A model generated the notes under the pieces. It did no database searches, was not told where the DNA came from, and saw only the letters and a list, made by a program, of their open reading frames with translations. Source: Lentilactobacillus rapi DSM 19907 = JCM 15042 (GTDB taxonomy: Bacteria; Bacillota; Bacilli; Lactobacillales; Lactobacillaceae). Taken from it: DNA of 64,000 nt. The DNA lies in NCBI RefSeq assembly GCF_001436255.1, contig NZ_AZEI01000076.1:1-64000 (forward strand), given 5' to 3'. Position numbers and translations under genes: made by a program. Within the stretch, counting starts at the first letter, position 1; every line of letters begins with the position of its first letter. Of this stretch, positions 1 to 64,000 are shown one piece after another.

Positions 1-55
1 TTCCTTTTTTGCAAAAGTATACCAAAACTCAATTTAGATCTCAAACAGTTTCTTA
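1..55 (-). promoter_or_regulatory. Leftward promoter at a probable insertion-sequence end
   Basis: On the minus strand there is a -35 box TTGAGA (positions 44-39), a 17-base spacer, and a -10 box TATACT (21-16), followed by a purine-rich AAAAAAGGAA at the left window edge. This is a near-consensus promoter firing out of the window. It lies only about a dozen bases from the point where transporter homology begins, and positions 1-37 encode nothing transporter-like in any frame. A transposase promoter sitting inside an IS terminal repeat would give this arrangement. The IS family is not identifiable from this fragment. An ordinary divergent regulator gene would not explain the missing N-terminal half of the transporter. 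Confidence 0.45.
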
Positions 56-829
56 GTGACCGTGATTGCGGCCATTATGTTTATTAGAAGAGAACGCGTG
101 GCAGAAGATCCTTTGATCCCCATGGAACTGTTTGATAACCGGACATTCGTGGTTCAAAATATCGTGGTCTTTTTAGTCAGTGGTTTCTTGATCGGATACG
201 AAGTTTACCTGCCTGATTGGACGCAAGGGATTTTGGGCCTTCAAGCTTCAATGGCTGGTTTCGCCATCACCCCGAGTTCACTGATGTGGATTGTCGGTTC
301 GTTTATTGCTGGCAAATTATTGGTCAAGACCACTCCATATTCAATTATCAATCTGAGCTTGTTCTTCATTTTAGTTGGCGGGATTATCATGGTGCTTATC
401 CCAGCTTATACACCGTTTGTGGCTTTCTTATTGATATCAATGATTTGTGGAACGGGATTTGGGCTCACCGTGACGACGTCGATGATCAGCGTTCAAAATA
501 CAGTGAAGCCCACTGAAATTGGCGTTGCAACTTCATTTAACACCCTTGCCAGAACATTGGGGCAAACGCTGATGATTTCTATTTTTGGAATTGTGATGAA
601 TATGACAATGCTCCGAGGGGTTCGCCAAACCGAGGGCACCACACTGAAAATGATGGATAAGTTAATTAACCCAATGACGGCCAACCAACTGAGCAGTCAT
701 GTTTTGCCAAAATTGAGGACCATTCTCTATCATTCGTTGCACAATGTGTTTATCGTGGCGCTGATTTTGATAGTGATCGCTTTTGCGGTTAACTTTGCTG
801 ATCGCAAAAAGAAACAGCGGACCGACTAA
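56..829 (+). pseudogene. MFS drug-exporter (DHA2/EmrB-type) C-terminal half, 5'-truncated
   Basis: The translated fragment (257 residues from a GTG at 56) has about six hydrophobic segments. It begins with the charged inter-domain linker typical of 14-helix DHA2 drug:H+ antiporters (RRERVAEDPLIPMELF) and continues through the second half of the fold. Family members are usually about 450-500 residues, so roughly the first half is missing. The frame is closed by a TAG at 35-37, and none of the other frames upstream looks like transporter sequence, so a simple frameshift does not restore it. Its 3' end overlaps the convergent mnmM stop codon, and a 7-bp inverted repeat (815-821 with 834-840) straddles both stops. 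Probably an inactive remnant; a short internally started product cannot be excluded. Confidence 0.65.
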
Positions 830-1401
830 TCGATCCGCTGAATGGCCATCACAAAGGGTGGCCAGTGTTCTTGATTAATAAATTTATAAGTCAGGACGTT
901 ATATTGTTTTTGGTCGAGCTGACGACCAAACTCGAGGACGTCTTTTTTTTCTTTCTCACCGCCGGGGTGGCCATAGTAAATCACTAACACAACGATCCCG
1001 TTTCGGGCCAAGTGGCTCAGGCAACCTTGAATGGCCTGAATGGTCGTATCTGAATAGGTGACAATGGTTTTGTCGCCGCCCGGCAGATATCCGAGATTAA
1101 AGATTGCTCCGGCAATGGTTGTCTCGTATGGCAGGATCTCGTCAACCTTTGAGTGACTGATGTTGTACAAATAGACATTTTCCGTATCGACATGATTTTT
1201 GGTCAATAAATTACGCGTGTTCTTGATTGCTTCGGCCTGAATATTGAATCCATACAATGTGCCGGTTGGACCGACAAGATTTGCTAAAAATAATGTATCG
1301 TGGCCGTTGCCGACGGTGCAGTCCACAACCGTGTCACCCTGCGATAGTCGTTCGGCAAATAATTGATGACTAAATTCCAATGCTGACGGAATTTTTTTCA
1401 T
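826..1401 (-). CDS. mnmM: tRNA 5-aminomethyl-2-thiouridine methyltransferase (MnmM/YtqB family)
   Basis: This 191-residue class I SAM-dependent methyltransferase matches the YtqB/'rRNA methylase' family. The N-terminal SAM loop reads VVDCTVGNGHDTLFLA, followed by the acidic end of strand 2 region and an NLGYLPGGDK motif typical of the family. Characterised homologues (MnmM) perform the final methylation of the wobble uridine to mnm5s2U in tRNAs. The start at 1401 is chosen because GGAGG lies directly upstream and because the longer frame would run into the PAP2 gene. The start codon overlaps the upstream PAP2 gene stop (ATGA), so the two are translationally coupled. Function is assigned by family, with good confidence. 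Confidence 0.85.
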   Translation of the reverse strand: MKKIPSALEFSHQLFAERLSQGDTVVDCTVGNGHDTLFLANLVGPTGTLYGFNIQAEAIKNTRNLLTKNHVDTENVYLYNISHSKVDEILPYETTIAGAIFNLGYLPGGDKTIVTYSDTTIQAIQGCLSHLARNGIVVLVIYYGHPGGEKEKKDVLEFGRQLDQKQYNVLTYKFINQEHWPPFVMAIQRID

Positions 1402-2039
1402 GATAGGCCTCCTCCAAATTTGTTGAAGACGAATTCGCTCATGTACAACAGGCAGAATCCAAGTGACCAACCACCGGCCACGTCGCTTGCAAAATGAACA
1501 CCAACATAAATTCGACTTATTCCTATTAATATAATCATAACAATGAATAGGGTATTAAGCATTAATTTTTCCAAATTATTTTTTAATAATTGATTGGTAA
1601 TGATGATTAAACTGCCAAAAATCATCATCGTGCTCATTGAATGCCCACTTGGAAAACTGCTTGAATGAACCGCAACAAGGTGGGTAAACTGCGGACGCGG
1701 GCGGTTAACTAATTCTTTAACGAAAGTATTGACCGGAATTGCCAACAGAGCAGTGTTGATGAGTAAAAAGAGACTGGCTTTATTTTTTCTGAGAATCAAT
1801 AAGGCCAGGCAAGCGCCAGCAACGAATGTGATGAGCGGTATCAGATTGCCGATTTTGGTAAAATGGACAAAGAAGACTGTGAGTTCTGGGTTAGCCAATC
1901 CACGAATCCGGCTGCCAAAATAGTGGTCAAATTGCGTTATCCATGCTGACTGATGCCAAACACCAGCGGTAAAAGAAAAAAACAAAAGTAGTGAAAGGCC
2001 CCAAATTAGGTTACCGAGTTGTTTTGATCGTATTTTCAT
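1398..2039 (-). CDS. PAP2-family membrane phosphatase
   Basis: A 213-residue integral membrane protein with about six hydrophobic segments and the three PAP2 phosphatase motifs in order: KELVNRPRP, PSGHS, and SRIYVGVHFASDVAGG, carrying the conserved Arg and His residues of the active site. Relatives dephosphorylate undecaprenyl pyrophosphate, phosphatidylglycerophosphate or other lipid phosphates at the outer membrane face; the substrate here cannot be read from the sequence. I prefer the ATG at 2039 over the TTG at 2054 because GGAAGTG lies about six bases upstream of it. It is the first gene of a two-gene unit with mnmM. Confidence 0.85.
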   Translation of the reverse strand: MKIRSKQLGNLIWGLSLLLFFSFTAGVWHQSAWITQFDHYFGSRIRGLANPELTVFFVHFTKIGNLIPLITFVAGACLALLILRKNKASLFLLINTALLAIPVNTFVKELVNRPRPQFTHLVAVHSSSFPSGHSMSTMMIFGSLIIITNQLLKNNLEKLMLNTLFIVMIILIGISRIYVGVHFASDVAGGWSLGFCLLYMSEFVFNKFGGGLS

Positions 2040-2086
2040 TAATTTCACTTCCAAACGAATGATTTAATTATAACATCTTGAGGCGG

Positions 2087-2115
2087 TTGTTTTTTAGACG
2101 CAGCTTTGGTATGAT
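2087..2115 (+). promoter_or_regulatory. Promoter of the leuS T-box leader
   Basis: A -35-like TTGTTT (2087-2092) and a -10 TATGAT (2110-2115) are separated by exactly 17 bases. The promoter sits immediately before the T-box leader and after the divergent PAP2 gene, so it is the natural start for leuS transcription. Confidence 0.6.
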
Positions 2116-2139
2116 AATAGGCAATAATTTCAATTTAGT

Positions 2140-2375
2140 GAAAATGAAGAAACGAATTAGTAACTTTTAACTTGTCTTTAAGAAACCAGGTGGTCGCTGT
2201 GAATCTGGACCAAGTTAGGGTGAACTCATCGTTGAATGAACGGCTGAACGAAGTAGGCTGTCCCGGTTTATCGCCGTTATTGATTTTGAGTGCTCAGTAA
2301 TTGAGAAGATAGGTGGTAACGCGATAAATCGTCCTATGAGAATCCCAGTGTGGTTTCTCGTAGGACTTTTTTCAT
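2140..2375 (+). promoter_or_regulatory. T-box riboswitch of leuS (Leu specifier CUC)
   Basis: The canonical T-box sequence AGGTGGTAACGCG lies at 2311-2323. It is followed by a terminator stem, GTCCTATGAGAA (2331-2342) pairing with TTCTCGTAGGAC (2355-2366), and a T run. Stem I is recognisable: AGTA on the 5' side near 2158, an apical CCAG/CTGG hairpin, and on the 3' side GAA-CTC-A with CTC at 2225-2227. CTC is a leucine codon, in agreement with the leuS gene downstream. Uncharged tRNA-Leu would bind CTC and the T-box bulge and prevent termination. The leader fills the 370-base gap between the PAP2 gene and leuS. Confidence 0.9.
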
Positions 2376-2410
2376 TTTATTGAAAAATTTTGAAAGGTGG
2401 CAGTTGCACA

Positions 2411-4831
2411 ATGGCATACAATCACGACGTAATCGAGCGTAAGTGGCAGCATTATTGGAATGAACACAAGACCTTCAAAGTAACTGAAGACAACACAAAA
2501 GATAAATATTATGTGATGGATATGTTCCCATATCCTTCTGGTCAAGGACTCCACGTTGGTCATCCTGAAGGTTACACGGCCACTGATATCATGGCACGGA
2601 TGAAACGCATGCAAGGTAAAAACGTGCTTCACCCAATGGGCTGGGATGCTTTTGGATTACCCGCTGAACAGTACGCATTAAAGACAGGGCATAATCCACG
2701 TGATTTTACGGCTAAAAATATCAAGGTTTTCAAAAAGCAAATCAAATCGCTTGGCTTTTCATATGACTGGGACCGAGAAATTAATACCACCGATCCATCG
2801 TATTACAAATGGACCCAGTGGATCTTTGAGCAATTATATAAACATGGACTGGCCTATGAAGATAACATTGAAGTTAATTGGGCGCCCGATTTTATGGGTG
2901 GAACCGTTGTTGCCAACGAAGAAGTTGTTGATGGGAAAACTGAACGTGGTGGTTACCCAGTTTATCGGGTCCCAATGCGTCAATGGGTTTTGAGAATCAC
3001 TGCTTACGCTGACCGGTTGATTGATGACTTGGATGACTTGGACTGGCCTGAAAGTATCAAGGAACAACAACGTAATTGGATTGGCCGTTCTCGCGGTGCC
3101 AGTGTATTCTTCAAGGTGAAGGGGCACGATGACGCTCAGATTGAAGTCTTTACCACGCGGCCAGATACGTTATTTGGGGCAACCTATATGGTATTGGCTC
3201 CAGAACACGAGCTGGTTGCCAAGATTACAACACCCGAGCAAAAAGCTGAAGTTGAAAAGTATCAGGATGAGGTTTCCCGAAAGTCTGATTTGGAGCGAAC
3301 AGATCTAAATAAGGATAAGAGTGGGGTCTTCACCGGTGCTTATGGGATTAATCCAATTAACGGTAAAGAAGTGCCAATTTGGATTGGCGATTATGTTCTT
3401 GAATCATACGGAACTGGTGCAATTATGGCGGTTCCTGCTCACGATGACCGTGATTATGAGTTTGCCAAGAAATTTGACTTACCGATTATCCCGGTGATTG
3501 AGGGTGGCGACACTGATGAAGCAGCATTCACTGGAGATGGCCCTCACTTCAACTCCGGCTTTATGGATGGCATGGGTAAGGATGAAGCCATTAAGGCGGC
3601 AATTGATTGGTTAACTGATCACAAAGCCGGTCATGAAAAGGTTAATTACCGGCTGCGCGATTGGATCTTCAGTCGTCAACGTTACTGGGGCGAACCAATT
3701 CCAGTGATTCACTGGGAAGATGGCGAAACGACCTTGGTTCCAGAAGACGAGTTACCACTTAAATTGCCAAAAGCAAAAGATATTCAAACTTCAGGCGGCA
3801 AAGAAAGTCCGCTGGCTAATTTGACTGACTGGGTAAATGTCGTTGACAAAAATGGTCGTAAGGGTAAACGGGAAACGAACACAATGCCACAATGGGCGGG
3901 GAGCTCATGGTACTTTATTCGTTACGTTGATCCGCATAATGATCAGGTGATCGCCGATCCGGAGAAATTGAAGTACTGGTCACCAGTTGACTTATATGTC
4001 GGCGGTGCAGAACATGCCGTCCTTCATTTGCTATATGCAAGATTCTGGCATAAGTTCCTTTATGACATTGGGGTAGTCCCAACCAAAGAACCATTCCAGA
4101 AGTTGGTTAATCAAGGGATGATTTTGGGAACTAACCATGAAAAGATGTCCAAGTCCAAAGGTAATGTTATTAATCCTGATGACATTGTTGAAAAGTATGG
4201 TGCGGATACCTTGCGGGTCTATGAAATGTTTATGGGCCCAATCGACGCTGCTAAGCCTTGGAGCGAAGAAGGAATCAATGGTGCCCATCATTGGTTGGAT
4301 CGTGTCTGGCGCCTCATGATTGACGATAACAATCATCTACGCGATCGGGTAACAACCATTAATGACGGCAAACTTGATAAAGTTTACAACCAAACGGTTA
4401 AAGTGGTTACCGATGATTTAGAACATATGCGATTTAACGTTGCCATTTCCCAAATGATGGTCTTTATCAATGATGCCTATAAAGCAGATGCCCTACCAAT
4501 TGCTTATTTGGAAGGCTTCGTGAAGATGCTATCGCCAATTGCGCCGCATATCGCCGAAGAACTTTGGAGCCTCTTGGGTCACGATGAAACGATTACGTAT
4601 GAGCAATGGCCAACCTTTGATCCAAAACAATTAGTTGAAGATACTGTTCAACTTGTTGTCCAAGTCAACGGTAAGGTCCGCGCACACTTGAAGGTTGCTC
4701 GTGATGAAGATAAGGCAAAGATTGAAGAATTAGCCAAAAAAGATGAACACGTTCAACGATATACTGATGGCAAAACCATTCGTAAAGTCGTGGTTATTCC
4801 TAACAAGATTGTTAATATTGTTGTTGGGTAA
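2411..4831 (+). CDS. leuS: Leucyl-tRNA synthetase
   Basis: An 806-residue class I aminoacyl-tRNA synthetase charging tRNA-Leu in the cytoplasm. The HIGH-type signature [10 protein letters not shown] lies near residue 45, and the KMSKS motif (EKMSKSKGN) near residue 578. Between them is the CP1 editing domain with [19 protein letters not shown], which hydrolyses misactivated amino acids. The length is normal for bacterial LeuRS. The start at 2411 follows AAAGGTGG; the longer TTG start would include that ribosome site. Expression is controlled by the T-box leader just upstream. Confidence 0.98.
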
Positions 4832-4854
4832 TTAAATCAAAACTGTCAAAATCA

Positions 4855-4913
4855 AAAAACACAGAATCGACGACATTCCAAGCAGGGATGTATCGATTGC
4901 TGTGTTTTTTTGG
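4855..4913. terminator. Bidirectional terminator between leuS and the DUF915 hydrolase
   Basis: AAAAACACAGAATCGA pairs with TCGATTGCTGTGTTTTTTT around a loop of about 20 bases. A-rich and T-rich flanks on both sides suit two convergent genes. Confidence 0.8.
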
Positions 4914-4955
4914 TCCTATGACTTTTCGGATACTTCGATGGTTTACACGGTCCTT

Positions 4956-5909
4956 TTACTGATCCAATTCACTTGCAGATCCATCTTTATAATTCTTTGC
5001 CCATAAGAATTCAGTCAGGATTTTGTTAACTGCTAGATTGTTATTGTGCAACTCACTGTGTTGGGCTTTTGCGCCAAATGCTTGGAATGTTTGGTAGAAA
5101 CTGACGTGGTCTCTTAGAATGTATCCAAGAGAAAGCGCGGAGGCATTTGTGACGACGCCATCCGAATTAGAACCATTCCCCAAGTTACCATAGATATTGA
5201 GAACTCTTGCCTGATGCGGAAAATTCTTTCGCAGGCGGTATAACATGCGATATTCTGGATGAATGATCTTAGGCTTCCCAGTTGGCAGGATTTTATTTTG
5301 ATTAGGCATATCGTCCCATAGCTGCATTAATGGCCCACTTGTCGGTTGGTTAGATTTATGATTATTCATAATCCCGTCATACGGTCCAGCGATGACACAG
5401 ATCTTGTTTACGCGGGGAAGGTCTTTTTGATTGCCATTCAATAGGTTATAGTAGATGACTGCATATGCACCCATTGAGTGACCAACAAAGTTTAGCTGAT
5501 TAACATGATATTTTTTCTTTAATAATTTGGTTACTTTTTTCAGCCAGTGGGCGTACTGAACTTCACCAGCCCGGTTGTTATCCATACGGACCATGATAAT
5601 TGGATTTCTCATCCATGGCTTAATGGTTCCCGTAACTGAAATTCGACCGTTCGAGCGCACCCTGATAATCATTCTCCTGGTTGCGGCCCCGCTGATTTCA
5701 GTGGAGGTGACAATTTCCTTTTCGGATCTCAGCGTTCCACTCCAACCATGAACGAAGAGGGTTGGAGTGTTGGAATTAATAAACCTTTTCGTCAGGGCGC
5801 GCTGATTTTCCTGGGTATGCCAGATTGAAAGGCTAAATCCTAAAATGATGATACCGCCAATTACAAAGTACAGTATTCGTAATTTTTTGGAACGCCGATC
5901 ATAAAACAT
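4956..5909 (-). CDS. DUF915-type alpha/beta hydrolase, membrane-anchored
   Basis: 317 residues with one N-terminal hydrophobic segment (about residues 10-30), then an extracellular alpha/beta hydrolase domain. The oxyanion strand reads LFVHGWSGT, the nucleophile elbow is GHSMG (near residue 145), and a late His lies in the DHVSFYQ region. This pattern fits DUF915, a family of secreted or anchored hydrolases common in lactobacilli, with unknown natural substrates. Its ATG overlaps the stop of the upstream acyltransferase gene by one base (TAATG), so the two are translationally coupled. A role in removing or modifying acyl groups at the cell surface is an inference from this pairing only. Confidence 0.8.
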   Translation of the reverse strand: MFYDRRSKKLRILYFVIGGIIILGFSLSIWHTQENQRALTKRFINSNTPTLFVHGWSGTLRSEKEIVTSTEISGAATRRMIIRVRSNGRISVTGTIKPWMRNPIIMVRMDNNRAGEVQYAHWLKKVTKLLKKKYHVNQLNFVGHSMGAYAVIYYNLLNGNQKDLPRVNKICVIAGPYDGIMNNHKSNQPTSGPLMQLWDDMPNQNKILPTGKPKIIHPEYRMLYRLRKNFPHQARVLNIYGNLGNGSNSDGVVTNASALSLGYILRDHVSFYQTFQAFGAKAQHSELHNNNLAVNKILTEFLWAKNYKDGSASELDQ

Positions 5910-6934
5910 TAACTAACCGCCTTGTGTAAGGAATTTTTTACCTTTGATTTGATAAATGCATAGAAAAGAGACAGCGCAAACGAAATTATCAGCGCTAAAA
6001 TTGTTTCTAAAATTGCACTTTGGTAACCAGCTTCATCGACAATATCAATGACTGCTTTGTGCAAATACATGATCCCCAAAGTCTGTTGACCGACTAATTG
6101 AATGGGTTTGATCACAAACTGTGGGAAGAACTTGCAGAAATAGTAGCTGGCACTGAATACAACCAAGCAAACAATGATTGGAATAAATGTAATATAAGAA
6201 ATTCGTGAAATGGCAATGTGATGATAGGATGCGTGAATAATTTTGGATTTTAAGAAAAAAGCAAAATTGAAGCGATCCATGTGTTGCATCCAAAATGCCC
6301 AAAAGGTAAAGATTGTCGCAGGGATGATCACCCAGAAGTCCTTAACGAATTCTTGAATCTTGTGGAAGTATAAATAGCCAAATAGCATGAAGAACATTGC
6401 AATGAAGGCGACATCAAAATCCCATGGCAGATATTTGTAACTTAGGAAGTAAATGTGCTTGTAACTCGTAGAAACAATCAAAGAAATAAACGCCACGATG
6501 ATTTGAGCTTCCCGATTCTTGACGTATGTAATGACAATCGATGTAAACAGGAGTGCCAACAAGTAGACATTGATGTACCAGAAAACACTCAGATAGTGAT
6601 TAAGGGTTCTCCCACCGTACGCTAACCGGACAAAATAAAAGAGGGTATATGACCAACTTTCACCCCGGACGAAGTGGGAAACCATGATTAGCAGGCCCCC
6701 ACAAATGAAGTAGGAGACTAACAGTGGGAAAATGCGCTTTTTGAAAAAGCCAATCCAATCATTATTCACAATTGGTTTTAAGAAAAAGCCTCCCATAATG
6801 AAGAAGATCGGCATGTGCCACCAATACAAGAAATGAAACATGGTGCCATGCCTCGTCATAGCGTGACCGAAGACGACGGCGACAATTCCGACGGCCTTAG
6901 CCACGTCAATCCATTCAATTCTTTTTTTACTCAC
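5909..6934 (-). CDS. Acyltransferase family 3 membrane protein
   Basis: 341 residues with about ten hydrophobic segments. The N-terminus carries RIEWIDVAKAVGIVAVVFGH, with the His of the family-3 acyltransferase signature, followed by a WWHMPIFFIMGGFF segment. The family O-acetylates sugars, cell-wall polymers or exopolysaccharides using cytoplasmic acyl donors; the acceptor here is unknown. The start is a GTG preceded by GAGGTG. It is divergent from the flippase gene at 7143 and coupled to the DUF915 hydrolase behind it. The 208-base gap to the flippase gene holds no gene. Confidence 0.85.
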   Translation of the reverse strand: MSKKRIEWIDVAKAVGIVAVVFGHAMTRHGTMFHFLYWWHMPIFFIMGGFFLKPIVNNDWIGFFKKRIFPLLVSYFICGGLLIMVSHFVRGESWSYTLFYFVRLAYGGRTLNHYLSVFWYINVYLLALLFTSIVITYVKNREAQIIVAFISLIVSTSYKHIYFLSYKYLPWDFDVAFIAMFFMLFGYLYFHKIQEFVKDFWVIIPATIFTFWAFWMQHMDRFNFAFFLKSKIIHASYHHIAISRISYITFIPIIVCLVVFSASYYFCKFFPQFVIKPIQLVGQQTLGIMYLHKAVIDIVDEAGYQSAILETILALIISFALSLFYAFIKSKVKNSLHKAVS

Positions 6935-7142
6935 AACAATTTCACCTCGTAAATTTCAAAAAAACACCATAAAAATATTTTAGTGCATTTTAGTCCCTTG
7001 TGACAACATTTTTTCAATTCCAACCAGTAATTCTCTTGATGCTTAAGTAATATTTAATATATCCTCTCGATATTGCTATTGCAAGGCATTTTGGCTAAAC
7101 TGTAACGAGTAGATTTAAAGCTGATGAAAGTAGGAACAAAAA

Positions 7143-8792
7143 TTGGGTAATCAAGATCGAAACCGCTCGGATATTTCCAGAGATAAAATGCTGTCCGGAT
7201 CCGCTTGGATGACGGCTGGAAGCATTTTGAGTCGTTTCTTGGGGGCAGTGTACATTATTCCTTGGAGCATTTGGTTCGGGAATTATTTCTTACGCGGGAA
7301 TGCGCTTTATGGACTTGGCTATAATATATATAGTTTCTTTCTAATTGTTGCCATCGCGGGGATTCCGTCTGCGATTGCCAAGCAAGTTGCCCATTACAAT
7401 GCTTTAAATGAATATGGCGTCGGGGTCCGTTTATACAAACGCGGACTAGTGTTGGCCGTTTCGACCGGAGTTGTTTCAGCCGCTGTCCTTTATTTTGGCG
7501 CCCCGTTAATTGATGGTGGCAACCCAAATGTGATTCCTGTTTTGCATTCGTTGGCTTGGGCAATTTTGATTATTCCAACAATGAGTTTAACCAGGGGGTA
7601 TTTTCAGGGTTATCAACAGATGGCGCCCTCAGCAATTTCTCAATTCGTTGAGCAGTTGGTTCGGGTAATCTATATGCTGGTAACGGCTTTCCTGATCATG
7701 CAGGTCTTTCACGGCGATTGGGTGAAGGCCGTCTCACAGTCCACGTTTGCGGCGTTTGTGGGAGCTGTTGCTGGGATGCTCACCTTAGCCTGGTATTATC
7801 TAAGGCGTCGAGAAGATTTTCGTTCATTGATCGCTCATAGTAACAATCAACTGAAGGTGGAGCCTAAAGCGCTGTATCAAGAAATTATTGTTCAAGCAGT
7901 CCCGTTCATTATCTTAGGGGCCGGCATTACAATTTTTATGTTGATCGATCAGTTCACCTTTTTCAAAGTGATGAAGCTGGCAACCAATTATTCCAATAAC
8001 ATGCTTTCAGATTTATATGCATTATTTGCGGTTAATGCCAACAAGCTGATTATGATCACAATCTCTTTGTCATCTGCTTTGGCGATTACAGCGGTTCCTT
8101 TGCTGTCAATTGCGCTCACAAATGGGGATCGGCGGGAAATTTCCAGGCAGAACTCAAATGTGTTAACCCTCTTCTTATTCGTGATGATTCCCGCTGCATT
8201 AGGGATGTGTGCCATTTCTGGACCGCTTAACCGATTATTTTACGGTCAAGCTCAGCAAGCCCTCGGCGCAAATCTATTGACGTTCTCATCGATTATCTCC
8301 ATTCCAATGGGGTTATTTGTTGTAACTTCTGCCATGATGCAGGGGTTATCACAAAATAAGCGGGCAGTTAAATTCTTCGCCATTGGTACAATTGTGAAGC
8401 TCATATTTCAGTGGCCGTGTATTTATTATTTAGGTTCATTTGGTCCACTGATTTCAACTGGACTTGGCTTAGGCGTCGCAAACTGGTTAATCATTCGCTC
8501 ATTGAATCGACAATTTGGGTTCGACCGGCGAATGCTCGATATTGGATTTCGAAAAATCGCAAAATATTCATTGTTCATGTATGCTGCATCGCTTATGACG
8601 GTGTATGCCGCTAATTTTTTACTTAAATTCGTCGCGGATCCATTTGACCGAATCCCGAGTCTGATCGTGACGATACTAGCTGTTGCCGTAGGTGGTTATA
8701 TTTACATCTATTTGGCCCTTAAGAGCCGAGTGGCAGATATGATTTTGGGAGCACGAACCGAAAAATTAAGAAAATTATTGAGAATTCCGTAA
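7143..8792 (+). CDS. MOP-superfamily lipid flippase (MurJ/YtgP-type)
   Basis: 549 residues with about 14 hydrophobic segments. The N-terminus, SGSAWMTAGSILSRFLGAVYIIPW, fits the polysaccharide-transport branch of the MOP superfamily that includes YtgP/MurJ and SpoVB. Members flip lipid-linked intermediates such as lipid II across the membrane. Whether this paralogue carries lipid II or another wall precursor cannot be decided here. The start is a TTG with GTAGGA upstream; the ATG 14 codons later is a possible alternative, but the acidic/basic leader before it is also seen in relatives. Transcription is convergent with nnrD. Confidence 0.85.
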   Translation: MGNQDRNRSDISRDKMLSGSAWMTAGSILSRFLGAVYIIPWSIWFGNYFLRGNALYGLGYNIYSFFLIVAIAGIPSAIAKQVAHYNALNEYGVGVRLYKRGLVLAVSTGVVSAAVLYFGAPLIDGGNPNVIPVLHSLAWAILIIPTMSLTRGYFQGYQQMAPSAISQFVEQLVRVIYMLVTAFLIMQVFHGDWVKAVSQSTFAAFVGAVAGMLTLAWYYLRRREDFRSLIAHSNNQLKVEPKALYQEIIVQAVPFIILGAGITIFMLIDQFTFFKVMKLATNYSNNMLSDLYALFAVNANKLIMITISLSSALAITAVPLLSIALTNGDRREISRQNSNVLTLFLFVMIPAALGMCAISGPLNRLFYGQAQQALGANLLTFSSIISIPMGLFVVTSAMMQGLSQNKRAVKFFAIGTIVKLIFQWPCIYYLGSFGPLISTGLGLGVANWLIIRSLNRQFGFDRRMLDIGFRKIAKYSLFMYAASLMTVYAANFLLKFVADPFDRIPSLIVTILAVAVGGYIYIYLALKSRVADMILGARTEKLRKLLRIP

Positions 8793-8800
8793 AATATAGT

Positions 8801-8900
8801 GGGATAAAAGCTGTGATAAACGGCTGCTCCCGGCCATTTAAGGGAGTGGTCCAAATATCCAATTTCAGGACATTCGGATCACTCCCTGATGTTCTGAAAG
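8801..8900 (-). repeat. Hairpin repeat element, copy D
   Basis: In minus-strand sense it begins just past the nnrD stop. The stem GGGAGTGATCC(GAATGTCC) pairs with (GGATATTT)GGACCACTCCC around loop TGAAATT (plus positions 8842-8886). The 3' flank TTAAATGGCCGGGAGCAGCC, followed by a CAGCTTTTATCC box, is nearly the same as in copies A and B, but the stem sequence is entirely different. In this sense the imperfect pairs are two G.U wobbles and one A.C mismatch. No T run follows, so it is not an ordinary terminator. Confidence 0.75.
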
Positions 8901-9746
8901 CTAACCGGTGATTGTTCCACGCGCTTGATTTTTAAACATGAATTCTGGTAGTGCTTCGCTGATTTGATGTGGCAAGACCACGTATTGTTTTCTTGCCAGT
9001 TCATCAGCAATCGCACTGTGGGTATACACCGCCGCCAAAACGGCTTGGTCTTTATTTTCAAACTGAGCAGTAAAGCCGCCAATGAGCCCAGCTAATGTAT
9101 CTCCCATGCCACCAGTTGCTTGAGCAGGGGTTCCACCCGTGTTTTCATAAACTTGATCATTTACGCAAACTTGCGTGCGATGGGATTTAACAACCACAAT
9201 TGCATTAAGTTTTTTAGCGGCAGCCAGGTTCGCAGCAGCTGTTTGGTCAGCAATTTTAATCCCAGAGACCCGTTGCCATTCCATTTGGTGGGGAGTCAGC
9301 ACGTTTAGCGATTCCTTTGGCAGCGACAACTTGTTACTGGCAATTAATGTCAGGGCTGAGCCATCAATGACGAATACCTGGCCAGTTTTGGCTAGCGCAA
9401 AAGTTTTTTTCAAAAGGGCTAGTGCCTGATCGCTTGTTCCAAGTCCTGGACCAATCACAACGACGTTTGCGGCGGAAATGATCGGTGCAGCTTTTTCGAA
9501 TTCGTTATCATCAACAAACATCGCTTCAGGCAACCAGTCGTGAAGGCTTGATTGATTGGTGGGATTGGTAACGGTGGTCACTAACCCAGCTCCGCTATAA
9601 ACTGCGGCTAGTGAGGCCATGATGATTGCGCCGCCAAAGTTTTGACTGCCGCCAATCAGGACGATTTTTCCATAGGTACCCTTGAAACTGTTGGCAGGCC
9701 GGTTTCTGATAACTTTCGGTAAAATTGTTTTTGTTATTTTTTCCAT
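8901..9746 (-). CDS. nnrD: ADP-dependent NAD(P)H-hydrate dehydratase
   Basis: 281 residues of the YjeF C-terminal/ribokinase-like fold. It converts damaged NAD(P)H hydrate back to NAD(P)H using ADP. Visible signatures are GKIVLIGGSQNFGGA near the N-terminus, VVIGPGLGTSD, VLTPHQMEW, and the GGMGDTLAGLIGG nucleotide-binding loop near residue 220. No epimerase (NnrE) domain is fused. The second ATG (9746) is preferred to the one at 9755: GGGAG stands only one base before the first and about ten before the second. It stands alone, convergent with the flippase gene, with hairpin repeat D directly after its stop. Confidence 0.92.
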   Translation of the reverse strand: MEKITKTILPKVIRNRPANSFKGTYGKIVLIGGSQNFGGAIIMASLAAVYSGAGLVTTVTNPTNQSSLHDWLPEAMFVDDNEFEKAAPIISAANVVVIGPGLGTSDQALALLKKTFALAKTGQVFVIDGSALTLIASNKLSLPKESLNVLTPHQMEWQRVSGIKIADQTAAANLAAAKKLNAIVVVKSHRTQVCVNDQVYENTGGTPAQATGGMGDTLAGLIGGFTAQFENKDQAVLAAVYTHSAIADELARKQYVVLPHQISEALPEFMFKNQARGTITG

Positions 9747-9867
9747 GACAATCATTCTCCCAGTTGTTTAGTTTAACTATCTTCAGTATACCATTGGACT
9801 TATTGAACAATGGTAACGGCCAAGCCTTTCTGTGATAAAATACAGTTATGACAGGAGTGAGAAATTA

Positions 9868-11271
9868 ATGACAATCGACTGGAAACAACAATCACAAGAT
9901 TATCGAACCGATTATTTAAATGATTTAAAAGAATTAATCGGCATTGAAAGTGTTCGAGATGACGAGCACGCAACCGACGAATATCCACTGGGTGAAGGAC
10001 CAACTAAGGCCATGCTGAAGTTTCTTTCATTTGGTGAACGCGATGGGTTCGTGACGAAAAATATTGATAATATCGTTGGCTATATCGAATATGGCTCTGG
10101 TGACCAAACGATGGCCATGCAGGCCCATGCTGACGTGATGCCCGCAGGTGATGGGTGGCAAACCAATCCGTTTGAAATGACGGAAAAAGACGGGAACGTT
10201 TATGGTCGGGGAACTTCCGACGATAAAGGTCCCGCCTTGGCAGCGTATTATGGGCTTAAAATGTTGAAAGATAACGGAATTACCCCGAAGATGAAAATCC
10301 GTTTGATTGTCGGCACCGATGAAGAGAGTCATTGGACTGGGATGAAACACTATTTTGAAGTGGAGCCTGAGCCAACATTTGGTTTTTCACCCGATGCGGA
10401 ATTTCCATTAATTAACGGTGAAAAAGGTAATTCCACCTACGTGACAACGTTTGGAAACGCAAATGGCGAAGAAATCACCTTGAAAGACTTTACTTCCGGC
10501 TTACGGCCAAACATGGTTCCGGGAAATGCGACTGCGCTAGTTGAAACTGGTGACAACGAGGGAATGGTTGATGCCTTCACTAAATTCTTGGATACCAACT
10601 CCTTGTCTGGGGATATTAAGGCAACCAACGAGGGAATTGCGATCCATTTAATTGGCAAGGCTGCTCATGCAATGGAACCTAAAAATGGAATTAATGCCGG
10701 CACTTATTTAGCCAAATTTCTCCAACAATTCGCTTTTGAAGGCGATGCCAAACATTTTATTGATTTTCTTGCCAGTGACTTACATGACGATTCCCGGGCA
10801 ACCAAGATTGGCGCCAATCATGTTGATGATGTGATGGGTGAAGTAACGATGAATGTCGGCATCATGAGATTCAATGCTCATGATGGTGGCTCGATCAATA
10901 CGAATTTTAGGTATCCTAAGGGAACATCTGACAAAGAAATTTTGACTCAGCTTGAGGCTGCCGCTCGAAAACATCATGGTCAAGTTTCAGAAACTGATAA
11001 TATGGTGCCTCATTATGTTGATCCTGATGATCCAATTGTTAAGACACTGATGAACGTGTATGAAGAGCAGTCTGGTGATCATGATGCCAAGCCTGAAGTG
11101 GTTGGCGGCGGCACGTATGCCCGGCTGATGAAGCGTGGCGTTGCATTTGGCGCATTATTCCCAGGTACTCAGGACACGATGCATCAGGCAAATGAATTTC
11201 AGCCGATTAATGATCTACTGAAAGCAATGGCGATTTATGGTCAGTCTATTTATGAATTGACGGCCAAATAA
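9868..11271 (+). CDS. pepV: Dipeptidase PepV
   Basis: 467 residues, the usual size for PepV of the M20 metallopeptidase family, a cytoplasmic Zn enzyme cleaving broad-range dipeptides in the final steps of peptide utilisation. Metal and catalytic motifs in order: MQAHADVMPAGDGW (His ligand), GRGTSDDKGP (bridging Asp), GTDEESHW (catalytic Glu and ligand Glu), FSPDAEFPLINGEKG (Asp ligand), and QDTMHQANEF (final His). The start at 9868 follows AGGAGTGAGAAATTA. Fourteen bases after its stop comes a universal stress protein gene, probably cotranscribed. Confidence 0.96.
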   Translation: MTIDWKQQSQDYRTDYLNDLKELIGIESVRDDEHATDEYPLGEGPTKAMLKFLSFGERDGFVTKNIDNIVGYIEYGSGDQTMAMQAHADVMPAGDGWQTNPFEMTEKDGNVYGRGTSDDKGPALAAYYGLKMLKDNGITPKMKIRLIVGTDEESHWTGMKHYFEVEPEPTFGFSPDAEFPLINGEKGNSTYVTTFGNANGEEITLKDFTSGLRPNMVPGNATALVETGDNEGMVDAFTKFLDTNSLSGDIKATNEGIAIHLIGKAAHAMEPKNGINAGTYLAKFLQQFAFEGDAKHFIDFLASDLHDDSRATKIGANHVDDVMGEVTMNVGIMRFNAHDGGSINTNFRYPKGTSDKEILTQLEAAARKHHGQVSETDNMVPHYVDPDDPIVKTLMNVYEEQSGDHDAKPEVVGGGTYARLMKRGVAFGALFPGTQDTMHQANEFQPINDLLKAMAIYGQSIYELTAK

Positions 11272-11284
11272 ACGAGGTGGCGAC

Positions 11285-11755
11285 ATGCTCGAATTTAACT
11301 ATACAAATATCCTGGTTGGCGTTGACGGGTCGAAGACGGCTGCCAAGGCGGTCAATAAAGCCATCACCATCGCAGAGCATAATGGTGCTAAGCTGACAAT
11401 TGCAGCGGTCATTAACGATCGCGACATTATCGGTGTCTCCAAATCGGCCTTGCTTGGCTTTGGAAGTATTAATCCTGGCGCGGTTGACGAACTAAAAGAA
11501 CGTTATACGCGATTGGTGGCCAAATATGCTGGTCGCGCTAAAGAGCACGGGATTGATGTGAAAACGGTTGTGACGTCTGGGGACCCCAAAACTGTCCTTG
11601 CTCGTGACATCGTTGCAGATGAAAAGATTGATGCAATTGTCATTGGAGCGACTGGAGCCAATTTTGTTGGCCGAGTGACAATGGGCTCGACGGCGGCATT
11701 TGTGATTGCTCAAGCACCATGTGATGTGTTTGTTGTTCATCGAGATCCCAAATAA
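11285..11755 (+). CDS. Universal stress protein, UspA family (first copy)
   Basis: 156 residues forming one Usp domain. The N-terminal strand is NILVGVDGS. The nucleotide-binding signature G-x2-G-x9-G-S/T reads GATGANFVGRVTMGST, so ATP binding is likely. Usp proteins are small cytoplasmic dimers with loosely defined stress roles. GAGGTGGCGAC precedes the ATG, and it is likely cotranscribed with pepV. A second Usp gene lies at 30429; both are followed by the two longest copies of the hairpin repeat. Confidence 0.92.
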   Translation: MLEFNYTNILVGVDGSKTAAKAVNKAITIAEHNGAKLTIAAVINDRDIIGVSKSALLGFGSINPGAVDELKERYTRLVAKYAGRAKEHGIDVKTVVTSGDPKTVLARDIVADEKIDAIVIGATGANFVGRVTMGSTAAFVIAQAPCDVFVVHRDPK

Positions 11756-11828
11756 ATTGAAACTTATTTTTCTCAATAGAAGAAACTGGAATAGTAGGCA
11801 ATCTTTTAATTCCAGTGCTAATGAAAAC

Positions 11829-12015
11829 AGACTGGGGCAATAGGCGTTTTGAGCCCAGAATTTAACGAAGAGAACCAATTATTCCTGATTTTGGAATAAT
11901 TGGTCCTTTTCGTTAAATGGCCGGGATCAGCCGTTTGGCGCAGCTTTTACCCAAGTGGCTAGGGCGATCTAAGTGAATGATCATCGATTGAAAAGTAATA
12001 TATGCCCCGGCCTCC
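11829..12015 (+). repeat. Hairpin repeat element, copy A (long form)
   Basis: About 187 bases, 74 bases after the usp stop. The central hairpin at 11861-11917 has two 25-base arms with 24 pairs (one of them G.U) and one A.C mismatch, around loop TGATTTT. Outside it, TGAGCCC (11850-11856) faces GGGATCA (11923-11929). Imperfect terminal arms CTGGGGCA and TGCCCCGG close the element. It is collinear with copy B over its full length. An upstream hairpin, ACTGGAAT/ATTCCAGT (11786-11816), is a separate possible terminator. Together these fill the 425-base gap between usp and the DUF1835 gene; I see no gene with a ribosome site in it. Confidence 0.8.
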
Positions 12016-12180
12016 TTCTTCGTCAAAGAGTTGGGATCAGATGATGCCTCAACTTCTCGTTATTGTGAGTTGAATGAGTAATATTCAAAATAATAGCGGT
12101 TTGGTATTGCATGATGGTTGGAGATAAGTTTATACTTCTTGGGTATAGTTTTAGTAATCTTGATTGATGGGGAAATACAT

Positions 12181-12987
12181 ATGATCGATGTTTTATTTAA
12201 CGAAAGTTTCTCAAATTCACTTAAACATTTTTATCAACAACACCATATCGATAACGAGATCATCACCTTGCCGGTCTATCTTAATTTGGGAGATATCACC
12301 GAAGGAAATTTTATTGAAAATCGGCGCACGCTGTTTAAAATTCAAAGCACGCATACGCGATTTTCAACCACTTCTGAGAGGATTCGCCGATTAGTGGCGG
12401 CCTTGGATCGGCTGTTTGAGGTGGTTAACCAAGGCCTCACAATTCGTATTTGGTGGAGTGATTTAAGTGATGATGCCTGTGGTTTCTTTTGGCTTTGTGA
12501 GGCATTACTAAATAAGAATGCTCAGATAACAGAAATCCATGTGCCGCTTTCATTCGTAAAAGGAGAAGTTTTGGTGACCCTTGGAAGCTTGGGGGAACTT
12601 CTTAACGAAGATCTTGAACAGCTTCAACTGACTCAGTATGAGCGGCCATTAACCCGAAATCGGCAAAAAGTTTCCAGTTATGTCTGGCATGATTTACGAT
12701 CGGATAACACGCCCGTTCGAGTCAATATTAATGGTCAACTTGTCAGTCAGCCAATTACCTTCTACGATCAGTTTTTGCTCAGCCAAGTGAGTCCTAAACG
12801 ATTTAGAAACGTGATTCGAGTGATTGGTGAGACCCTTGGGCGCTTTCCGGTTGGTGCCCCTGACTGGTGGTATCGCCATCGGGTTGATTACCTCGTTTCC
12901 AAAGGCGTCTTAGATTATCAAAAGACCGATCCGCAGATCAATCACTTGGATCCAGGTAGCGTGAAGCTAAATCAGAAAATGATATGA
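12181..12987 (+). CDS. DUF1835-like protein
   Basis: 268 residues, soluble, with no signal peptide. The start MIDVLFNES and the later VYLNLGDITEGNF followed by a conserved Arg resemble the DUF1835 N-terminal domain (xVLFxxS...LxLGDI...). The C-terminal half, with a helix-rich R/Y/H region, is compatible with the DUF3658 partner domain. No biochemical role is established for this family. The start at 12181 is chosen for the GGGGAAATACAT preceding it; the reading frame extends further upstream without a ribosome site. It stands alone and ends in a strong terminator. Confidence 0.6.
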   Translation: MIDVLFNESFSNSLKHFYQQHHIDNEIITLPVYLNLGDITEGNFIENRRTLFKIQSTHTRFSTTSERIRRLVAALDRLFEVVNQGLTIRIWWSDLSDDACGFFWLCEALLNKNAQITEIHVPLSFVKGEVLVTLGSLGELLNEDLEQLQLTQYERPLTRNRQKVSSYVWHDLRSDNTPVRVNINGQLVSQPITFYDQFLLSQVSPKRFRNVIRVIGETLGRFPVGAPDWWYRHRVDYLVSKGVLDYQKTDPQINHLDPGSVKLNQKMI

Positions 12988-13001
12988 TCATCAATCAATC
13001 G

Positions 13002-13054
13002 AAAAGAGTGGAAAGAAAAAGGCTATGATAGCCATTTTCCGTTCCACTCTTTTT
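13002..13054 (+). terminator. Terminator after the DUF1835 gene
   Basis: AAAAGAGTGGAA (13002-13013) pairs with TTCCACTCTTTT (13042-13053), with an inner GGCTATGATAGCC hairpin and a following T run. The A-rich left side could also serve the convergent kinase gene. Confidence 0.75.
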
Positions 13055-13135
13055 GACTTTTCTGATTCAATTGGAGCTTGATTTCAGTGAGGCCTTTAAT
13101 TTGTTTGTGAGGTGGATGATATTAGCCGGCAATTC

Positions 13136-13789
13136 TTAAGAAGTTTCCTCTTGAGGTTTACGAATTTTAGCCAATGCATCATCGATCTGGCCTAAAACAA
13201 TATCAACGTTCTTTGAGTCGCTTAAATCATATTTTTGAAGATCAATTTTGATTTTGGGACTAACATCGTATTCTTGATACCACTTTTTGTAGGCTGCCCA
13301 CATTTTGAAGTAATATTCCTGGAGTTCTGGATTGTCATCAAACTGTTCGTATTCGCGACCGCGTTTCTTGATTCGATACTTGATGGTGTCGAAGTCGCTG
13401 TCTGCATATACAAGCAAATCTGGGGCTTTCTTTGGCAACTGGTCAAGTTCGTTCATCATGTTGTCTAATAACTTCAAATAAACCGCTAACTCGGTATCGG
13501 TAATGTTGCCTTCAGCGTTGTTTTCTCTGGTAAAGAGGGCATCTTCATAAATTGATCGGTCAAGGACATTATTGTCGTTGCTCAGTGCCTGTTTGATCAT
13601 TGAAAAGCGTTTGTTTAAGAAATAAATTTGTAGCAAAAAACCGTATTGTTTTTGATTTGAATAGTAAAGCGGTAGTACCGGATTGTCGCCAACCGGTTCA
13701 AAAAAAGCCTTTGTTCCTAAATGCTCCGCAATTTTTGCCGTTAACGTTGTTTTTCCGACACCGATCATTCCTGCTGTGATTATCACCAT
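13136..13789 (-). CDS. Deoxynucleoside kinase (dAK/dGK type)
   Basis: 217 residues of the deoxynucleoside kinase family, phosphorylating deoxyadenosine/deoxyguanosine or deoxycytidine in the salvage pathway. The P-loop GMIGVGKTT is at residues 7-15, the catalytic E-P pair is in AFFEPVGDNP, and the DRS motif (VLDRSIYED) and an R-rich lid (KYRIKKRGREYE) are present. Lactobacilli often need such kinases for DNA precursor salvage. Many relatives occur as two tandem subunit genes (dak/dgk); only one gene is present here. GAGGGG stands before the ATG. Confidence 0.9.
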   Translation of the reverse strand: MVIITAGMIGVGKTTLTAKIAEHLGTKAFFEPVGDNPVLPLYYSNQKQYGFLLQIYFLNKRFSMIKQALSNDNNVLDRSIYEDALFTRENNAEGNITDTELAVYLKLLDNMMNELDQLPKKAPDLLVYADSDFDTIKYRIKKRGREYEQFDDNPELQEYYFKMWAAYKKWYQEYDVSPKIKIDLQKYDLSDSKNVDIVLGQIDDALAKIRKPQEETS

Positions 13790-13942
13790 GGTAGCCCCTC
13801 TTTTAATAAAATTACAAGATATAGTGTATCACAAAACATGAAAACACAATATACATATTTTTGGCAAAAGTCAGGCGAAATTTTCAGGGAGCAGTAGATT
13901 AAGTAGTACAATATAGGTATCGAGTTAAATGGAGGGAATTCA

Positions 13943-14713
13943 ATGTATAAAGCGGTTGTTTTTTTTGATCTAGATGGCACATTATTTGATAATCAAAAGA
14001 ATGTTTCTGACGAAAACATCGCAGCAATTAATCAGTTACGAGAGAACAATATTCTGCCTGTCATTTCAACTGGCCGAAATATTTTTGAAATTCAATATGT
14101 GATTGACGCTACCGGCATCAATTCATTAGTCAGTGCAAATGGTAGTTATGTTCAGTATGAAGGTAAAAAGCTGAAAGCTGAGCAAATTAGTGATGAAGTA
14201 ATTGAAGAAATTTTAGCATTTGCCAAAAAGCAGGGCGATGTGATTTCATTTTATAACAATGAGGAATTTGCTCTGACCGCTGAAAATGACTTAACTAAAG
14301 TCAACTATCGGCTGTTAAGACTGACACCGCACGTCGAGCCAGACTTTTACAAGACCCATGAAGTCAATTTCTTGAATGTCTTTAATTATGATAAGGATAA
14401 ACTCTACCAGGATGAATTCAAAGGCGAATTGTCATTGGTTAGAAATAACCCCCGTTGTTTGGATACGATGAAGTGGGGGGTATCGAAGCAAACCGGCATT
14501 CAAGCACTATTGAAGAAAGCTCAATTAGGGGATATTCCGTCCTATGCTTTCGGAGATCAACTGAATGATCTACAAATGTTTGCTGAAGTAGATTATCCAG
14601 TCGCAATGGGAAATGGTCACCCAGATGTGAAAGCCAAGGCATCCTTCGTCACTACTTCCAATGTGAATGGCGGAATTGTGAATGGGCTAAAGCATTACGG
14701 GCTAATCAAATAA
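13943..14713 (+). CDS. HAD-superfamily Cof-type sugar-phosphate phosphatase
   Basis: 256 residues with the class IIB HAD layout. Motif I is FFDLDGTLFD (nucleophile Asp and acid Asp), motif II STGR, motif III Lys in the MKWGVSKQTGIQALL region, and motif IV FGDQLNDLQMF. The C2 cap lies between motifs II and III. Cof-type enzymes dephosphorylate sugar phosphates or pyridoxal phosphate; the substrate is unknown. GGAGGGAATTCA precedes the ATG. It is convergent with pgmB, with hairpin repeat E in between. Confidence 0.88.
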   Translation: MYKAVVFFDLDGTLFDNQKNVSDENIAAINQLRENNILPVISTGRNIFEIQYVIDATGINSLVSANGSYVQYEGKKLKAEQISDEVIEEILAFAKKQGDVISFYNNEEFALTAENDLTKVNYRLLRLTPHVEPDFYKTHEVNFLNVFNYDKDKLYQDEFKGELSLVRNNPRCLDTMKWGVSKQTGIQALLKKAQLGDIPSYAFGDQLNDLQMFAEVDYPVAMGNGHPDVKAKASFVTTSNVNGGIVNGLKHYGLIK

Positions 14714-14729
14714 CTTACGACATGCAATC

Positions 14730-14832
14730 ATTTAAGGGCAACATTTAAGGGCTTCACCCTGAAATCCTCGTTTTGGATTTTGGGATGAAGCCCTTAAATT
14801 ATGGGATCAAAACATCAATTGTCCCAGTCTTC
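14730..14832 (-). repeat. Hairpin repeat element, copy E
   Basis: In minus-strand sense, just after the pgmB stop, come the boxes AGACTGGGACAATTGATG and TTTTGATCCCA, then a 24-base stem at plus 14744-14798. The stem core GGCTTCATCCC pairs with GGGTGAAGCC around loop AAAACGA, with ATCC/GGAT closing it. TTTAAG and CTTAAA bound the stem as in the other copies. The stem sequence shares nothing with copies A-D. A 10-base duplication ATTTAAGGGC stands at the distal side (14730 and 14743). Confidence 0.75.
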
Positions 14833-14846
14833 TAAATGGATTTAAA

Positions 14847-15518
14847 TTAGTCCATCTGTTCTTTGATATTAGCCAAGGTCATTTCGCTGGTATCAGTGAA
14901 GTTAACATCTGCATCTTTCAAAATTGTTTTGTCACCAATTCCAATGGAAGTTTCCCCAGCGGCATTAATTGATTCAACCCCAGCGGCAGCGTCTTCGACT
15001 CCAATGCATTGTTCTGGTTTCAAATTGATTAGTTCTGCGCCTTTGAGGTAAATTTCAGGATCTGGTTTGCCTTTACTCAAAGTTTTTGGATCCACAATCT
15101 TTGGAAAATAATTAGTCAATTGCAACTTCTCCAAAACAGTTGGCGCATTTTTTGAAGCAGAAGCTAATGATAATAAGTAACCGCCATCTTTAATTTCATC
15201 AAGGAATTCTTTAATTCCCGGAAGAATATTAGCTGGGGTCATTTTATCAACCAACTTCAAATAGTTGGTGTTTTTTTCAGTTGCCAAGTCAACCTTTTGA
15301 TCGTCTGTATAGTGATCTTGTAGATTGCCTGCCTTTAAAATCATCTCAAGAGAATCCATTCGACTGATGCCTTTTAAGCCATCTTCAAGTTCTTTGGACC
15401 ATGGGGCACCCACCTTGTCAGCAACTTGATGCCAAGCTTGGCTGTGGAAAACTGACGTATCCGTAATTACACCGTCAAGATCGAAAACAAAACCTTTAAT
15501 ATCTGAAAATTTTGCCAT
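14847..15518 (-). CDS. pgmB: Beta-phosphoglucomutase
   Basis: 223 residues, HAD subfamily I with a helical cap. It interconverts beta-glucose 1-phosphate and glucose 6-phosphate. Motif I is FVFDLDGVITDT (nucleophile Asp plus general acid/base Asp). The cap has the substrate loop LKGISRMDSLE, and later come SLASASKNAP (motif II Ser), KGKPDPEIY (motif III Lys) and GVEDAAAGVE (motif IV). The second ATG (15518) is preferred because GAGGAG lies nine bases before it but only three before the first. It lies 18 bases after the GH65 phosphorylase gene, which supplies its substrate, so the pair is an operon. Confidence 0.95.
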   Translation of the reverse strand: MAKFSDIKGFVFDLDGVITDTSVFHSQAWHQVADKVGAPWSKELEDGLKGISRMDSLEMILKAGNLQDHYTDDQKVDLATEKNTNYLKLVDKMTPANILPGIKEFLDEIKDGGYLLSLASASKNAPTVLEKLQLTNYFPKIVDPKTLSKGKPDPEIYLKGAELINLKPEQCIGVEDAAAGVESINAAGETSIGIGDKTILKDADVNFTDTSEMTLANIKEQMD

Positions 15519-15536
15519 TATCATTCACTCCTCATT

Positions 15537-18254
15537 TTATTTGTAAGTAATAACAGTTGGCTTGTTCTTGGATAATGAATAACCCTTGTCACCAACCTTG
15601 ATGTGACTGCTCGAATCGGCAGTCACATTGATTTTATGATGACCGATTTCAAAATTGTACGTGATACCTTGATACGTTTGTTTAAATGAAAGCTTATTCC
15701 AAGTGGTTGGAAGATGAGGGTTAATGGATACTTCGTCGGTGTCAAACCGAACCCCTCCGTAACACTTGGTTTCAATTTCAAGCGTGGCACCCATGACGCC
15801 AAGGTGAATACCTTCAGCAGTGGTCCCACCTTGAATATCATAGTAATCGGAGAACAGGGCGGTTGAGAACAATTGCCAGGATTGATCCATATTGCCATCC
15901 ATTTCATCAAGAACTGAATAAACAATGCGTGAAAGGGTGGATCCATGAGTCGTTCGATCAAGATAGAATCTCAAATTGGTGGTGAAGTAGTTGGCGGGCA
16001 ACTTGTAACCCAGCCGGGTAATGACGTTTTGGACTTCATCAAATGGTAATTCGTAATAAGCCATCAAAGTATCGGCTTGTTTGGCAACTTGATAGGAATC
16101 AGGTGACTTACCTTCACCCTTTAACAATCGGTCAATTCGCGATATATCACCATACTTCTTCCGATAAGCATCGAAGTTGAGCTTTGAAAGGTTGAAGTAA
16201 CCAGAGAATTGACCAATGATGCCTTCTTCGTTGATATCGAGACGAAGTTTGTGAGCAATATCACTCATTTGATCAAGTAAACTGTTGTCTGTTTGGGCTT
16301 TTTCATTGGCAGATTTGATTATCTTAGGATCTTCATGACTCATCAGCTCTGCGACTTTATCGAATAACCAAGAAACCATAATATTGGTATAAGCATTATT
16401 AGTGAGACCATGATCGTCAGAGTTTGGATATTCTTCGTGGAATTCATCTGGTCCCATGACGTGATGAATATCATACCGATCATCTTTTTTATCGTAGCTG
16501 GCCATGCTGACCCAGAACTTACAAATTGACAATAACATTTCTAATCCGTAGTTCTTCATAAATTCAGTGTCACCAGTCAGATGAACATAGTTAATGACAT
16601 CGTAAGCAACCGACAACGAAACGTGGCGCTGCAAGCGACTGTTATCCGGATCCCATTCACCGCTAACCGGGTTCAAGTGAACAAATTGTGATTGTTCATC
16701 CCCATACATCCCTGACTGCCAAGGATACATTGCTCCTTGCTTGTCTTCTGAGGCGGCGTATTTGCGCGCTTCGCCGATACGATTATAGCGATATAACAAG
16801 CACTGCTTAGCAATTGCAGGGTAATGAATGGCATAAAATGGTAAATCAAAGGTGACATCCCAGAAAATGTGTCCTCGATAAGCTTCACCGTGCAAGCCAC
16901 GAGCGCCAACTGAGGAATCTAATTGACCAGAAGCCAGGGCGGCACTTGTCACAAGCATATGGTAGATGTTAACCCGCGTCAGTTTTTGGCTGGTCATATC
17001 ATTATCAATTTGGATATCTGAATTCTGCCAGACGTTGCTCCAGAATTTTTGACTATCAGCGAGGGTGTCATCGAACGAAGAAGCGTTCAATTCTTTTTGG
17101 GCAGGTTGTTCCAAGTTGGCATCCTGCGCTTGGCTGGTAAATACCGTGACACACTTTTCAAATACGTACTGTTTCTCAGGCTCTACTTTGATGTCCAATT
17201 TTTGCTGGATTTGTTTGTCTTCAGTTTCAGCTGAAATTAACTTGGTGGTATCGACATCTTTGCTAGAAAGCTTGGAATTAATGACAAAGTTAACGTGGGA
17301 CGTCTTGGTTTGACCGGTTAACGAGATCTGGTTATCGTGGGCAGCCATGCCAATGACATCGATATGGCGTTGATCGAAATCTTGATAGCGCTCAACATTG
17401 CCATTAATAACGGTACCGTCAATTTTTGAATAAAGTTGAATGCTACCAGAAAAGTTGATTGGTTTTAATTCATACTTGATGGAATAACGATGCCAATTGG
17501 TCATATTGGCAACTTTGGTAGCCCGAACTTGCAAAATGTGGCCGGTTGATAATTGAATATGCAAGGTGGTTGTTAAAACCCCGGTCCGCAAATCCAAACT
17601 TCGATAAATATCTTGGATATCTTCTTTTTTAATTTCAAACGGTTGTTGATGATCCACCCCAAAACTAATGTATTGAGCATTGGGTAGGTTTACTAGATCT
17701 TCGTTGACAACATCTCGACCGTTAATTTTGGTTGTGAGTTGGTTGTAAACGCCAGCAACGTACATCCCAGGATAATTATCCTTGTTGGCGTTCGCTTCGA
17801 CATACGCACCCCGTAGACCAAAGTAGCCATTACCGATTGTCAGCATCGCTTCTTGCCCGTAGTTACGTTTGCCGCTGTACTCACCATAATAATCAAGGTG
17901 CCACTTCAAATATTCCTGTTTTTCCGCCACGGCTTTTTCCAAACCAACATCTTGAACCTTATGAAGGTTAACGACCGGAATATTCATCATGTTGGCAATG
18001 GCCAAGCCAATATCGATCTTTTGGTGATTAATACCGATGATCGTGTCTGAGAATTCATAGTTCAATGAATTCTCAATAATTGCTGCATCAATTGGCAACC
18101 CAGTGAGGGCAGCCTTAATGTTCTCAAGATTATCGCCAATTGAAAATTTGGGGTTGTAGGTGATCATAAACTTCCTAAAAGGGGGCTTATTGGAATTCTC
18201 CGAATAATTGATTTCCATGACCCCATCACGAGCCCTTATCGCAAACGTTCTCAT
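15537..18254 (-). CDS. Glycoside hydrolase family 65 disaccharide phosphorylase with N-terminal extension
   Basis: 905 residues. From about residue 120 it follows the GH65 layout: beta-sandwich start (YGEYSGKRNYGQEAMLTIGN), (alpha/alpha)6 barrel, and the GPDEFHEEY motif with catalytic Glu604, which lines up with Glu487 of Lactobacillus brevis maltose phosphorylase. The phosphate-binding HGSTLS comes late. GH65 enzymes split maltose, trehalose, kojibiose or nigerose into glucose and beta-glucose 1-phosphate; maltose is the likeliest guess here. Residues 1-117 are an extra N-terminal part not found in the roughly 750-residue standard enzymes. The start at 18254 follows AAGAGG. Coupled with pgmB; no sugar transporter lies beside it. 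Confidence 0.9.
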   Translation of the reverse strand: MRTFAIRARDGVMEINYSENSNKPPFRKFMITYNPKFSIGDNLENIKAALTGLPIDAAIIENSLNYEFSDTIIGINHQKIDIGLAIANMMNIPVVNLHKVQDVGLEKAVAEKQEYLKWHLDYYGEYSGKRNYGQEAMLTIGNGYFGLRGAYVEANANKDNYPGMYVAGVYNQLTTKINGRDVVNEDLVNLPNAQYISFGVDHQQPFEIKKEDIQDIYRSLDLRTGVLTTTLHIQLSTGHILQVRATKVANMTNWHRYSIKYELKPINFSGSIQLYSKIDGTVINGNVERYQDFDQRHIDVIGMAAHDNQISLTGQTKTSHVNFVINSKLSSKDVDTTKLISAETEDKQIQQKLDIKVEPEKQYVFEKCVTVFTSQAQDANLEQPAQKELNASSFDDTLADSQKFWSNVWQNSDIQIDNDMTSQKLTRVNIYHMLVTSAALASGQLDSSVGARGLHGEAYRGHIFWDVTFDLPFYAIHYPAIAKQCLLYRYNRIGEARKYAASEDKQGAMYPWQSGMYGDEQSQFVHLNPVSGEWDPDNSRLQRHVSLSVAYDVINYVHLTGDTEFMKNYGLEMLLSICKFWVSMASYDKKDDRYDIHHVMGPDEFHEEYPNSDDHGLTNNAYTNIMVSWLFDKVAELMSHEDPKIIKSANEKAQTDNSLLDQMSDIAHKLRLDINEEGIIGQFSGYFNLSKLNFDAYRKKYGDISRIDRLLKGEGKSPDSYQVAKQADTLMAYYELPFDEVQNVITRLGYKLPANYFTTNLRFYLDRTTHGSTLSRIVYSVLDEMDGNMDQSWQLFSTALFSDYYDIQGGTTAEGIHLGVMGATLEIETKCYGGVRFDTDEVSINPHLPTTWNKLSFKQTYQGITYNFEIGHHKINVTADSSSHIKVGDKGYSLSKNKPTVITYK

Positions 18255-18376
18255 AACAAAACCTCTTCTCAAGTATTTCCATTTGTGAAAATCATCTATA
18301 AGTTAATTCTAGTTCAAATATCCGTCAATCGCAATTAATTGGGGGTTTGAAAGCAATTTGAGCAAGCGGGCTGTTT

Positions 18377-18745
18377 TCATTTTTGCTGATTTTCGAGTAG
18401 ATCTTTGATTTCTGAAAGCAGGACTTCCTTGCGATCAACACTGGCGGTTTCAGGCTGTTTTTTAACTACCCGATTAATGATTTTGATCAGGATGAAAACA
18501 ACGAAAGCAATGATGATAAAATTGATCACAGCATTTAAAAATGCGCCATATCGGAAAGTGGCTTGCCCAATTGTAAGGGCTAATTTTGAAAGGTCAATTT
18601 TACCCAGAAAAATACCAATAAACGGGTTGATAATGTTGGTAGTCAATGACGTCACAATTGAGGTGAATGCCCCACCAATGATGACCCCAACGGCTAAATC
18701 AATAACGTTGCCTCTTGAGATAAATTCTTTGAATTCTTTTAACAT
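18377..18745 (-). CDS. mscL: Large-conductance mechanosensitive channel
   Basis: 122 residues, normal for MscL. The N-terminal amphipathic helix [20 protein letters not shown] leads into TM1 ([16 protein letters not shown]). TM2 ([15 protein letters not shown]) is followed by a charged cytoplasmic helix ending in [12 protein letters not shown]. It opens on membrane tension to release solutes during hypo-osmotic shock. GGGAGGAGATTAAGACTT gives a strong ribosome site. It is a single gene, divergent from the small membrane protein at 18902. Confidence 0.95.
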
Positions 18746-18901
18746 AAGTCTTAATCTCCTCCCAATTTTTATGATATGGTATGACTATCATTATATCGAC
18801 TGGATCTTCTTAAATACAAACCAGAGCTACGCCAACTTAATTTTTAAGTCAACTACTGAAGTATGATATTATGATGTAAGTAATTTCAAAGGAGTAAAAT
18901 T

Positions 18902-19168
18902 TTGAAAAATAAGCGTACGATTTTCACAGGAATTGTAATCGTCCTGATTCTTTCGATTGCTTTTTATATCAGTCAGCAGGTTGACCACTCAATGCTGCTA
19001 TTTGTCAGTATTTGGATCGTTGCAATCATTCTAATCAGAATACTGTTAACCCCACTGGTTGTGATGATCGTCAGGTCACGAGATGCCAAAAAAGAACAAC
19101 TCGAAAAAGCAAAAACGCGTGCAGACCAAAAGGCCATCGAGAACCACCAAAATAATTTTGACGACTAA
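18902..19168 (+). CDS. Small two-helix membrane protein, unknown
   Basis: 88 residues starting at a TTG with AAAGGAG eight bases before it. Two hydrophobic segments (about residues 7-24 and 31-52) are followed by a highly charged cytoplasmic tail (RSRDAKKEQLEKAKTRADQK). I do not recognise the family. It is 10 bases upstream of the sedolisin gene and should be cotranscribed with it and the CPBP protease. A link to export or processing of the protease is possible but only positional. Confidence 0.7.
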   Translation: MKNKRTIFTGIVIVLILSIAFYISQQVDHSMLLFVSIWIVAIILIRILLTPLVVMIVRSRDAKKEQLEKAKTRADQKAIENHQNNFDD

Positions 19169-19178
19169 GGAGAATTTT

Positions 19179-21032
19179 ATGAAACGACATGTGCTTAGAA
19201 AACGATTGATATCATTGGTTTTGGGATTGATTGTCTGTGGGGGGACGTTGTATGCTGCCCCAACAGCTTTTGCCGCAATAACCCAAACTTCTGAAGTATC
19301 TGATTCTAAGCAACAACTGATTGATATTGTATTAAAACCAAAAAGTCAGACAAAGTTGCGGAATTTCGTTTACGATTCAGTGGATCCGTCAAATCATCAT
19401 TATCGTCAATTCGTGACTTCAGGACAATTTGCGAGCCGGTTTGGTCAGAGTACCAAGCAGATTACTCAAATTCGAAAATATTTGAAAAAGCATCATTTAA
19501 GAGCTGCTGTGTATCGGGGGAACCTCGTGATGGTGGTGAAGGGAACAACTAAAAACGTCGAGAAAGCCTTTAAGGTCAACTTGGTGAATGTCAAAGAAGA
19601 CGGGGTCCGTTACCAGAAATCAAAAGGGGCGCCAAAGCTGCCAAAATCGATCTCAAAATCGGTTTACGCGGTCTTCGGTTTGTCAACTTATTCACCTTTT
19701 TCATCAACCCAATCTGGAATAAAGCCTTCCTCATTTTACACGGCCGCTAAATCAAGCAATAATCAGCCGGCTAAATATTCCCCTAAAAAATTTGTTCACC
19801 GATACAACTTGTCATCTTTGTATGCTGGTGGATCAACCGGTCGCAGTAAGACCATTGGTATTATTTCATTTGCCAATTTCCATCCGAATGACGTTTACCG
19901 GTACTGGGATGGTGAAGGTATCAATGTGAAAAGTAATCGCTTGAGTGTCTACCGGACAAACGGTTATAAGGGAACTTGGGACGGTTATGACGAAACGACC
20001 ATGGATGTTGAGCAAGCTGGTGCCATCGCGCCTGACAGCAATATTAAGACCTACCTAGCCCAATCGAATATCACGGGGATGGTCAATTCCATTGCGGCCG
20101 CAGCTGGTCAAAATGTCGTTGATTCGCTTTCACTGAGTTGGGGTCAAAGCGAAGCGCAGGTGGCTTATGAAATTAAGCAGGGAATTACCCCCAGAAAATA
20201 TAATCAAATTTTAAATCTCTTGTTTGAACAAGCCGCAGCCCAAGGCATCAGCGTGTTCACTGCCAGTGGTGATAATGGCGCCTACGATGGCATTACGACC
20301 GGCATGACAAAAGGATTGTCGGTTGATACGCCATCAAATTCGCCATATGTAACGTCAGTTGGAGGAACCACCTTACCGCGGACATATGTGGTTAACAAAA
20401 AGAAAGTGACGATCCTAACAGAACGCGCTTGGGGATCGGAATTTCTTTATCCAAACTATATCCATCAGCGGTTCTTTAGCCAAATGGACATGATTCAGAG
20501 CTACTTTTCTGGTGGTGGCGGTGGTTTTAGCAAATATAACGCGACTCCGAAGTATCAATCTGGATTCAGCGGGGTTGGGACTTATAAAGCAACTCAATTG
20601 TGGACATTTAAAAATGGTCAGCCAGTTCGATTGAAGCATCCTAAACAGGTGAGTGGTACAAAGTCTGGGCGCAATTTACCGGATATTTCGGCCAACGCTG
20701 ACCCATTCACGGGCTACAGTATGTTCGTCACTCCCAAGAAAAATTCTGGGGCCAAAGGTGAATGGGAAGTTTCTGGTGGGACAAGTGTCGTTGCCCCTCA
20801 AATGGCGGCCGCAAGTGCTTTGATGTCCAATAATTCTGTCGGGCGGCTTGGCTTTTGGAATCCACAGATTTATAAGTTTGCCGCAACCAGCAGTTCGCCA
20901 TTTACCCCGTTAGACAGTCGAACGAATAACACCAATCTTTATTACACGGGGCAACCTGGTAAGCTGTATAATCAAGCTACCGGTCTCGGTACTATCGACT
21001 TTACAAAGCTTAACAAGGCTTTTAACGGTTAA
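19179..21032 (+). CDS. Secreted sedolisin (S53-family serine-carboxyl peptidase)
   Basis: 617 residues. An N-terminal signal peptide (basic KRHVLRKR, hydrophobic core, cleavage after AFA near residue 29) is followed by a prodomain to about residue 170 (Pro-kumamolisin type) and then the S53 catalytic domain. The triad is visible: Glu272 and Asp276 in YDETTMDVEQ, and Ser536 in SGGTSVVAPQMAA. The oxyanion Asp lies in TASGDNGAYDG. A C-terminal calcium-site region follows. There is no LPXTG or repeat anchor, so it is probably released. Such enzymes work at acidic pH, which suits a lactobacillus. AAGGAGAATTTT fixes the start. Confidence 0.9.
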   Translation: MKRHVLRKRLISLVLGLIVCGGTLYAAPTAFAAITQTSEVSDSKQQLIDIVLKPKSQTKLRNFVYDSVDPSNHHYRQFVTSGQFASRFGQSTKQITQIRKYLKKHHLRAAVYRGNLVMVVKGTTKNVEKAFKVNLVNVKEDGVRYQKSKGAPKLPKSISKSVYAVFGLSTYSPFSSTQSGIKPSSFYTAAKSSNNQPAKYSPKKFVHRYNLSSLYAGGSTGRSKTIGIISFANFHPNDVYRYWDGEGINVKSNRLSVYRTNGYKGTWDGYDETTMDVEQAGAIAPDSNIKTYLAQSNITGMVNSIAAAAGQNVVDSLSLSWGQSEAQVAYEIKQGITPRKYNQILNLLFEQAAAQGISVFTASGDNGAYDGITTGMTKGLSVDTPSNSPYVTSVGGTTLPRTYVVNKKKVTILTERAWGSEFLYPNYIHQRFFSQMDMIQSYFSGGGGGFSKYNATPKYQSGFSGVGTYKATQLWTFKNGQPVRLKHPKQVSGTKSGRNLPDISANADPFTGYSMFVTPKKNSGAKGEWEVSGGTSVVAPQMAAASALMSNNSVGRLGFWNPQIYKFAATSSSPFTPLDSRTNNTNLYYTGQPGKLYNQATGLGTIDFTKLNKAFNG

Positions 21033-21050
21033 CAAGAAGGAGAATGCGCT

Positions 21051-21761
21051 ATGAACGATGAATCACGAAAGTTAAGCTTCGGTGACTATTTTGAACGGGC
21101 GATGGTTTTTGTGGGCTTGTTCATTATTGTGGGCATCGTCCAGTTGCCACTTCAGCTCATCATCCTTGGTCATTTTTCAAACTTGATCAATTTGTTAATT
21201 GGGGCGTTGTACTTGATTGGCTTCGCAGTTGCGATTGGAATTGCGTTTTATATTTTTAAGCGCTATGCTAAGCCAGCAACCAAGCTACCTTTAACGGGTA
21301 ACAATATTAAATGGATTGTCTATTCCTGGTTGGCGTTCTTTGTGATCGAAATTGTCTTAGGGATGCTGAATCAGGCAGTTTATCACGTCAATCAAACGTC
21401 CAATAATGAGGTCATTCAAAAGATGATGACCAGTAGTCACTTAACCTTAGTGCTAATGGGGATCACAGCTGTGTTCTGTTCGCCAATTTTAGAGGAGCTG
21501 GTCTTTAGAGGATTCTTAATTGGCGCATTCTTTAACGCTAAAAGTTTTTGGGCCCCAATCATCGTGAGCGCGGTGATCTTTTCCATGGCCCATATGGAGA
21601 CAATCAATGTGATTAGTTTTCTGACTTATGCGTTGCTTGGCGGCATCCTTGGGTATTTGTTTGTTAAAACTCGAAACATTAAAGTGTCAATTGGATTGCA
21701 TTTTTTAAATAATTTAATTGCAGTTGGAATGATGATTGCCCAAATCGTCATGGTAAATTGA
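21051..21761 (+). CDS. CPBP-family intramembrane metalloprotease
   Basis: 236 residues with about seven hydrophobic segments. The CAAX-protease/bacteriocin-processing (Abi) motifs are present: EELVFRGFLIGAFF (Glu-Glu and Arg), FSMAHMETINV (His), and a late LHFLNN. Relatives cleave prenylated proteins in eukaryotes and serve in bacteriocin immunity or processing in lactic acid bacteria; the substrate here is unknown. It starts 18 bases after the sedolisin stop with AGAAGGAGAATG, so it belongs to the same transcript. Confidence 0.88.
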   Translation: MNDESRKLSFGDYFERAMVFVGLFIIVGIVQLPLQLIILGHFSNLINLLIGALYLIGFAVAIGIAFYIFKRYAKPATKLPLTGNNIKWIVYSWLAFFVIEIVLGMLNQAVYHVNQTSNNEVIQKMMTSSHLTLVLMGITAVFCSPILEELVFRGFLIGAFFNAKSFWAPIIVSAVIFSMAHMETINVISFLTYALLGGILGYLFVKTRNIKVSIGLHFLNNLIAVGMMIAQIVMVN

Positions 21762-21818
21762 TTGTCTAACTGTTTAGGTCAGGACTGGTAACTTCAGTTT
21801 CTGGCTTATTTTGTTTGA

Positions 21819-21847
21819 TTGACGGACCTTCGTTAACCGTGCTAAAT
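21819..21847 (+). promoter_or_regulatory. Promoter before the DmpA-type peptidase gene
   Basis: TTGACG (21819-21824), a 17-base spacer and CTAAAT (21842-21847) form a plausible promoter 30 bases before the ATG. It suggests that the salvage block from 21877 has its own start, separate from the sedolisin operon. Confidence 0.45.
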
Positions 21848-21876
21848 TGAGTTTAAATGAATTTGAGGTGGATAAG

Positions 21877-22986
21877 ATGGGCTTAAATGTAAAATTACTA
21901 AACGATGTGTCAGATGGTCTCAAAGGGGCGAAGAACTTAATCACAGATATTCCTGGAGTCAAAGTGGGGCAAGTGACGGTGGACGATCAGGATGTCCATT
22001 CCGGAGTGACAGCGATTTTCCCCCATTCCCATAATTTGTTTCGAAACAAGGTTCCAGCCGCTTCATATGTCATCAATGGCTTTGGCAAGAGTGTTGGGTT
22101 GATTCAAATTGACGAGCTTGGGACAATTGAAACCCCAATTGTGCTGACTAATACGTTTGGAGTTGGCACAGCCGTTAATGCCCTCACTAAAATGATGCTG
22201 ACTGAAAACCCGGAAATCGGCGACACAACCAGTACTGTGAATCCGGTTGTAGCCGAATGTAATGATGGGGATGTCTCAAATATTCGCAAAATGCGGATCA
22301 GCGAATCAGATGTGACTGAAGCCCTTAACGGCGTGAGCGATATCTTCGCTGAAGGCGCAGTTGGCGCTGGCCGTGGCATGATGTGCTATGACCTCAAAGG
22401 TGGAATTGGGTCAGCATCCCGCGTTGTCAAAGTTGATGACGATCATGAGTACACAATTGGAGCTCTTGTAATGAGCAACTATGGGTTTCTCAGTGATTTG
22501 AACATCTTTGGCCAACCAATTGGTCAACCTTTGGCCAAAATGCTGGCAGCTGATAAAAAGAAAGAAGAAAAGGGATCAATTATCACCGTGCTTGCAACCG
22601 ATGCACCGTTGAATGCCCGCCAGCTCCGACGATTGGCTAAACGGGCCACTGTTGGTATTAACCGGACTGGTGGTTTCATTGGGAATGGTAGTGGTGAAAT
22701 TGTCTTTGCCTTTTCAACAGCCAATTTAGTGAGTCATTTCCCAACCAGCAATTTCGACACAGTGACGCGATTTAACGACAATGCGATCGACGTCTTCTTT
22801 AGGGCAACCGCGGCTGTTGTGGACGAGTCGGTGTTGAGTTCGCTGGTTCACGCAGATTCAGTGGTGGATCGAAAAGGTCGGCTGCGGTTAAGCTTTTGCG
22901 ATGCAGCTCGCAAACTTGCCAAGGAGCAACCGGAGTATACAGGCATGGTGGCAAGTATTTTTAGCCAATTAGGAGTCAGTCAATGA
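21877..22986 (+). CDS. DmpA/P1-family (S58) N-terminal nucleophile aminopeptidase
   Basis: 369 residues of the DmpA fold. The protein cleaves itself into two chains. The self-cleavage site reads EEKG-SIITVLATDAPL, making Ser234 the new N-terminal nucleophile. The conserved substrate-pocket strand GINRTGGFIGNGSG follows. Known members remove L-, D- or beta-amino acids from small peptides, D-Ala-type activity being best known for DmpA. GAGGTGGATAAG precedes the ATG. The next gene overlaps its stop (ATGA). The setting among wall-peptide enzymes suggests peptide trimming, but the true substrate is not known. Confidence 0.88.
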   Translation: MGLNVKLLNDVSDGLKGAKNLITDIPGVKVGQVTVDDQDVHSGVTAIFPHSHNLFRNKVPAASYVINGFGKSVGLIQIDELGTIETPIVLTNTFGVGTAVNALTKMMLTENPEIGDTTSTVNPVVAECNDGDVSNIRKMRISESDVTEALNGVSDIFAEGAVGAGRGMMCYDLKGGIGSASRVVKVDDDHEYTIGALVMSNYGFLSDLNIFGQPIGQPLAKMLAADKKKEEKGSIITVLATDAPLNARQLRRLAKRATVGINRTGGFIGNGSGEIVFAFSTANLVSHFPTSNFDTVTRFNDNAIDVFFRATAAVVDESVLSSLVHADSVVDRKGRLRLSFCDAARKLAKEQPEYTGMVASIFSQLGVSQ

Positions 22987-23534
22987 GTTCAGAAATTTTA
23001 TTAAATGCGGAAAATATCAATCAAAATGCATGGGGGGCAATTAACGGCTGTGAGGCAGCAAGTATGCTGGCCGGACTCCATTACCAGCACCACGCCCTTG
23101 ATATCAATTACGGCCAATTTCTTTTGGAGATGCCGATTAGCCCCGATGCCAATCCGTATCGCGGGTTTGGCGGGTCGCCGTTTAAGAACCAAAAGGGGAA
23201 GTTTGAAGCTATTTTTGTCCGGCCACTCATTTTGTGGGCAAGTCGGTACGGTCATCTTCAGGATTTAAGTGGGGCTAATCCAGAATGGCTGTATGAAGCG
23301 GTAAAGGCCGGCAATCCTGTACTAACGTTTGTCACGGTTCACTTTGCCGATCCAGAATGGGAGCAGTATCCATTTGGCAAGGTTCCCGTTAATAATCACG
23401 CAGTGTTACTGGATGGACTTAAAGCCGACCAAGTTCATGTAAGTGATCCGATTGATGGGAAATACTGGTTGTCCAAAGATCAATTCGAAAGAATCTACAA
23501 CCTTCGCAGAATGGCAATAACAATTTTGAAATGA
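22983..23534 (+). CDS. C39-like cysteine peptidase
   Basis: 183 residues matching the peptidase_C39_2 layout. The Gln/Cys box is NQNAWGAINGCEAASM (Cys near residue 21), the His box is VNNHAVLLDG, and an Asp follows in VSDPIDGKYW. No signal peptide or transporter domain is present, so it is not a classic bacteriocin ABC-type C39 unit. Its substrate is unknown. The start overlaps the upstream stop by four bases, indicating coupled expression with the DmpA-type enzyme. It ends in a clear terminator. Confidence 0.8.
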   Translation: MSSEILLNAENINQNAWGAINGCEAASMLAGLHYQHHALDINYGQFLLEMPISPDANPYRGFGGSPFKNQKGKFEAIFVRPLILWASRYGHLQDLSGANPEWLYEAVKAGNPVLTFVTVHFADPEWEQYPFGKVPVNNHAVLLDGLKADQVHVSDPIDGKYWLSKDQFERIYNLRRMAITILK

Positions 23535-23549
23535 AATTATGAATTATTC

Positions 23550-23589
23550 GGGTCTTTCTAAATAATATTAGAAAAGACCTGTTTTTTTG
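23550..23589 (+). terminator. Terminator after the C39-like peptidase gene
   Basis: GGTCTTTCTAA pairs with TTAGAAAAGACC (one bulge) and is followed by a run of seven T. Confidence 0.8.
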
Positions 23590-23659
23590 TAATTTTTATG
23601 CTAAATTAGGAACTAAGCTTTGTTAAGAATTGGACAAATCATTGAGGAGTGATTTTATT

Positions 23660-25279
23660 ATGAAGTTATCGCATAGTGTTGCTATGTTAGCGGGGGTTGC
23701 CAGCATTTCGTTGATTCTCGCAGGTTGTGGGTCCAAATCCAGTCAGCAAAAGAAAACAATTACAACGTCGACTGATTCAGAACTAACGACCGTGGACTTG
23801 TCAAAAACGACAGCGGTTGGTACTTTTAATGTTCTGAATAACGTCGATGAAGGCTTATATCGACTAGGCAAAGACAGTAAGGTTGAACCGGGGATTGCCA
23901 CTTCATCAACTATTTCAAAAGATGGTAAGACCTACACGTTTAACTTGAGAAAGAACGCTAAATGGAGCAATGGTGATCCAGTTACTGCCAAAGATTTCGT
24001 TTATTCATGGCGGCGGACGTTAAATCCAAAGACCGTTTCTCAATATGGCTATCTTTTCTCAGGAATTAAGAACGCCGACAAGATTCAGAATAAAAAAGCT
24101 GCGGTTTCCTCACTCGGAATTAAAGCCGATGGCAAATACAAGCTCACCGTTACCTTGGAGCAACGGATTCCCTACTTTAAGTTGTTAATGGGATTCCCAG
24201 TCTTCTTCCCTCAAGACTCCAAGACGGTTAACAAGTATGGCAACGATTACGGCACATCGTCTAAAACCCAAGTCTATAACGGACCATTTACGTTAACCAA
24301 GTGGACAGGGACAAACTTGAATTGGACCTTAAAAAAGAACCCTAATTATTGGGATAAGAAGGCCGTTAAACTCGATGCTGTTAAGTTTAGCGTTGTCAAA
24401 GATCCTTCAACCGGCTTGAACTTATTCAACCAGAAGAAGCTTGATATGGCGCAATTGTCAGCTACTCAAGCTAAACAAATGGGCAACAAGAAGGATATGG
24501 TTTCTCGAAAACAGTCATCCTGTTACTACATTGCGCTTAATCAAAAGAACAAGGCCTTCAAGAATTTGAAGATCCGCCAAGCAATGTCGATGATTATCAA
24601 TCGAAAAGTATTAGCTAATAAAGTGGTTGGTGGCGGTGCCATGGATACTGATAGTTTCGTTTCCAAAGGATTAGCCGTTTCACCTCAAAACGGGACTGAC
24701 TTCACCAAAGACGTGACTGCTCCGGCATCAATGACTTACAATCCAACCAAGGCAAAGCAGCTCTTCAAAGAAGGGATGCAGGAAGTTGGCCTTAATTCAT
24801 TGCATTTTACTTTGATGAATTCAGATTCCTATGATCAAAAACAACTGAGTGAATATCTCCAAAGTGCCTTGCAAAAATTACCAGGTTTGAAAGTAACTTT
24901 GAATAATATTCCTGGACGAGTTATTCTCTCAAGACAGGCTGATCATCAGTTTACTGCAACGGTCGCCAACTGGTTTGCCGACTTTTCCGATCCAATTACA
25001 TTCTTGAACATTTTGACTTCGGATAATCCAAGTAACATTTCCCAGTGGAAGAATGCCGAATATGATCGTTTGATCAAGGCAAGCAACAACGATGATGGGA
25101 GTAACGCTCAAGCTCGTTGGGACGATATGGTAAAGGCGCAAAACCTTGCATTGAAGGACCAAGCCATTATTCCACTTTATCAATCAGGTGAAAAATGGAT
25201 GATTAATTCAAAAGTTAAGGGGATTGTTTATAACACAGCTGGTGCCAACTACAATTTTAAGAATGCTTATATCAAGTAG
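23660..25279 (+). CDS. Peptide-binding lipoprotein (OppA/DppE/MppA-type)
   Basis: 539 residues. A lipoprotein signal with lipobox LILAGC (Cys near residue 22) is followed by a family-5 solute-binding domain, including TYTFNLRKNAKWSNGDPVTA and the hinge and C-lobe (NWFADFSDPITFL). It captures oligopeptides for an Opp-type ABC transporter. No permease or ATPase gene is adjacent, so it must lend its cargo to a transporter encoded elsewhere. Directly followed by the Ala-Glu epimerase gene, it may favour wall peptides as MppA does; that is inference. GAGGAGTGATTTTATT fixes the ATG. Confidence 0.9.
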   Translation: MKLSHSVAMLAGVASISLILAGCGSKSSQQKKTITTSTDSELTTVDLSKTTAVGTFNVLNNVDEGLYRLGKDSKVEPGIATSSTISKDGKTYTFNLRKNAKWSNGDPVTAKDFVYSWRRTLNPKTVSQYGYLFSGIKNADKIQNKKAAVSSLGIKADGKYKLTVTLEQRIPYFKLLMGFPVFFPQDSKTVNKYGNDYGTSSKTQVYNGPFTLTKWTGTNLNWTLKKNPNYWDKKAVKLDAVKFSVVKDPSTGLNLFNQKKLDMAQLSATQAKQMGNKKDMVSRKQSSCYYIALNQKNKAFKNLKIRQAMSMIINRKVLANKVVGGGAMDTDSFVSKGLAVSPQNGTDFTKDVTAPASMTYNPTKAKQLFKEGMQEVGLNSLHFTLMNSDSYDQKQLSEYLQSALQKLPGLKVTLNNIPGRVILSRQADHQFTATVANWFADFSDPITFLNILTSDNPSNISQWKNAEYDRLIKASNNDDGSNAQARWDDMVKAQNLALKDQAIIPLYQSGEKWMINSKVKGIVYNTAGANYNFKNAYIK

Positions 25280-25291
25280 GAGGTAGATTGA

Positions 25292-26368
25292 TTGGATCCA
25301 GTTATTAAGGGAATTGAAATTCAGAGTGCAGCCGTTCCACTCAAGCGCCCATTCAAAACAGCGTTGAGAACAGTGACCACTGCCCAAACCATCATTGTTA
25401 AATTGACCGATAGTACAGGCAAAGTCGGTTACGGGGAGGCAGCACCAACCCCTGTAATCACTGGCGATACAATGGCAAGCATTAAAGAAGCCATTGATGT
25501 TGTGATTGGTCCCAAGATAATTGGTCAATCCTTAGTTGATTCTGAGGATATAAAAGCAGTGATTGATGGCACAATGGTTCACAATTCCAGCCCTAAAGCT
25601 GCTTTAAATATCGCCGTGAACGATTTGATAGCCCAACACTATGGGGTACCTCTTTATCAGTTGTTGGGTGGTCGTTCGGATACAATCACCACAGATTACA
25701 CAGTGAGTGTCGGCACAACGGCTGACATGATTGCCCAAGCTAAAGCGCTGATTGCTGACGGTTTTACAACTTTAAAGATCAAGGTTGGCAGCGACTCTGA
25801 AGCAGAGAATTTGGCAAAGGTGATTGCCCTTAGAAAGGCAGTTGGGCCTGAAGTTAAGCTCAGGTTAGATGCAAATCAAGGCTGGCATCCAAAGCAAGCA
25901 ACTTATATCATCAATAAGATGCGTGACTTGGGGCTTGATATTCAATTAGTCGAGCAGCCGGTTCCGGCATCCGATTTTGAAGGAATGGCGTATGTGACAG
26001 CGAATACGACCACCATGATCATGGCTGATGAAAGTATTTTTTCTGTGGCTGATGCTTATCGAATCATTCAGCTCAAGGGCTGTGATATCATCAATTTAAA
26101 GCTGATGAAGGCTGGCGGGCTCGATAATGCCTTAAAGATTAATACCCTAGCCGAGGCCGCTGGCATTCCCTGTATGGTCGGCAGCATGATTGAATCATCG
26201 GTTTCGGTCACTGCTGCGGCTCACTTAGCGGCTGCAAAGCGCAATATTAAGTATGTCGATTTGGACGCATCAATGATGTTCTCGAGTAATCCCGTTTCTG
26301 GTGGAATTACAAATGAACATAATCAAATTAAATTACCAACGGTTGCCGGACTTGGGTTTGCAAAATAA
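25292..26368 (+). CDS. ykfB: L-Ala-D/L-Glu epimerase (enolase superfamily)
   Basis: 358 residues starting at a TTG eight bases after AGGAGG. The muconate-lactonising subgroup catalytic set is present: KIK (TLKIKVGSD), metal ligands in RLDANQGW, VEQPV and MADESI, and the second base Lys in INLKLMKAGG. A D-x-D near the C-terminus (YVDLDASMMF) is the hallmark used by dipeptide epimerases to bind the substrate amino group. It converts L-Ala-D-Glu from murein into L-Ala-L-Glu, which ordinary dipeptidases can then split. It lies 12 bases after the binding-protein gene. Confidence 0.92.
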   Translation: MDPVIKGIEIQSAAVPLKRPFKTALRTVTTAQTIIVKLTDSTGKVGYGEAAPTPVITGDTMASIKEAIDVVIGPKIIGQSLVDSEDIKAVIDGTMVHNSSPKAALNIAVNDLIAQHYGVPLYQLLGGRSDTITTDYTVSVGTTADMIAQAKALIADGFTTLKIKVGSDSEAENLAKVIALRKAVGPEVKLRLDANQGWHPKQATYIINKMRDLGLDIQLVEQPVPASDFEGMAYVTANTTTMIMADESIFSVADAYRIIQLKGCDIINLKLMKAGGLDNALKINTLAEAAGIPCMVGSMIESSVSVTAAAHLAAAKRNIKYVDLDASMMFSSNPVSGGITNEHNQIKLPTVAGLGFAK

Positions 26369-26403
26369 CCCATCCCGCTCCGAAAAGTTAAAAAATAGAT
26401 TGT

Positions 26404-26450
26404 AAACGAGGCTGAAGACAAAACGTCAAGTTTGACTCCAGTCTCGTTTT
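26404..26450 (+). terminator. Terminator after the epimerase gene
   Basis: AAACGAGGCTG pairs with CAGTCTCGTTTT around an inner GACAAAACGTC/TTTGACTC part. The inner part resembles the 5' module of the dispersed hairpin elements. Confidence 0.75.
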
Positions 26451-26545
26451 ATATTGGATTTGGATTGTCTGTGAGGGTCAGTGGTTATCGTTCAAGAAAC
26501 TGCAAATAAGTGTTATCATAAATAAAAACGAATGGAGGTGCCCAG

Positions 26546-27436
26546 ATGGAAACAAGAAGGGTTAAAGTTCCTGTGGCAACTATCTGGAAGTCTAAAGAAT
26601 CACCAAGGAAAGTGGATCGCCCTGCCTTGGAGGGTGATGTCAAAACTTGGGTCGATCAAATGAGCGATCAAGAATCGATTGACCTTTCAGAGAAAGACTT
26701 ATTGGAGACCCAAGCTTTGTTTAACGATGAAGTGATTATCGATCATTTTGATGGAGATTGGGCTAAAGTTTACGTTGCCAGTCAATCAGATGATTCTGAT
26801 TCACGAGGTTATCCAGGATGGGTTCCGACAAAACTATTGAGTGCTGAACAAATCGTTTACCCACCGGTCACTGCAACGGTGAGAATTGCCGTTAGGACCG
26901 CTAATTTGTATAACGAAAGTAAGCAACCAATTCTTGAATTGAGTTTAGGGACGGTTCTTCTGCAAACTGGGACTGACGGCGACTATTTTGAAGTCGTTTC
27001 CCCACTTGGGAAGGGCTACATTGACAAAAAAGCGACTGTTTTGCCATTTATTGGCCAGAACGCTGGCGAGACAATGGTTCAAATGGGACGTCAATTTTTA
27101 GGGATGCGCTACCTGTGGGGTGGTGTCAGTTCCTATGGATTTGACTGCTCCGGATTTGCTTATACGCTTCATCGAGTTTTGGGCTTTGATATTCCACGGG
27201 ATGCAGATGACCAGCAAGAATCCGGCTTGCCATTATCACCAGAAGAAATTTTACCTGGTGATTTAGTATTCTTTGCGTATGATCACGGAACTGGTTACGT
27301 CCACCACGTTGGCATGTATATTGGCAAAGGGCAGATGATCGAGTCACGAACACCTGGTGCAAAAGTTGATATCGCAGACTTGACTGAGCCAAAGTTTGCT
27401 TCGGAGTTTGCGGGCTTTCGGAGATATTGGCGATGA
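26546..27436 (+). CDS. ykfC: NlpC/P60 gamma-D-glutamyl-L-diamino acid endopeptidase (YkfC-type)
   Basis: 296 residues with no signal peptide: two SH3-like segments (about residues 5-95 and 105-165), then an NlpC/P60 domain. The catalytic Cys lies in YGFDCSGFAYTLHR, and the His in GYVHHVGMYIG. YkfC-type enzymes act in the cytoplasm on free L-Ala-D-Glu-diamino acid peptides and release L-Ala-D-Glu for the epimerase. The cytoplasmic form and its position next to ykfB fit that role. GGAGGTGCCCAG precedes the ATG, and the gene overlaps the next one (ATGA). Confidence 0.9.
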   Translation: METRRVKVPVATIWKSKESPRKVDRPALEGDVKTWVDQMSDQESIDLSEKDLLETQALFNDEVIIDHFDGDWAKVYVASQSDDSDSRGYPGWVPTKLLSAEQIVYPPVTATVRIAVRTANLYNESKQPILELSLGTVLLQTGTDGDYFEVVSPLGKGYIDKKATVLPFIGQNAGETMVQMGRQFLGMRYLWGGVSSYGFDCSGFAYTLHRVLGFDIPRDADDQQESGLPLSPEEILPGDLVFFAYDHGTGYVHHVGMYIGKGQMIESRTPGAKVDIADLTEPKFASEFAGFRRYWR

Positions 27437-28194
27437 GAACATTTTTTCACAAACAGGTGTCTAGGTTGTTGGATGTCGATTGGTTAACGGTTGGCATCAT
27501 AATCAACTTGGATGGTCAAATTGTCTATGAGAAAAATGCTCAGGACGTTTTCCCATCCGCTTCTCTGATTAAATTAGCAATTCTAAATGACATCTTGGAT
27601 AGTCAAGTTGACCTTAATCAATCAATCATTGTATCTGACAAGAAGCCGGTAGGTGGGGCAGGCGTTTTACAACTGCTCTCCCAAGATAAATGGCAATTGC
27701 GTGATCTGTTGGCACTTATGATTAGCGATTCAGATAATTTTGCCAGTAATATTTTGATTCAGCACTTCGGCATGAAGGCGATTAACCATTATTTGGAAAC
27801 TCATCATTTTCAGGCTACGCGGCTTAATCGATACTTGATGGACTCTCACGCGTTGGAGCAAGGCGTTGATAATCAGACCGATGCAGCTGAAAGTTTGCGG
27901 CTGCTTGAAATGGCCTTAAACCACGGTGACATTGTGACGAATTGGTTTAAAAATCAGCAGTTTCGATATAAACTTCCCGGTAATTTTGACGAGCTGGGTG
28001 ATGCCATTCAAGTATTCAATAAAACCGGGGAAGGTAATCAAGTTGATCATGATGTGGCGCGGTTTGTATATGGCAAGCATTCGCTTGAAATCGCAATGCT
28101 CACTTTGAGCACATCTGACCGAATGAATGTGATTTCAATTTTTAATCAAGTCGGCCAGTTGGCTGCCACAGAGTTGGCGCACATTGAAGATTGA
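27433..28194 (+). CDS. Class A beta-lactamase-fold serine hydrolase without signal peptide
   Basis: 253 residues. The SxxK motif is PSASLIK (Ser44, Lys47), an SDN-type motif lies in ISDSDNFASN, and KTG is in VFNKTGEG. The fold is that of class A beta-lactamases. A usual ExxLN omega-loop Glu is not evident, and no N-terminal signal peptide exists: the protein starts MRTFFHKQVSRLL and reaches the first core strand by residue 18. It is therefore probably an intracellular amidase or peptidase, not a secreted lactamase. The start overlaps ykfC (ATGA), suggesting a shared role in processing imported muropeptides; this is inferred. Confidence 0.8.
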   Translation: MRTFFHKQVSRLLDVDWLTVGIIINLDGQIVYEKNAQDVFPSASLIKLAILNDILDSQVDLNQSIIVSDKKPVGGAGVLQLLSQDKWQLRDLLALMISDSDNFASNILIQHFGMKAINHYLETHHFQATRLNRYLMDSHALEQGVDNQTDAAESLRLLEMALNHGDIVTNWFKNQQFRYKLPGNFDELGDAIQVFNKTGEGNQVDHDVARFVYGKHSLEIAMLTLSTSDRMNVISIFNQVGQLAATELAHIED

Positions 28195-28212
28195 ATGATA
28201 TTTTAGGATAGT

Positions 28213-28259
28213 AAAAGGCTGGTATCAGGACGTGAATAGGTCTTGATGCCAGCCTTTTT
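28213..28259. terminator. Terminator after the beta-lactamase-fold gene
   Basis: AAAAGGCTGG pairs with CCAGCCTTTTT, extended by ATCAGGAC/GGTCTTGAT, with a T run; it can also serve the convergent regulator gene. Confidence 0.85.
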
Positions 28260-28270
28260 GTAATAGGCAA

Positions 28271-28723
28271 CTAGTCAATTTTACTATTATATTGATCGAG
28301 TTTCTTTTCAATCATTGCAATGGATTCAGCACAATTTTCTTTATCAGTTTCTTCTAAGTCCAAGATTTCGAAGCATTTTTTAACATGGCCAAAGACTTCT
28401 TCTTTTTCACCTTCAGCCATCTTGGTTAACTGAATAATGACCGTTCGTTCATCTTTTTCACTTCGATTGCGTTTTATCCAGCCGTGGCTTTCTAGACGTT
28501 TCAATAGTGGGGTTAGTGTCCCGCTATCCAGATTAAGATGGCCACCTAATTCTTTAACCGAAAGCGGTGCATATTGCCATAAAGTGAGCATAGCAATATA
28601 CTGAGGGTAAGTTAAATTGAATGGTTTTAAGACGTTCTGATAGAAATGATTGAATTTCTTGTTTGCTGTATAAAGTTGGAAACACAGTTGGCTATCCAAC
28701 TGAATAGGCTGTATATTAGGCAT
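28271..28723 (-). CDS. MarR/OhrR-type transcriptional regulator
   Basis: 150 residues with a winged-helix MarR domain. An early Cys in LDSQLCFQLY (Cys14) matches the peroxide-sensing Cys15 of OhrR, and the wing and recognition helix region reads LDSGTLTPLLKRLESHGWIKR. OhrR repressors sense organic hydroperoxides and normally control an adjacent ohr peroxidase. No ohr gene lies here; the divergent neighbour is a DUF2238-like membrane protein. A 15-base dyad upstream (28748-28762) is a candidate operator. Confidence 0.85.
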   Translation of the reverse strand: MPNIQPIQLDSQLCFQLYTANKKFNHFYQNVLKPFNLTYPQYIAMLTLWQYAPLSVKELGGHLNLDSGTLTPLLKRLESHGWIKRNRSEKDERTVIIQLTKMAEGEKEEVFGHVKKCFEILDLEETDKENCAESIAMIEKKLDQYNSKID

Positions 28724-28747
28724 AAGTTTAGCTCCTATTAGTTTATA

Positions 28748-28762
28748 TATAATATTATTGTA
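28748..28762. promoter_or_regulatory. Candidate OhrR-type operator
   Basis: TATAATATTATTGTA is a near-palindrome (half-sites TATAAT and ATTGTA) resembling the TACAATTxAATTGTA box known for OhrR. It lies 25 bases upstream of the regulator start, between the divergent genes, and would fit autoregulation. Confidence 0.4.
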
Positions 28763-28849
28763 AGGTATCTCAGAATAAAAGCAAGAAGTAGATTTTTAAC
28801 TATTAAATTTTGAACAATCTTTTTACCGTCACGGGAGGAATAAAATAAT

Positions 28850-29548
28850 ATGAATATAGGTCGATTGAGGTTTAGCACGTGGTTATTTATGATTACCGTT
28901 GTTTCAATGATTGGATACATAGGATACTACGGATTTTGGTTCCTAAAGGGTGAGCCTAAGTTTCATGGTCAATTATTATTGTTAATTGAAGTTTTTGTTG
29001 GAATCTTAATTGCTATTTTACCATTTATCATTGAAAAATTTGGGTATTTTTACTTTCCTCAAGTTGAATTAATCTTTTTCTACGTCTTTCTCTATATGTC
29101 TATTTTTCTGGGATCCGGACTGCAATTTTATGGTGTGATGTTCTGGGATAAATATGAACATGTTTTATCAGCCATGATGTTGGCAGGGTTGGGCTTTTCC
29201 ATTTTCCAAGGATTACTCGATTCTCGGGATAATTCACGAAGAGCGCCATTTTTGATGAGTCTATTTGCCTTTTCATTTGGAACTGCTTGTGGGGTCTTCT
29301 GGGAACTGTACGAATTCACCGCAGATGGTTTGGGCGGTCTTAATTTGCAGCGGTACGAAGAAGCTGGAAGAATGCTCATCGGTCGGGCAGCCTTAATGGA
29401 TACAATGACTGATCTGATTGCGGATTTAATCGGGGCTTTCTTGATGGCATTAATTGGTTATTTGTTAATGAAACGTGATCCGAGTGCCAGTCGTTACTTA
29501 ATTTTTAAATCAAAACACCAAAACTTCTTTTCAAGTTCGTACTTTTAG
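28850..29548 (+). CDS. DUF2238-like integral membrane protein
   Basis: 232 residues with about six hydrophobic segments. Conserved polar motifs inside membrane helices are WDKYEHVLSAMMLAGLG, GVFWELYEFTADGLG and LMDTMTDLIADLIGA, which fit the DUF2238/YjdF-type family of unknown role. GGGAGGAATAAAATAAT precedes the ATG. It is divergent from the OhrR-type regulator and may be its target. The next feature downstream is tRNA-Leu. Confidence 0.7.
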   Translation: MNIGRLRFSTWLFMITVVSMIGYIGYYGFWFLKGEPKFHGQLLLLIEVFVGILIAILPFIIEKFGYFYFPQVELIFFYVFLYMSIFLGSGLQFYGVMFWDKYEHVLSAMMLAGLGFSIFQGLLDSRDNSRRAPFLMSLFAFSFGTACGVFWELYEFTADGLGGLNLQRYEEAGRMLIGRAALMDTMTDLIADLIGAFLMALIGYLLMKRDPSASRYLIFKSKHQNFFSSSYF

Positions 29549-29568
29549 TGTAAAATTAAACTTGTTGT

Positions 29569-29653
29569 TGCCCCGATGGCGGAATTGGCAGACGCGCAGC
29601 GTTCAGGTCGCTGTTTGAGAAATCAAGTACAAGTTCGAATCTTGCTCGGGGCA
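29569..29653 (+). tRNA. tRNA-Leu (anticodon CAG)
   Basis: 85 bases with a 7-bp acceptor GCCCCGA/TCGGGGC and discriminator A. The anticodon arm is CAGCG-TTCAGGT-CGCTG (anticodon CAG), with a long class II variable arm and T-loop TTCGAAT. CCA is not encoded. The outermost T-stem pair appears to be an A.C mismatch. It reads CUG codons. Confidence 0.95.
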
Positions 29654-29659
29654 TAAACA

Positions 29660-29716
29660 GGTTAAATAAATCGCGTTAATTCACTTTAATTGAGTGGATT
29701 AACGCGATTTATTTGT
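29660..29716. terminator. Terminator between tRNA-Leu and the cupin gene
   Basis: AAATAAATCGCGTTAATTCA pairs with its complement, ending GATTTATTTGT, around a short loop. It is a very long, nearly perfect stem with A/T-rich ends on both sides, suiting the convergent genes. Confidence 0.85.
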
Positions 29717-29717
29717 A

Positions 29718-30209
29718 TCATTCTGCACCTAAACGGTCAATTAAGTCCTTGTACATTGGATAGTCAGCAGCCAAATCAGCTTTATGAAACAATTCAAAAT
29801 CGTGGAAGTCAAAACCAGGTGAAACCATGCAGCTTACGACAGCAAAAGAATCCGGGTCAGTGACTTCTGACGCAAAGATCGTATTCTTAGGCACTCGAAG
29901 CTGTAGCTGTTCCCCATGGAGAATGTCACTGCCAAGCTTAAAGTTGCTATACTTGCCAGTTTTATCAATACAATGGATTATAATTGGTTTGCCCGCATGG
30001 AAATACCATAATTCATCATGATTGAGTCGATGAAAGTGAGAGGGGCTTCCGTAATCGAGTAGGAATAGAATTGACGTGTATCGATAGCGGTCGCCGTGAC
30101 TTTCAGGTGCAAAAAACGTATCTTCACTATGGTGGAGCTGTTTATACCAACCGCCTTCCGGGTGCGGTTCTAAATTCAACTGTTTGATGTAGTCTTGTCT
30201 CGTTATCAT
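29718..30209 (-). CDS. Cupin-domain protein (DUF985)
   Basis: 163 residues forming one cupin barrel of the DUF985/cupin_5 type. The family opening is HPEGGWYKQLHHSED, the SHFHRLNHDELWYFHAG segment carries the His/Glu metal-type residues, and a PGFDFHDFEL end follows. Function is not established for the family. The start at 30209 follows AAAGGAATCCCCA; the frame continues upstream without a ribosome site. It is a single gene, divergent from the second usp. Confidence 0.88.
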   Translation of the reverse strand: MITRQDYIKQLNLEPHPEGGWYKQLHHSEDTFFAPESHGDRYRYTSILFLLDYGSPSHFHRLNHDELWYFHAGKPIIIHCIDKTGKYSNFKLGSDILHGEQLQLRVPKNTIFASEVTDPDSFAVVSCMVSPGFDFHDFELFHKADLAADYPMYKDLIDRLGAE

Positions 30210-30428
30210 TGGGGATTCCTTTCTAAGAGAAAATGTGGTGTCACAAATGAATTGCTTTAAATTATAGCAAATCACGCATTCTGGTCACTAAGTTTTTTTA
30301 TACTCTGCGAGTTTGTGATTTTGTATATATCATAAAGCTTATTAATTGCATTTCATTTATAAACGTTGCATTATAGTAGGTGTAGTGAAGTTGATTGCGC
30401 TTACAGGATTTTAGAAAGGATGATCAGC

Positions 30429-30872
30429 ATGTATGAGAATATTTTAGTACCACTCGATGGCAGTAGGAATTCGCAGCAAGCTCTTGAAGAAGCAGTCAAG
30501 TTAGCCAAACAGTTTAATTCAAAACTCAGTTTGATCACAGTCATTAACAACACTAATTTCTATTATGGTGCTGGTGGGACAGGGTTACCTGCAAATATGT
30601 ATGATGATCAAAAAAATGTTGCTAATAACATTATTGAGGAAGCTAAAAAGTATGTTGATTCACAAGGCGTCAAGTTTGAAACGGCCGTTGACATTGGCAA
30701 CCCAAAGAACATTATTGCCCATATTTATCCGGATCAACATGATATTGACTTGATTGTTATTGGTAAATCTGGTGTTGATGCATTGAATCGGGTACTGATT
30801 GGTTCAACAACTGCTTATGTTGTTCGTAATGCCACAACTAAAGTATTAGTTGTGAACGCCAAGGATGAATAA
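30429..30872 (+). CDS. Universal stress protein, UspA family (second copy)
   Basis: 147 residues with the Usp fold: NILVPLDGS at the N-terminus and the ATP loop GKSGVDALNRVLIGST at the C-terminus, so it is of the ATP-binding class. It differs clearly in sequence from the Usp at 11285. GAAAGGATGATCAGC precedes the ATG. The 219-base upstream gap carries AT-rich promoter-like sequence but no recognisable operator. Hairpin repeat B starts 36 bases after its stop. Confidence 0.92.
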   Translation: MYENILVPLDGSRNSQQALEEAVKLAKQFNSKLSLITVINNTNFYYGAGGTGLPANMYDDQKNVANNIIEEAKKYVDSQGVKFETAVDIGNPKNIIAHIYPDQHDIDLIVIGKSGVDALNRVLIGSTTAYVVRNATTKVLVVNAKDE

Positions 30873-30907
30873 TTTAAAAGAGGAACCAACTGTTTTCAAA
30901 AAATAAA

Positions 30908-31094
30908 GAGACTGAGACAATAGGCGTTTTGATCCCAGAATTTAACGAAAAGAACCAATTATTCCTGATTTTGGAATAGTTGGTTCTTTTCGTTAAATGG
31001 CCGGGATCAGCCGTTTGGCGCAGCTTTTATCCAAGTGGCTACAGCGATCCAAACGAATAATGACTGATTGGAAATTAATATATGTCCCAACCTC
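30908..31094 (+). repeat. Hairpin repeat element, copy B (long form)
   Basis: 187 bases. The terminal arms GAGACTGAGACA and TGTCCCAACCTC are imperfectly complementary. The central hairpin at 30941-30997 has two 25-base arms, all 25 positions paired (one U.G), with loop TGATTTT. TGATCCC (30930-30936) pairs with GGGATCA (31003-31009) outside it. After the hairpin comes GCCGTTTGGC, a possible small stem. Alignment with copy A is collinear with scattered substitutions and no large gap. Confidence 0.8.
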
Positions 31095-31111
31095 GTTCAC
31101 TTTGTGTCTAA

Positions 31112-31348
31112 CTATAAACGATCCGAAACCTTGTACGGTTTTTGAATCGCGTTTTTTTCGTTATCGTGGGAAACAACATCGTCCGCCAAGAAAATGTCAA
31201 AATCTTTGTTATCAACGCCGTGAACGACGAGGACTCGTTTGTTCTGATTTTGTTTTTCTTTATAAATTTGAGCAGTTTTGACAGCTTCATTGTGATCATG
31301 AAAGTTACCAATTGAATCGCCCGGGTTGAAAAATACGATTTCATCCAT
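31112..31348 (-). CDS. Small hypothetical protein
   Basis: 78 residues, soluble, starting MDEIVFFNPGDSIGNFHDH, with a plausible beta-alpha-beta pattern (RVLVVHGVDNKDFDIFLADD). I do not recognise the family. AGGGAG lies nine bases before the ATG, which is why this frame is preferred to the overlapping one shifted by one base. It stands alone, divergent from the D-Asp cross-bridge operon and convergent with repeat B. Confidence 0.6.
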   Translation of the reverse strand: MDEIVFFNPGDSIGNFHDHNEAVKTAQIYKEKQNQNKRVLVVHGVDNKDFDIFLADDVVSHDNEKNAIQKPYKVSDRL

Positions 31349-31551
31349 AAATACCGCTCCCTTCAATGCTTTTTAACTCTTAATTAAATTATAACGTAAA
31401 ATAATGGTAAAACAAAATTCAGCTATTTTTAATTTGTTTTCTTGGCCTTTTTTAAGAAAACATTATACTACTGGTAGCTTGGGCCGTTATCTGATAAAAT
31501 AATAGGCGTTATGTTTTGATGTAGATTGAATTAGTAAAAGGGGAATAAGTT

Positions 31552-33432
31552 ATGTGCGGATTTGTTGGTTACGTTAACCAAAAAGATGTTCCTGAAAATA
31601 CAATTAATGATATGGCAGATAGAATTAAGCATCGTGGACCTGATGACGAAGCTTATTTTGCTAATAACGACGTGTCCATGGGATTCCGCCGACTTTCCAT
31701 TATTGACTTAGCCCATGGTGGCCAGCCAATGTATAACGCTGACAAGACCAAAGTGTTAACGTTTAATGGCGAAATTTACAATTATAAAGAAATCCGGGAA
31801 GAATTGCGTGACTTGGGTTATGAATTCCGAACAGATGTTGATTCTGAAGTCCTGATTTATGGTTATGAGGAGTGGGGACCTGCACTTCTCGACAAACTTC
31901 GCGGAATGTTTGCTTTCGTGATCTATGATCAAAAGAAGAATGAAATTTTTGGCGCCCGAGATCATTTCGGCATCAAGCCATTATACTATTATGACGATGG
32001 GGATTCCTTTCTTTGGGGTTCAGAAATCAAGGCATTTTTGGAGCACCCAAATTTCAAGAAGGAATTAAATCTCCGACTTTTGCCAATCCATTTGAGCTTT
32101 GAATTTATTCCGTCAAGAGAAACCATGTTTAAGAATGTTTACAAATTACTTCCTGGCCAATATTTCCTTCACAAGAACGGCAAGACTGAAACGCACCGCT
32201 ACTTTAAATTTAACTATGATCACATTGATAACAGTCAAACTATTGAAGGTGATGCCGATAAAATTGGTAAGTTGGTTGACGATTCTGTAAAAGCGCATAT
32301 GATCGCCGATGTTGAAGTCGGCAGCTTCTTGTCGAGTGGGATTGATTCCAGTTACGTATTGAATGAAGCAGCTAAGCTTAAGCCAATTCAGTCATTTTCA
32401 ATTGGGTTCCACCATTCTAAATATAGTGAACTCGCATGGTCGACAGAATTTGCTAAAACAATTCAACAGAAGAACACGCCAATCTACATGGACGGCGACG
32501 ACTACTTCAACTTCCTGCCAACCATGATGTACTACATGGATGAGCCGTTATCAAATCCCGCTGCAATCCAGCTCTATTATCTGTCACGAGAGACTTCCAA
32601 ACACGTGAAGGTTGCTTTATCCGGTGAAGGAGCTGACGAGTTCTTCGGTGGTTATAACACTTATTTGGAGGCAATTCCATTTGATCGCTATCAGAAATAC
32701 GTTCCCAAGCCTGTCCGTAAGGGCTTAGCAGCAGTTGCAAAACGCCTGCCAAGGTTCCATGGTAAGCGTTTCTTAATGCGGGGCGCCCAACCGTTAAGTG
32801 AACGATATTATCGAGTTAATTATGTCTTCAACTACGAAGATCGAAATAAAGTGTTGAAAGATCCGTCAATCAATACCGATTCCGGGGCCTATACCAAGCA
32901 TATTTTTGACGATGTTGCTGACAAGGATGAAATGACTCAAATGGAGTATTTCGATATTAACACTTGGCTTCCTTATGATATTTTGCATAAGGCTGATCGA
33001 ATGAGTATGTGTAATTCACTGGAAGTTCGAGTTCCTTTCGTCGACAAAGAGGTTGCCAAGTTTGCGGAAACCATGCCGGTTAAGACCCGAATTACGCCAG
33101 ATGAAACGAAGATTGCCTTGAGAACAGCCGCTGAACGGGAAATGCCTAAGAAGACCGCCCTGAAAGAGAAGCTCGGATTCCCATCACCAATTGCCAGCTG
33201 GATTAATGATCCCAAATATCATGAACGCATCGTGCACGCATTCCATTCAGATACGGGTCAGAAGTTCTTTAATACTGACCAACTTGACCGTTTATTAAAA
33301 GAACATGCTGAAGGTAAGTCCAACATGCAAAAAATCTTCACAATTTATACCTTCATTCTCTGGTACCAGGTGTACTTCCCAGAAGATACCACTGAAAATA
33401 CCGTTAGTTTGGTTCATAGAACACAAATTTAG
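31552..33432 (+). CDS. Asparagine synthase (glutamine-hydrolysing) family; probable AsnH-type D-Asp amidase
   Basis: 626 residues. The glutaminase domain begins MCGFVGYV with the N-terminal Cys nucleophile after Met removal, and has FNGEIYNY and RGMFAFVIYD. The synthetase domain carries the PP-loop SFLSSGIDSSY and SGEGADEFFGGY. In lactococci and lactobacilli an enzyme of this family (AsnH) amidates the D-Asp side branch of peptidoglycan to D-Asn. The following genes, murE, a D-Asp ligase and a racemase, make that role more likely than free asparagine synthesis. GGGGAATAAGTT precedes the ATG; first gene of the operon. Confidence 0.9.
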   Translation: MCGFVGYVNQKDVPENTINDMADRIKHRGPDDEAYFANNDVSMGFRRLSIIDLAHGGQPMYNADKTKVLTFNGEIYNYKEIREELRDLGYEFRTDVDSEVLIYGYEEWGPALLDKLRGMFAFVIYDQKKNEIFGARDHFGIKPLYYYDDGDSFLWGSEIKAFLEHPNFKKELNLRLLPIHLSFEFIPSRETMFKNVYKLLPGQYFLHKNGKTETHRYFKFNYDHIDNSQTIEGDADKIGKLVDDSVKAHMIADVEVGSFLSSGIDSSYVLNEAAKLKPIQSFSIGFHHSKYSELAWSTEFAKTIQQKNTPIYMDGDDYFNFLPTMMYYMDEPLSNPAAIQLYYLSRETSKHVKVALSGEGADEFFGGYNTYLEAIPFDRYQKYVPKPVRKGLAAVAKRLPRFHGKRFLMRGAQPLSERYYRVNYVFNYEDRNKVLKDPSINTDSGAYTKHIFDDVADKDEMTQMEYFDINTWLPYDILHKADRMSMCNSLEVRVPFVDKEVAKFAETMPVKTRITPDETKIALRTAAEREMPKKTALKEKLGFPSPIASWINDPKYHERIVHAFHSDTGQKFFNTDQLDRLLKEHAEGKSNMQKIFTIYTFILWYQVYFPEDTTENTVSLVHRTQI

Positions 33433-33461
33433 AATTCGTAAAGAAATGGAAGGTGCATAAG

Positions 33462-34997
33462 TTGGCACAAATTACTCTTGACGAAGCTTTGGTGATTTTA
33501 AACGAACATCATTTATTAGTGAAAAGTCAATTGAGCAACTTAAGTCTCAATTTTAAGCAAATTGCGTACAATTCTAAATTGGTTTCAGGAAAAAGCCTGT
33601 TCTTTTGTAAGGGTAATTTTAAAGCAAGCTATTTGTTGGATGCTCAGAATCGAGGCGCAATTGCTTACGTTTCTGAACAAGAATTCACCAATGTTGCGAT
33701 TCCCGGTATTATCGTGAATGATATCCAAAAATCAATGTCGCTGTTAAGTGCGGCATTTTTTGGGTTCCCACAGAATCACTTGCCGACAATTGCGTTTACT
33801 GGAACCAAAGGGAAAACGACTTCGGCCTACTTCGCAAAGTCAATTTTAGATAGAACCTATCAACAAAAAGTTGCTTTATTTTCCACTATCAACACGGTGG
33901 TGGGGAACACTGCCAATGATGTTGTGAAGTCTAGTTTGACGACTCCTGAATCATTGGACTTGTTCACAAATATGAACGCTGCTGTCCATAACGGGATGAC
34001 ACACCTGGTAATGGAAGTGTCTTCTCAGGCCTATAAGAAGAATCGGGTTTATGGGCTTCACTACGATGTTGGGGTGTTTTTGAACATTTCCCCAGATCAC
34101 ATCGGTCGAAATGAACATCCAACGTTTGCGGATTACTTACACTGCAAAGAACAGCTTTTGGTTAACTCCAATATTTGTATTTTGAATGCTGATGGAACAC
34201 ACATCAGAGACATTTACTATGCTGCCAAGACGACGACTCAACCAGAAAACATTTACATTTACGGTCGGGAAGCTGAGGTAACCGAACTTGGAATCCCAGT
34301 TGATTTTCAGTATCAATCACTGGAGGATTCGTTGACCAGTAACAAAATTTCGATTACTGCCAATACCAATCATGCAAAGAAGCTGGCTATTGATGGCAAT
34401 TACACAATTAGCATTCCCGGCGACTACAATGAGGGTAATGCCGTGACCGCTGCAATTACGAGTTGCCTGATGGGGGCAAGCGTCGCTGATATCGAATATG
34501 GTTTAGCTCACACAACAGTCCCCGGTCGAATGGAAATCTATCCAACTAAAGAGCATGGGACCATTTATGTGGATTACGCCCACAATTATGGCAGTTTGCA
34601 TTCCGTGTTGAATTTCATCAAAGAACAACAACCCAAGGGGCAAATTGTTGTGATCACTGGCAGCACCGGCGATAAAGGAATTGACCGTCGGGAAGGGCTT
34701 GGAAAAGCAATTGGCGAGTTTGCCAATAAGGCTTATTTAACGACTGATGATCCAGCAACTGAGGATCCTAAAGTAATTGCGGAAACAATATCCCAACATA
34801 TTGATCATGATAAAGTTGCGGTTTCTTATATCGCCGATCGCAAAGCTGCAATCACAAAAGCCGTGACGGAAAGTTTACCAGGTGACGTTGTGTTGGTTGC
34901 TGGCAAAGGACATGACGCCTTTCAGAAAATCAATGGTCGAAATGTGCCTTATGCTGGGGATGCGGCAATTGTTGCTAATCTCGTGAAAGGACTTTAA
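33462..34997 (+). CDS. murE: UDP-MurNAc-tripeptide synthetase (MurE, probably L-Lys-adding)
   Basis: 511 residues of the Mur ligase family. The ATP loop is FTGTKGKTTSAYFAKS, then come TTPESLDLF, VMEVSSQAY and FLNISPDHIGRNEHP, and the C-terminal domain has VDYAHNYGSL. At the diamino-acid specificity site the sequence reads DDPATEDP instead of the DNPR typical of meso-DAP enzymes, which favours L-lysine. It acts in the cytoplasm on UDP-MurNAc-L-Ala-D-Glu. The start is a TTG at 33462, six bases after GGAAGGTG. It is followed after four bases by the D-Asp ligase gene. Confidence 0.93.
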   Translation: MAQITLDEALVILNEHHLLVKSQLSNLSLNFKQIAYNSKLVSGKSLFFCKGNFKASYLLDAQNRGAIAYVSEQEFTNVAIPGIIVNDIQKSMSLLSAAFFGFPQNHLPTIAFTGTKGKTTSAYFAKSILDRTYQQKVALFSTINTVVGNTANDVVKSSLTTPESLDLFTNMNAAVHNGMTHLVMEVSSQAYKKNRVYGLHYDVGVFLNISPDHIGRNEHPTFADYLHCKEQLLVNSNICILNADGTHIRDIYYAAKTTTQPENIYIYGREAEVTELGIPVDFQYQSLEDSLTSNKISITANTNHAKKLAIDGNYTISIPGDYNEGNAVTAAITSCLMGASVADIEYGLAHTTVPGRMEIYPTKEHGTIYVDYAHNYGSLHSVLNFIKEQQPKGQIVVITGSTGDKGIDRREGLGKAIGEFANKAYLTTDDPATEDPKVIAETISQHIDHDKVAVSYIADRKAAITKAVTESLPGDVVLVAGKGHDAFQKINGRNVPYAGDAAIVANLVKGL

Positions 34998-35001
34998 TCA
35001 A

Positions 35002-36252
35002 ATGGATAATCAAGAAGCGGATTTTACCCCAGTTCTTTTGGGGAGTGATTTTAATGTGTACGGAATGGCTCGCTGCCTTTATGAAATTTATGGGAAGCCG
35101 GTCAAAGCATTTGCTGAGGTTCAACTTGCGCCAACCCGTTATACCAAAGTAGTTGATCTCGAACTAATTCCAGGTTTTAGCGAGGACCCAACCTGGATCA
35201 ATTCCATGAAACGAATTAAACAGCGATATGCTGATCACAATGAACCAGTCATTCTAATTGGATGTGGTGACGGTTATGCTGAACTGATTTCCAAACACAA
35301 GTCAGAATTGGAAGATGTCTTTGTCTGTCCGTACATTGACTACGACTTGATCAAAAAGTTGAACGACAAAGAGAATTTTTACAAAATGTGCGACAAGTAC
35401 GATTTGCCGTACCCAAAGACCAAGATCATCTCAAAGCAAATGTATGAATCTGGTGAGGATATCAACCAGCCATTTGGGTATCCAGTGGCGCTGAAGCCAG
35501 CGAATAGTGTTGAATGGCTGGATATTCATTTTGAAGGCCGCAAAAAGGCATTTATCATTCAAAGTGAATCAGAGTTTAAAGATGTGGTTGCAAAAAGTTA
35601 TGATAACGGCTACACATCAGATTTTATCCTTCAAGATTTCATTCCAGGTGACGACAGCAATATGCGGACGTTGAACGTCTATGTTGACAAGAATCACCAA
35701 GTTAAGCTGATGTGCCTGGGGCATCCCCTTCTTGAGGATCCGTCTCCTTCTGCAATCGGTAATTACGTTGCAATCATTCCAGAATTCAATCAAGATATTT
35801 ATGACCGTGTCCAAAAGTTTTTGGAGGAAATTAAGTTTACCGGTTATGCAAACTTTGATATCAAATTTGATACCAGAGACAATTCCTATAAGTTATTTGA
35901 AATCAATTTACGGACTGGCCGGAGTAGTTTCTTTGTGACTTTAAATGGTTATCGATTGGCTGATTGGGTTGTTCAAGATTATGTTTTTGACTCTCTTAAG
36001 GACAAGCCGACCCTTTACGCTAACCAAGACCAAAATAAATATTTCTTGTGGCTAGGCGTTTCAACTCAGATCTTTAAAAAATATGCAAAAGAAAACGAAG
36101 CCAAAAAAGAGGCGCTTCAATTGATCAATGAAGGCCGATATGGTGATACTTTCTGGTATGGCAAGGATAAGAGCGTCAAACGTTTTGCGCTATACAAATG
36201 GATGTTCCATAACTACGCAAAGAACTTTAAGCACTATTTCGTTGCCAAGTAA
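35002..36252 (+). CDS. ATP-grasp D-aspartate ligase (Aslfm-type)
   Basis: 416 residues. The N-terminus FTPVLLGSDFNVYGMARCLYEIYGK and QLAPTRYTKVVD match the D-aspartate:L-lysine-epsilon ligases (Aslfm of Enterococcus faecium). An ATP-grasp domain follows, with lysine/glycine loops (PVALKPANSVEW), LQDFIPGDDSNMRTL and the metal site KLFEINLRTGRSS. The enzyme attaches D-Asp to the epsilon-amino group of L-Lys in the UDP-pentapeptide precursor, forming the cross-bridge. Its location between murE and an aspartate racemase gene strongly supports this. AAAGGACTTTAATCAA precedes the ATG. Confidence 0.9.
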   Translation: MDNQEADFTPVLLGSDFNVYGMARCLYEIYGKPVKAFAEVQLAPTRYTKVVDLELIPGFSEDPTWINSMKRIKQRYADHNEPVILIGCGDGYAELISKHKSELEDVFVCPYIDYDLIKKLNDKENFYKMCDKYDLPYPKTKIISKQMYESGEDINQPFGYPVALKPANSVEWLDIHFEGRKKAFIIQSESEFKDVVAKSYDNGYTSDFILQDFIPGDDSNMRTLNVYVDKNHQVKLMCLGHPLLEDPSPSAIGNYVAIIPEFNQDIYDRVQKFLEEIKFTGYANFDIKFDTRDNSYKLFEINLRTGRSSFFVTLNGYRLADWVVQDYVFDSLKDKPTLYANQDQNKYFLWLGVSTQIFKKYAKENEAKKEALQLINEGRYGDTFWYGKDKSVKRFALYKWMFHNYAKNFKHYFVAK

Positions 36253-36265
36253 GGACTGATTATTT

Positions 36266-36982
36266 ATGGATAACTTTTTTACAATTATTGGTGGCATGGG
36301 AACCGAAGCAACCGAAACGTTTATTCATCTTTTAAATGAGCAGACCCCGGCAACTAAGGACCAAGATTATCTCAATTACATCTTAGTTAATCATGCCACG
36401 ATTCCTGATCGGACTGACTATATTATGGATCACAAGAAGCCCAATCCTTTTCTGCCGTTAGCAGCTGACATCAAGCAACAAAGTCAGCTTCAACCAGCAT
36501 TTTTTGCCATCCCATGTAATACTGCCCATTATTTCTATGATGAGCTTCAGGCATTGACGACGATTCCAATTCTGAATATGCCGCATGAAACAATCAAAAA
36601 AATTAAGACCATGGTTCCTAATGCCCGCAAAGTTGGTTTAATTGCCACAAATGGCACGCTTCATGACGGCATTTATGATAAAGAAATAATCGATGCCGGT
36701 TATGAACTGTTCAAACCCACTGCCGAAGTTGCCGATCAAACAATGGAATTAATTTATGATGATGTGAAGCAGAAGAATTATGTCGACGCCAAACTTTATC
36801 ATGATATTTTAGCCAAAATGGTTGATCAATTTCATTGCGATATCGTCGTTTTAGGCTGTACAGAACTATCAGTTGCCCAACAGCGGGCGGGCGATCATGG
36901 TTATCCGGTTATCGATTCTCAAGATGTTCTGGCTAAACGCTCAATTGAGTTGATTCAACAGCTTAAGAAGCAAAAAAAATAG
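36266..36982 (+). CDS. racD: Aspartate racemase (Asp/Glu racemase family)
   Basis: 238 residues, PLP-independent. Two catalytic Cys boxes are visible: AIPCNTAHYFYDEL (near residue 82) and VLGCTELSVAQQ (near residue 194). The N-terminal GGMGTEATETF matches aspartate racemases. It makes the D-Asp used by the ligase encoded just upstream. AAGGACTGATTATTT precedes the ATG. It is the last gene of the asnH-like/murE/ligase/racemase operon and is convergent with the DUF1516-like gene. Confidence 0.93.
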   Translation: MDNFFTIIGGMGTEATETFIHLLNEQTPATKDQDYLNYILVNHATIPDRTDYIMDHKKPNPFLPLAADIKQQSQLQPAFFAIPCNTAHYFYDELQALTTIPILNMPHETIKKIKTMVPNARKVGLIATNGTLHDGIYDKEIIDAGYELFKPTAEVADQTMELIYDDVKQKNYVDAKLYHDILAKMVDQFHCDIVVLGCTELSVAQQRAGDHGYPVIDSQDVLAKRSIELIQQLKKQKK

Positions 36983-36990
36983 CCAACTAA

Positions 36991-37329
36991 TTAATAGTTG
37001 ACGAAAGTTTGAATTGCGATGGCAATGGGGGTTGCGATTACCAATAGCCAAAGAAGCTTTGGGGTATAGTGAGTATCCTGTTTGCGACCGTATGCATTTT
37101 CACTGAGCGCGATGATCGCTAACGTCGTGACAGCCCCAATGGCAACAATCAATGGATGTCGGTGAAAAGAGCGAAGTGCAATCACAACTTGACTAATAAT
37201 GATCATCCAGTAAAATAATCTGGAGATCATCATTGAGTCGATTACTCGTTTTTTGATTGGCCGAGTGAGACCCCAGATTAAGTTAACGAAAAAGACTGCC
37301 CAACAAAAATAGTTAAGTATAATCCACAT
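36991..37329 (-). CDS. Small membrane protein (DUF1516/YisL-like)
   Basis: 112 residues with four hydrophobic segments. The helix layout and the ENAYGRKQ segment before the last helix suggest the DUF1516 (YisL) family, whose role is unknown. GAGGTGTTCTGA precedes the ATG. It is a single gene; its 3' end lies eight bases from the racemase stop. Confidence 0.65.
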   Translation of the reverse strand: MWIILNYFCWAVFFVNLIWGLTRPIKKRVIDSMMISRLFYWMIIISQVVIALRSFHRHPLIVAIGAVTTLAIIALSENAYGRKQDTHYTPKLLWLLVIATPIAIAIQTFVNY

Positions 37330-37455
37330 TCAGAACACCTCTTTACTTAAGTATCAATAATCCGACCAGAAAAAGCAATATTTATTGCCGTTCTTTTACA
37401 AATTTCAAAACTTTATGACAAAGGTAATTTTGCGTGATATAATTATCTTTGCTAT

Positions 37456-37526
37456 GCGGGTATAGTTTAGTGGTAAAATTCAAGCTTCCCAAGCTTGCGT
37501 CGCGGGTCCGATTCCCGTTACCCGCT
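37456..37526 (+). tRNA. tRNA-Gly (anticodon CCC)
   Basis: 71 bases. Acceptor GCGGGTA/TACCCGC with discriminator T, D-loop AGTGGTA, anticodon arm CAAGC-TTCCCAA-GCTTG (anticodon CCC), and T-arm GCGGG-TCCGATT-CCCGT. CCA is not encoded. The T-loop has C where the nearly universal U55 would be, and pairs 10-25 and 49-65 are G.U. A small hairpin CGTAG/CTACG follows (37528-37546). Confidence 0.93.
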
Positions 37527-37573
37527 TCGTAGTGTTCTTCGCTACGGACCACCGGATTAATGATCGATTGAGG

Positions 37574-37603
37574 TTGACATCTTTATTGTTAACAAGTTAT
37601 TAT
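37574..37603 (+). promoter_or_regulatory. Promoter of the argS T-box leader
   Basis: A consensus -35 TTGACA (37574-37579) and a -10 TATTAT (37598-37603) with an 18-base spacer stand directly before the argS leader. Confidence 0.65.
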
Positions 37604-37624
37604 ACATCTGGTATGTTATATTTA

Positions 37625-37815
37625 TTCAATGATAAAAGAGTAGTAGTTGGTTGCTGAATATTTAGCGAATTCGGGATGGTGAGAGCCGAAGTGTTGAGTC
37701 AACGAAGCGCGCTTTTTAGAATAATAATTTAATAAGTTGAGCGGATATTTTTATCAAATGGAGTGGTACCGCGGGTTTACTCGTCTCTTGCAATTTTTTG
37801 TAAGAGTTTTTTTGT
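37625..37815 (+). promoter_or_regulatory. T-box riboswitch of argS
   Basis: The T-box motif AGTGGTACCGCG lies near 37763. It is followed by a terminator stem CTCTTGCAA/TTGTAAGAG and a T run at about 37790-37815. Stem I is formed by AAAAG (5') with CTTTT (3') and GTTG with CAAC, with the AGTAGTA loop opposite GAAGCGCG. The expected 3' loop contains the Arg codon CGC, though the exact specifier register is not certain (GCG would read Ala). The argS gene downstream favours Arg. The leader and tRNA-Gly fill the gap from 37330 to 37841. Confidence 0.85.
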
Positions 37816-37841
37816 ATATTTATAGACGGAGGGAAATAGTA

Positions 37842-39533
37842 ATGGATTATAAAGCACAAGTGACGAATTCAATTTTAAGTGTATTGAATGACGAATTATC
37901 ATCAGCAGAAGTTTACGAGAAGTTGGAACAACCTAAGACTCAAGCAATGGGTGACTTAGCATTTCCGGCATTCGTTTTAGCAAAGGTTTTGCATAAATCC
38001 CCCAATCAGATTGCTGAGGATCTGGTTAGCAAAATTGACCAATCATCCTACGAAAAGGTTGAAGCTAAGGGTGCTTACATTAACTTTTTCTTAGATAAAG
38101 GTCAATTTAGTAACGAAGTTCTGACTGATGTCATTGAGCAAGGTGCCGCCTATGGTCAAAACGATCACGGTAAGGGTGGTAATGTGCCGATCGATATGTC
38201 ATCACCTAACATTGCCAAGCCAATTTCAATGGGTCACTTGCGCTCAACTGTTATCGGTAACTCAATCGCCAAGATTTTGGTTAAAAATGGGTATCATCCA
38301 ATCAAAGATAATCATCTTGGTGACTGGGGAACTCAATTTGGAAAATTGATCGTCGCCTACAAAAAATGGGGTAACGAGGAAGACGTTAAGAAAGACCCAA
38401 TCAATAACTTAGTTAAGTATTATGTTAAGTTCCATCAAGAAGACAAAGAACATCCTGAGTTGGATGACGAGGCCCGTGAGACCTTCAAGAAACTTGAAGA
38501 GGGCAATGAAGAAGAAGTCTTCCTGTGGAAATGGTTCCGAAAAGTTTCCCTTGAATCATTCAATAAGATTTATGAAAAATTAGGTGTCACTTTTGATACT
38601 TATAATGGTGAAGCATTTTATAACGACAAGATGGATGAAGGAATTCAGATCCTTAAAGACAAGGGCTTACTTGTTGAATCCAGAGGTGCGCAGGTTGTTA
38701 ACCTCGACAAGTACAATCTAAATCCCGCTTTAATTTTGAAGAGCGATGGTGCAACCCTGTACATCACCCGTGATATTGCCACCGCAATTTTCCGTGACAG
38801 AACCTACAAACCAGCTATGAACCTTTATGTCGTTGGTTCAGAACAAACATACTACTTCCAACAATTGAAGGCCGTCCTGCTTGAAATGGGATTGCCATCA
38901 GCTGAAAATCTCCATCATATTCCATTTGGCTTGATTACCGTTAACGGGAAGAAATTGTCAACTCGTTCTGGCCGAATTATCTTGTTGGACAAAGTTTTGG
39001 ATGACGCTATCGATTTGGCTAAAAAACAAATTGAAGACAAAAATCCTGATTTGCCAAATAAAGAAGAAGTTGCCAATGAAGTTGGGGTTGGCGCAATTAT
39101 CTTCGGTGATTTGAAGAATGAACGAACCAATAACATCGACTTTGTCCTTGAAGATCAGCTGAAGTTCGAAGGCGAAACCGGTCCTTATGTTCAATATTCG
39201 CATGCCAGAGCTGAAAGTATTCTTCGTAAGGCTAACGACATTGATTTTCACGGTGCGAATAAATCTCTTGGTGACCCTGCAGCTTGGGAAACTGTTACTT
39301 CGTTGAAGGAATTCCCTGACATTGTTAAGAGTGCCTGCAAGGACTTCGAACCATCAGAAATTGCCAAATATTCATTGAGATTAGCGAAGGCATTTAACAA
39401 ATATTATGCTCATTCAAAGATTCTGGTTGAAGATGACCAATTAGGCGCTCGTTTATCATTGGTTAAGGCTGTATCGATTGTGTTGAAGGAATCACTTAAC
39501 TTGTTGGGAGTTAAAGCCCCAGATGCAATGTAA
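37842..39533 (+). CDS. argS: Arginyl-tRNA synthetase
   Basis: 563 residues. The N-terminal additional domain precedes the class I signature SSPNIAKPISMGHLRSTVIG (the HIGH equivalent is MGHLRS). Later come the YVVGSEQTYYFQQL segment and the DALR-type anticodon-binding domain (SHARAESILRKA...). Like most ArgRS it lacks a standard KMSKS; KLSTRSGR takes that place. GGAGGGAAATAGTA precedes the ATG at 37842; the frame continues into the leader without meaning. Controlled by the T-box upstream. Confidence 0.97.
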   Translation: MDYKAQVTNSILSVLNDELSSAEVYEKLEQPKTQAMGDLAFPAFVLAKVLHKSPNQIAEDLVSKIDQSSYEKVEAKGAYINFFLDKGQFSNEVLTDVIEQGAAYGQNDHGKGGNVPIDMSSPNIAKPISMGHLRSTVIGNSIAKILVKNGYHPIKDNHLGDWGTQFGKLIVAYKKWGNEEDVKKDPINNLVKYYVKFHQEDKEHPELDDEARETFKKLEEGNEEEVFLWKWFRKVSLESFNKIYEKLGVTFDTYNGEAFYNDKMDEGIQILKDKGLLVESRGAQVVNLDKYNLNPALILKSDGATLYITRDIATAIFRDRTYKPAMNLYVVGSEQTYYFQQLKAVLLEMGLPSAENLHHIPFGLITVNGKKLSTRSGRIILLDKVLDDAIDLAKKQIEDKNPDLPNKEEVANEVGVGAIIFGDLKNERTNNIDFVLEDQLKFEGETGPYVQYSHARAESILRKANDIDFHGANKSLGDPAAWETVTSLKEFPDIVKSACKDFEPSEIAKYSLRLAKAFNKYYAHSKILVEDDQLGARLSLVKAVSIVLKESLNLLGVKAPDAM

Positions 39534-39560
39534 TTTAAATCTAAATAACTAACTAACTGA

Positions 39561-39650
39561 GAGACTGGGAGTCCGCTTTGATCCCAGAATTTAACAAGAA
39601 GAACCAATTATTCCTGATATGGAATGGTTGGTTTTTTTGATTAAATTCCG
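39561..39650 (+). repeat. Hairpin repeat element, copy C (short form)
   Basis: It begins 27 bases after the argS stop with AGACTGGGAGTCCGC and TTTGATCCCAGAA. The hairpin at 39590-39645 has 25-base arms and loop TGATAT; four of the pairs are G.U or U.G in the plus-strand RNA and two positions mismatch. The 3' extension seen in copies A and B is missing. A TTTTTTT run inside the 3' arm could give some termination. Confidence 0.75.
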
Positions 39651-39769
39651 TTATTGGCCATTTGAATCAGTTTTTCATCTCTTAAATCCTTTTTAAATTT
39701 TTACATGCCTCTCAAACCTGAATTTCATGTGTGATACAATGTGTAAGTATTTATAAAAGGAGCATGAGT

Positions 39770-41857
39770 ATGAACAACAATTCAACCAAATCATTTAGGA
39801 AAAAGGCTGGACCTTTGTTTAGACGATTTAATCGCTTTTGTCGAAAGTATCATTTGGTTAAATGGTTGGTTGTTTTGTTCCTGAGTGTTGGATTGATGAC
39901 GAGTACCTACTTAGTGTTCCTGGCTAAAACGGCTCACGTCCAAAATCTTGAATCCTCGCTTGCCAAAACAACTGAAATCTTTGACGCAAGTAACCATAAG
40001 GCAGGAGAACTATATGCCCAAAAGGGGACTTACGTTCAACTAAATAAAGTTTCGAAAAATATTCCCAAAGCCGTTCTTTCTACTGAGGATCGTAATTTCT
40101 ACCATGAATATGGTTTTTCATTCAAGGGAATTGCTCGGGCAGTGTTTTTACTATTAAAGAATAAAATCTTACATCGTGATTATATCAGCGGTGGTGGAAG
40201 TACATTAACCCAGCAATTGGTCAAGAATGCGTATTTATCGCAAGAACAGACCATGACTCGAAAGCTCAAAGAATTATTCCTGTCAATTCAGGTCGAAAAT
40301 GTTTATTCCAAAAAAGAAATTTTGACGATGTATCTTAACAACGCATACTTTGGTAATGGGGTATGGGGCGTTCAGGATGCCTCGCAAAAATATTTCGGGC
40401 AAAATGCGGTTGATTTATCGGTTCCCGATGCCGCAGTGTTGGCAGGGATGCTGACGTCGCCGAGTGCGTTTAACCCAATTGACCATCCCAAAGCTGCTAA
40501 ATGGCGGCGCAACGTGGTTCTTCAATTGATGGTTGAGAACAATCAATTGACGCAATCGCAGGCTGATTATTATAAGAAAACACCGATTGTCTTGCATGAT
40601 ACCTATGTTCGAAAAGATGGGTATAAATATCCCTATTACTTCGATGCGGTTATCGATGAGGCGATCAGCAAGTATGGGCTGACTGAATCCGAGATCATGA
40701 ATCGTGGTTATCGAATTTACACCAATCTGAATCAATCCCAGCAGCAGGCCATGCAGACAACGTTTAATAATAATTATTACTTCCCGGCAAATGCCGCTGA
40801 TGGAACAAAGGTGCAGGCTGCTTCGATCGGTGTTTCCCCAAGTACTGGTGGCGTAACTGCCGTTGTTGGTGGTCGGGGTCAACATGTCTTCCGGGGATAT
40901 AACCGAGCTACCCAGATCAGTCGGCAGCCTGGGTCGACGATGAAGCCACTTGCGGTTTACACGCCTGCCTTAGAGGCTGGATACAAGTTTGATTCAGAGT
41001 TGGTCGACAAGAAAAAGTCGTATGGTGCTAATCACTATACGCCGAAGAATTACAATAACGTCTACCAAGGTAAGGTTCCAATGTATGAGGCATTGGCTCA
41101 GAGTATGAATGCCCCGGCTGTTTGGCTGCTTAATCAAATCGGGGTTAATCGCGGTTACCAATCTGTGAAGGACTTCAATATCCCGGTTACTAAGAAAGAC
41201 AAGAACCTCGCTCTGGCACTCGGTGGGATGGACGGTGGCGTTTCGCCCCAACAGATGGCCGGGGCCTATACTGCATTTGCCAATGGTGGTAAAGTGGTCA
41301 AGCCTTTCTACATTCGTAAAATTGTCGACTCGACAGGTAAAGTTGTGGTGGACAACACGGCCAAGCAACAAGGTCGGCAAATTATGTCAGCTTCCGTTGC
41401 TAAGCAAATGACCAGTATGATGCTGGGCGTTTTCAATAACGGAACTGGCGTGGATGCGAAGCCTTATGGGTATCAAGTTGCCGGAAAAACTGGAAGTACC
41501 GAGGCCGATGATACGGGTTCGGCCGATGCAACCAAGGACAAATGGATTATTGGTTATACCCCAGATCTGGTTGTCGCAACTTGGGAAGGTTTCGACAGTA
41601 CCAGCCAGGCTCATCATCTTGAAAATCTGAGTGGGACAGGCGTTGGCCCATTGTTCAAGAACGAGATGCAGACAATGTTGCCATACACCAAGAACTCAAC
41701 GTTCAATACCAAGGATGCCCAAACGATTGTTCAAGGTGAAAGTAATAATGACAATCTTTGGGATACGATTCAGAAGAAAACGGATGAATACTCTAACAAG
41801 TTTGAACAAAAGGCTAAAGAGTTTGTGGACGATGCCAAGAGCTGGTTTGGCCATTAA
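39770..41857 (+). CDS. Class A penicillin-binding protein (bifunctional transglycosylase/transpeptidase)
   Basis: 695 residues. A basic cytoplasmic N-terminus and one TM anchor (about residues 39-58) are followed by the GT51 domain, with ILSTEDRNFYHEYGFSF (catalytic Glu) and GGGSTLTQQLVKN. The transpeptidase domain has the active-site Ser in RQPGSTMKPL, SMN in AQSMNAPA, and KTG in AGKTGST. It polymerises glycan strands and cross-links stem peptides outside the membrane. The family resembles PBP2A/PBP1A of lactobacilli. The ATG at 39770 is preferred to 39764 because AAAGGAG is seven bases before it. Confidence 0.95.
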   Translation: MNNNSTKSFRKKAGPLFRRFNRFCRKYHLVKWLVVLFLSVGLMTSTYLVFLAKTAHVQNLESSLAKTTEIFDASNHKAGELYAQKGTYVQLNKVSKNIPKAVLSTEDRNFYHEYGFSFKGIARAVFLLLKNKILHRDYISGGGSTLTQQLVKNAYLSQEQTMTRKLKELFLSIQVENVYSKKEILTMYLNNAYFGNGVWGVQDASQKYFGQNAVDLSVPDAAVLAGMLTSPSAFNPIDHPKAAKWRRNVVLQLMVENNQLTQSQADYYKKTPIVLHDTYVRKDGYKYPYYFDAVIDEAISKYGLTESEIMNRGYRIYTNLNQSQQQAMQTTFNNNYYFPANAADGTKVQAASIGVSPSTGGVTAVVGGRGQHVFRGYNRATQISRQPGSTMKPLAVYTPALEAGYKFDSELVDKKKSYGANHYTPKNYNNVYQGKVPMYEALAQSMNAPAVWLLNQIGVNRGYQSVKDFNIPVTKKDKNLALALGGMDGGVSPQQMAGAYTAFANGGKVVKPFYIRKIVDSTGKVVVDNTAKQQGRQIMSASVAKQMTSMMLGVFNNGTGVDAKPYGYQVAGKTGSTEADDTGSADATKDKWIIGYTPDLVVATWEGFDSTSQAHHLENLSGTGVGPLFKNEMQTMLPYTKNSTFNTKDAQTIVQGESNNDNLWDTIQKKTDEYSNKFEQKAKEFVDDAKSWFGH

Positions 41858-41934
41858 TTAATCCTAATCCCAACAGGAGTCCGAGTAGCTTTTGTGTTAA
41901 ACTAAAAGAAATACAAATTAAGGTGGAAAATTTA

Positions 41935-42279
41935 ATGAATGATAAATTAACTGATCTTGCGACTCAATTACAACAGGAATTGATCACAACCAAAGAATAT
42001 ACAGATTTGAAGGGTACCTACGAAAAGCTGCAAGCAGACGCTGACACCTTTAAATTATTTAAACAATTCCAACAGACTCAGATGCAGTTGCAACAGAAAC
42101 AGATGCAAGGGACTCAACCGACCCAAGAAGAAATTCAAAATGCGCAAGCAATGGCAACCAAAATGGGACAAAGCCCAATCATTTCTGAATTGATGAACAA
42201 TGAAAAGGCACTTAACAAGGTCTTAGGTGATGTGAATGATTTGGTCACCAAACCAATCATGGAATTGTACCGGAATTAA
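41935..42279 (+). CDS. YlbF-family regulator
   Basis: 114 residues, entirely helical, with a Gln/Met-rich middle (QQTQMQLQQKQMQ) between two longer helices, as in the YlbF/YmcA (DUF964) family. In Bacillus these proteins act with YaaT in RNA processing and competence or biofilm control; the role in lactobacilli is not settled. AAGGTGGAAAATTTA precedes the ATG. Hairpin repeat F lies between it and yhaO. Confidence 0.88.
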   Translation: MNDKLTDLATQLQQELITTKEYTDLKGTYEKLQADADTFKLFKQFQQTQMQLQQKQMQGTQPTQEEIQNAQAMATKMGQSPIISELMNNEKALNKVLGDVNDLVTKPIMELYRN

Positions 42280-42295
42280 TAAGTAAAGGTGGAAT

Positions 42296-42395
42296 TGTTT
42301 TTATCCAGATTCTACCGTTTAAGCAATAGCGCAGCCATTCCTGATGTGGAGTGGTTGCGCTATTGGCTTAAATACCTCAAATCCAGTCATTTATG
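42296..42395 (+). repeat. Hairpin repeat element, copy F
   Basis: The hairpin at 42318-42372 runs from TTTAAGC to GGCTTAAA. Its stem core AATAGCGCAGCCATTCC pairs with GGAGTGGTTGCGCTATT, with one bulge and two wobbles (G.U and U.G), and the loop is TGATGT. Upstream TTTTTATCCAGAT echoes the TTTTGATCCCAGAA box. It sits between the ylbF stop and the yhaO ribosome site, so it could form in the yhaO leader. Confidence 0.7.
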
Positions 42396-42412
42396 CGGAG
42401 AAAGGAAACAAA

Positions 42413-43651
42413 ATGAAATTTATTCACGCCGCGGATTTACATTTAGACAGTCCTTTTCAGGGCTTACATAACGAATCTCTGCCAACACCTTTGTGGGAAC
42501 AGATCCGCCAATCAACGTTTACCTCTTTTCAAAGAATTGTTGACGGTGCGATTGATCAAAATGTGGACTTCGTCTTGCTGGCGGGGGATCTTTTTGATCG
42601 TCAAGAACACAGTGTTTCTGCACGAGTTTTTTTAATTCAACAGTTACAAAGATTGGCGGACGCAAAGATCCCGGTCTTGATTATTTTTGGCAATCATGAT
42701 TATTACAGTGGCGACATAAAGCAACTAGGCTATCCGGACAACACCACCGTTTTCGGCAATCAAGTTGAAACCAAAAAGATTCAGCTAACAAATGGCCAGG
42801 TTGTTGCCATTACGGGATTTAGCTTTCAAAATCAGTGGGTTAATGAACCCATGATCAATGATTATCCGAATGCGGTGGCCGCTGATTGGAATATCGGCAT
42901 GCTCCATGGTAGCTTGGCGGGATTGGACTCACCTGAAGCCAACTATGCACCGTTTACGCTGAAACAACTTCAATCGAAAAATTACGATTATTGGGCGTTG
43001 GGACACATTCACAAACGCCAATCACTTGACGATAAGGGATTAATTAACTATTCAGGCAATACTCAGGGCAGACATATTAATGAAACTGGGGAAAAAGGTT
43101 ACTTGCTGGTTCAAAGCACTGGACACGAATTGACAACTGCCTTTCAGCCGACTTCACCAATTGTTTGGGAAGTTGTTGCGATGAAAATCACTGATAAATC
43201 GGTTGATAATTTGGCGAATTCAATTATGAATGCCCTTTCCAAACAACATTATTCGAAGCTACATTTCATCAGAATTCGGTTGACTGCCGATCAAGCAATT
43301 CCCGATACAATTTTGGAATCGTTGGCTAGTGGAGACTTATTAACGGCCGTTCAACAAATGAACACAGGCAGTTGGCAACAGTTAAATACGTGGGTGACCT
43401 CAATTAAGGCAGCTGCTGGATCTCAAAGAATTATCAGTAGTCTTGACCAATCTTTTTTTGACGAGGCTAAGCAGCAAACTCTCACTCCTGAGCAACTTGA
43501 TCGACTAACCCAACAGAGCCTGGATAAGTATCCGTTCATCAAGGCTGACTTAGCCACTCGTGATAGCCAACAGGATATTTTTGAGCAGACAACTGCTATT
43601 TTACAGCGTCATGTCAGTGGTCCCGAGGATGAGGAGGCCAGTCAGAAGTGA
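42413..43651 (+). CDS. yhaO: YhaO-type DNA repair metallophosphoesterase (SbcD/Mre11-like)
   Basis: 412 residues. The Mre11/SbcD phosphoesterase motifs are HAADLHLDSPF, LLAGDLFDRQEHS, IFGNHDYY, and GMLHGSL with YWALGHIHKRQ. It is a manganese-dependent nuclease domain expected to work with the ATPase encoded next (YhaN) in processing DNA ends. AGAAAGGAAACAAA fixes the ATG at 42413. The next gene overlaps its stop (GTGA). Confidence 0.93.
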   Translation: MKFIHAADLHLDSPFQGLHNESLPTPLWEQIRQSTFTSFQRIVDGAIDQNVDFVLLAGDLFDRQEHSVSARVFLIQQLQRLADAKIPVLIIFGNHDYYSGDIKQLGYPDNTTVFGNQVETKKIQLTNGQVVAITGFSFQNQWVNEPMINDYPNAVAADWNIGMLHGSLAGLDSPEANYAPFTLKQLQSKNYDYWALGHIHKRQSLDDKGLINYSGNTQGRHINETGEKGYLLVQSTGHELTTAFQPTSPIVWEVVAMKITDKSVDNLANSIMNALSKQHYSKLHFIRIRLTADQAIPDTILESLASGDLLTAVQQMNTGSWQQLNTWVTSIKAAAGSQRIISSLDQSFFDEAKQQTLTPEQLDRLTQQSLDKYPFIKADLATRDSQQDIFEQTTAILQRHVSGPEDEEASQK

Positions 43652-46233
43652 TTATTAAAGAGTTAATGATATACGGATACGGAAAGTGGGTCGATCAGCA
43701 CTTTTCCTTCGCCACCCCTTTACAAGCCATTTATGGGCCGAATGAAGCCGGTAAGAGTACGATCATAGATTTTATCGAATCGATGTTCTTCGGCTTTCAA
43801 AACAAAAAGCAGGCCGTTCATGGGCAATTTTATCCAAAGACGTCTAAAGCATACGGCGGCGAGCTCATTTTTGAACAGGATCATCAAAAGTATAAGTTGG
43901 TAAGAATAGATGGGCCGAAGGGCGGCAACGTCAAATTCTATGATATTGATCACGATATTGAACTCCCATCGACCGATTTTGAAGCGCTCCTGTCACCAAT
44001 TGACCGACAATCGTATAATCAACTATTTTATTTTGGCGATTTCGATAAAAAAGAATTTTATAAAACTGACGAAACCGATTTAGGATTGCGGATTCAGCGG
44101 ATTGGGGTGACAGATGCCGACAAATGGGCTGGACTCCAAAAAGAACTGGTAAAAATCGCTGATGAATTATATAAGCCCCGAGGTCGAAAGCAGCAGATCA
44201 ATGTCAAGCTGAAAGACTACCATGAGCTCGAACAAAAAGTTCAAGATGCCAAAAAAGCTTATCCAGCGTACTTGAACCTTCAAAGTCAATTAAACGATGT
44301 CAAGGCCGACTACGCTCATCAGCAGACCGAGCTACTACAACTACAAAGACATATTCAAGCAGATCGGCAACTCGAGAGCTACTTGCCTTTAATTCGAGAG
44401 CAGAGCGAGTTGGCAAAGATCAGCAAAAATGACTTGCTAACCGGATTTGACGATTCCGACAAAGCAATTCTGGATCGTTATCGCGCCAATATCACGTCGG
44501 CTATTTCTCAGGTTAAAGATAATCAAAAACAAGTTGATGAGATCAAAAAAGCTTCCTGTGAGACTCCGGCACAACATTTCTATGAGGAAAATCAATTTCA
44601 AATTGATGCATTGATGGGTGATTTGGCTGGTCAACGAAATGTTGCCTCGCGTATTCAATTGATGACCAGTCAACGTGACAAGACTCAAGAGAAGTTATTA
44701 CAGCTAAAGGCGAGTCTTCCTAAGAATGAGGCCGGGGAGTTACCATTACCATTTCCCGATGATCAAATTAACCACATTAATGAGTTGCTCAGACAGCAGG
44801 GAAACCTCAAAGATCAACTTAGAAATGGTGAAAGTCGAACGACTCGTCGACCAAAGCCGGCGAAAAAATCTTTGACGCCTTACTATGTACTCGCTGGTAT
44901 CATTGCATTAGTGGCGATTCTGGTAAGCCAGCATACCGTCATCAGCATTATTGGGTATTTAGTGGCACTTGGCATTCTTGGGTGGGGATTCACCCAACAA
45001 CGAAATCAATCACAGAATCAGTTCTCGAGCCAACCCACTACTGATCAACAAGCCCTCAATCGGCAATTAGCTGTTATTCAAAATCAGCTGCAACAAATTT
45101 CAGCCGATTACCGACTAACTGGAATTGAGGAAGCCAAATGGCTGTCAATCCAATCCGCACTCCATCAACTTGATGACTTACAACACTCTTTGATCGAAAA
45201 TAATCATCAGCTTGAAGTTGAGCAAAAAAAGTATGGACACTATCTTGACCAGTGGGAATTTGCGCGAGATTGGATTCATTTCGATCCCGATGCATATACG
45301 CACAATCTCGACTTGCTCGAACAAACGGTTAATCATTGGCAACAACAATTTGCTGAATTTCGGCAAAAACAAAAGAACTTAGTTATTTTTCAAAACTTAG
45401 TTGATCAAACGAACGCTAAGTTGACCCAAGCAAAGAAGCAGATAACCGATTTTCTGACCCAACGAGCCGTTCATTCTGAAGAGGAATTTAAGCGAATCCT
45501 TGCCCAGCAAAAACAATTACGTGAAAAGTTACGACGAAAAGCTGAACTTGATGAGCAACTTGAAGGATCTAACATTAATATTCCAAATGATTTGGATGAA
45601 TCAAAGTTAAAGACTAAACTTGATCAAGAACGGCAACGACTTGACGACCTTCAAAAGTCCGTCAATAATGTGAGTGAACAGAAGGCTGAATTGAATGTTC
45701 AACTCACTCATTTGGTGGAAAGTGGGCATTATTTCGGCCTGAGACAACAATTGGCTAATTTGGAAACTGACATCTTGGATGATGTTCATCGTTATTTGGC
45801 GTTGCAATTATCAACCAGATGGATTCAAAATGTGTTAAACATTGCGACAAAGGGCAGGGTGCCTAAGATTCTTAAATTGGCCAAACAATATTTTGCGACG
45901 CTAACCGATCATCAATACAAAAACATTCTATTTGAGAATGAGATCAGCGTTGTCAGAAAAGACGATGTTGCCTTCACAGTCAATGAATTATCAAAAGGAA
46001 CTTTGGAACAGTTATATCTTGCACTCATCTTATCGATGACAGTCGGGTTTAGCGACCAATACCCGTTGCCAATCATGATTGATGATGGTTTTGTCAACTT
46101 TGATAAAACTCGAAGACAGGCCGCCTTTGCGATTCTTAAGCAAGTCAGCCAGAAAACGCAAGTACTGTACTTTACTGCTAATGATGAAATTCGAAATCAG
46201 GGGTTTAAAGTATTGGATTTAAGTCAATTTTAG
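43648..46233 (+). CDS. yhaN: YhaN-type AAA ATPase (SbcC/Rad50-like)
   Basis: 861 residues starting at a GTG overlapping yhaO. Walker A is GPNEAGKSTIIDF near residue 31; the C-terminal signature NELSKGTLEQLYLALILS and Walker B PIMIDDGFVNFD complete the split ABC head. Long coiled-coil arms lie between. Two hydrophobic segments (about residues 412-448, YYVLAGIIALVAILV and ISIIGYLVALGILGW) interrupt the coil, suggesting membrane association. It is the motor partner of YhaO. No zinc hook CxxC is seen in the coil. Confidence 0.92.
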   Translation: MIIKELMIYGYGKWVDQHFSFATPLQAIYGPNEAGKSTIIDFIESMFFGFQNKKQAVHGQFYPKTSKAYGGELIFEQDHQKYKLVRIDGPKGGNVKFYDIDHDIELPSTDFEALLSPIDRQSYNQLFYFGDFDKKEFYKTDETDLGLRIQRIGVTDADKWAGLQKELVKIADELYKPRGRKQQINVKLKDYHELEQKVQDAKKAYPAYLNLQSQLNDVKADYAHQQTELLQLQRHIQADRQLESYLPLIREQSELAKISKNDLLTGFDDSDKAILDRYRANITSAISQVKDNQKQVDEIKKASCETPAQHFYEENQFQIDALMGDLAGQRNVASRIQLMTSQRDKTQEKLLQLKASLPKNEAGELPLPFPDDQINHINELLRQQGNLKDQLRNGESRTTRRPKPAKKSLTPYYVLAGIIALVAILVSQHTVISIIGYLVALGILGWGFTQQRNQSQNQFSSQPTTDQQALNRQLAVIQNQLQQISADYRLTGIEEAKWLSIQSALHQLDDLQHSLIENNHQLEVEQKKYGHYLDQWEFARDWIHFDPDAYTHNLDLLEQTVNHWQQQFAEFRQKQKNLVIFQNLVDQTNAKLTQAKKQITDFLTQRAVHSEEEFKRILAQQKQLREKLRRKAELDEQLEGSNINIPNDLDESKLKTKLDQERQRLDDLQKSVNNVSEQKAELNVQLTHLVESGHYFGLRQQLANLETDILDDVHRYLALQLSTRWIQNVLNIATKGRVPKILKLAKQYFATLTDHQYKNILFENEISVVRKDDVAFTVNELSKGTLEQLYLALILSMTVGFSDQYPLPIMIDDGFVNFDKTRRQAAFAILKQVSQKTQVLYFTANDEIRNQGFKVLDLSQF

Positions 46234-46243
46234 GAGGTGCATC

Positions 46244-47239
46244 ATGGCAAAACAATTAATGGATTTAAAATTGGATGAAGAATTCGAATTATATGTACTG
46301 TTGAAGGAAGCCAAAAAACGAGTCGCCAAAAACGGGAAAAACTTCATCTCGTTAGTTTTTCAGGATCCTTCAGGTCAGCTGCCAGGCAAGTACTGGGATG
46401 CATCCGATCAGGATATCCAGCAGTTTTCCCAAGGACGCGTTGTCTTGCTCAAGGGGAAGCGGGAAAATTATATGAATGCTCCACAGGTGAGAATTATGGC
46501 GATGCGCTTGGCAAGGGATGATGAGCCTCATGATCCGCTTGCGTTTGTCAAACGAGCGCCGATGAGTCGATCACAGATGGAGGATATCATTAACCAAACA
46601 ATTTTTGAGATCACCAACGCTACTTATAATCGCGTTGTCAGAGCGCTGATTTCGAAACATGCTGATGCATTCTTTACATTTCCGGCTGCTAAATCGAATC
46701 ACCATGATTTCGCTGGTGGATTGGCTTTTCATACTATTTCGATTCTGCGTTTGGCCCATTCAGTCGTGAACCAATATAATGAAATTGATGCGCCGTTATT
46801 ATATGCCGGGGCAATTCTTCACGACTTGGGCAAAACAATTGAGTTGTCCGGTCCTGTGGCTACTGAATATACTTTGGCAGGGAACTTGCTTGGTCATCTG
46901 AGCATTATGGATGCCGAAATTGTAGAGGCCGCCGATAAATTAGGAATTAGTAAGGACTCACAGGATCTGATTTTATTAAGGCATATGATATTGGCGCACC
47001 ATGGTCTTCTCGAATATGGATCACCAGAACGTCCGCAAATATTAGAAGCCGAGATTTTGCATCACCTGGATGAGCTTGATGCAACCATTATGATGATTCA
47101 AGGTGCTCTTAAGAATGTCAATCCCGGAGACTATACGGACCGAATCTTTGGCTTGGATAATCGGCGTTTTTACAAGCCTAAACCAACTATTGAAACTGGG
47201 AAAAATCCTAGTGGCCCATCACAAAGCCAGTTATTTTAG
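46244..47239 (+). CDS. yhaM: 3'-5' exoribonuclease YhaM
   Basis: 331 residues. An N-terminal OB-fold nucleic-acid-binding domain (about 1-90) is followed by an HD domain with HHDFAGGLAFHT, AILHDLGKT and HMILAHHG carrying the His/Asp metal ligands. The enzyme trims RNA (and single-stranded DNA) from the 3' end. AGGAGGTGCATC precedes the ATG; it belongs to the yhaO-yhaN-yhaM operon. Confidence 0.95.
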   Translation: MAKQLMDLKLDEEFELYVLLKEAKKRVAKNGKNFISLVFQDPSGQLPGKYWDASDQDIQQFSQGRVVLLKGKRENYMNAPQVRIMAMRLARDDEPHDPLAFVKRAPMSRSQMEDIINQTIFEITNATYNRVVRALISKHADAFFTFPAAKSNHHDFAGGLAFHTISILRLAHSVVNQYNEIDAPLLYAGAILHDLGKTIELSGPVATEYTLAGNLLGHLSIMDAEIVEAADKLGISKDSQDLILLRHMILAHHGLLEYGSPERPQILEAEILHHLDELDATIMMIQGALKNVNPGDYTDRIFGLDNRRFYKPKPTIETGKNPSGPSQSQLF

Positions 47240-47264
47240 GTGGGTGATCGGCAAATTTAGAAAT

Positions 47265-47306
47265 AAAAAAAGATTGAATCCTGATTTTGAGAATTCAATC
47301 TTTTTT
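47265..47306. terminator. Terminator between yhaM and prsA
   Basis: AAAAAAAGATTGAAT pairs with ATTCAATCTTTTTT around CCTGATTTTGAGA; bidirectional. The loop resembles that of the dispersed hairpin family. Confidence 0.85.
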
Positions 47307-47322
47307 GATAGATTATAAAGAA

Positions 47323-48204
47323 TTACTTCTTCTTTGAGTTTGATGAGAGGTAATCAGACAAGACATTTTGAAGGTCTTTATCTTGGATAGTAACGTTACC
47401 CTTCTTCAAAACTTTAGAAACAACTGAATGCAAGGTATTGCTATCAGCCATCTTCTTATCAACGATCTGGCTCTTTAATTCACTTTCGTGGTCTTTGTAA
47501 TTACCCTTGGCTGGGTGGTTAACCATTTGAATCACTTGGTAACCATATTGAGTCTTAACAGGGGTCTTCGTGTATTCACCATTCTTTAAGTTAAAGGCAG
47601 CTTTCTTGAAGTTGGCGTCAAGTGAAGTGTTAGTGTTGTCAAATGCGGCAATTCGGCCACCTTTGTTCTTAGTAGCAGTATCAGTTGAGTACTTCTTAGC
47701 CAAGCTTGAGAAGCTCTTGCCAGCCTTGAGTTGCTTGATAACGGTCTCGGCAGTTGATTTCTTTGATACCAAGATTTGGTTAACAGTTACTTTTGGTTGA
47801 TATGACTTGAACTGGTCTTTAAGTTGAGCGTCAGTAATTTTAACGTTATCCTTAACGGCTGCTTTCAATAAGAGATTTGAACGGATCGAATCTTTTAATT
47901 GTGAAGCGGTCATGCCGTTTTGTTGGAGAACAGCGTTAAATGATGAGCCATATTGCTTCTTGTATTTGTTGAACTCACTATTAACTTCTGACTTCTTAAC
48001 TTTGTCGCCGTATTGCTTCTCCAGAACTTTGTTCAAGATCATTTGTTGCAATACTTGTTTACCACTTGAAGTACTCTTTAAGCTGCTATAATAGGCACTT
48101 TCCGTGATTTTACCACCGTCAGTAGTTGCAACAGATTTACTGCCACACGCTGCAAGAGTAAAACTCATAAGTACACCGGCTAAAACAATTAGCCACTTTT
48201 TCAT
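47323..48204 (-). CDS. prsA: Foldase lipoprotein PrsA (peptidyl-prolyl isomerase)
   Basis: 293 residues. A lipoprotein signal with lipobox LAAC (Cys near residue 20) is followed by a SurA-like N-domain and a parvulin domain ([48 protein letters not shown]), then a charged tail. It helps secreted proteins and PBPs to fold at the outer membrane face. The ATG at 48204 follows GGATG; the upstream ATG would extend the signal with no benefit. It is in the conserved prsA/hit/ecsAB area. Confidence 0.95.
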
Positions 48205-48336
48205 ACAAAAACACATCCATTTCTACAATAGTATTCGTTTGTAAAGCAAACGTTCCAGATAATAATAACATAATATTTGGAATATTTATAACCTGTCCCT
48301 GAATTTAAACAAATGTTCATAATTAGCTTAAGTTGG

Positions 48337-48651
48337 TTAAGGCTTCTTGGTAAGGTTTGAACTATATTTGGTAATCTCTTCGATCCGCGGCTGGATTTGG
48401 AAGAGCGCATCATCTACATCTCGCTGAATTGAATTAATTGCCTTTGTGAGTTCAGGTAGTTGTTCTTTAAAAGTTGCAAAAGATTTCTTGAAATCTTCAT
48501 AAGAATTTTTCCATTCATCCGCTGCCGCTTTTTTGGTCATGATTGATTCCTTAGTCTTACTAACGAATTCAGCAGGCGTTTCCTTTCGAGAATAGAGGTA
48601 GGCGCCAGCTACAAATACCGACGCCCCGGCAATCTTAAAAAATGTTTTCAT
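48337..48651 (-). CDS. Small membrane-anchored helical protein (YtxH-like)
   Basis: 104 residues. One N-terminal hydrophobic segment (about 4-20) is followed by a long charged helix likely to form a coiled coil, ending in a Lys-rich tail. The layout recalls YtxH-type proteins. It starts one base after the hit stop codon, with GGGTGAT as ribosome site, so it is cotranscribed with hit. Function unknown. Confidence 0.75.
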   Translation of the reverse strand: MKTFFKIAGASVFVAGAYLYSRKETPAEFVSKTKESIMTKKAAADEWKNSYEDFKKSFATFKEQLPELTKAINSIQRDVDDALFQIQPRIEEITKYSSNLTKKP

Positions 48652-48652
48652 C

Positions 48653-49081
48653 CTAATCACCCATGTGTTCGACGATTGAATCTTGGATTTTTTTCAATGA
48701 ATCACTGTCGTATTTGTTGGAGTTATCCTTGAAAATCATTTTAAAATCATCATCACTGCTATAACGGGGGATCAAGTGGAAGTGAGAGTGAAATACTGAC
48801 TGGTAGGCAACCTGGCCATTATTGTTTAAAATATTCATACCTTTAATGTCAGGATTGGATTCTTTAACGGCCCTGGCGATTTTGGGGATTCTCGCAAACA
48901 CTTGACTGGCGAGCTCTTCGTCATATTCAAAAATGTTTGGAATATGTTTTTTAGGAATGACCAACGTATGTCCAGGTGTCCCTTGGGAAATATCCAAGAA
49001 AGCTTTGACAATATCGTCTTCGTACACGGTGTAGCTCGGTATTTCGTTACGAACAATCTTACAAAAAATACAATCTTTCAT
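48653..49081 (-). CDS. hit: HIT-family nucleotide hydrolase/transferase
   Basis: 142 residues. CIFCKIVRNEIPSY at the N-terminus holds the zinc-type Cys pair, and the catalytic histidine triad is HSHFHLIPR near residue 100. Members hydrolyse adenylyl-linked nucleotides such as AMP-lysine or diadenosine compounds. It is divergent from ecsA, a gene order shared with Bacillus. Confidence 0.95.
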   Translation of the reverse strand: MKDCIFCKIVRNEIPSYTVYEDDIVKAFLDISQGTPGHTLVIPKKHIPNIFEYDEELASQVFARIPKIARAVKESNPDIKGMNILNNNGQVAYQSVFHSHFHLIPRYSSDDDFKMIFKDNSNKYDSDSLKKIQDSIVEHMGD

Positions 49082-49209
49082 AAAAACAAACCTTCTTTCT
49101 GCTGATAATACTGATATTATAACATTAATGTCGGCTTGGACTCATTCATGGAATTTCTTTCTATGGTATAATCGTTTCTGTAAATTTATGACGAATGTGG
49201 AGTGAAAAG

Positions 49210-49947
49210 ATGACTTTAAAAGTTTCCAACTTGGTTGGTGGATATTCACAAGTTCCCGTTTTAAAAGACGTCAGTTTTGACGTTAAAGACGGCGAGCTGG
49301 TTGGCTTGATCGGCCTGAATGGGGCAGGAAAGTCAACCACAATCAATCATATTATTGGCCTTTTGACACCATTTAAAGGGTCGGTCAAAATTAATGGCAT
49401 CACATTAGATGAGGATGTCAAAAAGTATAAACAACAAATTGCCTATATTCCTGAGGCGCCAATTGTCTATAAAGAATTGACTTTAAAAGAACATTTAGAA
49501 ATGACGATGCTGGCTTACAATCTGGACCAAGATGAATCTTGGCAGCGGGCACATCAATTATTAAAAATGTTTCGGTTAGATAATAAGCTTGACTGGTTCC
49601 CAGACAACTTTTCCAAAGGGATGCGCCAAAAAGTCATGATTGTTTGTGCCTTTTTGACAAATGCCAAACTGTTTATCATTGATGAACCATTTTTGGGGCT
49701 CGATCCGCTGGCAGTCAACGACCTGCTGAATCTGATTTCGGACCGCAAGAAGCAGGGGGCCAGCATTTTAATGTCGACACACGTCTTGGATACAGCTCAG
49801 CGATACTGTGACCGTTTCGTACTTTTACATGATGGCAAAGTTCGCACTGAAGGCACAATTGAACAATTGCGGCAATTGTTCCCTGAAGCCGGTGATTCAT
49901 TGAATGACATTTATCTGACCCTTGCGAGGGAGGGCGAGCAGTCATGA
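49210..49947 (+). CDS. ecsA: ABC transporter ATP-binding protein EcsA
   Basis: 245 residues. Walker A is GLNGAGKST, the signature region NFSKGMRQKV replaces LSGGQ as usual in EcsA, Walker B is LFIIDEPFLGLDP, and the H-loop lies in MSTHVLD. With EcsB it forms an ABC transporter affecting secretion, competence and membrane proteolysis (RasP) in Bacillus. GTGGAGTGAAAAG precedes the ATG; its stop overlaps ecsB (ATGA). Confidence 0.95.
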   Translation: MTLKVSNLVGGYSQVPVLKDVSFDVKDGELVGLIGLNGAGKSTTINHIIGLLTPFKGSVKINGITLDEDVKKYKQQIAYIPEAPIVYKELTLKEHLEMTMLAYNLDQDESWQRAHQLLKMFRLDNKLDWFPDNFSKGMRQKVMIVCAFLTNAKLFIIDEPFLGLDPLAVNDLLNLISDRKKQGASILMSTHVLDTAQRYCDRFVLLHDGKVRTEGTIEQLRQLFPEAGDSLNDIYLTLAREGEQS

Positions 49948-51176
49948 ATCAATTATTTAAACGACGGCTCGTTGACCATCTAAAAGAAATGATGAAATAT
50001 CTGCGATTGGTGTTTAATGACTACTTCGTCTTGGCGTTGTTATTTGTCATTGGTGGATTGGGTTATTATTACTCTAATGCCCTCAAACAGCTCCACGCAG
50101 GTCTGTGGTGGGCACCAGTGGTCATTATTGGTATTTTGCTAGTCAGCCTGCAGCTTGGCCGATTTGCGACTCTGGTTCAAGCGCCCGACTATGTTTTTTT
50201 ACTGCCTCGAGAATCTGAAATGGTCAATTATCTTAAGCGGGGATTTAATTATAGCCTCGGATTAGCTTGGCTCATTCAGGTGCTGATTTGGTTCCTGCTG
50301 TTGCCGTTCATCCAGGTGACAACTCAAGCTAGTGGTGTGAATCTTATCTCATTACTAGCAATCTTGATTTTTTTAAAAACCACTTGGCTTAATACTGACT
50401 TCGCCAGGAAATATCGAATTAAACACACGTGGTTGCTGAGAGATAACCGATTACTTTGGCGATTGATCATTCCAGGGCTTCTTTTGGTTAACGCTGTTTA
50501 CTTCAGTTATTTGTTTTCATTGATCGTATCAGTTTTGATTACCGTTGATAGTTTGCTTCGACGACCATCATGGACGACTCATTCAATTGATTGGAAAACC
50601 ATGATTGACGACGAAAATAGTCGGATGCACACGGTGTACCAATTTTTTAACCTGTTTACAGATGTGCCGGCAATTTCTGGGTCAGTTAAACGGCGTCGAT
50701 ATCTCGATGGGTTATTACGGCGTACTAAGTTAATTCCTAAGAATACTTATCTTTATTTGTATTCTCACGGGATTGCCCGCGATAATGAGATGAGTGGGCT
50801 CTATGTTCGTTTGTTAGTGATTGGCACTTTATTTTTGGTGTTTATTCAGGGTGAAGCCTTGCCAATCGCACTGTGCTTGTTATTTGTCTATTTAATTGGG
50901 TTCCAAATGATCCCATTCTACTTTCATTTTGATGACAATGCCTTTGTTCACATTTACCCGGTCACCCATCAAAATCAAATGAAGAGTTTTCAACGAGTCC
51001 TGTTAATCATGCTGGGATCGGTTGCTGTTGTTTTTGGCATTGCCGTGATCGCCATCAACTATAATAACCCCATCACGATTATCGGGGTGGTTGCCGGTGA
51101 GTTGATCGAAATTTGGGCATTTATTTATATTTACCTACCTAGAAGAATCGCTCGCAGTCAAAGAAATCGGGCTTAA
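49944..51176 (+). CDS. ecsB: ABC transporter membrane protein EcsB
   Basis: 410 residues with about ten hydrophobic segments in the EcsB layout: LFKRRLVDHLKEMMKYLRLV before the first helices, and the conserved large cytoplasmic loop with RRRYLDGLLRRTKLIP. It is the membrane partner of EcsA, coupled by a four-base overlap. No clear terminator follows; repeat G lies in the 224-base gap before trmB. Confidence 0.93.
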   Translation: MNQLFKRRLVDHLKEMMKYLRLVFNDYFVLALLFVIGGLGYYYSNALKQLHAGLWWAPVVIIGILLVSLQLGRFATLVQAPDYVFLLPRESEMVNYLKRGFNYSLGLAWLIQVLIWFLLLPFIQVTTQASGVNLISLLAILIFLKTTWLNTDFARKYRIKHTWLLRDNRLLWRLIIPGLLLVNAVYFSYLFSLIVSVLITVDSLLRRPSWTTHSIDWKTMIDDENSRMHTVYQFFNLFTDVPAISGSVKRRRYLDGLLRRTKLIPKNTYLYLYSHGIARDNEMSGLYVRLLVIGTLFLVFIQGEALPIALCLLFVYLIGFQMIPFYFHFDDNAFVHIYPVTHQNQMKSFQRVLLIMLGSVAVVFGIAVIAINYNNPITIIGVVAGELIEIWAFIYIYLPRRIARSQRNRA

Positions 51177-51277
51177 TGATCATTGAAAGCCAATATAGGA
51201 CACTATTCCATCTTTTGAAAGTACCTCATATCCTGCCAATTTTTTAGCTTGCCAGGTAAACTTGCGACAGATAGCTG

Positions 51278-51356
51278 ATAGGATTCTATCTACGCAAATA
51301 TCGCAACCATTCCAAGTTCGAATGATTGCGATATTCGTTTAGATTCTGGAATCAAC
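51278..51356 (-). repeat. Hairpin repeat element, copy G
   Basis: In minus-strand sense: TTGATTCCAGAATCTAAACG, then an 18-base stem CGAATATCGCAATCATTC pairing with GAATGGTTGCGATATTTG (plus 51295-51337), around a loop of seven. Both imperfect pairs are wobbles (G.U, U.G) in the minus-strand RNA and would be A.C mismatches in the plus strand. Unlike the other copies it is not behind a gene of its own orientation; it lies upstream of trmB on the opposite strand. Confidence 0.65.
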
Positions 51357-51400
51357 ATATTTGTTGTTTCACTTTTATTACCGAATGTTAGGAGAATTTT

Positions 51401-52042
51401 ATGCGTGTAAGAAATAAGCCATGGGCTGATAAATATATCAAGGATCACGAAGCTTATATCGTGGTCGATCCTCAAAAATGGTTAGGAAAGTGGCAATCCC
51501 GCTTTGAGAAGCAACAGCCATTAAATGTTGAGGTTGGGACCGGAAAGGGTCGATTTATTATTGAAATGGCCAAAGCGCATCCGGATGTTAATTATATCGG
51601 AGTTGAACTTCAAAAATCGGTCATTGCCACGGCTTTAAGAACTTTTATGGATGAACCCGTTCCCAATCTCCAATTTGTATTAACCGATGGTGCTAATCTA
51701 GACGAGATTTTCTTAGAGAACGAAATTAAAAAGATCTTTTTAAACTTCTCAGATCCATGGCCCAAGAAACGCCATGCCAAGCGACGATTGACGTCTCCTG
51801 GATTTTTAAAAACCTATCAGCACGTTTTGGATGCCGATGGGGACATCGAGTTCAAAACCGATAATCGAGGATTATTCGAATACACGCTGATCACAATGAA
51901 TAATTTTCCACTCAAATTTGATTACGTGTCGTTAGATTTGCATCATTCACCAGAAGCCGTTGACAACATTGAAACCGAGTATGAGCAAAAATTTAGTCCG
52001 AAGGGGCCAATTTATAAGTTGGTCGCACATTTTATGGCCTAG
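51401..52042 (+). CDS. trmB: tRNA (guanine-N7)-methyltransferase
   Basis: 213 residues. The SAM site is NVEVGTGKGRFIIEMA, followed by YIGVELQKSV, and the TrmB signature FLNFSDPWPKKRHAKRRL with its catalytic Asp lies mid-protein. It makes m7G46 in tRNA variable loops. GGAGAATTTT precedes the ATG. Its 3' end overlaps the convergent small gene by 11 bases. Confidence 0.97.
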   Translation: MRVRNKPWADKYIKDHEAYIVVDPQKWLGKWQSRFEKQQPLNVEVGTGKGRFIIEMAKAHPDVNYIGVELQKSVIATALRTFMDEPVPNLQFVLTDGANLDEIFLENEIKKIFLNFSDPWPKKRHAKRRLTSPGFLKTYQHVLDADGDIEFKTDNRGLFEYTLITMNNFPLKFDYVSLDLHHSPEAVDNIETEYEQKFSPKGPIYKLVAHFMA

Positions 52043-52343
52043 TTGTTTCATAACGAATGATCTTACCGGTTTGGCTGTCTGCCCAAAAGGCTTGAACTTC
52101 TAAATTTCCGTTGTTATCCTGATAGTTAAAGCCAAAGTGAAAGCGGGATGGGTCGGCGCTGGTTTCTGGCAAAATGCGCCAACTGCCAATGTAGGTGACA
52201 CCCTGTAAGGGATAGGCGGTTTTAGCACGCTGAACGATTTTCTCCAGAAATGCACTTCTGTTCTGAGCAATTCTATATTCAATGTATGATCCAATGGCCA
52301 ATCCTGTTAGCGTTAGGCCATAAAGAAGTGGTTGTTTTTTCAT
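52032..52343 (-). CDS. Small anchored protein, PepSY-like
   Basis: 103 residues. One N-terminal hydrophobic segment (MKKQPLLYGLTLTGLAIGSY) serves as signal or anchor, then a small alpha/beta domain ends in VQAFWADSQTGKIIRYETTRP, similar to PepSY-type domains. No catalytic residue is evident. AAAGGGGTACATT precedes the ATG at 52343. Function unknown; it is widespread-looking but I cannot name it. Confidence 0.65.
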   Translation of the reverse strand: MKKQPLLYGLTLTGLAIGSYIEYRIAQNRSAFLEKIVQRAKTAYPLQGVTYIGSWRILPETSADPSRFHFGFNYQDNNGNLEVQAFWADSQTGKIIRYETTRP

Positions 52344-52467
52344 AATGTACCCCTTTTTTCTGATTATTAAGTATACTGTAATATATGAGTGAGCTTTGAG
52401 CAAATTAAGCAAAGAATTTACCTGTTTGCGCTATACTTTAGTTCGTAACAAGAAAGGACGATTTATA

Positions 52468-52794
52468 ATGAAAGATTTGCCAAAAACCGATTTACAATCC
52501 TTGAACCAACAGCTTAGTGATGGTCGTTACATGCTGTTCTTTACCGCAGACTGGTGCCCAGATTGCCGTTTTATCAAACCAGTAATGCCCCAGATTGAAG
52601 CAGATTATCCTGAATATCAATTTTTAAAGGTGGATCGTGATGAAAACATCGATCTTGCTGGTGAAATGAACGTTATGGGCATTCCAAGTTTCATTGCCTA
52701 TTCAGACGGTAAAGAAATTGGTCGTTTTTCAAATGGCGATCGTAAAACGAAAAAAGAGGTCGAAGATTTTATCGACTCATTAAAAATCAAGTAA
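52468..52794 (+). CDS. ytpP: Thioredoxin-family protein (YtpP-like)
   Basis: 108 residues, thioredoxin fold. The active site is FFTADWCPDCRFIKPV, where Pro-Asp replaces Gly-Pro between the cysteines, and the cis-Pro is in GIPSF. Cytoplasmic. It heads the ytpP-ytpR-sftA-murC gene order known from Bacillus (ytpQ is absent). AGAAAGGACGATTTATA precedes the ATG. Confidence 0.9.
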   Translation: MKDLPKTDLQSLNQQLSDGRYMLFFTADWCPDCRFIKPVMPQIEADYPEYQFLKVDRDENIDLAGEMNVMGIPSFIAYSDGKEIGRFSNGDRKTKKEVEDFIDSLKIK

Positions 52795-52812
52795 GTTTGG
52801 AAGGATAAATTA

Positions 52813-53451
52813 ATGTTAATTGCAAGTTATAACCCTAAGAGTACCGGTGACACAATGGTTGTTATCATGAATCAGGATACGCCTGACCAACAGGTGACTA
52901 TCCATGACAATGTGGCTAGGATCTTTGATTCAGAAACCAACACGACGTTGGGTTACAACTTTTTAAAGACAAGTGCCATTCTTCCCGAAGTCGTTAACGA
53001 TAACGGGCGGGTGGCACTTAGTCATGCTCAAATTAAAAAGCTTAACGATTATTTGGCAGCCCATGATTTCCCGGCTGATCTTCAGTTTGATGAAGAACCT
53101 AGATTTGTGGTTGGGTATGTCAAAAGTGTGGCTGATCACCCAAGATCTGATCATTTACAAATCACGAAAACAAAAGTCGATCATGATCAAGAGCTCCAAA
53201 TCGTCAGCGGCTCACCAAATATGAGAGCTGATATTAAGGTTGTTGTCGCTAAAATTGGCGCCATGATGCCGGACGGACAAATTATTTGGCCCGGTGAACT
53301 TCGGGGTGTGGAAAGTGACGGCATGATTTGTTCAGGAAGAGAATTACATCTTCCTCATGCGCCTCAAGTTCCCGGAGCGCTCATTTTGCCGGATGATTAT
53401 CAGGTTGGAGCACCGTTTGATTTTGATCAGGCACAGAATTTATTTAATTAG
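52813..53451 (+). CDS. ytpR: YtpR-family tRNA-binding domain protein
   Basis: 212 residues. An N-terminal DUF4479 part (about 1-90) is followed by an EMAP/PheT-N-type tRNA-binding OB fold: VGYVKSVADHPRSDHLQITK, VSGSPNM and MICSGREL. The protein is free-standing, not fused to PheT. Biochemical role unknown; probably binds tRNA. GGAAGGATAAATTA precedes the ATG. Confidence 0.9.
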   Translation: MLIASYNPKSTGDTMVVIMNQDTPDQQVTIHDNVARIFDSETNTTLGYNFLKTSAILPEVVNDNGRVALSHAQIKKLNDYLAAHDFPADLQFDEEPRFVVGYVKSVADHPRSDHLQITKTKVDHDQELQIVSGSPNMRADIKVVVAKIGAMMPDGQIIWPGELRGVESDGMICSGRELHLPHAPQVPGALILPDDYQVGAPFDFDQAQNLFN

Positions 53452-53463
53452 TTTGGGTGGTAT

Positions 53464-55698
53464 ATGATGACGAGCTATGATGGACCAGCTTTTTTTCGAC
53501 GAAGGCCAAATAGAAAACCTGTCGTTAAAAAAGTTAAAACTGAACAACAAAATCGGCATCAGATCGCACCACGTCGACAAGTGGCACGTCCAAAGCCGAT
53601 CGTTAAGCCAGAAGTGAGTCAAACTTCGGATGAGGTGCCGGCTTTCCTCAAAGAAATTAAGAATTTCAAACCCAGAAAAAAGCCAAAAAATGTTGTCCGA
53701 AAACAGCAAATTGCTAAGAACTACTTTGTGAGTCAACAAAGGCGGCAACGTCATTTATATAATGAACTAACTCAGTGGCTTCGGCTCTCGCAAGATGAAC
53801 TCATCGTTTTGGCGGATAAGAAGGCCCCAACGGAGGGGAGTCAAACGACCTCTCCCTTACATATTTCAGATGATCGGTTAATCCGTCGAGCCTCGGACGC
53901 AGAAGAACAGTCACAAAAAAATAATGATCATCTACAGCAAAAAACTGAAATTTCCCCTGCAAAGCCGAGTCAAGACCGGTCAGCTTCAAAACCATCAATC
54001 CCGACCCAACCAAATCCGAAACATCAGCCTTCCCAGCGGCGGAATTTTGATGCCCATCACGGGTTGGGGCAGTCTTTGGCAACAATTGTTAATAAAGAAC
54101 AAGCCAATCCGAGGAAATTGGCCCTTTTTAGTGACGACATTAAGACCCAGGGACATCCTGCTGGTTTCCATAAGTCGAAGGTTCCAGCAACACCGGTAAC
54201 CAAGCCGGCTGTTCAACCAGTCACTTCAGAGCATCAGCCTGATACCCAAGGGATAGAGCAACGGTCAGGGTACAAATTCCCGTCCACCTCTTTATTGGCG
54301 TTACCAAAGGATGATCAGGATGATTCGATTGATACGTGGATTGAGCATCAGATAGATGTCCTGGATAAAACGTTTAGTGCTTTTAAAGTAGTTGCCGAAG
54401 TGGTTGATTGGACAAATGGTCCGACCGTCACCCAGTTCCAAGTTAAGCTTGCCCTTGGCGTGAAGGTGAGTCGCATTACCAACTTGAACGATGACTTAAA
54501 GCTGGCTTTGGCGGCTAAGGACATCCGGATTGAGGCACCAATTCCAGGTAAATCCACAGTTGGGATTGAAATTCCCAATCCACATCCAAGGCCGGTGCTA
54601 TTGTCAGAAATTATCTCAACCGATAAGTTTAAACATGCGCGGTCACCTTTAACCACCGCTTTGGGAGTTGATCTGGCAGGGATGCCAAGATTGACAGATA
54701 TTCGAAAGATGCCACACGGTTTGATTGCCGGAGCGACTGGATCAGGGAAAAGTGTTTTCATTAATAGCCTGCTCATTTCGCTATTGTATAAAGCAACTCC
54801 AGCAGAATTGAAATTATTATTAATCGATCCGAAGGCAGTTGAACTTGCACCCTATGACGGGATTCCTCATCTACTTTCACCGGTCATTTCAGATCCTCAA
54901 AGTGCGGCGGCTGCCTTAAAGTGGGTTACGAAGGAAATGGACGAGCGTTATGAAAAGTTGTCCGCTGGCGGTGTTCGCAATATTGAACAATTTAATGCAA
55001 AGGCAGAAAAAGCAGGGGAGTATGGCCTTAAGATGCCATACATTCTTGTCATCATTGATGAGCTGGCAGACTTAATGATGGTTGCTTCGAGCGAAGTGGA
55101 AGATGCCATTGTTCGAATTACTCAGAAAGCCCGGGCTGCGGGTATTCATTTGATCGTTGCAACTCAACGGCCAAGTGTCGACATCGTGACCGGAACCATT
55201 AAAAATAATATTCCCAGTCGAATTGCTTTCATGGTTTCCAGTCAAGTTGATTCCCGAACAATTTTGGATTCGACTGGTGCTGAACGCTTGCTTGGCCGTG
55301 GTGATATGCTTTATTTGGGTAGTGGAGCCAATACACCAATCAGACTTCAGGGCGCCTTCGTGACGAATCAAGAATTAAATGGTGTCATTGATGCAGTTCG
55401 GCAGCAAGGTGAACCAAAATATTTATTCACACCGGAATCATTGAAACAAACCGTGTCTGACAAGAACGCTCACGATCGATTGATGCCCCAAGTCATGAAA
55501 TATATTGCCCAAGAAGACACAATTTCTACATCAAAGCTTCAACGTGTATTTTCAATCGGTTATAATAGAGCTGCAAACATTATTGACGATTTGCAAACTC
55601 GCCATTTAGTTTCAGAACAGCAAGGCGCAAAACCCAGAACGGTTTATTACAAGCCCTCTGGCAACCAAGCCAGCGACGAATCACCTGACGATAATTAA
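53464..55698 (+). CDS. sftA: Soluble DNA translocase, SftA/FtsK/SpoIIIE family
   Basis: 744 residues without transmembrane helices, which separates it from SpoIIIE and membrane FtsK. Residues 1-290 are a basic, Gln/Pro/Lys-rich unstructured linker. Then the alpha domain (VTQFQVKLALGVKVSRI), Walker A GATGSGKSVF near residue 423, Walker B ILVIIDELADLMM near 525, ATQRPSVDIVTG, and a C-terminal gamma winged helix (ISTSKLQRVFSIGYNRAANI) that reads chromosome polarity. It pumps trapped DNA away from the septum. Next to murC as in Bacillus. Confidence 0.92.
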   Translation: MMTSYDGPAFFRRRPNRKPVVKKVKTEQQNRHQIAPRRQVARPKPIVKPEVSQTSDEVPAFLKEIKNFKPRKKPKNVVRKQQIAKNYFVSQQRRQRHLYNELTQWLRLSQDELIVLADKKAPTEGSQTTSPLHISDDRLIRRASDAEEQSQKNNDHLQQKTEISPAKPSQDRSASKPSIPTQPNPKHQPSQRRNFDAHHGLGQSLATIVNKEQANPRKLALFSDDIKTQGHPAGFHKSKVPATPVTKPAVQPVTSEHQPDTQGIEQRSGYKFPSTSLLALPKDDQDDSIDTWIEHQIDVLDKTFSAFKVVAEVVDWTNGPTVTQFQVKLALGVKVSRITNLNDDLKLALAAKDIRIEAPIPGKSTVGIEIPNPHPRPVLLSEIISTDKFKHARSPLTTALGVDLAGMPRLTDIRKMPHGLIAGATGSGKSVFINSLLISLLYKATPAELKLLLIDPKAVELAPYDGIPHLLSPVISDPQSAAAALKWVTKEMDERYEKLSAGGVRNIEQFNAKAEKAGEYGLKMPYILVIIDELADLMMVASSEVEDAIVRITQKARAAGIHLIVATQRPSVDIVTGTIKNNIPSRIAFMVSSQVDSRTILDSTGAERLLGRGDMLYLGSGANTPIRLQGAFVTNQELNGVIDAVRQQGEPKYLFTPESLKQTVSDKNAHDRLMPQVMKYIAQEDTISTSKLQRVFSIGYNRAANIIDDLQTRHLVSEQQGAKPRTVYYKPSGNQASDESPDDN

Positions 55699-55727
55699 AA
55701 ATTTAAGATTGATGGGTAGGTTGGAAT

Positions 55728-57059
55728 ATGAATTCAAACACTGTATATCATTTTGTTGGTATTAAAGGGACTGGAATGAGTGCCATGGCCTTAATTTTGC
55801 ATGACCGTGGTGACAAGGTCCAGGGCTCAGATATTGAGCAATACACGTTTACACAACGTGGTTTGGAACAGGCAGGAATCAAAATTTTGCCTTTTGATGA
55901 AAAGAACATCCACGAGGGGTTGACGGTGATTGCCGGAAACTCATTTACCGATGACCATCCAGAAATCAAAAAGGCGCGTGAAATGGGTCTAACTGTTTAT
56001 CGTTATCATGAATTTTTGGGTAAAATGATTCAGGGTAAAACCAGTATTGGTGTGTCTGGTGCTCATGGTAAAACCAGTACGACTGGGCTGCTTGCTCACG
56101 TTCTTTCTGGAATTGCCCCAACTGATTACTTAATTGGTGACGGCTCTGGTAAAGGGGTTCCCAATGCACGTTTCTTTGTTTATGAAGCCGATGAGTACCG
56201 TCGACATTTCTTAGCGACCCAACCGGATTACGCCATTATGACCAATATTGATTTTGATCACCCGGATTATTACAAGAGCATTGATGACGTCCAAGATGCA
56301 TTTCAAACGTTTGCCAACCAGACAAAGAAAGGAATCTTTGCTTGGGGGGACGATAAACGGCTTCGTCAATTAAAGGCCAGTGTGCCAATTTATTACTACG
56401 GCTTGAATGAGACAGATGATTTTCAAGCGGTTGATGTTAAACGGACGACCAGCGGCTCAAGTTTCCATGTTTTGTATAAAGGCAAGGACTTGGGTGACTT
56501 CTCGGTTCCATTGTTTGGCGAACACAATATCTTCAATTCTTTGGCCGTTATTGCAGTGGCCTACTTTGAGGAAGTTGATCTTGGTGAAATCAAAAAAGAA
56601 TTGATGACCTTCCAAGGTGTTAAACGGCGATTCTCAGAACGGAAGATTTCTGGAATGACGATCATCGATGACTATGCCCATCATCCAACTGAAATCAAAG
56701 CGACAATTGATGCTGCCCGTCAGGAATACCCAAGCAAGAAAATTGCCGTCGTATTCCAGCCTCACACGTTTAGTCGAACAATTGCCCTGATGGATGACTT
56801 TGCAAAGAGCTTGAACCTGGCAGATGAAGTATTTTTGACTTCCATTTACAGCTCTCCGCGTGAAAGTCACGGAAAAGTTTCCAGCGAGGATCTTTCCAAG
56901 AAAATTACTAAGGGCGGTCGAATTTTGTCAGTTGACAACATGTCCCCATTGCTTGATTACGATAACGACGTGGTCATCTTCATGGGTGCAGGTGACATCC
57001 AAAAGTATGAAAAATCTTACGAAGACCTATTGAGTCATTTAAGCAAGAAAATTAATTAA
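55728..57059 (+). CDS. murC: UDP-N-acetylmuramate-L-alanine ligase
   Basis: 443 residues with three Mur-ligase domains: the N-terminal Rossmann loop [18 protein letters not shown] loop [34 protein letters not shown], and in the C-terminal domain [10 protein letters not shown] and FQPHTFSR. It adds L-Ala to UDP-MurNAc, the first amino acid of the stem peptide. It follows sftA by 29 bases with a GGTAGGTTGGAAT ribosome region. A terminator follows. Confidence 0.97.
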
Positions 57060-57070
57060 GGAATTCTTAT

Positions 57071-57113
57071 AAAGCCGATATTCAAGTATTTTTACTTGAT
57101 TATCGGCCTTTGT
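57071..57113 (+). terminator. Terminator after murC
   Basis: AAGCCGATATTCAAGTA pairs with TACTTGATTATCGGCCTT around TTTT; one internal mismatch. Confidence 0.8.
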
Positions 57114-57169
57114 TTGGTAGAATTATGTAACGAAGAAAATAGTTATCAACTACAAAAGGAGCGGATCTT

Positions 57170-57892
57170 ATGGATAATTACCCAAATGAACGACCGGACG
57201 AACGAAAGATGGTCAATAATGCCGCCGGCTTAAATGCGTTTTTAACTAAAATGTATGGTTGGATGAGCTTGGCTGTACTGGTTTCAGCCGCAACGGCCTT
57301 CTTAATCAGTGCCGGTCTTGGCCAGTCGGGAGCATCCATTAACCCTCACAGCGGCACAATCTGGATTGCATTAATTGCCTGGTTTGTTTTACCATTTATT
57401 GTTTCATTTCAGGCACTTAAGCGGCCAACTCTTGCATTCACAGTACTCATGTTATATGCGATCTTGAGTGGGTTTGTCTTTTCAACAATTGCTTATGCTT
57501 ATACTGGCGCATCAATTGCATCGGCCTTCGTATCTGCATCGGCGATCTTCATTTCCATGACTGTCTATGGTTTAGTGACCCGACGGAATCTTGACAAATG
57601 GGGTGCTCAGGCAACAGCTGCGTTAATTGCTTTGATTATCGCAATGGTGATTAATATTTTTCTACGAAGTACTATTATCGCTTTCGTATTCTCCATTGTC
57701 GCTGTCGTGATTTTTACAATTTTAACTGCTTATGATACTCAAAAAATGAAGCAAATGTACAACCGATATTCTGGTAGTGGTGAGATTTCGATGACCGGGC
57801 TGGCTGTGTTCGGAGCCTTACAATTATACTTGGACTTTGTTAACCTATTCTTACAATTACTTTCAATCTTTGGTAACAGTAATAATCGTTAA
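57170..57892 (+). CDS. Bax inhibitor-1/YccA-family membrane protein
   Basis: 240 residues with seven hydrophobic segments in the BI-1 layout. The last helix pair holds the conserved AYDTQKMKQMY segment with the Asp of the pH/calcium-sensing pair. Bacterial members leak calcium or protons or interact with FtsH; the role here is unknown. AAAAGGAGCGGATCTT precedes the ATG. Single gene with a terminator behind it. Confidence 0.93.
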   Translation: MDNYPNERPDERKMVNNAAGLNAFLTKMYGWMSLAVLVSAATAFLISAGLGQSGASINPHSGTIWIALIAWFVLPFIVSFQALKRPTLAFTVLMLYAILSGFVFSTIAYAYTGASIASAFVSASAIFISMTVYGLVTRRNLDKWGAQATAALIALIIAMVINIFLRSTIIAFVFSIVAVVIFTILTAYDTQKMKQMYNRYSGSGEISMTGLAVFGALQLYLDFVNLFLQLLSIFGNSNNR

Positions 57893-57914
57893 ATTAAATG
57901 AAAATTGCTGGTAT

Positions 57915-57954
57915 AAGGGCCTGGACAAAACATCCGTTTTGATCCAGCCCTTTT
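57915..57954 (+). terminator. Terminator before polA, of the repeat-like module
   Basis: AAGGGCCTGGA pairs with TCCAGCCCTTTT, with inner AAAAC/GTTTT. The order CTGGACAA...CGTTTTGATCCAG is the same as in the 5' module of hairpin elements A-C and E. Confidence 0.8.
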
Positions 57955-58056
57955 GCTGTGAACAAAAGCTTTCGGAAAAATTCTCTTTGAAACGATGAAG
58001 CCCCAGCTTTGGCGTGGTAAAATTGGATTAAGCGTTTTAATTTAGAGGAGAACGAC

Positions 58057-60711
58057 ATGACAAAAAAATTACTGTTAATTGATGGCAATAGTATTGCCTT
58101 CAAAGCGTTTTATGCACTATATCAATCCCTCGACCGGTTTACCAATTCATCCGGCTTACATACCAGTGCCATCTATGGTTTTAACAGAATGCTCGATAAG
58201 GTTCTGGAGGAAGAAAAACCAACCGATGTGCTGGTTGCGTTCGATGCAGGTAAGGTTACATTTCGAACTAAAATGTATTCAGATTATAAGGGAGGGCGGG
58301 CCAAAACGCCGACTGAATTATCTGAACAATTTCCGTTTTTAAAGGAGTTGGTAGCGGCTCGGGGCATTAAGTCCTATGAACTGCCTGACTACGAAGCTGA
58401 TGATATTATTGGGACCCTTGCCAAACAGGCAGAAACAGCTGGTGATTACCAAGTCGTGATCGTGACTGGTGATCGTGACTTGACCCAACTAACCTCAGAT
58501 AAAACAACGGTTCAGGTGTCCAAAAAAGGGGTGACTGAGCTGGAAACCTACACGCCCGAGCATGTGGAGAAAAAATTAGGCGTTAAACCCAGCCAAATCA
58601 TTGAAATTAAGGGACTTAAAGGTGACAATTCCGACAATTATCCTGGCGTCGAAAAGGTTGGCGATAAAACTGCACTGAAGCTGGTGCAACAGTTTGGGAC
58701 GATTGATAATCTTTATGATCACATTGATGAGGTCTCTGGTAAAAAGCTCAAGGAACATCTCATTCATGATGAAGATCAAGCTAGGCGTGCCAAAGTCCTG
58801 GCGACAATTAACCGAGATGCGCCGGTGACAATCTCCCTCGCGGACCTAGATTATACGGGGGACGATCTGGATAAGCTGACTGATTTTTATGAACGGATGA
58901 ACTTCAAATCCTTTCTATCAAAATTGGGAGTTGATGATCAATCAAGTCAAGAGCAATTAGCCACGATCAAATGCGAAGTTCTCACAAATAAGAACCTCGA
59001 CGAATTGAAACAGTTTCAAGACGAAGTTTCATTCCATTTGGAAATGAGTGATGAAAACTATCATACTGCGGATCTCTTGGGATTTGCGATTGGGCAGGGC
59101 GAAAAGTGGTTCGTTACTAATGATGTTACTTTACTTAAAACGCCAACTATCAAAGATATATTGACCAGTTCAACAATCAAGAAGAACGTGTTTGATGCCA
59201 AGCGGACATTTGTGGGCTTGTTTCGGCAATCGATTGAACTCCGGAATGTGGACTTTGACATGCTGCTCGTTTCCTATTTGCTTAATACAACTAATAACAG
59301 TAATGATGTCGGAACCGTCGCAAAGTTGCACGGCTTCAACAACATTAAGACTGACGAGGAAGTTTACGGTAAGGGTGCTAAACGATCAATTGATACAGAA
59401 TCTCAAGCATTTTTAGATCACCTGGTGCATAAAGCCAAGGCAATTGATGCGCTTCATGATGCCATGTTTGCCGATTTGGATAAACATAATCAAACCACTC
59501 TTTATCGGGACATCGAAATCAAAATTGCGTTTGTGCTTGCTAAAATGGAAATCAGTGGCATTAAAGTCCAAGCAAGTACTTTAGAAGAAATGGGCAGTAA
59601 ATTCACTGAACGATTGAGTGAAATTAAGCAAACTATTTATCAACAAGCCGGCGAAGAATTTAATATTGGCTCACCGAAGCAATTGGGAACGATCTTGTTT
59701 GAAAAGTTACGGTTACCAATTCTAAAGAAGACCAAAACTGGTTATTCGACATCAGTTGATGTACTTGAAAAGTTGGCTCCTGATGCGCCAATTGTTCAAA
59801 ACGTATTGAATTACCGCCAAATTTCTAAATTATTATCAACCTATGTGGATGGACTACTTAAAGTCATTCACAAGGATGATTCAAAAGTCCACACCAGATA
59901 TTTACAAACACTGACTCAGACTGGACGGTTATCGTCTGTAGACCCCAACCTCCAAAACATCCCGGTTCGAACCGAAGAAGGCCGTTTAATTCGTCAAGCC
60001 TTTATCCCGTCTCATCCGGGTTGGCAGATCTTTTCATCTGACTACTCTCAGATTGAATTACGCGTGTTGGCCTCGATTACTAATGACAAGAACATGCAGG
60101 AAGCCTTCAGAGAGGGCGAAGATATTCATGCCACAACGGCCAGAAGAATCTTTGGTTTAAAGTCCAACGATGAAGTGACCCCTGAATTACGTAGGCAGGC
60201 CAAAGCCGTCAACTTTGGGATCGTTTACGGCATCAGTGACTTTGGCTTGTCAAAGAATACTGGTATCACTCGAAAACAAGCCCATCAGTTTATTCAACGC
60301 TATTTTGAAGAATATCCCGGTGTTAAGAAATATATGGAAGATATTGTCGAATTCGCCAGAAATCACCGATATGTTGAAACAATTGCGCATCGCAGACGGT
60401 ATTTGCCAGATATTAACTCCAAGAGTTTTAATTTGAGATCATTTGCTGAGCGAACTGCCATGAATACACCAATTCAGGGGAGTGCAGCAGATATTATTAA
60501 AATTGCCATGATCAACATGGATGAAGCCCTAAAAGATATGCAAACGACAATGTTGCTTCAGGTGCATGATGAATTGATTTTCGAAGTTCCAGCAGATGAG
60601 CTTGAAACTGTTAAAACGTTAATTCCAAAGGTGATGGATTCTGCCATTAAATTAAACGTTCCCCTGAAGGTCGAAAGTCATTGGGGTAAGACGTGGTATG
60701 ATGCTAAGTAA
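58057..60711 (+). CDS. polA: DNA polymerase I
   Basis: 884 residues. The 5'-3' exonuclease domain (1-290) has LLIDGNSIAFKAFYAL, YEADDIIGTLA and GDNSDNYPGV. The middle 3'-5' exonuclease domain is degenerate: the DFET position reads LEMSDENY. The polymerase motifs are intact: A SSDYSQIELRVLAS, B RRQAKAVNFGIVYG, C LQVHDELIFE. It handles primer removal and repair synthesis. GAGGAGAACGAC precedes the ATG. It heads the polA-mutM-coaE-nrdR-dnaB row. Confidence 0.98.
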   Translation: MTKKLLLIDGNSIAFKAFYALYQSLDRFTNSSGLHTSAIYGFNRMLDKVLEEEKPTDVLVAFDAGKVTFRTKMYSDYKGGRAKTPTELSEQFPFLKELVAARGIKSYELPDYEADDIIGTLAKQAETAGDYQVVIVTGDRDLTQLTSDKTTVQVSKKGVTELETYTPEHVEKKLGVKPSQIIEIKGLKGDNSDNYPGVEKVGDKTALKLVQQFGTIDNLYDHIDEVSGKKLKEHLIHDEDQARRAKVLATINRDAPVTISLADLDYTGDDLDKLTDFYERMNFKSFLSKLGVDDQSSQEQLATIKCEVLTNKNLDELKQFQDEVSFHLEMSDENYHTADLLGFAIGQGEKWFVTNDVTLLKTPTIKDILTSSTIKKNVFDAKRTFVGLFRQSIELRNVDFDMLLVSYLLNTTNNSNDVGTVAKLHGFNNIKTDEEVYGKGAKRSIDTESQAFLDHLVHKAKAIDALHDAMFADLDKHNQTTLYRDIEIKIAFVLAKMEISGIKVQASTLEEMGSKFTERLSEIKQTIYQQAGEEFNIGSPKQLGTILFEKLRLPILKKTKTGYSTSVDVLEKLAPDAPIVQNVLNYRQISKLLSTYVDGLLKVIHKDDSKVHTRYLQTLTQTGRLSSVDPNLQNIPVRTEEGRLIRQAFIPSHPGWQIFSSDYSQIELRVLASITNDKNMQEAFREGEDIHATTARRIFGLKSNDEVTPELRRQAKAVNFGIVYGISDFGLSKNTGITRKQAHQFIQRYFEEYPGVKKYMEDIVEFARNHRYVETIAHRRRYLPDINSKSFNLRSFAERTAMNTPIQGSAADIIKIAMINMDEALKDMQTTMLLQVHDELIFEVPADELETVKTLIPKVMDSAIKLNVPLKVESHWGKTWYDAK

Positions 60712-60753
60712 CAATTAAACAAACTGACTATTTTGAAATGATGGGGGATTGGG

Positions 60754-61596
60754 ATGCCTGAATTACCAGAAGTAGAAACCGTTCGCCGCGGATTGACTGA
60801 ACTTGTTGCTGGCAGTCAGATCCGCAGTGTGGACGTTCTGTATGCAAAAATGGTTAACTTACCAAAAGTCGCTTTCGAAAAAGCATTAAAAAATAAAACA
60901 ATTGAGAAAATTGACCGCCGTGGGAAGTATTTACTCATTCGGTTAAGTGACGACCTCACAATTGTGTCGCATTTGCGAATGGAAGGTAAATACGATGTTG
61001 AACCAGAAGGCGCCCCGATTGGTAAACATACCCATGTGATTTTTCATTTAACGGATGGCCGCCAACTTCGATATAATGATACCCGAAAGTTTGGCCGGAT
61101 GAATCTGGTAAATACTGGTGAGGAGTTATCAGTGGCAGGGCTTAAAACGATCGGCCCAGAACCGACGGAACAAGATTTGACGGTCGATTATATGGAAACC
61201 ATCTTTGGCAAAAGCAAGAAGATGGTCAAACCATTTCTTCTCGATCAAAGCAAAATTGCCGGTTTGGGAAACATCTATGCTGATGAAGTATTGTGGTTGA
61301 GTAAAATTCATCCAGAACAGCCGGTCAATTCCATTTCGTTAGCTGGAATCAAACGACTGCGAAAAAACATTATTGCTGAAATTCAAAAAGCAATTGCCGG
61401 CCACGGTACGACGGTTCATTCGTATTCAACTGCGTCTGGGGAAGCCGGAAATTTTCAGAATCAATTAAATGTGTATGGTAGAGAAGGCGAACCGTGTTTA
61501 CGCTGCGGGACACCAATTGTGAAAATTAAGCTGGCACAACGGGGCACTCATTTTTGTCCGAAATGCCAAGTGGTTCATGGAGTAAATAATGACTAA
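60754..61596 (+). CDS. mutM: Formamidopyrimidine-DNA glycosylase
   Basis: 280 residues starting MPELPEVETVRRGL (Pro1 nucleophile after Met removal, Glu2). The H2TH helix region is KIAGLGNIYADEVLW, and a C-terminal zinc finger has CLRCGTPI and CPKC. It excises 8-oxoguanine and nicks the strand. TGGGGGATTGGG precedes the ATG. Its last eight bases overlap coaE. Confidence 0.97.
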   Translation: MPELPEVETVRRGLTELVAGSQIRSVDVLYAKMVNLPKVAFEKALKNKTIEKIDRRGKYLLIRLSDDLTIVSHLRMEGKYDVEPEGAPIGKHTHVIFHLTDGRQLRYNDTRKFGRMNLVNTGEELSVAGLKTIGPEPTEQDLTVDYMETIFGKSKKMVKPFLLDQSKIAGLGNIYADEVLWLSKIHPEQPVNSISLAGIKRLRKNIIAEIQKAIAGHGTTVHSYSTASGEAGNFQNQLNVYGREGEPCLRCGTPIVKIKLAQRGTHFCPKCQVVHGVNND

Positions 61597-62179
61597 GTTA
61601 ATTGGGCTGACCGGCGGGATTGCGACTGGTAAGTCGGCCGTCAGCAGTTATTTAAAAGAGAATCAGGTACCGATCATCGATGCTGACTTAATTACCCACC
61701 AGGTGGAGCAAAAGGGCGAAGATGGTTTCGACGCGATTATTGACCAGTTTGGCAAGAGAATTTTGACTAAAGATGGTCAACTCGACCGTAAGCGACTCGG
61801 GAAATTGGTATTCAATCGTTCAGCCGAGCTTAAAAAGCTGGTCCGAACAATTGATCCGTTTATCCGCTCAGAAATTACGAAACAATTTGAACAGCGTGCA
61901 GGGGCTGATTTAGTTATTCTGGATGCCCCGACGTTGTTTGAAAATGGTTACGCCCACATCGTAGACGAATTAGTTGTCGTGTACTGTGACCCGGTCACTC
62001 AGCTTCATCGCTTGATGGCAAGAAATCAATTGAGCATTAGTCAGGCAAGCCAGCGAATTAAGAATCAATGGCCGTTGCAGACAAAATGTGATTTGGCTGA
62101 TACAATTATTTATAATTCCGGTACAATTACTCAGACCCAGATACAGATTGATGAGTGGTTGGCCGCTGAAACGAATTAA
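61589..62179 (+). CDS. coaE: Dephospho-CoA kinase
   Basis: 196 residues. P-loop [14 protein letters not shown] at residues 6-19, [10 protein letters not shown] next, and [13 protein letters not shown] in the middle. It phosphorylates the ribose 3'-OH of dephospho-CoA, the last step of CoA synthesis. Overlap with mutM implies coupling. Confidence 0.96.
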
Positions 62180-62193
62180 ACGAGGTGAAATCC

Positions 62194-62685
62194 ATGCAAT
62201 GTCCTCATTGTGGTTACAATGGTTCCAAAGTTGTTGATAGTCGACCGACCGATGATGGCCGCGTCATTCGGCGAAGAAGAGAATGTGAACACTGCGGTTT
62301 TCGATTCACAACATTTGAACGGGTCGAAGTAACGCCTTTACTTGTTGTCAAAAAGAACGGGAACCGTGAAGAGTTTAACCGTGAAAAATTGATGAAAGGC
62401 ATTGTTAGGTCAGCTGAAAAGCGGCCGGTCTCAATGAATTCCATCACTGAATTAGTTGACCGGGTGGAGAACAAGCTTCGATCATTGGGTGAAAATGAAG
62501 TTTCCAGTCAACAAATCGGCGAGTATGTCATGGCAGAATTAGTTAACTTGGACGAAATCGCCTATATTAGGTTTGCAAGTGTTTACCGCCAGTTTAAGGA
62601 TATGTCGGTGTTTTACAAAGAACTTAAAGAAATTATGGAAAAGGATAAGAAAAAAGATTCCAAAAACGATCCGGAGGGGAAATAA
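62194..62685 (+). CDS. nrdR: Transcriptional repressor NrdR
   Basis: 163 residues. The zinc ribbon [10 protein letters not shown]...[12 protein letters not shown] is followed by an ATP-cone ([20 protein letters not shown]). It senses dATP/ATP and represses ribonucleotide reductase genes. The ATG at 62194 follows GAGGTGAAATCC; the earlier GTG at 62185 lies inside that site. No NrdR boxes were recognised inside the window. Confidence 0.97.
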
Positions 62686-64000
62686 ATGGCAGATGCATTC
62701 AACAAATTAACCCCGGATTCCAAGTTTGTTGTGGTCAACGCGACCGTTAATAGTATGATTGATCACAATGTACTTAACAACTTGTATTTACCAATCATTG
62801 GAGATGGCGCGCTTCAACTGTACGAGCTACTCTGGAATTTTAGTGTGAGTGATCATAATCAACTCGTTTTGCATAAACATTATGAGTTACAAAGTATGCT
62901 CAATATTGGGACTGACAAGATTGTTGCGCAACGAAAGCTCTTGGAAGCTGTTAATTTGTTAGGAACGTTTGCCTCACGGAAATCACCAGATTCGCTCGTG
63001 TACGCCATGCAGGTTCCCTTGTCTGCCAAAGAATTTTTGAAGACTGATATTTTGGCGGTCATGTTATTGGGAAAAGTTGGGGATGAGACCTACAAGCAAA
63101 TTGTTTCAAGGTTGATTGTCCCCTTACCCGATTTAGGTGATTTGAAGAATATTTCTGCTTCTCTCCTGGATACGTTTGATGTGCCAACGACTTTAATCAA
63201 GAACATTCCTGGGACGGTTAACGAAACCAAACAAGTGTTAAACGATGATCGTTTAGACGCCAGCAACGATCAACTAAGTCCTCAAAGCGATGACTTTGAC
63301 TTCAATTTGATCCTTGAAATGCTTGATAATTCCTACGTTGACCAGCGAAGTGTCAAGAGAAGCCATGATCTGATTATATCCGAGCATTTGTTATATGGCA
63401 TTGATGAAGTTGAAATGGTGAAGCTCATTCAAAAAGCGACAAATTTAAGCACGAATGAGTTGGATCAACACCGGTTGAAAAGACTCATTTCTCAACAATT
63501 TGAGATGCCTCAACCGGCCAACAAGCCTAAAGTTGAGCCACGCAGTCAACAAGCCGAGAAGCCAACCCAAAATTTTGATGCTGCCACTGAGCAGCTTATC
63601 AAAATTACGCAATCAAATGCGCCGATGACTTTTCTGCAGCAAATTAAGGACCAGAAACACGGAATTGTCACCCCAGGAGAGGAACGAATCTTACGGGATC
63701 TCGTCAATAAGCGGGTCTTTCCCAATGAAGTCCTTAATTTGTTGGTTTATCAAATTTTGGTGGTTGAAAAGCATTCTACTCTCAACCAAAATCTCATTTC
63801 GACAATTGCGGATGATTGGTCTCAAAAACACGTTTCTAGTGCACAAGATGCCATTAATGCGCTTAGAAATCGCGGCAAAGAACGAGCAGAAAAGACGACC
63901 CGGCGTTATCCCAAAAAGCGTATTAACGTGAAGGAAACGCTACCTGATTGGGCAAAACAGCCCCGGAAGAGTCAACCCAAGCAGTCAAAACAGGGTTTGA
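62686..64000 (+). CDS. dnaB: Replication initiation and membrane attachment protein DnaB (3' end beyond window)
   Basis: The frame starts at ATG 62686, directly after the nrdR stop, with GGAGGGG as ribosome site, and stays open for 438 codons to the window edge. The N-terminal winged-helix part (LNNLYLPIIGDGALQLYELLW) and the later DnaB/DnaD DDBH2 region (PGEERILRDLVNKRVFPNEVLNLLVYQI, split here by the text only) match Gram-positive DnaB, which with DnaD and DnaI loads the replicative helicase. The tail is basic and low-complexity (RAEKTTRRYPKKR). dnaI is expected next. Confidence 0.93.
   Translation, partial: MADAFNKLTPDSKFVVVNATVNSMIDHNVLNNLYLPIIGDGALQLYELLWNFSVSDHNQLVLHKHYELQSMLNIGTDKIVAQRKLLEAVNLLGTFASRKSPDSLVYAMQVPLSAKEFLKTDILAVMLLGKVGDETYKQIVSRLIVPLPDLGDLKNISASLLDTFDVPTTLIKNIPGTVNETKQVLNDDRLDASNDQLSPQSDDFDFNLILEMLDNSYVDQRSVKRSHDLIISEHLLYGIDEVEMVKLIQKATNLSTNELDQHRLKRLISQQFEMPQPANKPKVEPRSQQAEKPTQNFDAATEQLIKITQSNAPMTFLQQIKDQKHGIVTPGEERILRDLVNKRVFPNEVLNLLVYQILVVEKHSTLNQNLISTIADDWSQKHVSSAQDAINALRNRGKERAEKTTRRYPKKRINVKETLPDWAKQPRKSQPKQSKQGL

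Follow-up and report, generated by a model that had tools for sequence, protein, structure and literature searches.

The dispersed hairpins of Lentilactobacillus rapi DSM 19907 = JCM 15042 are probably small, non-autonomous mobile elements that encode a folded RNA and have been acquired inside existing hairpins, usually the terminators behind genes. This reading draws on the copy number of the family, the covariation of its stems, its location and sense bias, six sites at which a sister species carries a plain hairpin, the reshuffling of stems and tails, the swap of one subfamily for another and the inversion of tips. In an earlier note on the window, the whole 64,000-nucleotide stretch analysed here, a structured 3'-UTR RNA, a MITE-like mobile element and a repeated small RNA had been offered as options, and location, covariation, wobble pairs and plain-hairpin sites indicate that the first two hold together.

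The family described in that note is real and extends far beyond its seven copies. The covariance-model search that it had proposed was run with a model, R1, built on 27 sequences from this genome and its relatives, and gave 134 raw matches at E <= 0.01 in the 2.85-Mb genome (87 contigs); 117 non-overlapping places, about one per 24 kb, were left after removal of overlaps, and there were further matches in relatives. Allowing up to three mismatches, a search of the genome found the 5' module TTTTGATCCCAGAATTTAA 131 times and its reversed control once, and the tip ATTCCTGATNTTGGAAT 286 times as against 21. Copy B alone, used as a BLAST query, found 74 matches in the genome at E <= 0.01, many of them on the opposite strand because of the palindrome. 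The idea that the tip is common to ordinary terminators was set aside, as the 13 tip matches in 264 kb fell in R1-found elements (four) and in ORFs (nine).

Within the window, R1 at E <= 0.01 recovered copies A, B, C and D and did not find E, F or G. Copies A, B and C are in the sequence as described, and the minus-sense reading of D and E stands. Comparisons were made with a sister species (G249, about 94% identical; 92-96% over most of the aligning 3-kb loci and the compared window parts), which carries element sequences identical to loci of L. dabitei IMAU92037. Copy A (11829..12015, plus strand) is a whole element that the sister species has too, and copy B, which is absent there, is a whole element running from AGACTGAGACA to TGTCCCAACCT (30909-31093) within 30908..31094 on the plus strand, enclosed by a kept stem base AAAGAG / CTC. 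Copy C (39558..39689, plus), assigned by its R1 match and the sister comparison, has an alpha stem and a degraded 3' part. The sister's copy C is broken in its 3' arm by an IS-like end, GGCTCTTCGTCAACTGTTGTTGG, at a contig end (L340 end, contig C158), and the same end occurs in L177 and L232 as well. Copy D (8792..8927, minus), also an R1 match, has the 3' module and a different stem, and its site holds other sequence in the sister.

The remaining three lie outside the R1 matches. E (14730..14832, minus) combines the 5' module, with one mismatch, with a long hairpin of a different stem and has no recognisable 3' module, and is best seen as a damaged copy. F (42296..42395, plus) and G (51278..51356, minus) share just a long hairpin with a similar tip and have no clear modules; since both are kept in the sister (96.6% identity over the F region, 94.9% over the G region) and lack convincing flanking modules, they are decayed or stem-only relatives at best. 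Of the seven copies, four fit the model, and the stem cores that had been called unrelated are so in B, D and E, whereas A, B and C have a common core, alpha. Overlooked in the earlier note were the helix P1 that closes the structure, the target hairpin around the element and the distal 3' region, which ends in TGTCCCAGCC(T). The window also holds a T-box leader (RF00230, 109.6 bits) at 2138-2339, ahead of an 813-aa ORF.

The anatomy is best followed in copy B, on the plus strand, where alignment and pairing place the 5' strand of P1 (CTGAGACAATAGGC) at 30912..30925 and its 3' strand (GCCGTTTGGCGCAG) at 31010..31023, with the P2 strands TGATCCC and GGGATCA at 30930..30936 and 31003..31009. The alignment further places a bulge, GTTT, at the P1/P2 junction (30926..30929) and an internal loop with sides AGA (30937..30939) and GGCC (30999..31002), beyond which the predicted fold puts P3, a variable 26-bp stem with the loop TGATTTT (30940..30998). 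A tail of type 1 closes the element with the right end TGTCCCAACCT (31024..31093). In consensus, P1 of 14 bp is followed by a 4-nt bulge (GTTT, GGTT, GCTT or GATT), a 7-bp P2 (TGATCCC/GGGATCA or AGATCCC/GGGATCT), the internal loop AGA/GGCN and a P3 of about 26 bp that runs from ATTTAA to TTAAAT and bears the tip ATTCC-loop-GGAAT. Forty of the 45 readings in which both ends were found measure 169-187 bp; the other five, at 202-232 bp, are nested, doubled, N-holding or outlying.

The 27-sequence alignment covers P1-P3; copies whose 3' part carries an insert, or whose tail is unusual, were left aside. Pairing holds in 92.1% of its 1263 cells, as compared with 36-46% when the partner is slid by one to three columns, a comparison that favours the fold, which was derived from the same sequences. 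Both sides have changed in 30 of the 47 pairs (191 cells). P2 is 100% paired. In P1, which is not part of the main palindrome, pairing reaches 82% and 11 of the 14 pairs show double changes, with several inner pairs failing in many sequences. Copy B has a predicted fold of -73.5 kcal/mol (-43.5 for shuffles; z -8.0) without a second strong hairpin, and a Lentilactobacillus kefiri copy (L220; z -9.9) is predicted to fold as P1-P3 with a second hairpin, GGGGGCUGAGGCAAAAGU..ACUUUUGUCCCAGCCUCC, followed by U5. In L. otakiensis, parakefiri, parabuchneri and kefiri (L163, L169, L200, L221, L104:2137-2274), an optional insert like CCAAGTAGGCTAGGCAAGCGTTGCTGGCCGTCG separates P1 from the CACGTTT motif.

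Two partners are open to the 5' strand of P1 (CTGGGACA), namely its complement within P1 and the right end of the element (TGTCCCAG), so that a switch between the two pairings is conceivable. Against a switch, the two ends gave no sign of coupled evolution, their pairing within copies scoring 8.533 and the consensus 8.529, and 40 of 97 copies have as their next downstream neighbour a gene that is not in sense. As terminal inverted repeats these 11-nt ends are therefore weak, being imperfect and without within-copy pairing beyond the consensus, and the fact that the 5' end also pairs in P1 counts further against such a role.

Parts of the element are exchanged between copies. Two main stem classes, alpha AAAAGAACCAATTATTCC and beta GAAAAAAGTAATGCATTC, are each found with either of two tails: alpha with tail 1 in B, beta with tail 1 in L028, alpha with tail 2 in L024 and L029, and beta with tail 2 in L061 and L087. 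Among 15 orthologous pairs between this genome and the sister, selected because both hold an element, one has whole elements of two subfamilies at the shared site (L136/L006), one differs in its tail (L156/L014) and four have the tip inverted (L135/L015, L134/L053, L147/L055, L144/L036); at a further site (L131/L009) the entire element is inverted between the species. Some copies have replaced the internal loop AGA/GGCC by a perfectly paired AGA/TCT, a mark of palindrome correction, in which one arm is copied to the other. The listed copies of kefiri, parabuchneri and otakiensis mostly have, by eye, the P3 of their own species. Overall, the exchanged stems fit recombination between copies combined with tip inversion and arm correction.

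As palindrome correction alone would yield covariation, the types of mismatch in the stems were counted, with G.T scored like any other mismatch and with 138 of 182 stems used, the rest having no recognisable 3' P2 strand. On the sense strand, the P3 mismatches of 53 distinct stems from this genome comprise 65 G.T, 12 A.C and 14 others, and those of 63 stems from other genomes 82 G.T, 19 A.C and 14 others; the excess of G.T has the same direction in both sets, its significance being inflated by shared ancestry. A mutational strand bias as its source was not supported, as the tails have no such bias: in summed rates, changes leading to G.T (C>T, A>G) amount to 15.2% and those leading to A.C to 17.4% in tail 1 (20 copies), and to 9.3% and 15.5% in tail 2 (14 copies). 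The wobble bias points to selection on the sense RNA fold, and speaks against a palindrome that matters at the level of DNA only.

Under that alternative the covariation would stem from palindrome correction and the RNA would have no role, and the near-perfect arms, the AGA/TCT replacements in several copies and the four inverted tips all count in its favour. Against it stands the preference for G.T; moreover, the internal loop AGA/GGCN stays unpaired in Lentilactobacillus and close genera, as does the bulge more widely, and covariation extends to P1, beyond the main palindrome. A purely DNA-level palindrome is accordingly regarded as improbable.

The elements sit at the 3' ends of genes, mostly in sense orientation. 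For the count of location, 101 of the 131 places with the 5' module were taken, using crude longest-ORF gene calls. After removal of four that overlap an ORF, 97 remained: 40 between convergent genes, where orientation is uninformative, two in divergent gaps, 11 with a neighbour missing, and the rest between co-directional genes. Of these last, 37 are sense and seven antisense (p = 5e-6); one of the seven is the window hairpin G, and two (L004, L252) look like reverse readings of the palindrome. In the 84 cases with a sense gene upstream, the element lies a median of 22 nt beyond its stop codon. In other genomes antisense copies are common, which counts against the proposed reading: 19 sense and nine antisense copies lie between co-directional genes (62 of 73 used), and 10 of the 11 antisense copies listed there have their end no more than 45 nt from the stop codon of an opposite-strand gene. 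The flanks of the 45 readings are A-rich on the left (41% A in the last 12 bases) and T-rich on the right (46% T in the first 12).

Moreover, comparison with the sister species reveals what occupies such sites when the element is missing. The joined flanks of 16 elements with both ends recognisable were searched in the sister, omitting previously matched sites except those within the window. At six of the 16 (B, L028, L087, L243, L011 and L005), the sister has a plain hairpin instead, formed by 21-48 nt beyond the joined flanks. At B, for example, the sister reads AAAGAGC-GGATAGCTTATCACTATCG-GCTCTTTTACTTTG and the present genome AAAGAG-[element]-CTCGTTCACTTTG. The base of the sister's stem is kept around the element in five of the six, L243, which lies in an apparent divergent gap, being not clearly so. 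Four of the sister hairpins are followed by a run of at least four T, L005 by three and L243 by none. Three of the 16 sites are filled in both species (A, L250 and L004, the last with a different, damaged element in the sister), and seven gave no decision, with one half found, none found, or the halves on different contigs. By eye, there is no target site duplication in the six with/without pairs; the hairpin apex has been lost instead.

In keeping with entry into hairpins, flanks of the same copy pair better with each other than shuffled ones (5.70 vs 4.65, sd 0.25; none of 300 shuffles as high), as seen in the 45 readings that include both ends, two sites being represented twice. Further, L026 is nested in the beta-type hairpin stem of another element, between AAGTCAAAAAA and TTTTTTGGCTT, and L002 sits within a 15-bp inverted repeat. 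Since the loss of an element would require a new paired apex, insertion in the lineage of the present genome appears to be the simpler direction.

These sites largely refute a fixed cis-acting RNA, that is, a regulator or attenuator in the 3'-UTR that is immobile and passed on together with its genes. Such an RNA would agree with the strong covariation and the sense wobble bias, with the sense location at gene 3' ends, and with the many orthologous copies in the sister, seen in 15 aligned pairs that were chosen for both holding one. Yet it is at odds with the plain hairpins at six of 16 sites and with a copy nested within another, and the 40 elements between convergent genes are not directly followed by a sense gene that they could regulate. 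A fixed regulator is thus very improbable.

The main rival dispenses with a transposase altogether and supposes that terminators swap apices, by template switching or gene conversion via their shared A-tract and T-tract, the element being simply the fittest apex. The kept stem base with its replaced apex, the whole elements, tails and tips that differ between species at one site, and the orientation running from A-tract to T-tract are all in its favour. Against it stand the simple hairpins of the window, which are 82-100% identical in the sister at all seven that were mapped out of eight, including hairpin G and one in the T-box leader. With no swapped apex among the seven, a general tendency of terminators to exchange apices is unsupported, and as an explanation of the elements apex exchange keeps a minor though appreciable chance.

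Returning to the preferred reading of mobile elements, a sequence of events can be suggested. The element would enter a hairpin, usually an intrinsic terminator directly behind a gene, whereupon the apex would be lost and the stem base kept, with the element in between; the plain hairpin would then represent the older state. Termination could continue to work after insertion, as the element brings its own strong hairpin and the old A-rich and T-rich base is kept, and this would render the insertion nearly neutral and so explain both location and orientation. Sense copies may have been retained because only the sense orientation leaves a T-run downstream. The sense RNA fold might be selected for termination or for stability of the 3' end, and drift of the stems may come from ectopic recombination and palindrome correction, which would copy one arm to the other while RNA pairing is preserved. 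A bolder variant, and an unlikely one, is that the folded sense RNA is itself the unit of selection and perhaps of copying, spreading through the Lactobacillales by taking over terminator apices, possibly with RNA- or hairpin-templated copying in place of a cut-and-paste transposase, much like a bacterial SINE disguised as a terminator.

The elements appear to be targets themselves, as REP elements are targets of IS insertion. All eight contig ends picked in this genome for a nearby 5' module (L346-L353: C23, C9, C41, C65, C28, C24, C56 and C31) break in or beside a beta-type P3 loop, four at the IS-like end TGAAGTGAACCCC.. and four at TGAACTGAACCCC.., which suggests that IS elements take the loop as a target. 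A search for the IS family of these junction ends found nothing. At three contig ends (C43 start, C53 start, C23 end), TAAGTTTGACTTTCTATAGG is joined to the P1 strand of an element (L055, L019, L017), so another repeat seems to interrupt elements at the left end.

The distribution of the family is wide. R1 matched 82 of the 201 genomes sampled in the Lactobacillaceae, which represent 20 of its 40 sampled genera (E <= 0.001, the present genome included). In the order it matched 55 genomes out of 295, and 39 of these come from six other families. Because scoring in these runs was limited to 16 or 11 candidates per genome, the per-genome counts are lower bounds. A phylum sample gave no R1 match in 298 other genomes, at least two of them of the same order, with 11 candidates each and strict filters. 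In the relatives examined outside the genus, P2 and P3 vary in sequence, and by eye the recurring features are a GAGTG-like start, the bulge region CGNTTAG and the CACGTTT motif. Exact 18-mer matches in Bacteroidota, Enterococcus and a few others, among the matches listed, were dismissed as chance, the rest of the element being missing.

Relatives of the element are also found on plasmids of Enterococcus faecium, E. lactis and Lactococcus, with 110 plasmid records matching one such locus (L311), and on plasmids of L. plantarum and L. kefiri; phage records gave no match to copy B. The E. faecium plasmid NZ_CP027401 carries two different units in tandem, bounded by GTCGTTTATTYGAGAG repeats. R1 matched the second unit of L316 at 35.9 bits and the first partially, at 20.3 bits. 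A closely similar stretch of the Lactococcus plasmid NZ_CP071303 has one unit, which implies gain or loss of a unit (L316:1501-1770 and L317). Separately, tandem arrays of units of about 125 bp with a similar hairpin (GTGAGCG..AAAGCGGTTA..CTGTCCTA) occur in this and other genomes (L060, L010:1714-1958, L111, L123, L314).

It is instructive to compare the family with known repeats. At the gathering score, Rfam release 15 recognised only tRNA and T-box in the window and 18 loci of relatives; the 24 weak hits to copy B at an E-value of 5, mostly microRNA precursors and far below gathering, were discarded as noise of a long hairpin. The view that no described family has this layout therefore holds for Rfam, but less so for EFAR, the Enterococcus faecalis repeats, which are reported to have the same size and mode of insertion. 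EFAR were reportedly described by Venditti et al. in 2007 as a DNA element of one species; most copies are said to be about 170 bp long, intergenic, foldable and modular, with two independent stem-loops, and to be inserted in stem-loops of 24-37 bp, most of which is lost while part of the stem is left at the ends. On this account, the elements studied here would resemble EFAR in size (about 170 bp), modularity and an insertion that loses the apex and keeps the stem base, and would differ in the order-wide RNA fold, the covariation, the wobble bias, the sense location at 3' ends and the exchanged P3. We would call them an EFAR-like, order-wide, RNA-constrained variant, a likeness drawn from reported layout and mode of insertion.

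Unlike a classical MITE, the elements show no target duplication in the six pairs judged by eye. The passages of PMC2267715 drawn on here give Efa-1, which is probably the same as EFAR, a length of 163, 65 members and a pair of adjacent stem-loops. Those of PMC3733652 mention EFAR and describe REPs as palindromes of 20-40 bp in many copies, mostly GTAG- or CGTC-tagged; the present elements are likewise palindromic and numerous, but mostly 169-187 bp long with P1-P2-P3. With BOX, RUP and SPRITE of Streptococcus pneumoniae they have in common that they are short interspersed repeats, and BOX is modular and structured if transcribed, while SPRITE resembles a Rho-independent terminator; terminator-apex replacement and wobble bias set the present family apart from these three as described in the relevant passages of PMC3049150. 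The main text of a MITE review (PMC10969869) contains neither EFAR, Enterococcus nor Lactobacill-, and within the open-access literature, subscription journals being outside its scope, no description of the family in lactobacilli was found.

If the proposed reading is true, EFAR, so far an orphan description from one species, would become part of a family that spans the order and has a defined fold and a model for searches, and the harmless presence of such repeats behind genes would be explained. Further, covariation in repeats may stem from the correction of arms, which the wobble test can separate from selection on RNA, and pairs of species with filled and empty sites offer a way to find the mover. 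Finally, the family would provide a case of a non-coding mobile element whose RNA fold is under selection.
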